Positions 1 to 42,853 of a stretch of DNA of 42,853 nt are shown here, in pieces; the first letter of the stretch is position 1; each line of letters begins with the position of its first letter. Source of the DNA: Martensiomyces pterosporus (lineage: Eukaryota; Kickxellomycota; Kickxellomycetes; Kickxellales; Kickxellaceae); NCBI GenBank assembly GCA_025201845.1, contig MU604056.1:1-42853 (forward strand), given 5' to 3'. The notes beneath the pieces were generated by a model. That model was not told where the DNA came from and ran no database searches. It was given only the letters and a program-made list of their open reading frames with translations. The translations under genes and the position numbers were made by a program.

Positions 1-376
1 GAGCACCGGCCATGCTTCTCGCGAAACGTCGCCAGGAAGCGGCCGCTCCTCACGCAGCCCAGCAATGCCCAGCAGCAGCTCGCTGATGAATGGAGGCAGC
101 GCTCTGGTCTGATGCACCCACCCTTCACTTACGCACACAAACACCCCCACACCCCCACCCTCGCTCCCCGCTCAACCCCCACGTAACGCCCACCCCCTCT
201 TTCTGGTAGTGTTGCTCTTGTACATTTTTCTTTCCGCTGTGCCGCCAAAGAGTCCATGCATTGGATCCTTGGCGGTGCAGCATATGCTCTGAATTGCAAC
301 AACTTCGGCATGTATATTCTTCGGCAGCTAGTTATAAGCAGAGTGCATCTGCATGTGGCGATGGTGGCAGGGCAGG
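1..376. other. Left edge and 3' flank of BNA3; possible partial gene
   Basis: No complete gene is supported here. Two competing readings cross the left edge. On the plus strand a Ser-rich frame from base 2 stops at TGA 110-112 and could be the last 36 residues of a truncated gene. On the minus strand a frame open from about base 118 to the edge reads like a globular protein (it includes PPFISELLLGIAGL), and its upstream end sits beside a CAG that could be a splice acceptor. I cannot decide between them. Bases 144-180 hold five C-runs, so the minus strand could form a G-quadruplex. Confidence 0.3.
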
Positions 377-1822
377 CTACTTCCTTGTCTCTTGGAGGTA
401 CTTCTTGAGCTTCTGCAGGCACACAGCAGCCTCCTCCAGTCCCTCATCGGTTTTGCAGAAGGCAAAGCGCACATAGTCCTTGGCAATGTCCTTGTGGGGC
501 TCGGAATAGAACTCGGTTGGTGGGATGCCCGAGACGCCAAACTCCTTGATAAAGAAGTAGACAAGCTTGAAATTGGGCCCACGCTCGACGATGTAGTCGG
601 GGAACCCGTAGTCATCGGGGATCTTGAGCGATGATGCATTGACGAGCAGGTAGTAGGCACCGTTGGGGACTACATAGGGCAACCCGACGTCATCGAATAT
701 CTCCATTAGACGGTTGCGCCTGCGCTCGTACTCTCCACGCTGCAGGCTGAAGAAGTCGTTTTCCTTGGCCTGGCGGAATGCAGTGGCAACGCCTTCCTGC
801 AGCGGGGTGTTGCTGGTGAACACGATGCGTGTGTGCGCCGAAAGCGTGGCTTGGATGAACTCGGCGGGACCAACAGCCCACCCAACGCGCCAGCCAGTGA
901 CGCCAAACAGCTTTCCGGCCGAGCCAACGGTGACAGTGCGCCCCCACATTCCAGGAAGGGTGGCAATGGATACGTGCTTGACGCCATAGGTGAGGTGCTC
1001 GTACACCTCGTCAGCGACGATCAGAAGGTTGTGCCGCTCGGCAAGAGCGCCAATCTCCTCCAGCTCCTTGCGTGTGAACACCTTGCCAACTGGGTTGTGC
1101 GGCGTGTTGAGGACCAGTATGCGGGTGTTCTTGGTGATTGCGCTTTCGAGCTCGCCCATGTCCAGCTTCCAGTCGTCGCTGGAGATCACGTCCACTGCAG
1201 GGTCCTTGCTGGTCTGCACACGCAGTGGGACGTAAACGGGCTTTCCACCAGCCATGATGATGTTAGGCGTGTACTGGTCGAATGCAGGCTCCATGAGGAT
1301 GACCTCCTGCCCCTTGCCGTGCTCCAGGAACGCCGTAAAGACTGAGAGAAGCGCCTCGTTTGCCCCAGCGTGGACGCTGATCTCGGAGCTGGCGTCGATG
1401 GGCCGCCCAAATCTCTCGGTAAACCGCCTTCCCAGCTGCTCAAGGAGCCCTGGGCGGCCGCGGGGCGGGGCGTACTGGTTGTGGGTGCTCTCAACAAGGG
1501 CCTCTTGTGCTGCACGCCTGATAAACTCCTTGGGTGGATAGCTCATGTAGCCCTGGCCCAGGTTAACAGCGCCAACGGAGGTTGCCACTTGGTTCATAAG
1601 TGTCCACACGTCGAGCTCTGTCGACGCGTAGAGTGGCGAAGGCCTGGGTGTGGGTTTCTGGACCAGGGAGCCAGCAGCGGCTGCGGTCGTGGTTGCCGGA
1701 GTGGAGGACATTCTATTTGCACTGGCAGTGGAAAAGGCAGCGGTGGCGGCGTGTGGGAATAGCCGCGGAGCAAGATAACGAGGTGTAGCGTGCGACGACA
1801 GCAGCAGTCTCACAAAGGACAT
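377..1822 (-). CDS. BNA3: Kynurenine aminotransferase-like class I/II aminotransferase (Bna3-type)
   Basis: This is a PLP-dependent fold-type I aminotransferase of the kynurenine aminotransferase/cysteine S-conjugate lyase group, which in fungi turns kynurenine into kynurenic acid and acts on several amino acids. Seen: N-terminal NLGQGYMSYPP, the NTPHNPVGKVF segment, ADEVYEHLTY, the Schiff-base lysine in GSAGKLFGVTGWRVGW (about K304) and a C-terminal Arg in YVRFAF. From ATG 1822 the protein has 481 residues. The first 37 are rich in Arg, Ser and Ala without acids, like a mitochondrial presequence, and a second Met (ATG at 1711) lies just before the conserved core. The frame stays open further upstream to 1999, but that extension is not family-like. 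No intron is seen. Exact substrate preference is inferred. Confidence 0.85.
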   Translation of the reverse strand: MSFVRLLLSSHATPRYLAPRLFPHAATAAFSTASANRMSSTPATTTAAAAGSLVQKPTPRPSPLYASTELDVWTLMNQVATSVGAVNLGQGYMSYPPKEFIRRAAQEALVESTHNQYAPPRGRPGLLEQLGRRFTERFGRPIDASSEISVHAGANEALLSVFTAFLEHGKGQEVILMEPAFDQYTPNIIMAGGKPVYVPLRVQTSKDPAVDVISSDDWKLDMGELESAITKNTRILVLNTPHNPVGKVFTRKELEEIGALAERHNLLIVADEVYEHLTYGVKHVSIATLPGMWGRTVTVGSAGKLFGVTGWRVGWAVGPAEFIQATLSAHTRIVFTSNTPLQEGVATAFRQAKENDFFSLQRGEYERRRNRLMEIFDDVGLPYVVPNGAYYLLVNASSLKIPDDYGFPDYIVERGPNFKLVYFFIKEFGVSGIPPTEFYSEPHKDIAKDYVRFAFCKTDEGLEEAAVCLQKLKKYLQETRK

Positions 1823-2232
1823 CCGAAGGGCGAGTGTGTGGGCTGAACGTATGTCTGGCGTCTGTTGTATCCACAAGCGACTGTTAATTCGAATGCAGCG
1901 ACTATCAGGAGAAATGCAAGACAAGAAAAGCAAAGCCGAGAGAGGGAGGCGTGGGCCGTCTTGCTTGCGTGCAGTGCGAGCACGCCATTGCAGCACCAAA
2001 TCCCGCCACAGCGCAGCCTATCTGCGACTCGGATGCACTTTTTTTTTTATCTGAGACACGCAGGCTTTCCCGGTTGCGTAGCAAATGGTGGGAAAGTTTA
2101 TAGACACCGCTGCTTCCATTGCTTTCGCTCTTTCTTAGGGGGATGCGGTTGAAGGTGAAGGATTATAGAAAAGGCTGTGGGTGCCAGAACTGGCTAGCTA
2201 GCTAGTTGGGTGGTGTTTCTTTTATTGCTTAT
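1823..2232. other. BNA3 promoter region / tubulin 3' flank
   Basis: These 410 bases separate the start of BNA3 from the stop of the beta-tubulin gene; both are on the minus strand. They hold a short T-run near 2040 and the tubulin poly(A) signal at 2221-2226. I see no coding potential that resembles a known family. Confidence 0.5.
2221..2226 (-). terminator. Poly(A) signal of beta-tubulin
   Basis: TTTATT on the plus strand reads AATAAA on the minus strand, 7 bases after the tubulin stop codon. The very short distance implies a short 3' UTR. Confidence 0.5.
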
Positions 2233-3787
2233 CTAGTACTCGCCATCGGCAGGAGCGCCCTCCTCCAGGTGCTCGTCAGCAGGGATCTCATCCTCGTAGA
2301 CGCCGTCCTCTTCGTAGACGCCGTACTCCTCCTCCTCGACACCGGCCTCCTGGTATTGCTGGTACTCGGCAATGAGGTCGTTCAGGTTGCCCTCGGCCTC
2401 GGTGAACTCCATCTCGTCCATGCCCTCATCGGTGAACCAGTGGGTGAAGGCCTTGCGCTTGAAGAGCTTGGAGAACTGCTCGCCGATGCGGTGGAACGCC
2501 TCCTGGATGGCGGTGTTGTTGCCAAGGAAAGTGGCCGACATGTCCATATCGACGGGGGGGATGTCGCAGACGGCGATCTGAGTGGAGTTGGGGATCCACT
2601 CGACAAAGGAGCTGGAGTGCTTCTCAGTGTAGTTCCAGATGGTGTCCTCGCACTCCTTGACAGAGACCTTGCCGCGGAACATAGTGGCGCAGGTGAGGTA
2701 GCGCCCGTGGCGGGGGTCGATGTCCACGAGCATGTTCTGAGAGTCGTACATCTGCTGGCACAGGTCGGGAACAGTGACGTGGCGGTAGCTCCTGGCCTGA
2801 ACGGCAGTGAGAGGAGCAATTCCAGAGAGCAGGAAGTGCAGGCGGGGGAAGGGAACCATGTTGACAGCGAGCTTGCGCAGGTCGGCGTTGAGCTGGCCAG
2901 GGAAACGCAGCGAGGTGGTGACACCAGACATGACCTTGGCGACAAGGGAGTTGAGGTCGCTGTGGACAGGCGACTTGATCTTCATCGAGTTGAGGCAGAT
3001 CTTTGTCAGAGCCTGGTTGTCCAGGCAGAAAGTCATGTCGGAGTTCTCGATAAGATGGTGGATGGAGAGCACCGAGTTGTAGGGCTCAACAACAGTGTCC
3101 GAGGACTCTGGCGACGGCATGACAGTGAAGGTCGAGACCATACGGTCGGGGTACTCCTCGCGGATCTTTTGCAGCATGAGGGAGCCCATGCCAGAGCCGG
3201 TGCCGCCACCAATGGAGTGGCAGAGCTGGAAGCCCGAGAGGAGGTCGCACCTCTCGACATCCTGGCGGATGGTGTCAAGCACCTCATCGAGAAGCTCGGC
3301 GCCCTCGGTGTAGAAGCCCTTGGCCCAGTTGTTGCCAGCACCGCTCTCGGCGTGAATCATGCTCTCGGGGCGGAAGAGACGGCCGTACTTGCTCTGCTTG
3401 ATGCCCTCGAGGACTCCGGGCTCCAAGTCGACAGCGACGACGCGGGGGACGTAGCGCTTATTCTGGGCCTCGTTGAAATAGACATTGGCGCGCTCAATCT
3501 GCTGAGGCTTGGAACCAACGAACTCGCCGTCGGCGCTGATGCCGTGCTCCTGGATGATGTTCTCCCAGAAAGCAGCGCCGATCTGGTTACCGCACTGGCC
3601 TATGCAGCTTGCACACAGTACAGGCATTCGCACATTTGAACGGGAGATAATTTAGCAACAGATCCATGGGGCATCGCAGGCACTTGTTCAAGGAGAAAGC
3701 GCTGCTGATCAAGCGCGTATGAGCCAGGCATGCTAATGACAGCGAGGGCGGGTGCTTACCAAACTGGAGCGTGACGATTTCTCTCAT
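2233..3787 (-). CDS. TUB2: Divergent beta-tubulin, two exons
   Basis: Beta subunit of the alpha/beta-tubulin dimer. Exon 1 is 3787-3760 and ends MREIVTLQF plus one base; the intron is 3759-3600 (GTAAGC...TAG, 160 nt); exon 2 is 3599-2233. Splicing restores the family start [15 protein letters not shown] exactly. The product is 464 residues against the usual 445-450. The GTP signature GGGTGSGMG is at 140-148 and the C-terminal [17 protein letters not shown] segment is present as [15 protein letters not shown]. Oddities: Thr6 instead of His6, Ser165 instead of Ala, Met198 instead of Glu198 (Phe167 and Phe200 are normal), and a long acidic tail with a repeated GVYE motif that ends in -GEY. It may be the main beta-tubulin or a diverged paralogue; the window cannot say. 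Confidence 0.93.
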
Positions 3788-5006
3788 GGTTGATGTTTCT
3801 CTCGAGCTAAGCTACCAACGCCACACAAGCAGCAGGGCCAGATAAAATGGAAGGGAGAAAGGGAAACAATTAGCAACAGACAGCAAGCAACGGCACAGCA
3901 CCAAGAAATGATAATAACAACAACAACAGCAGCACTGACTCCTGCAAAGGGAAAGGCGCAGCAGACAGGGCGTGTAGAAGCGGCCACAGCTAGTGTAAAG
4001 CGTGCCTTGGGAGGAGCAGGCGGCGATATTGAGGCAATGATGGTGTGCTTTATTTCTATTCAACGCCGTAACAGCAAGGACGGAGAGATTGGCATCACGC
4101 ACAGAGCCCTGCCTGCCTTCCAACCCATGACCCCTCTGCTGCCTTCACAGGCAGGAGCTGACCTCGTGCTGGCCTGCTATGCAAGGGAGGTTTGGCATGG
4201 CGGGGAGGGAGGGAGGCGAGCGAGGTGCTGTGGATATTTAAAAGTCAGCCGGCGACACAGAGTCAGGCTGCTACTGACTGGCTACGAGAGCGAAGCGCTG
4301 ATTGAAGGTGCTCACAGCGAAAAGGAGCCCCTGGCGGCCAGGAAAGCGAGGGTGTTGGCTTGCTGCCAATACACGCAAAGTGGAGAGATAGCATCTTGCT
4401 GTACTTACTATGCAGCGGTAGCAGAGGTCAGGAAAGGAGAATAATTAGCAAGCGGGGAAAGAAAAGGGAGAAGAGCGAGGGGATTGAAGGAGCCGGCCGT
4501 TTTGTGTCTCACTCAGCACCACCCCACCCGAATTTCAGCGAGCTGACGAGTGGGCAAAAAGAACAGAACGCAGGCCAATCCCACGAGTATGGACAGGTGT
4601 TTTGGTAAACATTGCAGCGACAGTGCTGCTTATTGCTCACGAAGCAATGGGCACGGCCTGGCTTCCACGGCGGCTGGGGGCGGCGGCGGCTCGCTCAGGC
4701 AGTAGCACCATTGAAGCAGTAGGGCTGCTGGCGTAAACGGGCGAGCCAGCGCCCCGTTCTCCATCACAAACCCAGACCCAGCCCCGGCTCCGGCTGCCTG
4801 TTCAGCCCCAGCCCCAGCCGCGGTGCCTCAGATCTGAAAAGTGCATGGCGCAGAGAGGCGCTGGCTCCCCCAGGGCCAGGGGCACGATCCACTGCCTCTC
4901 TGCTGGAGCTGTGGTGCTGGCGGATCCCTGCCTCTGCAACACAAGAATTCCGGCCTCTGATCGCTGATTGCAGCTGATTGTAGTAAAAAAAAAACATTTT
5001 TGATGT
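3788..5006. other. Intergenic: tubulin promoter and PTPA 3' flank
   Basis: About 1.2 kb without a supported gene between two minus-strand genes. Several frames stay open for up to 180 codons, but they are repetitive and resemble no family. The region has an AT-rich TATTTAAAAG segment near 4234, purine-rich tracts near 4440-4490 and a GCC/GCT-rich stretch near 4750-4830. The tubulin promoter and leader must lie here. Confidence 0.5.
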
Positions 5007-5978
5007 TTACGGTACAGGAGAAATGCAAAACAGCGAGCCAAACACAAGATGCTGAACAACCGGGAACTTGCCCAGCACCTCCGCACTGTACATTTTCCCC
5101 AAGCCCTGGTTCACCTTTTCCCACCTCGGCACTCCAGAAATGTCATACAGCTGCCGCGAGTGCTCAAAGAATGGCCCCCGCTTCACCTCCATTATGAACT
5201 GGATGCCCTGCAAGTACAAGTACTCGTCCCCGACCTCCTTGATGAGGCAGCTGTCCAGGCTCGCTGCAGGCGTTGTTGGCGTGCCGATAAACTGCGCGCT
5301 GCCAAAGTAGAACGGCAGAAACTGGTAGTCGTCCAGCCCCCACACGCCGTGGCTCCCTGCCGGCTCGAGGTTGTACGTGCGCTGCAGACGCCGGCACATT
5401 TGAAGGTACCGCTGGAATACTACCAGCACCATTGCCGTCGAGTCCGATGGTTCCAAGAACCCAATCTTGCACAGACACAGCAGCCACACTGTGAACGACA
5501 GCTCATGCCCCGACCCGTAGTCAATACGAGTGGCGTTTCCAAAAGCCTCGCACAGGTACGGAGCAAGCTCCACCACGGCTCCGTGGCTCGCTGGTGGCAG
5601 CAGATCACGCAACAGCGCCGGCGCTTGCTGCCTGAGCTCTGCCTCCCATTTGCGAAACGACTTGTTTCCAAATCTCTGCTGGGCCGTTGTATCAGGCGGA
5701 TACCGTGCAATCCACCGCTCCGTCTTGTCAAGAAGCTTGCAAATGGCCTTCACCTGGTGCGAGACCGGGTACTTGGCCGATGCGCGCTTTCCCTCCACGC
5801 TCTTGCTCAGCTGCTCAACAAAGCACCTGATCTCTGTGTAGGCAGCGGATCTCTGCCACGCTGCCATATCCTTTGGGTCCAAAATTGCACGCTGGGGGGC
5901 TGAGTATGCGTCGCTGCGCTGGTGCGGCTGCTGCGCCGGTGGCTGCTCCGGCGAAATGGCCAATTCCTTATCGGTCAT
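5007..5978 (-). CDS. Serine/threonine phosphatase 2A activator (PTPA family)
   Basis: Phosphotyrosyl phosphatase activator, a peptidyl-prolyl isomerase-like factor that activates PP2A catalytic subunits (yeast Rrd1/Rrd2, human PPP2R4). Seen: AYTEIRCFVEQL near the N-terminus, the YGSGHELSF motif, PAGSHGVWGLDDYQFLPF, the Met-rich YLQGIQFIMEVKRGPFFEHS region, and a C-terminus (KFPVVQHLVFGSL) typical of the family. From ATG 5978 the product is 323 residues, the usual length. The frame continues upstream to a GTG at 6029 that overlaps a strong TTTTTTCAG splice acceptor, so an upstream exon is possible (for example ATG 6167 to 6134, in phase). The ATG at 5978 is the conservative choice. Confidence 0.88.
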   Translation of the reverse strand: MTDKELAISPEQPPAQQPHQRSDAYSAPQRAILDPKDMAAWQRSAAYTEIRCFVEQLSKSVEGKRASAKYPVSHQVKAICKLLDKTERWIARYPPDTTAQQRFGNKSFRKWEAELRQQAPALLRDLLPPASHGAVVELAPYLCEAFGNATRIDYGSGHELSFTVWLLCLCKIGFLEPSDSTAMVLVVFQRYLQMCRRLQRTYNLEPAGSHGVWGLDDYQFLPFYFGSAQFIGTPTTPAASLDSCLIKEVGDEYLYLQGIQFIMEVKRGPFFEHSRQLYDISGVPRWEKVNQGLGKMYSAEVLGKFPVVQHLVFGSLFCISPVP

Positions 5979-6341
5979 CTCGGGGTGTGTCTTCTGGCTG
6001 TTGCTGCTTCCAAGGTGTACAAATGGCACTGAAAAAAGAGAGAGGCCAGTGCATGCGCTATCGAGCTGTGCTATACGTCGGCCAAGCTGTGCTAGTTGCT
6101 AAGCACAGGGTTATGCTAGGGCCATGCAAACACCTGCTTGTGGGTCGAGAGCAGCTATTGCATACATAGGATATATGTGCTTATATTGAGGCGCCAGGGA
6201 TTCTAGCCACGCTGCTTTCAGAGCCCTCTACCGCCACTGCCGCAGCACAAGCGAAATAAAAATGACTATAGAGCGAGAATGAAAACGGAGAATGTAGAGA
6301 CAAGACGCCTCTACAGCCCACACACTACAGGTAGGCCTGGC

Positions 6342-7145
6342 CTAAGCAGACACGTCCATTGCTGTAGCCTCTTCGTCGCTGGGAGCAGCTGCGCGAGGAA
6401 CAATGAACTCTGTAGTTCCAGCCTTGAACTTGTATGACTGCTCCTTGGTAACGCGCTCGTTGGGCTTGGAGTAGTTGCGCAGGTACTCTGTCCTGCCCTT
6501 GTTGATCACGCATACGTCGACGTTGGACCCAGACCCCATGTCGTTGAAGATACCTGCCTCGATGGCGTCCTTGACCATCTCGATGCCCTCCTCGCGCGAA
6601 AGTCCAGGCCGCCAGCGCGACTCAAACACCGACATGGCAGCTAGCGATCCTGAGCCCATCGTCACGTAGGGCAGCTTATCGGTCGAGCCGTGGGGATATA
6701 TGCTAAACAGGTGAGGGCCGCTGACGTCGTAGCCGCCGAGCACAAGAGCAGCACCGATGTGGCCCTGGTACTTGAACAAATACTGCTTGAGCATGGTCAT
6801 GGCAGTCACCACGCGTGCCTCGCGCCCAGTGTTGAGCGAGTGCAGTGCAAGCTGTGAGCTGATCATGTTCGTCGTGAACTCTGTGTCGGCAGCTGTTCCA
6901 GCTCCACAGCAGTACATGTTGGGCGCCAGGTAGTGGATTTTTTCGCAGTTCTTATCCGCCACAATCGGCCCGGCGGTAGCACGGGTATCGGCTCCCAGAA
7001 TGACTCCGTCCTGGTAAATGAGACCAACAATCGTGGTGCCAGTCTTTGTTGCTGTAGGGAGCCCGTAGCCCTTTTCGCCGAGAAGCTCGTTCCGCTTCAC
7101 ATTGTCGAACTTGAATCCTGCTCTGGGCTCTTCCAGGGGCGCCAT
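6342..7145 (-). CDS. PUP1: 20S proteasome subunit beta-2 (trypsin-like activity)
   Basis: Catalytic beta-2 subunit of the 20S proteasome, in the nucleus and cytosol; it cleaves after basic residues. Seen: a 36-residue propeptide ending TKTG, then the mature N-terminal Thr37 (TTIVGL), the [21 protein letters not shown] segment with the catalytic Asp and Lys, the GAGTAADTE motif, [10 protein letters not shown] and [12 protein letters not shown], and the beta-2-specific C-terminal arm with YLRNY-PNER. The product is 267 residues from ATG 7145, close to human PSMB7 and yeast Pup1. The frame is open upstream to 7334, but the propeptide length favours 7145. It is divergent with the DUF1748 gene across a 437-base shared promoter; I did not find a clear proteasome-associated control element there. 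Confidence 0.95.
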
Positions 7146-7582
7146 TTGGTTTGTCGTACGTTCTTGCAAATCAAGGGTACACGTGGGATTTAGGGTAGAG
7201 GAGGCACGCAAGCTCTGCTGTGTCTGGTGGCTGTAAATGCGAAATAGCTGCTGCGAATGCAAAGGCAAGGCAAAGCGAACAAAATGCAAGCTGGCTTTCT
7301 GGCTGGCTGAATACCCTCTGGCGAAACTGTACACGCAAGCGCCCTCCCCTCCTAGCGCGCGGGCCGAATGAACTCGTCATACGCCTGATTGATCAGGATT
7401 ATGTTTTCCAATCAGTGCCTGCATGTGCCAAGCCCCTTCATGGCTTGGAGCGCTGGCACAAGCAATTCGGGTGCAGCGGCTCTTGCACCAGCTTTGAGCA
7501 CCTACGCGCATTTTCTCTATCCATTTTGTTGGCAGCAGCGTCTGTTGGTAATTTGCCAGTACACTTGCAATTTTGACTTCCG
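7146..7582. promoter_or_regulatory. Shared divergent promoter PUP1 / DUF1748 gene
   Basis: This 437-base gap lies between two genes transcribed away from each other, so it should hold both promoters. No element could be named with confidence. Small open frames within it are not family-like. Confidence 0.4.
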
Positions 7583-7837
7583 ATGGGCTTGGTTGGGACG
7601 CTCGTGCACGCCTCCTTTGATGCTGTACTGATTGCCGTGTGCCTCGCCGGCATACGCCGGTCGACAGGGCTGACCTTGAATACAGGCATTCTGGGAAACA
7701 AAAACCACCGCAAAGTGCTGGGCTTTGTTGTTGGGCTGGGCGAACGCCTGTTTGACATCTCTGTTGCGTTCATGTCCGCATACCCATCAATCTTTCAGCG
7801 CCAGCCACCGCCGCCGTCCGATAGACCCATGTATTAA
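7583..7837 (+). CDS. DUF1748 small fungal protein
   Basis: An 84-residue protein of the fungal DUF1748 family (small, probably mitochondrial, function unknown). The family core is clear: a hydrophobic segment with LVHASFDAVLIAVCLAG followed at once by IRRSTGLTLN, then KVLGFVVGLGERLFDISVAF. These give one or two possible membrane-associated helices. The ATG at 7583 starts two codons before the core and the stop is TAA 7835-7837. The C-terminus is a Pro-rich tail. An AATAAA at 7899 would serve as its poly(A) signal. Family membership is recognised from pattern; no function is claimed. Confidence 0.82.
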   Translation: MGLVGTLVHASFDAVLIAVCLAGIRRSTGLTLNTGILGNKNHRKVLGFVVGLGERLFDISVAFMSAYPSIFQRQPPPPSDRPMY

Positions 7838-7898
7838 TGCCATGATGACGGCCAGAGTGGAGAGACGTGTTTTTTTTTGTGATTGCTTCCAGTGCTTT

Positions 7899-7904
7899 AA
7901 TAAA
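7899..7904 (+). terminator. Poly(A) signal of the DUF1748 gene
   Basis: AATAAA, 62 bases after the stop codon. Confidence 0.45.
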
Positions 7905-7998
7905 TATTACTTGCGCAGATGTGTATCAGGTGCAAAGGCTAAGAATGGGGAGGAGCAGCTAGCAGCAATCGTGGGGGGTGTGGGCGACTAGCTGCACG

Positions 7999-8172
7999 TC
8001 AGGTAGCAGCCCTGGACGCTGTCCTTTTGGAGTGCTTGGCAAAGCACTCGAGACAGCGCTGGTTATCGACGTCTTGAGACCCACGGCTGCAGACGCCGTA
8101 TCTCTCAAAGCTGTCACAGAACACGGTCGTTATGTAGTAATGGCAGGATTTGCAGATGTAATTGTAACACAT
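7999..8172 (-). CDS. Candidate small cysteine-rich protein (57 aa)
   Basis: An ATG at 8172 opens a 57-codon frame ending in TGA 8001-7999. It carries seven cysteines in 57 residues, at 2, 7, 10, 19, 28, 40 and 43, with two CxxC pairs (CKSC and CLEC), aromatic residues around the first pair (CYNYICKSCHYYI) and a basic tail. The pattern resembles the small cysteine-rich hypothetical proteins common in fungi, probably zinc-binding, but I cannot name a family. There is no signal peptide. A TAG lies a few bases upstream and could also be a splice acceptor, making this a terminal exon. It could still be chance. Confidence 0.4.
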   Translation of the reverse strand: MCYNYICKSCHYYITTVFCDSFERYGVCSRGSQDVDNQRCLECFAKHSKRTASRAAT

Positions 8173-9142
8173 GCCAGCTAGACAAATGCTGATAGTGGCT
8201 ATAATGGGCTGGTGCGTATGCCTTGGGCAGTGTTTCTAGTCAGATGCAGGCTAGCAGCGAATACAAAAAGAAGCGACTGTGCAGGCTTGCACTGTTGTGT
8301 AGTGAGGAAGGGATGGGGGGTTAGGCAGCTCCAGTCAAATCGAGGCAGAGTGCCGTGCTTATACCTGTGCATGCCCATGCACCAGCCATTGACATGAGCG
8401 CTACACATACTGAGAATAGCTCTACGGACGACACATGCCTCCTTTGGCTACGCTGAGGCACATACTAATTGATTCTGCTCTTGTGCTCTCTTTGCCTTCG
8501 TGTGCAGCCTATTTTGCTAAGTGGGCATGCCTTTTTCTCTGCCACGTGTCTGAACGTGTGTCCATCATCTGAGGCTGACTCTTGTCAATGTGCAGTGTAC
8601 AATGCAGCGCATTGCAGCAAAGTGCAGGCAGTATCAATGTCACCTGGCGCACTTGCCAATAAGCACACATGTTCATTCTCTAATGACTAGAATTAACGTC
8701 ATACACCAGCGCCCATCTGCTGTGCTCACTTGCCCCGTCCACAGTACAATTCGAGGTGCCACTGCTTTACGAGATTATTTTTGGTAGAAGCGCCATGGTG
8801 CATTTCAAAGCCCGGGATGCGGCATGTGTCAGGTATCATGCCATGCCAGCAGCATTAGCTGCACCGGGCACCATGCTGCTGCCAGCCCAAAAGCAATTGC
8901 CAAGGAAGAGGGCCCCGCCAAGAGCCAAAGATGCTGCCTAGGCAGTGTGAGCCTCTGATCATGCACCGTGTTTCTCCATAGTACACCCAGCTTCTGTGCA
9001 TATGGTGTATACGCAATTTTGGGGGTGCCCCAGATGTGACCCGTCTCCCTGTCTAGCCCCCAACCTCTATATCGTCAGCCTGCACTGCTGCCTGTCTTGT
9101 TTGAACGCGTTTGCTTATTTGTATATGCTCTGCAAGTTGCTT
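8173..9142. other. Intergenic, no gene recognised
   Basis: Nearly 1 kb between the candidate cysteine-rich gene and the Myb gene. Several 60-75 codon frames occur on both strands, none with family-like sequence. The Myb promoter must lie at its right end. The frame of the Myb gene is open from 8996, but the extra residues do not look like protein. Confidence 0.45.
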
Positions 9143-10531
9143 ATGCGCAAAAACCAACGCGCTGTCAGCCAGCCGTTATGCAGCCAGCTGCTTGCATCCT
9201 GTGCAGGCAGCATTTGCCGATGCCGAGGCGCAAAGACGCTGGCGACTGCTACGCCGCTCCAAGACGCCGTTTATAAGAAACGCCACATGTGGACCACGGA
9301 TCAGGATGACAGACTCAGGGAACTGGTTGCGAGCAAGGGCAATGCATGGACAGAAATTGCAGCAGAGCTTGGCATCGAGGGCAGCCCCATGAAAGCGCGC
9401 AGGCGCTGGGAGGTGCTGCAGCCGCAGAAAGCTGACGTATGGACTCGAAGCGAAGACACAAAGCTGGCGCGGGCAATATCAGATTGCACTCAGCATGGCC
9501 ACATACCTGGCGAGCGAGGGTGGTGGGTGGCAGTGTCGCAAAAGATGAGCACAGGCAGGTCGCCGCGTCAGTGCTATACGCGGTGGGTAAGAACGCTGCT
9601 TCCGATGCAAGGTGTGGCGCTCCCCGTTACGCGATTCAAGGGCATTCGCGGGTGGCACTGGACTAATAACGAGGTGGGGCGTCTTAGAGCCGCCATCGCC
9701 GAGATCACCGAGGTTAGGGATTCTCCTGAGGCTGTGGCCCATGTAGAACAGTCCGAGCCCTGGCTTGTCATTCCTAAAAATCCCGCTCGGAATGTAAATT
9801 CGCAGTACTGGGTGTATGTAGCCGGGCAGGTTGGAACACGAACGCCAGCACAGTGTGTCGAAAAGCAGAAACTGCTTACCCTAAGCAAGCCGCCGAGTGC
9901 AATGGATATCGAACAAATCAAACGCCTCGTGCAGTGCGTGCGTGGGCACGGGCGTCGCTGGAAGCTGCTCTCGAAAGAGTACTTTCCAGAGCGATCACCA
10001 GTTGAGCTTCTTCGCATATACAGGCAGTGGCAAAGTCTTGAAAGCAAGCATAATGTCGGTGATATGCTGAAACTCGATCCATTTGCCATGATCCAGGATT
10101 TCGACGGCCATTCTGCAATGCGGCCAACGGGCAAAGACGGATTCTATCATAGGGATGGGCCGCTGGTGAGGGTCTCTCAGGTTGGCAAGCCGACGGCATT
10201 TACGCCTTACTATCTAGCCCTGGTGAATGCCAGCCCGCATCGTCGAAAGCAGCCCAAGATCATGCGAGCCCTGGGGCTACCAGACAGCAGCGCGGGCGGT
10301 CCTCTGCATATTGAGTCGATGGACAAGCTGGTGGCTGCAGTGACCCGATATCGGAACGACTGGGTGAGCATATCTCGCGAGGTGGGGCTGCCGATATATG
10401 CGTGTAGGCGCCAGCTAAACAGGCTGGCAAGCAACTTGGGGAGTGTCAAGCGGCTGATTAGCGACGCTGAGCTGGAGAGCCTTTGCGACCAGAGCGGGGT
10501 ATCTCCAGAATCCGATGGCAAAAAGCGATAG
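9143..10531 (+). CDS. Multi-repeat SANT/Myb-like protein
   Basis: A probable DNA-binding or chromatin protein with several Myb/SANT-like repeats. Counting from ATG 9143 (462 residues): repeat 1 about 49-92 (WTTDQDDRLRELV, then AWTEIAAEL and RRRWEVL); repeat 2 about 99-151 (WTRSEDTKLARAI, WWVAVSQKM, QCYTRWVRTL); repeat 3 from about 171 (WTNNEVGRLRAAI, then YWVYVAGQV) with a long insertion; two weaker repeats follow (IKRLVQCVRGHGRRWKLL and LVAAVTRYRNDWVSI). Tandem repeats with variable spacing recall SNAPC4/Myb-like factors, but orthology is not established. The start is uncertain: ATGs at 9002, 9125, 9143 and 9286 are in frame. It is convergent with the TFIP11 gene, with 99 bases between stops. 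Confidence 0.7.
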   Translation: MRKNQRAVSQPLCSQLLASCAGSICRCRGAKTLATATPLQDAVYKKRHMWTTDQDDRLRELVASKGNAWTEIAAELGIEGSPMKARRRWEVLQPQKADVWTRSEDTKLARAISDCTQHGHIPGERGWWVAVSQKMSTGRSPRQCYTRWVRTLLPMQGVALPVTRFKGIRGWHWTNNEVGRLRAAIAEITEVRDSPEAVAHVEQSEPWLVIPKNPARNVNSQYWVYVAGQVGTRTPAQCVEKQKLLTLSKPPSAMDIEQIKRLVQCVRGHGRRWKLLSKEYFPERSPVELLRIYRQWQSLESKHNVGDMLKLDPFAMIQDFDGHSAMRPTGKDGFYHRDGPLVRVSQVGKPTAFTPYYLALVNASPHRRKQPKIMRALGLPDSSAGGPLHIESMDKLVAAVTRYRNDWVSISREVGLPIYACRRQLNRLASNLGSVKRLISDAELESLCDQSGVSPESDGKKR

Positions 10532-10550
10532 CAGGTGGCACCAGTGTACT

Positions 10551-10556
10551 TTTATT
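10551..10556 (-). terminator. Poly(A) signal of the TFIP11 gene
   Basis: TTTATT on the plus strand, read as AATAAA, 75 bases past the TFIP11 stop and only 20 bases from the Myb stop codon. The 3' ends of the two convergent transcripts probably overlap. Confidence 0.4.
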
Positions 10557-10630
10557 TATCCCTTCAGCCGCTGAATTCCAAAGAAAGGGCATGCGTAAAA
10601 ACAAAGAGGCTGGTATTGCAGACAGCTGCT

Positions 10631-12913
10631 TTACTCTGAACTTGCGCGCTGGGATACTGCATATGACATGTATACCAGCGCCTTTTTGAACTCGTGCTGG
10701 ACCTCAGGCTCCCTGAATATATCGGCTGGATACAGCAGCTTCCACCGCCAGTACCAGTCGGCAATTTCGGCGTAGTTGGCATTGGGATCCGACAGCCACA
10801 CCCGAAGGTAGTTTAAGAAGCCGCTAATCACTTGTCTTTGCACCAGCGAGAACCACGTGCCGAACGGCAGAACGCCGTGCCACGCGAGCAGAACCTTGAA
10901 TGGCCATATCACCTGCCGCTGGGCATCAAATCTGAATTCGGAGCGAAGCATGCCCTCTAGCCGATCTACGACTTTTGCACTCAGCCTCCGCAGCTCCTTG
11001 TCCTCAAAGACATCCATCCACGGCGAAACCAAGGCGACCATGTCGCTGTTGTTCTCCTTCGTTGGCATCCAGTAATCTAGCGCCACGCAGAGCTTGCGTC
11101 GGATGGTCGCCAAAAGCTCACCTCTTTGATCGATAAACGGCAGCCATGGGAGGAGGGCACCCTCGACTCTCAGATCAGAAAGCAGCGTCGATGCAGGTTT
11201 GAGTCTCTCGATAGATGCACGCTTGTACTTTTCCATTACAAGGCGCGGGTTGATGTTGTTGACAAATCTCTGGAGCACATCAGATATATCGTCCGACACT
11301 GCTGCTGTTATCACCGGCGGCAGACTGCTCAGCAGCGCAGCCAGGTCGTCGGTCAGCGGGTCCCACAGGCTGTATAGAAACTGCTTTAGTCGCGGAACAG
11401 CAGTCCTGTTCAGTAGAGACTCAAAAGGCGTCATCTCTTCCGCAATCGCTGTGCCATCGTTTATGCTGACGTATTTGAGAAGCGGAGCGACAAGCTCTGC
11501 TAAGAGACGGGGGTGGGCCACGGGATCCCACGTACGAAAGGCTCGCAACAGATGCTCGTAAAGGCTTCCAGTGATCACCTTTTCCAGCGACAGCTCGGTC
11601 CAGACATCGAATCCGCCCTTTGCCTCAACCCGCTTTGCGGCTTGGAACAGATTCGCATATTGCGCGTATAGCTCGGATGTGTCCGACACAGCTGTCTCTG
11701 CAGAGCCGACAAGGGCATCTTTCGCCGCACGCTGGACGTCGCCAACCACTGTCTTGATCGCCTGAAGGTGCTCGATCCGCGCCTCTCTCCGTTCGATGCT
11801 AGTAGATAGAGATTGCATTTCGCGAGTGAGTGCTGCCAGCCTCGCCTCCTCAACACTCCTTTCACGCCTCAGATTTTCCTGCTTGCTGAACGCAAGATCA
11901 AGACCAAGGCGTACATCGCTGGCTAGCTGCTCCTTCTCGCCGGCGGACAGCTGCTTGGCTGCCAGCTCCGAGAATGACCCAACTTCGGTGTTTGTTGTCA
12001 TATCAACAAAGACATCCCTCATCTTGATCTCTGTTCTGCGCTGCAACTCTTCCAGCGTCTTGTACTCGGTCCTTTGGCGTGGCGGCATCCTGGGCGCTCT
12101 TGGGCTGGCAGATGCGCTCGGGGAATTGGACAAGTAGCCACTCTTCCCCTGCTGCCGCGTCTTTCTCTCTGGGCGTTTTTGTGGCTCTGGTGGCTTCTCG
12201 CTTCCGCTGAATGATATGCCCTCGCCTGCGCGCCGCAGCCTGACCTGTACAGGCTCGACCCGGCCTTCGCCGTGCAATCCCAGCCCCTCGCCGTGCTTGT
12301 AGCCCATTCTCTCCATCATTCCCCAGACGGCTGAGCTGGCAAATTTCCCAAAGTCTTTGCTGGGCGTCTCTCTCGGTGGTCTCGGTGGCGCCGCGCGCGT
12401 CTCCTTCGGGGCGTCCTCTTCATCGCTATCGCCTGGGCTGCTATCTGCCCCGCTGTCTGAGGATGAGACATCACTATCGCTGTTGCTGCTGCTGCTGCTG
12501 CTGTCGTCAGAGTCACGGCTGCTTTCGTCTCCTTCGGCACTGCTGTCCGCTTCGTTTTCGCTTTGGTCTTTGGCAGACACAACAGCAGCTGCCAACTCAG
12601 TATCAATCTGTCTCTCTCCAGACGGGCTATGAATACCAGCAGGGCCCCGCATTGTTTGATCCACAGCAGCAGCGTCATCTTCGATGCTATCCAATCTGTG
12701 CGCAGTGACAAACTCCACCGGTTTTAGTGGGTCCACTCTAGAGGCGACCGACCCAGCTCTGTCGTCGTTGCTGCTGCTGTTGCTGTTTGCCCATATTCCC
12801 AGCATTAATTCTTCCTTGGATCGGGCCGAGCGTTTCTGGTGGCTGCGCTGCAGGCCGTAGGCTTCCTCGTCCGAGCTATCATCAAATCCAGGCACCGGCC
12901 GCTCGTCATCCAT
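10631..12913 (-). CDS. NTR1: G-patch splicing factor, TFIP11/Ntr1 homologue
   Basis: Homologue of tuftelin-interacting protein 11 (yeast Ntr1/Spp382), which with the helicase Prp43 takes apart the intron-lariat spliceosome in the nucleus. Seen in 760 residues: an acidic N-terminus (PGFDDSSDEEAYG), a low-complexity Ser/Asp/Glu region (about 120-170) that includes a poly-Ser run encoded by CTG-type repeats, a G-patch at about 193-235 (VWGMMERMGYKHGEGLGL), a basic stretch, a coiled coil (about 340-390) and a C-terminal GCFC/TFIP11-type helical domain ending with the WYWRWK region. The G-patch is the known contact for the helicase. There is no intron. It sits 226 bases from SQOR on the same strand. 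Confidence 0.88.
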   Translation of the reverse strand: MDDERPVPGFDDSSDEEAYGLQRSHQKRSARSKEELMLGIWANSNSSSNDDRAGSVASRVDPLKPVEFVTAHRLDSIEDDAAAVDQTMRGPAGIHSPSGERQIDTELAAAVVSAKDQSENEADSSAEGDESSRDSDDSSSSSSNSDSDVSSSDSGADSSPGDSDEEDAPKETRAAPPRPPRETPSKDFGKFASSAVWGMMERMGYKHGEGLGLHGEGRVEPVQVRLRRAGEGISFSGSEKPPEPQKRPERKTRQQGKSGYLSNSPSASASPRAPRMPPRQRTEYKTLEELQRRTEIKMRDVFVDMTTNTEVGSFSELAAKQLSAGEKEQLASDVRLGLDLAFSKQENLRRERSVEEARLAALTREMQSLSTSIERREARIEHLQAIKTVVGDVQRAAKDALVGSAETAVSDTSELYAQYANLFQAAKRVEAKGGFDVWTELSLEKVITGSLYEHLLRAFRTWDPVAHPRLLAELVAPLLKYVSINDGTAIAEEMTPFESLLNRTAVPRLKQFLYSLWDPLTDDLAALLSSLPPVITAAVSDDISDVLQRFVNNINPRLVMEKYKRASIERLKPASTLLSDLRVEGALLPWLPFIDQRGELLATIRRKLCVALDYWMPTKENNSDMVALVSPWMDVFEDKELRRLSAKVVDRLEGMLRSEFRFDAQRQVIWPFKVLLAWHGVLPFGTWFSLVQRQVISGFLNYLRVWLSDPNANYAEIADWYWRWKLLYPADIFREPEVQHEFKKALVYMSYAVSQRASSE

Positions 12914-13139
12914 TGCTCAACTTGAGACACACAGCTTTGAGAAAACAACAGGAGATGTATAGATTTCGACACAGGAAGTAAAAGCAACAGCAGGCTTGGC
13001 GAACCCTCGGGTCGCTTCCCTGAAACTAGACACACTCTTAAACCAATATTGGCTCAATTCCGGCTTCAAGGCGTGTGGGTGAACGTCATGTGATTGGTGC
13101 AGCCACTGCAGACATGCAAAGCCAAAATCCGCTTTGCTT

Positions 13140-14465
13140 CTAGTTGGCGCCAGTGGGGTTGGTGAGCTTGCGGATGGCAGAGGGGCCCTTCCAGGTGCCC
13201 TTGAGCATCGAGCTCCAGTAGATGCTGGGGAGGACGTCGGCAGTGACCCAGTACGAAAGCGCGTGCTCATTGGCCTGGTTGAAGAAGAAGGTCTCGAGAG
13301 GGGCACCAGTGTATCCAGAGAACTCTGCAAGGACCAGCTTGTGCTTGCCGGTGACGAGAGGGCAAGAGGTGTACCCGTTATACTCCATGGCTGGCGTATC
13401 CTTGCCCTCAATCTGGTTGAGCAGGTTGTGCTTGAGAACGTGCGACTGGGCCGCAGCGGCGGCAGCAGTCTTGGATGTGGGGAGCGAGGAGCAGTCGCCG
13501 ATCGCATAGACATTGGAGTACTTGGTGTGCTGCAGCGTGCCTTGGTTGACATCAACATAGCCAGCAGCGTTGGCGAGCTTGCTGTTCCTGATAAAGTCCA
13601 GTGGCTTCATCGGAGGAGTGACGTGCAGGAACTCGTAGGGGACGGTGACGGTCTCACCAGCCGTGGGGCCAGTGCCCAGAATCTTGAAAGTGGCCTTCTT
13701 TGCGGCGCCGTCGACCTCGACAAGGTCGTGGAACAGGTTGACGCTGACATCGCGGCTCTTGGCAATACTGCTCATGGCGTTGGCGTACTTGTCGATGGCG
13801 AATATCTTGCCCAGGGCAGTGTAGTAGTTGACATTGACCTTATCGCGGATCCCCTTTTGGCGGAAAAGCTCATCAGCCAGATACGCGATCTTTTGCGGAG
13901 CACCAGCGCACTTGATTGGGGTGGCAGGCATGGTGAACAGCGCATTGCCCTCCTTGACTCCCTCCAGGAACTCGTGGGTGTTCTCAACATACCTTGGCGA
14001 GTAGTTGCTGGCAACGCCGTTCTTGCCAATGGCGGCCTCGAGGCCCTTGATGCCGGCGAAGTTGAGCTCGATGCCAGCGGCCACAACGAGGTACTCGTAC
14101 GAAACCTTGGAGCCATCAGCAAGCGTGACCGTGTTGGCCTCGGGGTCGACCTCGGCAGCAGCCTGGTTGATCCACTGGGCATCGGGCGAGATGACCTCGC
14201 TGGTGGGGCGGTATGTCTCCTTGAAGTCCTTGAGACCCCCGCCAACAAAAGTAAACAGGGGCTGCTGGTAGTGGACAGCAGAGGGCTCGATAACAGCGAC
14301 CTCGCTCTTGCCGAGCTTTTCGGCAAGAGTGGCGGAGACGGCAAGACCGCCAGCACCGCCTCCAATAACAACAAGCTTGTATGAGGAAGGAGCAGCACTG
14401 GTCGACGAGAAGCGGACCCAGTTGTGACGGAAGGCGGATCTAGCAGCGAGCTTTGCGGCGAACAT
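13140..14465 (-). CDS. SQOR: Mitochondrial sulfide:quinone oxidoreductase
   Basis: FAD enzyme of the mitochondrial inner membrane that oxidises sulfide and passes electrons to quinone (human SQOR, fission yeast Hmt2). Seen in 441 residues: an Arg/Ser/Ala-rich presequence (1-27), the FAD dinucleotide-binding motif VVIGGGAGGLAVS (32-44), and the two redox cysteines, Cys186 (PIKCAGAPQKI) and Cys368 (YTSCPLVTG). The second FAD-contact motif is VYAIGDCSSLP, and the C-terminal region is amphipathic, as expected for membrane attachment. The usual third cysteine of bacterial types is absent, as in eukaryotic type II enzymes. The start ATG 14465 is the first in frame and begins the presequence. Upstream lies a 20-A run (14711-14730). 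Confidence 0.93.
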   Translation of the reverse strand: MFAAKLAARSAFRHNWVRFSSTSAAPSSYKLVVIGGGAGGLAVSATLAEKLGKSEVAVIEPSAVHYQQPLFTFVGGGLKDFKETYRPTSEVISPDAQWINQAAAEVDPEANTVTLADGSKVSYEYLVVAAGIELNFAGIKGLEAAIGKNGVASNYSPRYVENTHEFLEGVKEGNALFTMPATPIKCAGAPQKIAYLADELFRQKGIRDKVNVNYYTALGKIFAIDKYANAMSSIAKSRDVSVNLFHDLVEVDGAAKKATFKILGTGPTAGETVTVPYEFLHVTPPMKPLDFIRNSKLANAAGYVDVNQGTLQHTKYSNVYAIGDCSSLPTSKTAAAAAAQSHVLKHNLLNQIEGKDTPAMEYNGYTSCPLVTGKHKLVLAEFSGYTGAPLETFFFNQANEHALSYWVTADVLPSIYWSSMLKGTWKGPSAIRKLTNPTGAN

Positions 14466-14874
14466 GGCGATTGATAACGTTGCTTCTTGTTGTGTCCAGC
14501 GGTCAACTGCCGAGAGAGATTAGCTGTAGCAAGTGACAAATGTAAAAAAAGCAAACACCAGGGAGAGGTAAGGGAGAGGGAAGAGAAAAAGGGCGTGCAG
14601 AGCTGGTGCGCAAGGCTTGCTGAAAGTCACAGGCGTGCGGCGGCTCTGATAACATTCATACCGGACAGCGAGCACACGTCCACAGCCCCCTTAATCACCC
14701 TCCACTCCCCAAAAAAAAAAAAAAAAAAAAGAGCCAACTTATCTCTGCTTGTCCGCTGATCGCAGCAAGCCAATTCGCAGAAAGGAACGCTATGCACCAA
14801 GCACGCCATCAGCAGAGGCGATTATGTAAACAGGAATAGAGCTTAGTGCACACACGAAAGATCTATTTCAAGGT
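14466..14874. other. SQOR promoter region with poly(dA) tract
   Basis: 409 bases between the SQOR start and the IPI1 stop, both on the minus strand. A pure run of 20 A lies at 14711-14730; such tracts commonly exclude nucleosomes in fungal promoters. No gene is seen. Confidence 0.5.
14711..14730. repeat. Poly(dA:dT) tract, 20 nt
   Basis: Twenty consecutive A on the plus strand, about 250 bases upstream of the SQOR ATG. A promoter role is inferred. Confidence 0.8.
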
Positions 14875-16938
14875 CTAGTATGCTGCAATCTCGCTGAACA
14901 GAACCCTGGCTTTGCTGGCGGGTGCTGAATCAGCAAGGCATTCTCGGATGGCATGCGCGAGCCTCTCCGATCGGCCGGCGCAGTAGCTGATGGCTTCCAG
15001 CACTGCGCACTGCAGGCTCTCTGGATACTGCCTGAACGGACCATACACAGCGCCCTTTCCTGGCACATTGACGCAGAACAGGGTGATCAGGCTGGACTGC
15101 AGCGCTTCGGCTGCCTTGCTGTCCAGCAACCTTGTGCGCTGGTTGACCAGACGGAGCGTCTCAATAGCGGCCCTGCTAGCCTCAAGGTTTTTGTCGCGCA
15201 GCTGCCAGAGCAGCTTTGGCAGCCCAAGGGCCCAGTCGGCAACCATTTTCGACAGGGACGTCTGCGTGGATGGGATGGTGCTGCGACCAGGGGCTCTGGA
15301 CCACTGCATTTCGATGATTTTCGAGAGGAACTTGATGCACAGCGTCTTGCTTGCAGAGGCTAGCTGGCAGGCATTTGAGTAGTGGACCACGGCCATCAGC
15401 AGCTGCTCCGCTTCCCTTTCACCGGCGCTGTGGATCAGCCTCCAGGCCACAGGGAGGAGCTCGACAAAGTGTGCGTGCTTGAAGCTTGAGCTCACCGCCA
15501 TCTGCTGCGTTGATGGCTTTCCTGCTTTGAACCCCAGTGTCTGCAAAACAAACTTCACTACGCGCTTCGACCATTTTGCAATCTCTGCTGCGCCTTTTCC
15601 ATCAGATGAAGAGCCCTTCTCAACTGTGCTTAGCTTGGCCAACGCGGTGAGCTCGCCAACCATGATGTTGAGAGACAAAAGAGCCTCCTCGACCTGGCCG
15701 CATCCGACGTAGCCTCCACCGAACGGGAAATGAACCATGCACTGGCGCAAGAAGCCGACCAGCCTTGTGTCTGTCAATGGCAGATTGTCTGGATAAGATG
15801 CCCGCCACAGAGTCCGCATGATCTGCATGACAAACAAGCACAGATCCAGGGACTGGTCGGCTACAATGTGGTTAGTCCCAAACATCGTCGACGACTCTAT
15901 CCACGTTGCTTGCAAGAACTGAAATAGCCGCTCAAGCGCGTCTCTGCTTTGCGCCCGAATCGCTGCCCTGTTGTCGCTTGATGCAAGGCTGGCAAGCCCC
16001 CCGCTGCTCCCACTACCGTCGGCAGCCGTAGCAGTAGCGACGCTAGCAGCACCCACGGACTCGGAAAATAGATTCAAGCTAGCAAATGGCGCAGGGACAT
16101 CGCAAGGCAAGTACAGGGCGCTGTCGCAAAAGCTTCTGGCAGCATGCCCCTTGCCTCTACCAGCCGACGACATGGGATTAGAGTCCTCCATGAACCATAG
16201 CGCATCGCCGGTCTCCAGCAAAGGCTTTGTGTACACAACCAGATAGTTGTAGCAGCTGCGTATGACATCCAAGCGGTTCCCTTGGGTCAGCAATGTTGTG
16301 CGCGAGTTCAGCGATGCTTTTTTGTCGTCAGTTCCCTGCGTGTTCGTTTCCAAAAGACTGAAGAAGTTTGGCAGAATTTTGGACGCGTACTGCGACAGAT
16401 CTGCAGGCGCAACTTCGACAAGCAAGTTGAGGAACTTCACCGCGTCAGACCGGATATCGTCCAGGATGTGTGTCATTGCCGAGCAAGTGAAGATCACCAT
16501 CAGGGGCACAAATGGCGCAATGTCGCGCTGCGGGATGTCTGGCAAAGTGTTGGTGTAGAGCCTCAGCAGCCCTTTCCTCACGACGGGCTCATTATCGACA
16601 ATAAGCTTGACCGTGCCATCAATGATCGACCCAAGCTCCGTGCCAAGCACCTCTGGATGCAGCGACAAAAAGTCGGCGAGCCCTGAAACGGCGTCCTTTC
16701 TTGTCGCAGCACTGTAGTGGCGAAGCTGTGTAAGAACGTTCTTTAAAGTAAGGTTCCGCGAATTTGTAAGCTCTGCGCTTTTGTCAGCTGTGATAGACTG
16801 GCCAGTCAGTACGATCGACTTGGACGTAAATGAGGTGTCGGTGGCATTTGTCGGCGGCGCCTTCTTCTTGCCAACCTTCAGCTTGACCTTTTTAAAGTCC
16901 TCTGCCTTTCTCTGCTTCTTCTTTGACGCCTTTGGCAT
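14875..16938 (-). CDS. IPI1: Pre-rRNA processing protein Ipi1/TEX10 homologue
   Basis: Component of the Rix1 complex (Ipi1, Rix1, Ipi3) that works in ITS2 processing and late 60S ribosome maturation in the nucleus. Seen: a Lys-rich N-terminus starting MPKASKKKQRKAEDFKKVK, followed by the family block NSRNLTLKNVLTQLRHYSA and KDAVSGLADFLSLHPEVL, then helical HEAT-like repeats through the protein. At 687 residues it lies between yeast Ipi1 (about 330) and human TEX10 (about 930); the C-terminal half corresponds to the TEX10 extension. There is no intron. The start ATG 16938 is fixed by the conserved basic N-terminus. It is divergent from the MsrB gene, with 334 bases between starts. Confidence 0.87.
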   Translation of the reverse strand: MPKASKKKQRKAEDFKKVKLKVGKKKAPPTNATDTSFTSKSIVLTGQSITADKSAELTNSRNLTLKNVLTQLRHYSAATRKDAVSGLADFLSLHPEVLGTELGSIIDGTVKLIVDNEPVVRKGLLRLYTNTLPDIPQRDIAPFVPLMVIFTCSAMTHILDDIRSDAVKFLNLLVEVAPADLSQYASKILPNFFSLLETNTQGTDDKKASLNSRTTLLTQGNRLDVIRSCYNYLVVYTKPLLETGDALWFMEDSNPMSSAGRGKGHAARSFCDSALYLPCDVPAPFASLNLFSESVGAASVATATAADGSGSSGGLASLASSDNRAAIRAQSRDALERLFQFLQATWIESSTMFGTNHIVADQSLDLCLFVMQIMRTLWRASYPDNLPLTDTRLVGFLRQCMVHFPFGGGYVGCGQVEEALLSLNIMVGELTALAKLSTVEKGSSSDGKGAAEIAKWSKRVVKFVLQTLGFKAGKPSTQQMAVSSSFKHAHFVELLPVAWRLIHSAGEREAEQLLMAVVHYSNACQLASASKTLCIKFLSKIIEMQWSRAPGRSTIPSTQTSLSKMVADWALGLPKLLWQLRDKNLEASRAAIETLRLVNQRTRLLDSKAAEALQSSLITLFCVNVPGKGAVYGPFRQYPESLQCAVLEAISYCAGRSERLAHAIRECLADSAPASKARVLFSEIAAY

Positions 16939-17272
16939 TGTTTCTCAGACTTGACTGTCCTTCAAGGTCCGTGGCCCGAGCACAAGTGTGTATATGCGTG
17001 TACGAGCTAGCTATAAAAAGGGCTGATGGAGAGAGGAGAGGGGGTCTTGTACACGCTTGCTGCACAAGGCAAAGGAAAGCTATGAGAAAGCGACAGCTCA
17101 AAATTTTCATCTTGCGAGCACCCGGCGGCGGCTCAGTGAGCCACTTTGGTCTAGGCACGCATTTTCGCACAGCGTGGTTTGCAGCAACAAAAGCTGGAAT
17201 TGCAGCTGTAGCGAAAGCGTGACGCGGAGACAACCCGCCAGGATAAGCAGCTGACGCTCTCCTGTTGCGCAG
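16939..17272. promoter_or_regulatory. Divergent promoter IPI1 / MsrB
   Basis: 334-base gap between divergent genes. A TATA-like TATAAAAAG is at 17012-17020, oriented toward the MsrB gene about 250 bases before its first ATG. No other element could be named. Confidence 0.4.
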
Positions 17273-17821
17273 ATGTCTAGCCTGTGCTTCTCTTCAACGC
17301 CCGCCATGAAACGCACCTTGCCTCTACTTTTCAGCTTCTCCACCCGCTATATCTGTGGATCCACAACAGCTAGCCGTTCACTGCCACTCCCACCAGCCAA
17401 GCAGCTTAGCACTTCAACGCAGCTTAGCATGTCAGTCACTAAAACCGACAACGAGTGGAGAGCCATTTTGTCGCCTGAGCAGTTCCGCGTTCTGCGCCAG
17501 CGGGGTACCGAGGCACCAGGCACCGGCGAGTACGACAAAAAGTTTGATGCAGGCGTCTATCACTGCGGAGCGTGCAGCGCTCCTCTGTACAAGTCTACGA
17601 CAAAGTTCAATTCCGGCTGTGGATGGCCTGCCTTCTTCGACGCCATCCCCGGCGCTGTCGCCCGACGCGAGGACAGCTCGCATGGCATGGCTCGCACCGA
17701 AATTGTCTGCAGCAAGTGCAACTCGCACCTCGGCCACGTCTTTAAGGGCGAGGGGTTCAACACACCCACGGACGAGCGCCATTGCGTCAACAGCATCAGC
17801 CTGAAGTTCACTGGCGAGTAG
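17273..17821 (+). CDS. MXR2: Methionine-R-sulfoxide reductase (MsrB)
   Basis: Reduces the R-form of methionine sulfoxide in proteins. Seen in 182 residues: two zinc-binding CxxC pairs (Cys98/101 in CGAC, Cys146/149 in CSKC), the substrate motif SGCGWPAFF with a likely resolving Cys116, LGHVF, and the catalytic Cys171 in RHCVNSISLKF. These place it in the zinc-containing eukaryotic MsrB group. The first 50 residues, with Met1, Met12 (ATG 17306) and many Ser, Arg and Leu, look like a mitochondrial presequence. Met53 (ATG 17429) lies just before the fold and would give a cytosolic form. It is convergent with ERV1; an AATAAA at 17939 ends 5 bases from the ERV1 stop. Confidence 0.95.
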   Translation: MSSLCFSSTPAMKRTLPLLFSFSTRYICGSTTASRSLPLPPAKQLSTSTQLSMSVTKTDNEWRAILSPEQFRVLRQRGTEAPGTGEYDKKFDAGVYHCGACSAPLYKSTTKFNSGCGWPAFFDAIPGAVARREDSSHGMARTEIVCSKCNSHLGHVFKGEGFNTPTDERHCVNSISLKFTGE

Positions 17822-17938
17822 CCCAGCTCTCGGCAGCACGCCTTCCACAAACCTCATTTGGGCGTGAAGCAGAGGGTGCCCTCTGTCTGGCTCTGCTGCC
17901 TTTACTGGTTTTGCATGTGTAGATTGCGTCGAGCATCT

Positions 17939-17944
17939 AATAAA
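17939..17944 (+). terminator. Poly(A) signal of the MsrB gene
   Basis: AATAAA 118 bases after the MsrB stop and directly next to the ERV1 stop at 17949, so the mature 3' ends probably overlap the ERV1 coding region. Confidence 0.5.
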
Positions 17945-17948
17945 GCGG

Positions 17949-18590
17949 CTAGTACTCTACATCCTGTGCCCACGAGCACCTGCCATCGCTGGGGCCGTCG
18001 CGCCATCTCTCGTCGACCTTGGAGCAGTCAAACTCACTCTTTCCAAGAAGCACATTGACCCTGTTGTGTGTGCGGCAGAGCCACTGTGAAAGAGCCTCAC
18101 GAGTATCTACAGACGGGGGGCGCTTTGCCATCTCCTTGCGCAAGTGACTTGCGCAGCGCCCACATGGATAAAAGTGCGAAAAGCTAGTGAGGAGGGACTT
18201 CATCATTTCCTGCTGCTTCGGCTCTGCCTTTTCGGGGTAGTATGCAGCCATCGTGTGCAAAAACGTCCATGTCGCCCGGCCAAGGACCTGCGAATCGGGT
18301 GGGCATTCCCCCTCCACGGCAGCACTGACAGACGACGCTGCCGATCCGAGCGCTGCTCCAGCAGCTGCACCTGTAGCGGCTTTAGCCGAAGATCCAGCAT
18401 TGCTCTGGTTCTGATCCTTTGCGTGGGCCTTCGCCTCATGTCGCCGCCAAGACGTGAAGGAGTCGCACACGCGGCACGGCTTTTCGCTCTTTGCAGTAGC
18501 GGACGCTCTTTCGGGTGCACCTCCGCCCTCTTTCTTGCCTCCAGCAAGGCTCGCAAATGCAGGAAATAGGTCGTCTTTCTTACCAGACAT
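17949..18590 (-). CDS. ERV1: FAD-linked sulfhydryl oxidase Erv1/ALR
   Basis: Sulfhydryl oxidase of the mitochondrial intermembrane space that re-oxidises Mia40 in the disulfide relay. Counting from ATG 18590 (213 residues; the frame reaches a GTG at 18596): N-terminal shuttle pair Cys39-Cys42 (CRVC), an Ala/Gly/Ser linker, the FAD fold beginning LGRATWTFLHTMAAYYP, the active-site pair Cys143-Cys146 (YPCGRCASHL), the FAD-binding WLCRTHNRVN, and the structural pair Cys172-Cys189. All three disulfide pairs of the mitochondrial type are present. It has no classical presequence, which fits the Mia40-dependent import of this family. Its tail-to-tail neighbour is MsrB. Confidence 0.94.
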   Translation of the reverse strand: MSGKKDDLFPAFASLAGGKKEGGGAPERASATAKSEKPCRVCDSFTSWRRHEAKAHAKDQNQSNAGSSAKAATGAAAGAALGSAASSVSAAVEGECPPDSQVLGRATWTFLHTMAAYYPEKAEPKQQEMMKSLLTSFSHFYPCGRCASHLRKEMAKRPPSVDTREALSQWLCRTHNRVNVLLGKSEFDCSKVDERWRDGPSDGRCSWAQDVEY

Positions 18591-18723
18591 TAGCACCTAA
18601 TTCAGCCAGAAGAAGTAAGAAGAAGAAGAAAAAAAAAAAGCAAACAGGCTAGAGAGATAGCATAGAGAAGCAACGAGAGGAAAAGGAGAGGGCAGAGCTG
18701 CTGGAATGAGCTTTTCAGGTGTA

Positions 18724-18729
18724 TTTATT
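18724..18729 (-). terminator. Poly(A) signal of the MFAP1 gene
   Basis: AATAAA on the minus strand, about 146 bases beyond the MFAP1 stop and before the ERV1 start. Confidence 0.35.
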
Positions 18730-18874
18730 GGGAGCAAGCTACCAGCGACCAAGGGGAGAAGCTGACTAATGAATGGCACAATCTGTCCGCTTCCAGATTT
18801 TCACAGCAGAGAACTGGGCTCTTGCTGCCATCCATGAGTGCGCACACGCCTTGGCAGCAGCGATTGCGTCCAGC

Positions 18875-20248
18875 CTAGTCCTCCTGGTCTCTGTGCTTGT
18901 CGTCGTGACGAGAACTGCCAGACCCATGCCTATCGTCGTGTAGGCCGCGTGACCTCTCGGCCATTCTTCGAGCCATTCGCCGGTTCTCAGACCAAAGAGA
19001 GCTTGTGCTTGACGTGTCCTCCTTCTTGTATCCGCCCCACTTGCTCTTTGCGTTGCGATCAAGCGCCTTGAGCCGAAGGTATTCTGGCAGCTCCTGCACA
19101 GCCTGGACGCTCTCGTCCGGTCTGGGATCAGTAAAGTTGCGCTGGTAGATTTCCTCGCCAGAGTCCTGGAAAAAGGCACCCTTGTGGAAAAACTTTTGCC
19201 CCGGCACACTGCGGTGCTCACGCTGCCGCCTGTCCTCTTTTTGCTTGCGCACCTTCTCCATGTCCTGTTTGTATTTCTCTTCTTCCGTCATATTGCGCCT
19301 CCTCTCGCGCTCTTCTTCCTCCAAGTCAGCGTTCTCGCGCTCCTCCTTGTCACGCTTGATCCTGAGCAGCTCGCGTAGCTTCCAGGCTTCAAACTCAGCC
19401 TTTGGATCAACGTCATCGGTGTCGTCGACACCCATGCTCTCTTTGTTGTCAATTTCTGGCTCCTCCATCGCGCGCTTGGCCTCCTCGGCAGCCAGCCGCA
19501 CAGACTCAATACGCCTCTCTTCCTTCTTCCGCTCCTGTGCCTCCGCCTCCGCCTCCGCCTCCAAGCCCTCACCCCCTCCTCTGTCCTCTCCTCTGTCCTT
19601 TCTACCCTCAACGCCGACTGCAGCGCCGACTATTTCTGGTTTTGCTTGGCGTTGCGACTTTGGCACAAACACCGGCTTTAGCAGTGGTCTGGGTGCGTAT
19701 CCATCGTCTTCATCAGAGTCACTCTCTGACTCGCTCCCAGATTCACTGGAATCACTCTCTGCACCAGATCCACTACTCCCAGACCCTGAACGTTCGCTAT
19801 GCGCCGCTGTGCGCTCGCTGCCAACCTGTGTATATTCATTTTCAGTCCGAAGACGTCTGTGCATGGCTGCTCGCCGCATTGCCTCGGTTAGGTCGCTGTC
19901 GCTAGAGCTGTCTCCCGAATCGCTCTCTTCGTCGTTCGCCCTTTGCCGTGCACGCAGTCTTGCCTGGAGCAGCCGCCTGGTTTCAGCATCTGATTCACCT
20001 TCAGACCCCGACGACATCTCATCCTCGCCTGCATCCTGCTCCATCCTGGGTTTACCAACCGCAATGCGCTGCGGTACGGGCTGGCTTGCTGTTGCCTCTG
20101 GTTTATTTTGCTTTCCGACTTCGCCCTCATCCTCGGAGGCTGACAGGTCAACGTCGACCTCTGGTGCTTTCCCAGGAAAGTACCGCGGGACTCTGACGCC
20201 CGATGTCTCTACGAGCTTTGCGGGCTTTCTTTCTGACGGCCTAGACAT
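18875..20248 (-). CDS. MFAP1: MFAP1-family spliceosomal protein
   Basis: Homologue of microfibril-associated protein 1, in spite of its name a nuclear protein of the spliceosomal B complex. Seen in 457 residues: the N-terminal RVPRYFPGKAP, repeated acidic SED/SGSE stretches (to about 200), a long charged coiled coil (about 220-350, with AEFEAWKLRELLRIKRDKEE), then the family signature near FFHKGAFFQDSGEEIYQRNF and a C-terminal segment including SKWGGYKKEDTSS and SLWSENRRMARRM. The length matches human MFAP1 (439). No intron is seen. The acidic repeats are encoded by GAG/TCC-rich DNA that leaves long false frames on the opposite strand. Confidence 0.87.
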   Translation of the reverse strand: MSRPSERKPAKLVETSGVRVPRYFPGKAPEVDVDLSASEDEGEVGKQNKPEATASQPVPQRIAVGKPRMEQDAGEDEMSSGSEGESDAETRRLLQARLRARQRANDEESDSGDSSSDSDLTEAMRRAAMHRRLRTENEYTQVGSERTAAHSERSGSGSSGSGAESDSSESGSESESDSDEDDGYAPRPLLKPVFVPKSQRQAKPEIVGAAVGVEGRKDRGEDRGGGEGLEAEAEAEAQERKKEERRIESVRLAAEEAKRAMEEPEIDNKESMGVDDTDDVDPKAEFEAWKLRELLRIKRDKEERENADLEEEERERRRNMTEEEKYKQDMEKVRKQKEDRRQREHRSVPGQKFFHKGAFFQDSGEEIYQRNFTDPRPDESVQAVQELPEYLRLKALDRNAKSKWGGYKKEDTSSTSSLWSENRRMARRMAERSRGLHDDRHGSGSSRHDDKHRDQED

Positions 20249-20473
20249 TGTAGCTGGCTACAGCGTGTATAAGCATAGACAAGAGAATGAGGTAATAGAG
20301 ATAACAGGGAAGCACCAAGCGGCCTGCAGCTCCTCCCACATCTACACCCATCAGTGAACCAATGCTGGCGGAACACACGGCGTCGCATTTATGGGCGGAT
20401 GGCGTGGACAGGCTTCGATGCAGCGCTGGACCGAGGCACAAGAAATGAAATTCGTGTGCACGCGTAGGGTTCC

Positions 20474-21001
20474 CTATAGGGGGCGACCACGAGGAACGCT
20501 AGGAAGGCGCTTGGCGAGTATATCAGCCTGCTCGCTCTCCCACTTCTTGATGAACGGCCGCTGCCTGAGGTACATGTAGTCTTTGTGCAGTACGTATATC
20601 TTCCTTGCTGGCGGCGCCGCAGTTGCTGGTGCTGGCTTGCCAGAACCCTCGCCAGAACCGCTCTCTTTGCTGCCAGGCTTGCCCTCGGCACTCTCATCCT
20701 TCTTTGCTGCCTGATTGTCAGCTGTTGGCTTCGCCTCTGCCTTGTCAGCAATCTGTGGGCTGTTCGCTACTCCGTTTTTGGCAGACTCGTTGCCACCGCT
20801 GCCCAATGCTGTACAGAACGCGGGGTGCGACGTGTGCTTCGCACATACATAGAACCAGTCCCGCGGGGTGCTTTGCTCTGTGACAAAGATGTTTGAGGTG
20901 AGGCTGCCACAGATAAAGCAAGCACCCTCTTTGACGGCTGTGCGCTGAACGTATCTATTTTGCGGGAGCAGCGGCCGGCTTTGCTGCTGCGGCGTAGTCA
21001 T
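20474..21001 (-). CDS. VFA1: VPS4-associated protein Vfa1
   Basis: Fungal partner and regulator of the ESCRT disassembly ATPase Vps4 at endosomes. Seen from ATG 21001 (175 residues): an N-terminal zinc-finger-like block with ACFICGSLTSNIFVTE and DWFYVCAKHTSHPAFC, in which CxxC and a C...H...C set match the family; a low-complexity Lys/Glu/Ala linker (about 70-130); and a C-terminal helix (KIYVLHKDYMYLRQRPFIKKW) where the family carries its Vps4 contact. The frame extends upstream to a TTG at 21064, but 21001 is the first ATG. The neighbouring genes share no process with it. Confidence 0.85.
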   Translation of the reverse strand: MTTPQQQSRPLLPQNRYVQRTAVKEGACFICGSLTSNIFVTEQSTPRDWFYVCAKHTSHPAFCTALGSGGNESAKNGVANSPQIADKAEAKPTADNQAAKKDESAEGKPGSKESGSGEGSGKPAPATAAPPARKIYVLHKDYMYLRQRPFIKKWESEQADILAKRLPSVPRGRPL

Positions 21002-21536
21002 GCTGGTCTCCACGCTGCTGGTATCTGGCGTGATGGCGCTTGAAGAGGCGGCTGAAGCAAGCAAACTGCGAATTTATTACAATGAAGAAAAAGGAGAAAA
21101 GCGCGGAATACAAAGAGACAGCATTGGGCAGTGCAAGGGGGAGAGAAGAAAGGCAAGAAACATGTAGAGCAAGAGGATTTGTGCTGGGCGCTTGCTGCTG
21201 GGAGTCGTCACCCGATACGGCCAGACGTGCTCGCCAGGCTGCACAGAGCAAGCATCTGCCAAGCTATGCGCAATCCCACGGCCGGCCGCTTTTAGCCGGT
21301 GTCGCTTTACATAGAAAGATGCTGATTCCCTTTCGCTTCGCTCTGGTGCCTTACCCTCTCTGAAATTGTAGCATGTGCGCTGAGAAGCGGAAAAGCGATA
21401 GAGAAGTATACGGGAAAGAGCTATAAGGAGGAGAGAAAGCCGCACACCACCACAAATACGCACACAGGATTAGGAAACGAAAACAGAAGGAAAGGTATAA
21501 GGAGTAAATTGGTGCTGTTGATGTTGTATACGTAGC
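21002..21536. other. VFA1 promoter / U1-70K 3' flank
   Basis: 535 bases between two minus-strand genes. Short frames are present, but none resembles a family. The region is purine-rich near 21100-21170. Confidence 0.45.
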
Positions 21537-22514
21537 TTAGTAGCGACGACTGTAGTATGAGCCGCTTCCACCTCCCCCGCGATCGTGCGAGCGGTCACGT
21601 CTGGAAGCCCTTGACGACGGAGAACGGCTCCTGTACCTATAGTCACGTCGGTCGCTGCGCTCACGGTCCCTGTCTCTATCGCGGTCGCGATCTCTGTCAT
21701 AGCCGCGGTCTCTTCCACGATCATAGTCTCTTCCACGGTCCCGATCGCGGTCTCTTGACTCGTGGCTGCTGCCGTGATACGACTGGAATCCACGGCCTCC
21801 ACTCTGCTCCCTATCGCGCGGCCTTGCAGGCCTGTCCCTGCCTCTGCTCTCGTATCTCCGCTCACGCTCAGGCGGTGCCGAGGGGTCGAACCTTCCGGGC
21901 TCCTTTTGGTTCACATCCTTGCCACCCAGCCGGGCGCCGCCCAAGCCGCCAGCAAACCTGCGAGGCAGCCATCCCTTAACAGTGCGTCCCCTTTCGACAT
22001 CCACCACAACACGGCGGCCCAGTATGCGCATCCCATCGGCGCTCCGGTATGCCTCGCGCATGTCAGCCTCATGCTCAAACTCAATAAACGCGTAGCCACG
22101 GAAGTTGCCGTCCATATCGTTGACCATTTTGATGCTGGCGATAGGCCCAAAGGCGTCAAACTCGCTTTGGATGTCCTTCTCGGTTGTGTCGTAGTTCAGA
22201 CGCGCCACGATAATCGTCTTGTATGGGTCCTCGGTAGCTTGCAAATTCAAAGATGGATCCCAGGTAGACACACCCCGAATTATCGCGTCATGGGCTTGTA
22301 TCGCGTGCTCTTTCTTCTGCCGCTGCTTGCGCTGCTGTGGTGTCTCCGCAAGCTCTCCTTTGGGTGCGCCCTTCAGGTCCGCCAGATATTGCGCAATGCC
22401 CGAAATCTTTGGCTTGGGCTTGTCATTGGGCTCTCTGTCTGCTGGCTGCGCGTACTTTAGCGGAGGCCGCGGAGTGAACAGTCTGAGCAGATCGGGCGGC
22501 AATCTAGACGTCAT
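21537..22514 (-). CDS. SNP1: U1 snRNP 70 kDa protein
   Basis: RNA-binding protein of the U1 snRNP that binds stem-loop 1 of U1 RNA and helps define the 5' splice site. Seen in 325 residues: the N-terminal U1-70K block (LPPDLLRLFTPRPPLKY), a helix leading to the RRM (about 99-176) with RNP2 IIVARL (101-106) and RNP1 RGYAFIEF (139-146), the post-RRM GWLPRRFAGGLGG that is diagnostic of U1-70K, and a C-terminal Arg/Asp/Ser-rich tail (about 215-325) with repeated RD dipeptides. It is nearer the metazoan type (437) than the short yeast Snp1 (300). There is no intron. Confidence 0.95.
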   Translation of the reverse strand: MTSRLPPDLLRLFTPRPPLKYAQPADREPNDKPKPKISGIAQYLADLKGAPKGELAETPQQRKQRQKKEHAIQAHDAIIRGVSTWDPSLNLQATEDPYKTIIVARLNYDTTEKDIQSEFDAFGPIASIKMVNDMDGNFRGYAFIEFEHEADMREAYRSADGMRILGRRVVVDVERGRTVKGWLPRRFAGGLGGARLGGKDVNQKEPGRFDPSAPPERERRYESRGRDRPARPRDREQSGGRGFQSYHGSSHESRDRDRDRGRDYDRGRDRGYDRDRDRDRDRDRERSDRRDYRYRSRSPSSRASRRDRSHDRGGGGSGSYYSRRY

Positions 22515-22984
22515 TATGCGAGAGTGAAATGCAGAGCATATAGCGTTGATTAGCGGAGGTATAAGGCAGCACGAAGTAGAGGTTTGAACCGAGCCTCAAG
22601 AGAGGCCTCGCATGCTCTTTTTCGCAAATTTTCGGTTTGAGAAGAGCAATTGAGTCTCCACTGTGGCTCGCCGCGGGCTGAGCCGAGCCAACCGGCTCGT
22701 GTGCATGTGGGAGAGCAGTGGCACGTGCCAAGTATACATTGCATGCAATGGCGGTGTTTGAGGCAAAGTGGTGCTTTGAATAAACAGAAGGGATGCACGT
22801 CTACAAAGAGGGAAAGAAAGCAGCAATGACAATGGATGGCAAATGCCTGTGCAAAAAGGGTGCTGAGCGAGGAAACGGCACGGTGAAATGCTATGCGGAT
22901 AAGCTTGAAGGCAGGGCAGCAATGTGTCTATGTGACAAATGGGCTGGTGTTTGTTGTTATGTGCAAATGTATTGGACGGCGCCT
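22515..22984. other. U1-70K promoter / RGS gene 3' flank
   Basis: 470 bases between two minus-strand genes. Nothing recognisable was found. Confidence 0.45.
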
Positions 22985-24889
22985 CTAGTTCTTGCGGCGA
23001 CGTGAACCCCACAGCGAGCCCCACCGGGACTTTGCATGGAGCGTGGATAAGGGACTAGGTGCAGTGCTTGACTGAGCAGCCACAGCAGTGCTGCCCTCCA
23101 GCTGGAACTTTGTACGCAGGCGCTGGAGCGACTTTTGCTTGTTGGCCTTTTTTGCTGTGCTCTCATGGCTAACCACAGCAGGGGAAATGGCAGCAGCAGA
23201 GGACGGCAGCTCTGGGGGCACAAGCACATGACCCTCCTGCTGCTGTTGCTGCTCAGGCGAGCCTTGGCCCTCGATGCTGTCGCTTGCAGATTGGGAGGAA
23301 GACGATGGCCGAGCAGCTGGAGTCTTCCTGGCCACCAGCAGCGAGCTGCTAGCGCTAAGAGAAGGAGATACCCGCCTGTGTTGGCTGCCAGTTGACGATG
23401 CGATGGACGACGGGCCGCATGTAGATACGGACTGACGCGTATATGGAAGCTGCGATGCGCTCTCGCCAGCGGAGCGCTGTAGCTGGCATGACTCCTCGTA
23501 CGAGGACGGCATCGGGGTATCCAAGAGCCTGATTGTGGTGCGGCACAGCCACGCAGGCAGTGCAATCTTGACATCAGTAGATGTGAGCTCCATGTCTGCA
23601 AACTTTGTGAATGAGGGCATTTCAGACTCGACCAGCGTGGACTTGCTTGGCGGGAGGCTGTATACGCCGTAGGTCTTGGACAGGGCATCGTAGAGGGCAG
23701 CAACCGCACGCAGACGCTGGGTCTGGCTGTCCTTGCGCGGAGCAGTGCCCGTTGCTGTGGATGCAGACGAGAGCTCGGTCACCATGCGGTTAAACAGCGT
23801 GCGCTGACGGAAGAGAGCAAAGTCCTGGTCCAGCAATGCATACGTGTGGCTCTGTGTTTCCTGGAACAGCGTCGGCGTGATGGGCCCGCCCGACCGGAAG
23901 ACCTGGGTGATACGCTGGCGCATGCTATGGCTAATGTTGATTTCGAGCGGCGCTGAGTGCGAGATGAAGGCCTTGTAAAGCCCCTTGGCATACCGCTTGC
24001 GCCTGTCCTCAGAGGGGAAGTTTGCTGTGCGATAGTGCTCAGCTTCGAGATAAAACAGCAAGCTCTCCGGGCTAAAGTTGGATATTGTGGAGGCCATAAA
24101 GTAGCACACGGCGACTGGCGACGTGAGCAGCGACTGCAAGCCGTACTGTTCGATTTGTCTGGCGAAGAAGTCGCGGCACATATTCTCGCCGCCAACTGAC
24201 AAGCTGCGCTTGCGAGGGCGGAAGCCGCCCGAGGGCGCGGCTAGAGGCCCTGCGTCGTCGTCATATACAGGCGCACACACTGCGCATGTACCAGCGGAAG
24301 GCTCTGCTGCCAAAATGGCTCCTGGCTGCTGAGGATGGCTGGCGGATGTGCTAGGTGCAGACAGAGGGGGTGGTACCATGCATGGCGCGGCGGAGACGCT
24401 GCACTGGATGGAGCTGCTGTCTGATGTCGTGGAAACGGTGGTGCTGGCCTTGGCCAGCAAAATAGGCACAAGCGTTGCGGCTGTGGGCCGTAGCAGGTTA
24501 CTTTGAGTGGAGCTACGGCTCAGGCCAGACCGAAGGGCGCTGGCGAAGCGGTTGGCACGCTTTGTAGGAGAGGGTGAAGAGTTGGCAGTGAGCATCAAAG
24601 TGGCGGAAGTTAAAGAGGAGGCGGATGTGGTACGCTGGTGCAACCTCATCTTGTCTGTGGCGGCGGAGCTAGGAACAGCAGCAGGATTGTTGGCATCGTA
24701 CGACTGTGATGACGAAACAGTGGCTTTGTAGTCGCCTGAGAACGACCTGCGCATGAGTCTGTGTGCAGTGCTCTGGGCTCGTCTCCTGGGCAGTGGCAAC
24801 TGCTGCTGGTGACGTCCAACGTCCTGCTCGCCAAGCACAGAGGCACCAGTAGCATTGGGAGCCACAAGAGTCAGAATATCTTCTGTCAT
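22985..24889 (-). CDS. RGS-domain protein (G-alpha GTPase accelerator)
   Basis: Regulator of G-protein signalling; RGS domains speed GTP hydrolysis by G-alpha subunits. From ATG 24889 the protein has 634 residues. Residues 1-230 are Ser/Thr/Ala-rich and low in complexity. The RGS box is at about 237-372, with FFARQIEQYGLQSLL, FSPESLLFYLEAEHYRT, the nine-helix layout and the closing LFRQRTLFNRMVTEL. The Ser-rich C-terminal tail includes a short poly-Gln run and a basic end. No DEP, PX or membrane segment is seen, so it is not a close Sst2-type protein by architecture. The frame stays open upstream to a TTG at 25111, but 24889 is the first ATG. Confidence 0.8.
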   Translation of the reverse strand: MTEDILTLVAPNATGASVLGEQDVGRHQQQLPLPRRRAQSTAHRLMRRSFSGDYKATVSSSQSYDANNPAAVPSSAATDKMRLHQRTTSASSLTSATLMLTANSSPSPTKRANRFASALRSGLSRSSTQSNLLRPTAATLVPILLAKASTTVSTTSDSSSIQCSVSAAPCMVPPPLSAPSTSASHPQQPGAILAAEPSAGTCAVCAPVYDDDAGPLAAPSGGFRPRKRSLSVGGENMCRDFFARQIEQYGLQSLLTSPVAVCYFMASTISNFSPESLLFYLEAEHYRTANFPSEDRRKRYAKGLYKAFISHSAPLEINISHSMRQRITQVFRSGGPITPTLFQETQSHTYALLDQDFALFRQRTLFNRMVTELSSASTATGTAPRKDSQTQRLRAVAALYDALSKTYGVYSLPPSKSTLVESEMPSFTKFADMELTSTDVKIALPAWLCRTTIRLLDTPMPSSYEESCQLQRSAGESASQLPYTRQSVSTCGPSSIASSTGSQHRRVSPSLSASSSLLVARKTPAARPSSSSQSASDSIEGQGSPEQQQQQEGHVLVPPELPSSAAAISPAVVSHESTAKKANKQKSLQRLRTKFQLEGSTAVAAQSSTAPSPLSTLHAKSRWGSLWGSRRRKN

Positions 24890-25531
24890 GTACGCAGGCT
24901 TTCTACGTGAGAGATGCCAAACGCGTCTTTGTTGTGTTTTGTTAGGAGATAGGACTCGGCGCTTGCCAGGGGCAGAGAGGCCAAAATTTGCGCGAATAAA
25001 AGAATAAGTGGCAGGAGATGGTTGCAGCAGAGGAAGACTTGAGCTAAGCTGTGCGTCAAGATGCTTTAGCAAGAAGGGCGGAAAAGACGTGAAGGCTATA
25101 TTACGAGACAAGAATAAACAAGGAACACTAAGAGTGGCAGGATGAGAGCAGAACAGGCCACAGCATGGAAAGCAGATATACAGGCTGGCTGCAACGCGCT
25201 AAGTGAGCGGAGTAAGAGTGAGTAAAAATGAAGAAAAGGGAGGGACAAGGGGGCTGCTGCGTGAGCGAACAAGCAAGAAGAGAAAAAAGATTGTGGCGAG
25301 TGTGGCGTGTGCTGTGAGAAGCCAGGGGCTGGGCCCATTGAGTCGAGTTTAAAGCCTTCTCTCGCCTTCTCTGCGCTGCTGTTCTTCCGTGCCTGCTTTT
25401 ATGGCAGCCCGCGCCAAGGGACAAGACGAAGAGTGCCTCTGGTGAGCGAGACTCGACTTGCCCAGCACCAAGCGCTGCAATGCCTTCGCATAGCGTTCAT
25501 TCCAGCAAGCGTCGAGACTTTGCGTCTTTAA

Positions 25532-25553
25532 GCCAGAAAGGCTTCTTTCTGGC
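25532..25553. repeat. Inverted repeat, 9-bp arms
   Basis: GCCAGAAAG and CTTTCTGGC separated by GCTT; it could form a hairpin or bind a dimeric protein. Confidence 0.6.
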
Positions 25554-25650
25554 GAGCACCCTGTATGCCACAATAGCGAAAGGATATTAACTTCGAATGA
25601 GTGTGATGCTCGCTGGCGCAAAATAGCGCCTGGAATGCAAGGGCGAGTGC

Positions 25651-25666
25651 CCTTTCTGCAGAAAGG
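25651..25666. repeat. Perfect 16-bp palindrome
   Basis: CCTTTCTGCAGAAAGG equals its own reverse complement. It shares the CTTTCTG core with the inverted repeat about 100 bases away. Confidence 0.65.
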
Positions 25667-26272
25667 AGACGGCGGTGACTTGCCCATCCTTGCTAGCGCC
25701 TGCCGCTGCTGCTGCTGCTGCTGCTCATCACCCGCCCATGCAACGTGTGGTTCGCAAAAAGCGCACTCATCCATCAGGCTCTTTCTGCTGCCACACTGGC
25801 TGCCACCGCACTGCTTTCCGCTCCTCTTTGCTGGCGCCAGTGGGGTGGGGCACTGCTGTGGGTGGTTTGCACCCCCTCCCTATTCTATTCTCCAGGTCTC
25901 TGGCTTTGCTTTGCTGATAATGAGCGTATTCTATGCAGCCACACCTAATCCCTACATGCCTATATGCGCATTTATATCGCTGTATATCTATTTTGCTTGC
26001 TCAGTAGAGGCTGCACTATTGAGCCTGGCCTGGCCATTTGGGAAGAGGAGCAAAGAGGGGCTGATCGCTCAATGAGCCCACAGCCCTTGTGCCATGGCTT
26101 GACCTGCAATGTATGTACGCACTAGCCACGCAGAAAGCAAATGCGGCCATATTCGTGCTCTATTCTGCTGCATCCTTTGAGCAAAGCAGCCCCAGCAAGT
26201 ACGGGCTTGTGTGAGAGGGCTTTGTTTTTGAGAGAAGCCAGCAGAGAATAAGGATGGCAGAGGGGATATGAA

Positions 26273-27942
26273 CTACGCAGACTCTGCAAACATCTTCTCA
26301 GACGTCACGCTGCGCATGCGCTGCTCCTCCTGGCGCGTCTTGATGACCTGGGCGCTTCGGCGGATCTCTCTGTCCTCCATGGCAAGCTGGTACGCGCTGA
26401 ATGGCTTGTCAAGGCCGCGAGCGCCATAGAACTTGGCCTCCTGGTTAGCGATCTTGGCCTCCATCTCTTCGCGAGCACGCAACTTGTAGAACTCGCTGGT
26501 AGCCCGCGAATACGCCTCTTGCTCACTCAGCCCCTGGGTCTGCATCAAGTAGTACTGATACCGAATGACTCTACAAGTGCAGATAAACGCGCGTGTATGA
26601 ACAGCTCCAGCTGAATTTCAGGTTTCTAGGCATCGCTCTGCACCAGGAAGCAGGAGCTTTGGGTCTAGTGTGTACAGATTGACAGCGGCAGCCAGCATAC
26701 GCAGGGTTCCCGCAATGTGGAAAATAGGGATGGGGGAAATATCAAGGACAAAGGCAGCGAATAGCTCGAATGTGGAGCAGCACAGAGAAGCGGTCAATAG
26801 AAGACACTGACTATAGCGCGTGCACATGCGCACACAGAATCCCCTTATGCACAAGCCTTTCGCCACATTTTGTGGCCACGCTTTACATGCATGTGCTCTG
26901 TGGCACCCATCACTGCAAGCACTAGTGCACACCGGGGATGCGTGCCTTGCAAAAGGACAATATGTGCTGCATGACAGCGTGAATGAGCAGAGGCGTCGGT
27001 ACCCAGTGCAACAGCGAGGCAACCACGCTGCACAATCACCACCGCAAGGTTGTTTTGCGAGTGGTGCATGGCAGGTGGTGCACCTTCTTTCCAGGGCGAG
27101 GGAGGGAGGGTGCTACTACATTAACCGCCGCCACGACCTTCAACCCCCAACAAAGGCCGCCGCCTTAAGACAAAGAAACAGTAGGAGACAATGCGTGCAC
27201 ACCTTGCGTTTTCAGTCCCTCCCTCCCTGCTTACACTGCCACCCTCCACCCGAAAGGAAGGCGCGCGCGTGGTTTTGTGCTAGGAAGGACATTCCGCTCA
27301 GAAGATGGTGCGTCCACGAGCAAGGGGATGGAGAGCTGCTGGACAATAGCCACCACGAAGGGTGCAGATCTGGTGCGCGGCTGCACATGCAACTGGTGTA
27401 GAGGGTGCTTCTGGGACATCGCCGACAAATAAAGACGATATGGCAGGCCAGGTGTGTGCTAATACTTACTGCTCGCCAGACACCCGGCTGGATCCCTGTG
27501 TGATCTTGCTCCAGTCCTGGACAGTCTTCCCATTGGGCTCCATGACAATACGCGGGCGAAGAGTCTCAAACGGATGCTTCTTGTAAAACTCCCTGCGCAG
27601 GCTATCTTCGGGGAACTCGATCTTTGGAGGCTTAGGGCTCCTTGTCCGCAGGCTCGACCTTTTGTGCTTGATTGAAACACAGCCCGCCGGCAGCTTGCGC
27701 TCGATCCCATCGCTGCTTGCAGCACTGGTCTCCTGTTTGCTTTCAGCACCAGCCGTGGTGCCTTGCTCAAAAGCCAACTTTCCCTTTGTCGAAAACTGCG
27801 TTGGGCTACGCACAGTGCTCACCGAGGGCGGGCTGCTCCTCATTGCCTGGAGCCAGGCTGGCACCTTGTCGCGAAGGTTGGCTTCCAAAAGACTCTCATA
27901 CACCTGCTTGACACGCCGCGGAGTCGATGGTTTCCTGTACAT
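26273..27942 (-). CDS. RSM25: Mitochondrial ribosomal protein mS23 (Rsm25), two exons
   Basis: Small-subunit mitoribosomal protein mS23 (yeast Rsm25). Exon 1 is 27942-27470, the intron 27469-26571 (GTAAGT...TGTAG, 899 nt) and exon 2 26570-26273. The join completes codon CAA in phase and gives a continuous 256-residue protein in which SGEQ runs into VIRYQYYLMQTQGLSE. Seen: the N-terminal RRVKQVYESLLEANLRDKVP, the family signature EFYKKHPFETLRPRIVME with NGKTVQDWSKITQ, then EQEAYSRATSEFYKLRAREEMEAKI and ARGLDKPFSAYQLAMED. These parts occur in the same order in fungal mS23. The gene is divergent from MLH3. The long intron holds no recognised feature. Confidence 0.87.
26571..27469 (-). other. 899-nt intron of the mS23 gene
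   Basis: The intron runs from a consensus GTAAGT donor to a TGTAG acceptor. It is about nine times longer than the other introns seen in this window. No tRNA, coding frame of a known family or clear box C/D snoRNA was recognised in it on either strand. Confidence 0.7.
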
Positions 27943-28342
27943 TTTTTTCGCCTCTCCTCGCAGAATATAAATCTTTCAGAGAAAAGTGCAGTGGTAGGTA
28001 GAGCGTGCGAATGAGGACCAAAGGAAGCGAATGTGGGCTTGCGGCTACTACGAAGGAAACAAATCTGCCCAAGGCCATGTAGTTTTTTGCGGTGATAAGG
28101 CTGGTTCTGCGAGTCGAGCCGCTGGCCGAGCCGCAGCTGGGATGCGGGTGCTAGCATAACCCCCTAATGATGGCGCCGAATGAGAGCTAGCTATAGCCAA
28201 GAGCGAGCCTAGCGTACGCTCGCCTGCCTGGCTCACATCCACAAGCGAGGCAAGTAGTGCTTGCTAACTGACATTCTGCTCGCTGTCTCCTAAAGCTTCT
28301 CTGCATTTAAAGCGCTCGTGGGACCCTACTCATTAGAATAGC
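27943..28342. promoter_or_regulatory. Divergent promoter mS23 / MLH3
   Basis: 400 bases between genes transcribed away from each other. It contains the 10-bp palindrome AGCGTACGCT (28211-28220) flanked by GCGAGC and GCTCGC. No MCB (ACGCGT) element was seen. Confidence 0.4.
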
Positions 28343-31300
28343 ATGAGCATTCAGCGATTGCCCGCAGCAGCGGTGAGCCGGATACGGTCTGCATCGGCCA
28401 TCACGGACGTTTGCGATATAGTCATGGAGCTCGTAAACAACAGTACGCCAATGCCATGCCATCTGTGTTTAGTGGATATAAAAGCAGGCATTCTGGCTCA
28501 CTGGCTCACTGTGGCACTCGTGAAGCTTTTGTTCGTTTGTAGGTGTTGATGCAGGTGCAACGAGCATACGAATAGAGATATCCCTCGAACAATACGCCGT
28601 GGCTGTCAAGGACAACGGGTGTGGGATCAGTGCCGACAGCGCCTGCAAGCTTGGCCAGCGGTACAGCACATCCAAATATGCCCCCAGCATGAGCAGCATC
28701 GGGCAGCAGATGCATGGGTATCGCGGCGAAGGTATGTAGCCATTTAAGCATATCTTTTAGGGTCGTGTGCATATTACTGCCATAGCATGATGCGCACTAA
28801 CTACATCCCCTGTCCCCCAAACCACACGCCAGCGTCTTTTCTGCTGTAGCGCTGGCGAGCATATCGAATGTTGGGCTGGTTGATGTCACAGGCCGATTCG
28901 CGGGATCAAACAAAACCTACAGATGTGTCTTTCAGAACGAGAAACAGCTGCACCGCGGGGAATCCGAGGGGCATGTGCCATCGGGGATAAATACCGCTGT
29001 AAAAGTGCGAAACATATTTGCAACCTTTCCAGTACGGCGCAAGATTATTGATAGCTCTTCCAAGAAACTTGCAGACGAAATACGCACCAGACTCCAGATT
29101 CGCTCTTTAGGCGAGCCCGCCATCGCATTTCAACTGGTAAGGTCTTTGGATGACGACCTGGTGACCGTATTTAGCTACGGATCCGCACCTTCTCTGAACC
29201 AGCGCATATCGCAGATATTTGGCAGGCCCACTGCCCAGGTAAGCGTTGCAACCAGTTTGGGTTCGATATTTTTGTGCAGTATGGCTACGGGTCCAGCAGA
29301 AACACAGACACTTATTGCACTACATAGCAAATAGGCACTCGATTTCATTTCGTTCGATTATGAGGGCTATTCGCTTCGCGGATCAATGTCGACAAAGCCA
29401 ATTCAGAACGTAAGTGTCGTCTCCGTTTGTTCGTGATGATTTCTGGATGGCACTTTTGTTAATGTGTGCTCAAAATATGCCCATTGCTATGCGCTCTGTG
29501 TGCATGATGTAGCGAATACAGCATATATGTAAGTATCGCCTGCGGGCAACCACATGGACTACTGCTAGCAGCAGGCTCGTTGGCTGCAATTGAACAGCTA
29601 AACACACACCGGTGGCATTTTTTGATATTCACATAGTTATTGACGGCTATCCGTACAGCCCCCCAGAGCTGATCACCGCTGTTCGCTCGGTGCTCTCTGC
29701 AAGCGACTACATGGGGAAGGTGGGTTCACAAGTGCCTTTGGGTTGCAAAAGCAAAAGAGCGCAAGCCGGAAATATTGACCCAATATCAGTCAACTGTGGC
29801 TTGTGTGGATGTAGCTCAATACCACGGCGGGTGATCCCAGGACCTCAGCAGGTGCGAAGGCACAAAATCCGATGTTTGTGCTGATGGTTGCGACACATGG
29901 CAACAGCCAGCTGCTGCCTGGCGACCGCTGGGTAGAGAGAGCGAACTTTGTTGTAAGCATACGCATTTAGCTCTACACTTGGTCCGCGATTAGTGCCAAC
30001 ATCGTCTGCTAACAGCATGCCTGGCCGAGAGTGTAGGTAACCGAGGAAATGAGGCGGCTGGTCGTGCTCGCATGCATCAAGTTTCTCAAAAAGTTTGCCA
30101 TGATTTCGAGCAGCCAAATCCAAGGCGCCATGTCGATGGTAGATAGCAGCCTCGTGCGGCAGAAGCGCAGCATTATGAGCAGCGACATGCATGGCATCTC
30201 GGGTACCAACAAGCGAAGGTCTCTTGCGTCTCGCTGGCATATGACCGCGCCATCTGAGGGCAATTCAAATAGCAGGTAACTACCAAATAGCAAGGGTATC
30301 TTAATATTAGTGTGTGTTCCCAAAGCGTGTTTAGGCAGTTCTTAAGGTCAAAATGCACCTCCATTTGTCTAAGCTGTAGACGCCTTGCCACACCTGGCTC
30401 GAGGCACTCGACTTTTGACTTGCACGAAAGCCGGTCTGATCCGTGCATAAACACCCACAGAATGCCCATCCCCTATGCAGGCGTACAGCATGGTCAGGGC
30501 GACGAAGATTGCGGATTTGATGGCCAGCTCGACTTTGCGTCTATGCGAGTGATCGGCCAGGCTGACAGAAAGTTCATAATGTGCATATCGGGTGGCTGGA
30601 TCGTTGCCATTGACCAGCATGCAGCTGACGAGAGAGTCCAGCTAGAGCAGTACTACTGTCGGCTGAGCAAGGCGATGCGGCAGATAGCTAATCTACCGCC
30701 AACGCACTCGATTTCACGCGTTGAGGGTGTCAGTTTGCTTGTGCCGCCAGTGTCAATATCGCTTTCTCGGCACGAGTGCGAAATGGTGGTTTCCTTGGAG
30801 GGAGCGTTTAAGCAGCTCGGCTTCCAGCTTGTGATACGCCCGCCAGAAGGCGCGTGCCCAGCAATGGAAGAGCCAATGCGAGCGTTGATAGCATATGCAC
30901 CTACTGTTTTGGTGCCGCGGCTGAGTGGTGATGGGCATCGAGCAGAGGCGTTTGGCAAAGAGCTGGCTCTTGCGATTGCCGACTGGTACACAACACACAT
31001 TCGCACGCAGACAGCATCGCAACAGAAACCACCTGGGTCGCACGCATCGTCGTCGGAAGATGCTTGGTCCAGCGGGTGGCCAGGACTTGCCAGCGCACCA
31101 CCAATCATTCTAGACACTCTCAAGTCAATGGCATGCCGAGGTAGGCAGGCATTGAGTGTGTGTTATTCATCTAGCACGTATGGTCTACAGAGCTGCAGCA
31201 TTTATTCTCACCCTCAAATGTGATGCGTGCCTGTGTAGGCGCCGTCAAGTTCAACGATGTGCTCAGCATGAGCGAATCCCAGTCGATAGTTGATAGGCTA

Positions 31301-31545
31301 TCAGAGTGCCAGTTCCCTGGGTTCTGCGCACACGGAAGGTAAGAGAAGAGTTTGCCTTCTGTGCTGGTCGTAGCGCTGTGTTACTGCCTGTGCAGCTGCT
31401 GAGGCCCTCCTATTTTCGCTGCTCCATCTTATCAGCTGTAGGAGATCTATTACGAGGGTGGCCAGGGTGGACTGTGTCTAGTCCTCCGCCTCAGGCCAAC
31501 TTGTCCGCTAAATCGTTTAGGCGGGCCACATCAGAGCACGGCTGA
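28343..31545 (+). CDS. MLH3: DNA mismatch-repair/meiotic protein MLH3, 11 exons
   Basis: MutL homologue that pairs with Mlh1 as an endonuclease in meiotic crossing-over and minor mismatch repair. Reconstructed exons: 28343-28442, 28543-28731, 28850-29238, 29335-29409, 29513-29528 (16 nt), 29637-29719, 29860-29952, 30037-30275, 30335-31140, 31239-31338, 31404-31545. All phases agree and give 743 residues. GHKL ATPase motifs: Glu29/Asn33 (ELVNNSVDAGAT), KDNGCGI (Asp57), YRGEALASI. The micro-exon completes IQHIFIDGYP, equivalent to the FVN-R motif. C-terminal endonuclease motif DQHAADERVQLE (488-499), then MACRGAVKF and CAHGRPS. These last motifs favour MLH3 over PMS1. The starts of exons 7 and 9 are the least certain; the acceptor of exon 7 is weak. 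Confidence 0.85.
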
Positions 31546-32551
31546 TCTGAGCGAGCACGTTTTCCAAACGATGCGAAATAGGCGGCGGCGACCACGATGG
31601 TGCGACATGGAGTATATGTTTTTCCGTCTCACGCGCAAAAGGGCTCGTGTTCTTTTGGCGCGGTGCCGAGAACAGGGCTCCAGGCTGGAATAATGATCCT
31701 CCAGAAGCTGCTGGTGCACAAGCAGGGGCCGGATAATATGTTTTGCCAGCATTCGCCAGCCAAGGCAGGCGAGGATATCAGCAAGGAGGCTCTGTAGCCA
31801 GCGCTTCGTGGCTTGACGAGAACGGCTGCTGCCTCACTAAGGGGTGCTTCTGCTGGACGCGCAAAAGCAGGGCATTGCTTCCCACTAGACGCTGCCTCGC
31901 GCTGGCTCTTGCTGGAATGCCTGGCAGCTCATTGGCCAGCGAGGAGCAGTACCAAAGCGGACGGGAGCGGCACCGCACAAAGGCAATCCTCACAACAAAA
32001 GCGAGGGCAACACTCACATGTGACGCTTTAGCGCGCCTGCCAGGCAAAGCGGAGGGGGGTTTGGCGCCTGTGGTTTCCTCTTTGAGCTCCCCGCCCACTC
32101 GCGCCTTAAAACCCCCTTCCCGCTTCTGGCAGGCAAGCTGTGAAGACAGCAGCACACGAACAGCAAGGCATGGCGAGGCTACTTGTGAGTCATTGTGCCC
32201 CGGCACGACGGCCTGCCATTTCTTTTTGCCTGTGAGTGGGTGGCAGCCTCTGCTGCACCTCCGCTTTGGAAGGAATAAAAGACCGCCCACATCCGCGTAT
32301 CAGCCAGAGGAAACGATACTACAAAGCTGCCTCTCATCTTATCTCTCCTTTCCTCACAGCAATAAAACTATCTCTCTCAGCTCCATTCGCTAGCAACGCA
32401 CTTTAACACCCGCCCTAGCGCCTCCACGCAACGCAAACACAGCGCAGCACCTTTGCCGCACAAGCAGCCTGAAACCAAAAAGGAGGCAACCGCACACAAG
32501 TCCTCTCCACATCACCAAGAACACCTCTATACCCTGTAATCACAAGAAACC
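31546..32551. promoter_or_regulatory. Upstream region of the LEU2-LEU1 fusion
   Basis: One kilobase between MLH3 and the fusion gene. Open frames of up to 216 codons exist on both strands but are not family-like. A TATA-like AATAAAAG is near 32274 and a CT-rich leader runs from about 32320 to the ATG, typical of strongly expressed fungal genes. I did not find a Leu3-type CCGG-N2-CCGG site. Confidence 0.45.
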
Positions 32552-35500
32552 ATGTCGAAGACATTCAAGGTCGCAGTCCTCCCTGGCGACGGAGTCGGTC
32601 CCGAAGTCACTGCCGAGGCTGTCAAGGTCCTCAAGGCTGTCACTGCCATCCGCTCGCGCGCCGGTGGCGCCCAAATCGAGTTTGAGGAGCACAAGTTTGG
32701 CGGCTGTGCCATCGATGCCACCGGATCGCCATTCCCCGACGAGACACGCGCTGCATGCGAGGGCGCCGATGCCATTCTTCTTGGCGCCGTTGGCGGTCCT
32801 CAGTGGCCTCGTCCGGTTGATGCCCAGGACCCGTCCAAGGGACTCGGTCCTCGTCCCGAGCAGGGGCTCCTTGATCTGCGGAAATCCCTTGACCTGTTTG
32901 CCAACATCCGGCCCATGACCTTCCCCGCAGGCACTCTGACGAGCTGCTCTCCTCTCAGGGAGGACCTAGTGCGCGATGCCGAGTTTGTTGTTGTCCGCGA
33001 GCTGGTTGGCGGGATCTACTTTGGCAAGCGCGAGGAGGAGAACGCCGAGGGCAAGGCCTACGACACCATGGAGTACTCTGTGCCCGAGGTCGAGCGCATT
33101 GCTCGCCTCGCCGGTGCTCTTGCCTCCAAGGCTCGCCCGCCGATGGCCATCCACTCCATCGACAAGGCCAATGTTCTGGCTACCTCTCGTCTGTGGCGCC
33201 GTGTAGTCACCGACGTCATCACCCGCGAGTTCCCCAAGGTCCGGCTCGACCACCACCTTGTTGACTCGGCATCCATGCTCATGGTCAAGAACCCACGCGC
33301 CCTTAACGGCATCGTTCTCACCGAGAACATGTTTGGCGATATTCTCTCTGACGAGGCCTCGGTCATCCCTGGCTCTCTTGGGCTCCTGCCCTCGGCTTCC
33401 CTCAACAGCGTTCCCTCTGCTGGCAAGCTCAGCCGCGGTTTGTACGAGCCCATCCACGGCTCTGCACCCGACATTGCCGGGCAGGGTGTCGCCAACCCAA
33501 TCGGAACCATTCTCAGCGCTGCTATGATGCTGCGTTACTCATTCAACCTCGAGCGTGAGGCCAACATCATCGAGCTCGCAGTGCGCCGCGTCCTCGACAG
33601 CGACGAGCTGAACGGCTGGAACATCCGCTCCAAGGACCTCGGTGGCAGCGCCACCACCGCTGAGATTGGCGATGCCGTCGTGCGCGCTGTCACTCCGTAT
33701 GCTGAGGGCCTCAACGTCGAGGACCGCGCTGCCCCTGCTGCGCTCCTCCTTGAGCGTCCTGCTGGCCGCCGCGGCATGACTCTTTGCGAGAAGATCATTG
33801 CTCACCATGCCATCGGCCTCACTGCACCTGGCGACATCAGGCCCGGAGACATGGTCTGCGTCAGCGTTGACTGGACTATTGCCTCGGAGCTCACGTGGAA
33901 GGGCATGGACAAGACGTACAACGCCATGGGCCGCCCTGGCGTCAACCGCAACGACCGCTTCTGGCTCGCTGTCGACCACACAGTCGACCCTCGCATCATG
34001 CACCAGGCCAAGCCCAAGGAGCTCGTCTCGACCTCGGCTGCCTTTGCCGAGGAGGCGCATTTGGTCGACTTCTACCGCCCCAACTACACGATCCTCCACA
34101 CCGAGTTCTACCGCGAGCGTGCGCAACCCAGCCAGCTGGTCATTGGCGCCGATTCGCACACCTGCTCCGGGGGCGCAGTCGGTGCCCTGTCGATCGGCAT
34201 GGGTGCTGCCGATGTCGTCATGCCCCTTGTCACTGGCGAGACCTGGCTCCAGGTGCCTGAGACGGTCGAGATCCGCTTCATCAATGCTCCTCCGTTCGGT
34301 ATTGGCGGCAAGGACATCATCTTGGACGTTCTCCGCCAGCTCAAGCGCAACACTGTTGCCTTTGAGCGCGCTGTCGAGTACACCGGCCCTGGCCTCAAGT
34401 ACATGAGCTGCGATGCTCGCTTCGCCTGCGCCAACATGGCCACCGAGTTTGGCGGCATTGCTGGCGTCTTTGAGGCTGATGAGATCACTGCTGCGTACAT
34501 TGCCAAGCGCAAGAGCCCCGAATACAAGAAGCACTCGCTCTACTTCCGTGCCGACCCTGATGCCCAGTACGCCGAGTCCCACGTCATCGATCTCTCTCAG
34601 GTCGACTCCCTCGTTGCTCTGCACCCCAGCCCCGACAACGTTGTCCATGTTGATGAGGTCAACATGGATCTCGATGGCTGCTTTATTGGTGCCTGCACCA
34701 CCGCTGAGGAGGATCTTATCCTCGCTGCCCTTGTCCTCGAGGCTGGGCTCAAGAAGGGGCTTGTCCCTGTCGAGAGCGGCAACCGTCGTGTCACTCCTGG
34801 CTCGGTGCCGATCCTTGCCAAGCTCCGCCGCCTCGGCCTCATTGATGTCTACCAGCGCGCTGGGTTCAAGATCGGTGCTCCTGGCTGCTCGTACTGCCTT
34901 GGCATCGCCGCCGATGTCGCTGGCGACGGTGAGGTGTGGCTCAGCTCGCAGAACCGCAACTTCAAGAACCGCATGGGTCCTGGCTCGATCGGCAACCTTG
35001 CGTCGGCTGCCACTGTCGCTGCATCCTCGTTCGCCATGAAGGTCACCAACCCACGCGACCTCCTTGATCTCATTGACCGCAGCCGCTACAACAAGATGCT
35101 CGACGTGTGGATGGACAAGGCCGAGGAGATTGCTGTCTCGGAGCCCAACCCCGTCCTTGCCGAGGCCCGTGGCGAGACCATCGCCTCGCGCGACACTGAC
35201 GGTGCTGCTGCATCCGACGCTGCCGATGCTGCCGGCCAGCCCGCCGACTCTGCCAGCCTCATCGCTGGCAAGGTGCAGCGGTTCGAGGACAACATTGACA
35301 CGGATGCCATCATCCCTGCGCAGTTCATGCCTGGTGTCTCCGACGAGGACCTTGGCACCCATGCCTTCCAGTACTTCCGCCCCGAGTTCCGCGAAAAGGT
35401 TGCACAGGGCTACGACATCATCGTTGCTGGCGGTGGCTTTGGCTCTGGCTCTTCGCGCGAGGAGGCGCCTCGTGCCCTCAAGGGCGCGCACGTCAAGGCC

Positions 35501-35860
35501 GTCATTGCCAAGTCGTATGCGTTCATCTACCAGCGCAACCAGCCAAACATGGCCCTGCTTGGCATTGTGCTCAAGGACGAGAAGTTCTACGAGCTCGCGC
35601 AGGAAGGAGCCGAGGTGTCTATTGACCTGCCGAGCCGCAAGATCTACTGCGGCGGCCACTCGTTCTCGTTCAACCTGTCGACCATGGAGGAGCGTCTGAT
35701 TCTTGGCGGCGGTGTCACTGAGATGTACAAGAAATACGGAAACCTCCTCTTCCGCGCAGCCATCGCTGCCGACCCCGAGTCTGTCCTCCAGAACGCTGGT
35801 GCCTGCGGCAAGCCCGTCTCTTGCGGCGACGCGGAAGCGCAGCAGCAGCTTGCCTGGTGA
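32552..35860 (+). CDS. Fusion of 3-isopropylmalate dehydrogenase with a LeuC/LeuD-type dehydratase
   Basis: One unbroken frame of 1102 codons. Residues 1 to about 390 are a complete LEU2-type 3-isopropylmalate dehydrogenase: [50 protein letters not shown], the catalytic-Asp segments LVDSASM and [12 protein letters not shown], and [17 protein letters not shown]. After a short linker, about 409-870 is an aconitase-superfamily large subunit (LeuC type) with [19 protein letters not shown] (Asp534) and the three 4Fe-4S cysteines Cys715, Cys779 and Cys782 (GACTT, GCSYCLG). An Ala/Asp-rich linker leads to a LeuD swivel domain (about 901-1075: [32 protein letters not shown]). There is no targeting peptide, so a cytosolic location is likely. 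Codon use is strongly biased, suggesting high expression. It could run two consecutive leucine steps. The dehydratase half differs from yeast Leu1, so its substrate is inferred from the fusion. Confidence 0.93.
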
Positions 35861-36098
35861 AAAACAGCTGCTCTTTTTTGCTTTCTGTTTGTCATTGCCA
35901 TTTTTATTTATATATACAAGCCCACATCAAAGCACACCTGCTTCTCGAGCCGGCACGTGGCTGAGGGTGCTGGCTGCACCTTGTATTCGATTTCATTCCT
36001 TGCTGTTCTCCATCCTTGGAGGTGGCACCTTCCTTCTTTTCCTCAACGCACGCTCTCCCCACCACACACCCACGCATTTTTTAGCGCGTTTATTGGAA

Positions 36099-37235
36099 AT
36101 GACTGCCACCACACAGACACCGGAATCGAACCGCAAGCGGCTCGCTATGGGCATTATTGAGTACCTGGACAAGGCAATCGCCGAGGGCTTTGTCTCGTCC
36201 GATGGCGCCGAGAGCCTCGAGGTTGCCAGGCAGTGCATTAGCGATGCATTCGAAATCGACGTTGAGGATGAGTCGCAGACCAAGGAGCTATCCATCAAGC
36301 CCTTTGCTTTGGACAAGGTGTTTGAGGTGTACTTGAACACTCAGGCCAAGCTTGGCGCCGCCTCCAGCAGTGCTGCTGCCTCGGAGCCCGCTGCCGCTGC
36401 TCCACCAGCCAGCCCGTCGGACGAGGACAGGAAGCGCGCTGAGGAGTTCAAGGCTGAGGGCAACAGCCTTGTGATGAAAAAGGAGTATGCTGAGGCCATC
36501 GCTGCTTACACCAAGGCCATCGATGTTGTCCAGGACAACGCCGTCTACTACGGAAACAGGGCGGCTGCATACAGCCAGACCGGCGACCACGAGAAGGCCG
36601 TGGAGGACGCCAAGAAGGCGCTGGAGATCGACCCTGCGTATAGCAAGGGATACTCGCGCATGGGTCTTGCCTACTACGGCATGGGCCAGTTCAGAGAGGC
36701 TGTGGAGGCTTACGAGAAGGGTCTGGAGCTTGACCCTGAGAACAAGTTTATGAAGACCTCGTTGGAGGCTGCAAAGGGCAAGCTGGGCGGCTCGGGTGTG
36801 GCTACCCCTGCTGCTACCACGTCGAACCGCTCGACGCCTGCAGCTGACTCGGGAGCTGCCGGTGGCCTCCCGGGCGGCCTTGATCTGGGCTCGCTGATGA
36901 GCAACCCAGCCCTGATGAGTATGGCGCAGAACATGATGGCTAACGGCGGGCTGGAGCGTCTGATGGGCAACCCTGCTGTTGCGCAGATGGCCAACAACTA
37001 CCGCAACAGTGGCCAGATGCCCAGCATGACTGATATGATGAGCAACCCGGATATTATGAACATGGCGCGCAGCTTTGCTAGCCCTTCGGGCAGCAGCGAC
37101 AACAGCAGCGGCGGTGGCGACTCCAACCCGATGGCATCGCTGCTCAACAACCCTGCTCTGAGGGACATGGCCCAGCAGTTCATGAGCGGCAACAGCCAAA
37201 GCGACCAGGACGGAAACACCAATGAATCCCAGTAA
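36099..37235 (+). CDS. SGT2: TPR co-chaperone Sgt2/SGTA
   Basis: Co-chaperone that takes tail-anchored membrane proteins from the ribosome to the Get4-Get5/Get3 pathway and binds Hsp70/Hsp90. Seen from ATG 36099 (378 residues): the N-terminal SGTA dimerisation domain (about 10-85; MGIIEYLDKAIAEGFVSSD), an Ala/Pro linker, three TPR motifs (about 111-228; AEEFKAEGNSLVMKKEYAEA, VYYGNRAAAYSQTGDHEKAV, YSKGYSRMGLAYYGMGQF), and a C-terminal Asn-Pro-Met-rich domain (MSNPALMSMA, MGNPAVAQMA, LLNNPALRDMAQQF) that binds hydrophobic segments. The frame is open upstream into the LEU fusion, but the ATG at 36099 begins the conserved domain. Only 238 bases separate it from the fusion stop; a TATATATA-like stretch lies near 35909. 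Confidence 0.94.
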   Translation: MTATTQTPESNRKRLAMGIIEYLDKAIAEGFVSSDGAESLEVARQCISDAFEIDVEDESQTKELSIKPFALDKVFEVYLNTQAKLGAASSSAAASEPAAAAPPASPSDEDRKRAEEFKAEGNSLVMKKEYAEAIAAYTKAIDVVQDNAVYYGNRAAAYSQTGDHEKAVEDAKKALEIDPAYSKGYSRMGLAYYGMGQFREAVEAYEKGLELDPENKFMKTSLEAAKGKLGGSGVATPAATTSNRSTPAADSGAAGGLPGGLDLGSLMSNPALMSMAQNMMANGGLERLMGNPAVAQMANNYRNSGQMPSMTDMMSNPDIMNMARSFASPSGSSDNSSGGGDSNPMASLLNNPALRDMAQQFMSGNSQSDQDGNTNESQ

Positions 37236-37954
37236 CACGGCCTGGATCCAGCCCCACACCGTGATAGCGCAGCTTGATTTTCAGATCCAACGATTAGTTT
37301 ATGTGATAAATACTATGCGCGTTGCTTTCCCGAGGTTACAGCTGTCTTTTGAAAGCAAGGAAAAATGCTGTATGCACCAACAGCCATGCATTAAGCATCA
37401 AACAACAAAGCAGCAACTTGACGCCTCGCCTGTTTGCTGCCAGCTCCTTTTTATCTTGCTCTTCCTTTGCTCTGGCTCAACACTACTATTTTCTCGACTC
37501 CCTTGCTCCCCAAGCCCTCGCTGCAGCGTGTGCCCTTCTTTTCAGTCATACATTTGTGAGTGCAGCTGCATTGCAAAGAGTGCATGCGTGTGTGCTGCGT
37601 GTTTTCGGCAGCGTAAAAGAGAAATAGAGCGGCAGTACGCCAATTTGGGGCTGAACATAGTACGATCTCTAGCAACAGAAGGTGCAATTTTGTTCTTGCA
37701 TACCCTAAAAGCAGCAAGGTGAGCAGCATATATTCGCAGCCCGATAGGTATACAGAGAGACAACCTGTGGCGGTAGCTGTTGAATCAAGCAAATTGCGGT
37801 TTTCTGTCATGCTTGAATAGCTTGCGAAAACGATACGATCAAATGTGCACACAAGCTGATAACGGCCAGCCGCTCTTTTCCTTGTGATCTTGTGTCCCCC
37901 TTGATTTGTCTCTGCTGTAGATATACAGGCTTCTTGGTGAGGAGGTGGTGCGTG
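37236..37954. other. Upstream region of the PPR gene; possible leader intron
   Basis: No gene is recognised. A GTGAGC donor at 37719 and a pyrimidine-rich CTGCTGTAG acceptor ending at 37920 could bound a 202-nt intron in the leader of the PPR gene. The frame in front of the donor is in phase with the PPR frame but lacks a credible start, so it is probably untranslated. Confidence 0.35.
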
Positions 37955-40900
37955 ATGCTGAAATACTCGTCCACGGCTGCTGCATCGGCCCTTGGACGGC
38001 GGAGCGGCTACTGGAGGCCAGATTATCGCTATGTCTGTCACTACCAAAAGACAACGCACGTCTGTCAGCCAAGGATCGTCGGCTCAGCACTGCGGCGACA
38101 TATGTTTACATGTACCCAGCCAAAGGACACGAAAGGCGTCGAATCGGCAAAGGATCACTCGGAACGCTCTAATGGGGATCGCAGCGCGAGCGAGCTCGAA
38201 AAGCTTTTGATGCGGGGGTACAGCCCTTATCTGACAAAATTTCACCAGCTGCTGCCTAGCGGGGACCAAAAATCGCTACAGATGTTTAGCGACACTCTGA
38301 GCAACAAATCGGCGACAGGCCGCAGCATATATTCGCTTTACAAGACATTGCGGAAGAGCGGTCTGCACAAGTACTTGACGATCCGAGCAATACAGCACAT
38401 GATGACGCGGGTGGCAAGCGACTCGAACATGCCTGCCAGCAACACCAACGACCTGGCGTCCAGCATCGTCATGCAGCTGATTGACGACTACACTTCCCTG
38501 GGATTCGTGCCTAGTACTGAGGAGTATTCGGGCTTGGTTCGCGCACTGGCACAGGAAGCCGGAAGAGAACACGAGGCTCTGCAGCTGCTTGACGATCTGG
38601 TTGATAGCTCGGATATCGCGCCGTTTCTGGCATCACTAAAACGGAGGCGCAGCAAGCCTGTTCCAAAGCCTGCCATGATCCCCTCGGAGGAAGAGATTGC
38701 GCGCATCGAAAAGTCGCTTTTAGTTGAGGAGCAAAAGCGGCGAGCGCCTGCGAATATTAACCACGAGGGCACATATTCTGCATGGCTATCCAGCGCAGCC
38801 TCAGAGGCAACTGGCGACTTGGATCGCATACAAAAGTTAGTCGCAGAGGAAAGACAGCGGCGACGAAGCGAAAATGAAAGGCACGGTGCAAGAGACAAAA
38901 CACTGTCTCTGCCGGTGTCGAGAAACCTGTACCACATGGCTATGCGCGGATTTGCGCAGATCTACCATGTGCGTGGAGTGATGGAGATTCTCAATCGGAT
39001 GCTTGAAGCAGCGACACAGGTGCCGTTCCGTATCGCGCGCCACCTGATGCCCAACAAGGAGACGTGGGATATTGTTGGCGAGGTGCTTGTGCGCCAGCGT
39101 GACCGGCCAACATTCGTCAGGACATGGATAGAGTTTCTTAGTCGTGGTGCCCGGCCGCCCAACTCTCTCACGCAGTCTCTGATTCGAATGCTGGTCAGAC
39201 AGTCGTGCGTGGAGCAAGCTGTTTGGGCTATGCGCATCAGCCGGTGCCTGCCAGACCACGGAGAGAAGCTACCCAAGTCACCACATGCCAAGGATCACGT
39301 ACCGTGGGACTTGAAGGTCCAGATCATGTATGTATCATCAGCACTGGAAGCCGCCACATCGCTGGATGCCACAGCAATATCGCGCGAAGATGCTCTGCGC
39401 CAGGGAAAATATGCTGCACAGCTCCCGCTTCTTGAGAAACCTGACCCGGCAATGTACGCTCAGCTCATCGGTGGTGCGGTGCGAGTCAAAAACGAGAAAC
39501 TTGCCGAGCACCTATTCAAGGAACTGGTCGATGCTGGAGTAGCGCCAGATAACGCGACATATGGACATCTGGCATCGCTCTATGCAGATAAGGGCCAGAT
39601 CAAGCGCGTATTTCTCATTGCTCGCGACATGCTCGTTCATCGACACTCGCTGCTTGCTCAAGAAAAGGTGCAGCGTGGATTGCTGAGATCTCCTGTGGCA
39701 CAGGCGAAATTCAAAGAGTGGGCTCGGCGACAAGCTTCCAGCCTAAAAGCTGACGTTGAGTGTATTGCGCCGCTTCTCCAGTACTACATACAGGAGAACC
39801 GTGAGCAGGAGGCACTGATGCTTCTGCGTGGCTGGGACCACATTTACGAAAAACGGGTCCCCGTGGACAAATTCGCCAATGCACTTCTCAAGGTGTACAA
39901 CAGGCCAGAGGACACTGCGACCATCGAGCGCTTGACCAAGCGCTTGCTCATTGAATCTGATGACAGTCGTAGCAGCAGGAGAGATGGGCAAAAGCAAGAG
40001 CAGAGCGACGACACGGCAGGTGCGGAGGACGTGCAGGCGGCAAGCAGAACAGAAGCTGAGTCTATGTTGCGGGCATTCTCGCAGATGATCCAAACGCATC
40101 TTCGTGCCAAAAACCTTCCTGGAGTTGTGAGGGCGCTACGAGAGATGGCTGCCCTCAATCTGCAGCCATCATATAGCATACTAGAGCTCGTCATGCGTGG
40201 ATTTCTGCGCGAGCAAGCGCTCGATCTGTTTGACACCGTGCATGCCTACCTGCGCGAGACATTAAAGATGCCGCTGTCGCTCCCGCTTTATTCGCTGTGG
40301 ATGCGGTCGCTAGTTAACCACGGCGATGTAGTTGGCGTGCAAGCAGCGTTCGACGAGCTTTTGGAAATGGGGCAGTTCCCTACTCAGCAGCACTACCTGC
40401 TTCTAGTACAGGCGTATGCGTACAACGGCTGGATTGAAAGAGCAGCATCGATAGTCAACAATCTGCGCAACCCCCACAGCGTAATCCGCCCTGGACTGAA
40501 CCTCAACATTGCTATTATCGAAGCACACGTCGCCTGCGGGAACATGGAGCAAGCCGAGGCCGAGCTTCGCTATCTCCTCGACAACACGCTTTTGCCAGCC
40601 AACCGCATCCCCGCGCGACCATTCAACTACATGATCATTGGTAGTCTCTACTATGGCGACGGCCGCAAGGCGATGCAGATGTACGAGCATATGATTCGGC
40701 TGGGCGTCAAGCCCGACGTGTACACGTTCTCCATACTGATGCACTCGTATGCGCTGGCTAAGGATCTTGGTAACTGCACGCGCGTGTTTAACGAGATGAT
40801 TCGCGTTGGCATAGCACCCGATCTGGTCATTTACACCATTTTGATATGCGCGTTCGGAATAGCCAAGAAGGTCGGTAGCGCTGAGCTGGTGTTCAACCAG

Positions 40901-42358
40901 GTTGCGCAGGAGCAAGAGTGGGCTCAGGTGCAACACAAATCCCACGAAAACAACAGCAGCCAAATAGCACAAGATAACATCCAGATAACGTCGCCAGACT
41001 CGCTAGATATCTACGCCGAAGACCCTAACCGCCAGGACTGGCCAGAACTGCTGAACACGGTCGAACTGGGCGAGAACACACAGATGGAGAGGCTGCGGAC
41101 TAGCAGCTTTGTCAACCTCGACCCCATTGTATATATTGCTATGCTGAAGGTCTACAGCAAGGCACACCGGCCGATGCGTGCGCTAGCAACCTGGGACCGC
41201 TTGATCAAAAACTTCCCTGTTGTGCACTGGAACGCGCGTGAAGGCGGTATTCTGTCAAAGACACTGAGCTATACGGCGCAGTTCCATCTGCCAGCATGGA
41301 CACTACTTTTGCGGACGGCCAAAGTGTCGATCGGTGCGCAGCGTGCCATGGAGAAAAAATCGACGCTAAGTCGATACTTTTTCATGCCGCTATACCCGAC
41401 CGAGATTACAGATGCGTTGAATAGGCGCCGACAGCAAAAGCAGCAGCTGGCACAACAGCTTGAAGCAACCAGCCCCAAGAATAAAAACGACACGGCAGTG
41501 CACGCGTTTTCCGCAAGGATGATTCGACGTGCTGAACTCGTGGCCTGCTTGGAGAATGAGCTGGACAGGCGGGCATACACTGACTTTGAGTTCTGCGTCA
41601 AGCAGCGATACGAAGCACCCCGGCTGACGGCCGCCAAATGGGACAGCCCGTTTGTTGATTTCGGCTACTGGGTGCCTGATGGTGCAAAGAATCTCGCCAA
41701 AGACGAGCTATTGGAGAGTGACAACACTGTTGACAACGACAACACGAAGTCGTATATTAACAGCGATGGCAACTTCACCCAGGAGACTGCACAAGGCATT
41801 GCATCAATCGTTGCTCGTCAGTGGCATGATCTCGAGGTCGCCGGGTTCAAGTTTAACAACATCCACGTCAGCGACTATTTACCGTGCATGCTTGTTGGAC
41901 GGCAGTACAGCGACTTGCGGCGGTTCCTGTCCCTTGTCGAACCACTTGGCGCCACCAATACTATCACAGCACATGGCAACAACGGCTTTAGATATCGCAA
42001 CATCAGCATTCACCGGCGGCTGACGAACCTCCTTTTGCGCCAGATCAGCGTGGTTCGCCGCTTGCTCCTGATTGAGCGTGATCGACGTGTGCTCATCGAT
42101 GCTCTGCTCAACGTTGACACTGCAATACACGGAGAATACGCGAATTCGTCAAAAGTCGGAGACGTGAAGCAGCAGCGTGCAGCCGACGAGATTCAGGTCA
42201 TGAAGGAGCGTCGAGCTGTTCATGCTGAGCGCGAGATTTCGTGGGCCAGCGAACTAGGTGAGCTTGGAGAAGTAGCAAAGCTCTGGCAGCGGCTCGTTGG
42301 TAGCGAGGAGCAAGAGATGCTTGAGCATATTCTTAACGAAATTAATCGTGTGTTGTAA
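37955..42358 (+). CDS. Large mitochondrial-type PPR protein (1467 aa)
   Basis: Pentatricopeptide-repeat protein. PPR proteins bind organelle RNA and act in processing, stability or translation. From ATG 37955 the N-terminus is rich in Arg, Ser and Ala with few acids (MLKYSSTAAASALGRRSG), as in a mitochondrial presequence; the frame also reaches a GTG at 37892. Clear repeats include YAQLIGGAVRVKNEKLAEHL with FKELVDAGVAPDNATYGHLA, FNYMIIGSLYYGDGRKAMQM with YEHMIRLGVKPDVYTFSILM, and FNEMIRVGIAPDLVIYTILI. Other helical pairs are degenerate. Long charged or Gln-rich insertions separate the groups, and the last 300 residues show no repeat. I cannot assign a target RNA or an orthologue. No DYW, SMR or other catalytic domain is visible. 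Confidence 0.82.
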   Translation: MLKYSSTAAASALGRRSGYWRPDYRYVCHYQKTTHVCQPRIVGSALRRHMFTCTQPKDTKGVESAKDHSERSNGDRSASELEKLLMRGYSPYLTKFHQLLPSGDQKSLQMFSDTLSNKSATGRSIYSLYKTLRKSGLHKYLTIRAIQHMMTRVASDSNMPASNTNDLASSIVMQLIDDYTSLGFVPSTEEYSGLVRALAQEAGREHEALQLLDDLVDSSDIAPFLASLKRRRSKPVPKPAMIPSEEEIARIEKSLLVEEQKRRAPANINHEGTYSAWLSSAASEATGDLDRIQKLVAEERQRRRSENERHGARDKTLSLPVSRNLYHMAMRGFAQIYHVRGVMEILNRMLEAATQVPFRIARHLMPNKETWDIVGEVLVRQRDRPTFVRTWIEFLSRGARPPNSLTQSLIRMLVRQSCVEQAVWAMRISRCLPDHGEKLPKSPHAKDHVPWDLKVQIMYVSSALEAATSLDATAISREDALRQGKYAAQLPLLEKPDPAMYAQLIGGAVRVKNEKLAEHLFKELVDAGVAPDNATYGHLASLYADKGQIKRVFLIARDMLVHRHSLLAQEKVQRGLLRSPVAQAKFKEWARRQASSLKADVECIAPLLQYYIQENREQEALMLLRGWDHIYEKRVPVDKFANALLKVYNRPEDTATIERLTKRLLIESDDSRSSRRDGQKQEQSDDTAGAEDVQAASRTEAESMLRAFSQMIQTHLRAKNLPGVVRALREMAALNLQPSYSILELVMRGFLREQALDLFDTVHAYLRETLKMPLSLPLYSLWMRSLVNHGDVVGVQAAFDELLEMGQFPTQQHYLLLVQAYAYNGWIERAASIVNNLRNPHSVIRPGLNLNIAIIEAHVACGNMEQAEAELRYLLDNTLLPANRIPARPFNYMIIGSLYYGDGRKAMQMYEHMIRLGVKPDVYTFSILMHSYALAKDLGNCTRVFNEMIRVGIAPDLVIYTILICAFGIAKKVGSAELVFNQVAQEQEWAQVQHKSHENNSSQIAQDNIQITSPDSLDIYAEDPNRQDWPELLNTVELGENTQMERLRTSSFVNLDPIVYIAMLKVYSKAHRPMRALATWDRLIKNFPVVHWNAREGGILSKTLSYTAQFHLPAWTLLLRTAKVSIGAQRAMEKKSTLSRYFFMPLYPTEITDALNRRRQQKQQLAQQLEATSPKNKNDTAVHAFSARMIRRAELVACLENELDRRAYTDFEFCVKQRYEAPRLTAAKWDSPFVDFGYWVPDGAKNLAKDELLESDNTVDNDNTKSYINSDGNFTQETAQGIASIVARQWHDLEVAGFKFNNIHVSDYLPCMLVGRQYSDLRRFLSLVEPLGATNTITAHGNNGFRYRNISIHRRLTNLLLRQISVVRRLLLIERDRRVLIDALLNVDTAIHGEYANSSKVGDVKQQRAADEIQVMKERRAVHAEREISWASELGELGEVAKLWQRLVGSEEQEMLEHILNEINRVL

Positions 42359-42374
42359 CGCTATTGGGAGCCAG

Positions 42375-42380
42375 AATAAA
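42375..42380 (+). terminator. Poly(A) signal of the PPR gene
   Basis: AATAAA, 17 bases after the stop codon. Confidence 0.45.
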
Positions 42381-42498
42381 CGCCGTATAACGTAGAGCCT
42401 AGTACTGTTAGAACATGAGGCAGGGTGGCCGTGTAAACTGCAAGGGTGTGCTTGTAAATAGATGTATTGCTAACAAGGAAACCACTACTCTACTGCGG

Positions 42499-42582
42499 CG
42501 GCCTCCCTGCTTTTATGCCAGGAGAACTTCTGCGCCTTGGCGGCCTCCCTGCTTTTATGCCAGGAGAACTTCTGCGCCTTGG
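42499..42582. repeat. Exact 42-bp tandem duplication
   Basis: Two perfect adjacent copies, 42499-42540 and 42541-42582, beginning CGGCCTCCCTGC. The lack of any mismatch suggests a recent event. It lies about 115 bases from the tRNA gene. Confidence 0.9.
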
Positions 42583-42696
42583 CGGACTCCAAAAGGGGAG
42601 AGAGCCAGCTCAGCGGCTCACATCAATAGTACACCTTTGAACACCAAGCAAAACAAAGAAAGCACCAATGAGAGGCAAAAAGAAAAAGGGAGGGAG

Positions 42697-42770
42697 TGAT
42701 TTCTGCCAGGTTCGAACTGGCGACCGTCTGCGTGTTAGGCAGACGTGATAACCAACTACACCAAGAAATC
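42697..42770 (-). tRNA. tRNA-Val (anticodon AAC)
   Basis: A 74-nt minus-strand cloverleaf without intron. The acceptor stem GATTTCT pairs with AGAAATC; the D-arm has AGTTGGTT; the anticodon stem TCTGC/GCAGA encloses the loop CTAACAC, so the anticodon is AAC (valine); the T-arm GCCAG-TTCGAAC-CTGGC is perfect; the discriminator is A. CCA is not encoded, as in eukaryotes. Confidence 0.95.
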
Positions 42771-42853
42771 GCTTCCAACTGGAACTTCTGTCCCCCAGAA
42801 AACTACACCCACTGCCGCTCCTATGCATACACCAATGCCTCCTCTGCTGCTGT

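What the first reader, a model, noticed from the sequence alone, without database searches (positions are those of the whole stretch)
32552..35860. LEU2-type dehydrogenase fused to a complete LeuC-LeuD-type dehydratase in one frame
Seen: one 1102-codon frame with all catalytic motifs of 3-isopropylmalate dehydrogenase followed by the iron-sulfur cysteines and the swivel domain of an isopropylmalate isomerase-type enzyme, without stop or intron. Known: in model fungi LEU1 and LEU2 are separate genes, and the isomerase acts directly before the dehydrogenase. Inference: the fusion may channel 3-isopropylmalate between two active sites, with the domains in reverse pathway order. I do not recall a described enzyme of this make-up, but I could not search.
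Basis: partly seen in the sequence, partly recalled or inferred. Interest (0 to 1): 0.88.

Follow-up and report, generated by a model that had tools for sequence, protein, structure and literature searches.

The report
Fused two-step leucine enzyme in fungi
In this early-diverging fungus one gene makes a single protein that very probably does both the isomerase and the dehydrogenase step of leucine synthesis, which bakers' yeast gives to separate genes, and related proteins suggest that the fused form is the older fungal arrangement.

Summary
Window 32552-35860 is one uninterrupted 1102-codon frame: 3-isopropylmalate dehydrogenase, then an aconitase-type iron-sulfur dehydratase with swivel domain. 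It is no oddity of one assembly: 99 of the 121 sequences examined (query included) are fusion-length, from Kickxellales, Glomeromycotina, Mortierella relatives, Entomophthorales, chytrids, Blastocladiomycota, Neolecta and some protists. In this genome it is the only LEU2 candidate and the only isomerase candidate found: the other aconitase-family genes are mitochondrial aconitase and homoaconitase, and nothing reaches the LeuC/LEU1 cut-off. The dehydratase half is not yeast LEU1 but a separate LeuC-LeuD family with relatives (45-54%) in Myxococcota and other bacteria. The domain order B-C-D is that of the bacterial leuABCD operon; four metagenomic proteins carry A-B-C-D in one chain. Trees of the two halves largely agree, and stand-alone LEU2 of Dikarya, Mucorales and chytrids nests at several places among fused sequences, so an old fusion with repeated splitting is the better reading. 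The chain ends in Trp, like clients of the cytosolic Fe-S machinery. Ten library searches gave no printed description. Both activities and channelling are untested.

The parts
32552..35860 (+). whole fused gene, 1102 codons plus stop
32567..33679 (+). IPMDH (LeuB/LEU2) domain, residues 6-376
32852..33352 (+). IPMDH substrate and metal residues R101, R110, R149, Y156, K205, D238, D263, D267
   Evidence: alignment columns of A1; numbering against Thermus recalled
33704..33763 (+). junction between the IPMDH and LeuC parts, residues 385-404
   Evidence: between the domains placed
33764..35071 (+). LeuC-type iron-sulfur dehydratase part, residues 405-840
34694..34897 (+). codons of the three cluster cysteines C715, C779, C782
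   Evidence: C779 and C782 in 49 of 49 rows, C715 in 48 of 49 (one gap)
35165..35251 (+). flexible linker, residues 872-900
   Evidence: pLDDT under 50
35261..35764 (+). LeuD-type swivel domain with GSSRE, residues 904-1071
   Evidence: Pfam Aconitase_C; matches 2pkp and 3vba
35765..35857 (+). C-terminal tail ending Leu-Ala-Trp; residues 1083-1102 predicted floppy
   Evidence: role inferred from PMC10623007

Best explanation
The gene encodes a bifunctional cytosolic leucine-biosynthesis enzyme. Its C-terminal LeuC-LeuD part holds a 4Fe-4S cluster and interconverts 2- and 3-isopropylmalate; its N-terminal part oxidises and decarboxylates 3-isopropylmalate with NAD+. In this fungus it stands in for both LEU1 and LEU2. 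It descends from a fusion older than the fungal groups sampled, with domains in the leuB-leuC-leuD order of the bacterial operon; Dikarya, Mucorales and several chytrids kept a split-off LEU2 part. Shown here: architecture, conserved catalytic residues, folds, no other LEU1/LEU2 candidate in this genome, spread, tree patterns. Inferred: both activities, maturation through the C-terminal Trp, splitting rather than repeated fusion, and descent from an operon.
For: IPMDH half over the leuB equivalog cut-off. Catalytic residues kept. Confident model with IPMDH and IPMI/homoaconitase large-subunit folds. Other aconitase-family loci are homoaconitase and mitochondrial aconitase, other Iso_dh loci are IDHs and a homoisocitrate-dehydrogenase-like gene, no TIGR00170 match over cut-off. 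IPMS, KARI, DHAD and class-IV aminotransferases are present, so the pathway lacks only what this protein offers. Fusion to IPMS as well in four metagenomic proteins. Trees. Tail.
Against: The dehydratase half passes no NCBIfam cut-off for isomerase or anything else. Fungi that have their own LEU1 also carry stand-alone members of its family (Aspergillus luA as LEU1 in PMC8262921), so the family could have another substrate. A Mortierella alpina study lists a separate LEU1-like gene while Mortierella relatives have the fusion. The tail is LAW, not the strict tripeptide. The tree's outgroup is not one clade. Nothing was assayed.
Confidence: 0.85

Rival explanations
1. The dehydratase half acts on another acid (an aconitase- or homoaconitase-like or side-pathway substrate), and a LEU1 that the assembly lacks does the leucine step.
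For: Best model matches include homoaconitate hydratase and putative aconitate hydratase families; stand-alone paralogues exist in fungi that have LEU1; completeness of the assembly unknown.
Against: Aconitase and homoaconitase are encoded elsewhere in the genome; the fusion partner is IPMDH, and in four proteins IPMS too; the loop [10 protein letters not shown] lacks the Arg of the homoaconitase small subunit YLRT (its role is recalled).
Confidence: 0.1
2. The same B-C-D fusion formed independently several times in fungi, rather than once with later splits.
For: Stand-alone and fused LEU2 alternate in the tree (9 changes for the stand-alone label, at least 4 forced by starred branches); stand-alone LeuC-LeuD genes exist to fuse with.
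Against: Over 30 fused proteins the two halves share 13 of 27 splits and only one pair of strongly supported splits conflicts; same order and similar length each time; the LeuC-LeuD halves of most fungal fusions lie together and follow fungal groups.
Confidence: 0.2
3. The frame is an assembly join or a read-through of two genes, not one protein.
For: None found; no transcript of this organism was available.
Against: Same architecture and similar length in many separately sequenced organisms and in EukProt entries with transcript-type labels.
Confidence: 0.01

Closest known systems
Bacterial leu operon products LeuB, LeuC, LeuD
   Same: Same three parts in the same order; leuA-leuB-leuC annotated in that order in an E. 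coli plasmid and in Buchnera pLeu (leuD after leuC recalled)
   Different: Separate polypeptides there, one chain here; the LeuC-LeuD half is of another subfamily than TIGR00170 leuC
Yeast LEU2 (fungal IPMDH)
   Same: Stand-alone fungal LEU2 proteins are the closest stand-alone relatives of the N-terminal half, 56-68% identical in the list shown apart from one partial Coemansia row; they nest among the fused ones in the tree
   Different: Stand-alone, no C-terminal Trp (0 of 119)
Yeast LEU1 (single-chain isopropylmalate isomerase)
   Same: LeuC and LeuD in one chain and a C-terminal Trp tail (PMC10623007)
   Different: TIGR00170 score far below cut-off; joined to IPMDH
Stand-alone eukaryotic LeuC-LeuD paralogues (oomycetes, Umbelopsis, Backusella, Aspergillus, Scheffersomyces)
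   Same: Same LeuC-LeuD family, about 60-66% identical over the LeuC part for the full-length rows of these groups; 86 of 94 end in Trp
   Different: No IPMDH part; function not established here
Bacterial LeuC-LeuD chains of Myxococcota, Calditrichaeota, KSB1, Planctomycetes, Ktedonobacterales
   Same: Prokaryotic relatives of the dehydratase half at 45-54%; LeuC to LeuD in one stop-free frame in 55 of 63 loci
   Different: No IPMDH in the same open frame in any of the 63 loci; IPMDH directly upstream only in L060 among the bacterial ones

Membership tests
3-isopropylmalate dehydrogenase (LeuB/LEU2) | Score over the TIGR00169 equivalog cut-off | tested here: met
   456.3 against 353.2
3-isopropylmalate dehydrogenase (LeuB/LEU2) | Conserved substrate and metal residues | tested here: met
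   R101, R110, R149, Y156, K205, D238, D263, D267 in P0001 (mapping recalled)
3-isopropylmalate dehydrogenase (LeuB/LEU2) | NAD+-dependent oxidation of 3-isopropylmalate | not testable with these tools
   No assay possible
Isopropylmalate isomerase, canonical LeuC / yeast LEU1 | Score over the TIGR00170 cut-off | tested here: not met
   135.5 against 560.25
Isopropylmalate isomerase by function | Three cluster cysteines and GSSRE substrate motif | tested here: met
   shared with all aconitase-type enzymes, so not specific
Isopropylmalate isomerase by function | Interconverts 2- and 3-isopropylmalate | not testable with these tools
   Inferred by elimination and fusion partners
Homoaconitase (LYS4) | Score over the TIGR00139 cut-off | tested here: not met
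   196.1 against 529.9; a separate gene scores 866
Mitochondrial aconitase | Score over the TIGR01340 cut-off | tested here: not met
   131.5 against 825.35; a separate gene scores 1096
Client of the cytosolic Fe-S targeting complex | C-terminal [LIM]-[DES]-[WF] (PMC10623007, passages) | tested here: not met
   Ends LAW: positions -1 and -3 fit, -2 does not; 32 of 99 fusion-length sequences meet the strict rule, 95 of 99 end in Trp

The most novel reading that the evidence does not exclude
Leucine synthesis in the ancestor of fungi, and perhaps of a wider set of eukaryotes, ran through one polypeptide laid out in bacterial operon order (B-C-D, in some lineages A-B-C-D). The yeast layout of separate LEU1 and LEU2 is then derived: LEU2 was cut out of the fused gene several times, and an unrelated LEU1 took over the isomerase step.
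Probability: 0.55. Interest if true: 0.72.

Novelty: new variant of a known kind. Interest (0 to 1): 0.56.

Why it matters
LEU1 and LEU2 are classical fungal marker genes, and their separateness is taken as the fungal norm. A fused enzyme kept across many early-diverging fungi changes how leucine genes should be annotated there, where the names given include 'putative aconitate hydratase' and '3-isopropylmalate dehydrogenase'. It offers a shared character for deep fungal relationships, and a natural case in which an Fe-S isomerase and the dehydrogenase that consumes its product are held in one chain, so channelling can be tested directly by splitting the protein.

Tried and rejected
Considered and set aside: (1) assembly join, by the conserved architecture. 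(2) Dehydratase half as yeast-type LEU1, by the TIGR00170 score. (3) Dehydratase half as the organism's aconitase or homoaconitase, since both exist elsewhere. (4) Direct transfer of a ready-made bacterial fusion: none of 63 prokaryotic loci has IPMDH and LeuC in one stop-free frame; but that scan used only two peptide patterns, both from the dehydratase, so it is not exhaustive. (5) An oomycete origin of the window, my first guess from the lack of introns: nearest proteins are Coemansia.

Led nowhere: Rfam scan, 0 matches. The plasmid search with the dehydratase half gave under 40% identity in the 20 rows shown. The 2010 paper on the homoaconitase loop was seen only as a citation in PMC7308503. 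Canonical LEU1 was not searched for in other fungi, the three protein searches being spent; whether it coexists with the fusion elsewhere is known to me only from the M. alpina table. The VIA list spans mainly residues 3-384, so the swivel domain was not tested by fold on its own.

Rows dropped or chosen: alignment A1 holds 49 rows that I chose from the listed hits. One search lost 14 of 66 planned rows to a motif rule of mine; one search cut by alignment instead, with a reduced set in which 9 of 12 chosen bacterial rows entered (L034, L070, L086 fell out). One search took 28 of the 37 fused and 21 of the 26 stand-alone rows, leaving out among others the long-branched Pezizomycotina fusions. 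My motif patterns were too strict for the IPMDH half (32, 60, 67 and 68 of 99 for four of five), so I rely on the alignment columns. The clades tested were named after seeing the tree.

Full report

Catalytic residues. I mapped the Thermus IPMDH residues from memory. All eight positions are kept in P0001. Over 49 aligned fusions D238 and D267 are invariant; R110, R149, Y156, K205 and D263 differ or are gapped in one or two rows each; R101 is kept in 38 of 49, the other 11 being ten Pezizomycotina rows and P0103. C779 and C782 are invariant, C715 is present in 48 of 49, and the serine and arginine of GSSRE are invariant. The substrate loop reads [15 protein letters not shown], where the homoaconitase small subunit 2pkp has IIPGPYLRTTDPYEL and the IPMI small subunit 3vba has ILPARYLVYTKPEEL. 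That the Arg in the homoaconitase loop sets specificity is recalled; PMC7308503 (passages) says that this region determines substrate preference.

The genome. The assembly has 17.4 Mb in 216 contigs; completeness is not given. Nearest proteins are from Coemansia, 87-89% over the full length, order Kickxellales. Besides this gene there are two aconitase-family loci: a homoaconitase (866 against 530) and a mitochondrial aconitase (1096 against 825); the swivel-domain search finds the same three places. The other four Iso_dh loci are two NAD-IDH (490 and 495 against 432), one NADP-IDH (630 against 397) and a homoisocitrate-dehydrogenase-like gene whose leuB score is 226, under 353. TIGR00170 finds nothing over cut-off, while the control is over cut-off in 9 of 14 genomes. 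Of four HMGL-type loci I scanned three: IPMS (677 against 532), a homocitrate-synthase frame (378, below its 414 cut-off) and HMG-CoA lyase (476 against 246). The IPMS carries the LeuA allosteric domain. KARI, DHAD and five class-IV aminotransferase loci are present. So the pathway is complete only if this protein is both isomerase and dehydrogenase. These searches read six frames without regard to introns and score only the best candidates, so the absence is strong but not final.

Spread. The whole-protein search listed 120 of 921 hits. Of these 120 plus the query, 99 are at least 980 aa long. They come from Coemansia, Mycoemilia, Zancudomyces, Smittium, Rhizophagus, Gigaspora, Mortierella and relatives, Entomophthora, Neoconidiobolus, Massospora, Tieghemiomyces, Dispira, Syncephalis, Calcarisporiella, Jimgerdemannia, Synchytrium, Entophlyctis, Piromyces, Allomyces, Blastocladiella, the ascomycete Neolecta, and a diverged set at about 50% in Fusarium, Clonostachys, Verticillium and others. 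EukProt entries bear labels that I recall as Physarum and as an ichthyosporean strain; the look-up of the latter's species name found nothing.

Relatives of each half. With the query cut to LeuC length, stand-alone LeuC-LeuD chains of the same family appear in oomycetes, Umbelopsis, Backusella, Gongronella, Aspergillus, Scheffersomyces and others (120 of 1629 hits listed). With the query cut to IPMDH, stand-alone LEU2 of Basidiobolus, many chytrids, Mucorales, Mortierella alpina and Dikarya appear (120 of 8000). In prokaryotes 63 loci encode relatives: 59 bacterial ones at 45-54% (Myxococcota and other Deltaproteobacteria, Calditrichaeota, KSB1, Planctomycetes, Ktedonobacterales and others) and four Asgard ones at 29-35%. 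LeuC to LeuD is one stop-free frame in 55 of 63 loci; not in L053, L059, L068 and the four Asgard loci, and L076 is cut short (L081, counted in, has frame breaks earlier in LeuC). IPMDH lies within 400 bases upstream of LeuC on the same strand in four loci: L060 and the Asgard L079, L080, L090. In none is it in one stop-free frame with LeuC; in L079 and L080 the two share the frame and are parted by one stop. The L060 IPMDH passes NF002898 (401 against 393) and is only 34% identical to the fungal one, so no bacterial locus here is a direct model of the donor.

Order of domains. The E. coli plasmid record and Buchnera pLeu both show leuA, leuB, leuC in that order; leuD after leuC is recalled. 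The fusion is thus B-C-D. Four metagenomic proteins (P0102, which lacks the start of its IPMS part, P0109, P0110, P0111) are A-B-C-D in one chain, and none shows the LeuA allosteric domain. The order mirrors operon order, not pathway order. That an operon was captured and its genes fused is inference.

History. In the LeuC-LeuD tree the nine bacterial rows form one clade (99), most fungal fusions follow fungal groups, and the Pezizomycotina fusions stand apart with stand-alone paralogues. In the careful LEU2-half tree stand-alone genes fall at several places among fused ones: Mucorales and Umbelopsis beside Jimgerdemannia (100/98), basidiomycetes and Saitoella with Neolecta (99/92), Basidiobolus beside Syncephalis (90/91), chytrids mixed. 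The label 'stand-alone' needs 9 changes, at least 4 forced by starred branches. Holding all 21 stand-alone rows together is rejected (418 lnL units, p-AU 2e-43), and so is holding the 22 fungal fused rows together (416 units). Over 30 fused rows the two halves share 13 of 27 splits; among splits with bootstrap 95 or more only one pair conflicts, over the place of Mycoemilia. One old fusion with repeated splitting explains this with less than repeated identical fusions would. Weak points: the four bacterial outgroup rows do not form one clade (Gemmatirosa joins Physarum, 86/38), many splits are unresolved, and no formal reconciliation was made.

Tail. 95 of 99 fusion-length sequences end in Trp, as do 86 of 94 stand-alone LeuC-LeuD chains of 640-770 aa, against 0 of 119 stand-alone LEU2. 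PMC10623007 (passages) reports that a C-terminal [LIM]-[DES]-[WF] directs Fe-S delivery by the cytosolic assembly complex, that yeast Leu1 needs its Trp for full function, and that a Leu1 tail raised the activity of an engineered E. coli LeuC-LeuD chain in yeast more than threefold. Here the end is LAW; 32 of 99 meet the strict rule. I infer the same role with a relaxed middle position.

Print. Ten searches of the PMC library listed no paper whose title or abstract start describes this fusion. The passages shown from PMC2904702, PMC8880518 (section 3.1), PMC3901274, PMC8262921 (12 of 24 places), PMC9202105 and PMC11237513 do not mention it. PMC8880518 lists for Mortierella alpina a LEU1-like LeuA2 and LEU2-like LeuB1 and LeuB2. 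Most subscription papers are not held, so a description elsewhere is possible.

Verdict. The best reading is a bifunctional leucine enzyme that replaces LEU1 and LEU2 here and is a widespread, old form among early-diverging fungi. Channelling is open.

Noticed in passing
Proteins P0102, P0109, P0110, P0111: Metagenomic proteins with IPMS, IPMDH, LeuC and LeuD in one chain, without the LeuA allosteric domain that the IPMS of the window's genome has; host organisms unknown.
   Followed up: partly
P0109, about residues 330-580: An intein-like insert in the IPMS part: weak Pfam Intein_splicing match, 23.6 bits, below the 35.8 cut-off.
   Followed up: no
P0080, P0082, P0085, P0086, P0089, P0093, P0097, P0099, P0101, P0108: Pezizomycotina copies of the fusion have lost R101 and D307 and carry Asn for His302; P0099 has also changed R110, R149, Y156, K205 and D263. 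They look like altered or partly dead dehydrogenases with an intact-looking dehydratase.
   Followed up: partly
L079, L080, L090: Asgard archaeal loci with IPMDH, LeuC and LeuD genes adjacent in that order; in L079 and L080 IPMDH and LeuC share the reading frame and one stop parts them.
   Followed up: partly
L029-L078 and L081-L089: A bacterial single-chain LeuC-LeuD family; the four members scanned pass no NCBIfam cut-off as isomerase or aconitase, but three of the four list TIGR02087 (LeuD/DmdB small subunit) over its cut-off. Neighbours in some loci are IPMDH- and IPMS-like genes.
   Followed up: partly
P0263 and P0030: The stand-alone Mortierella alpina LEU2 entry (381 aa) is very close to the IPMDH half of a fused Mortierella protein, so it may be a shortened gene model or a recent split.
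   Followed up: no
window 35703-37235 (+): The listed frame overlaps the fusion's end only through a TTG start; an ATG at 36099 in the same frame is the likelier start of this SGTA-like TPR gene.
   Followed up: partly
window 42696-42770 (-): tRNA-Val (anticodon aac); other neighbours are housekeeping types such as tubulin, PTPA, proteasome, U1-70K and MFAP1, with no further leucine gene among the frames scanned.
   Followed up: no
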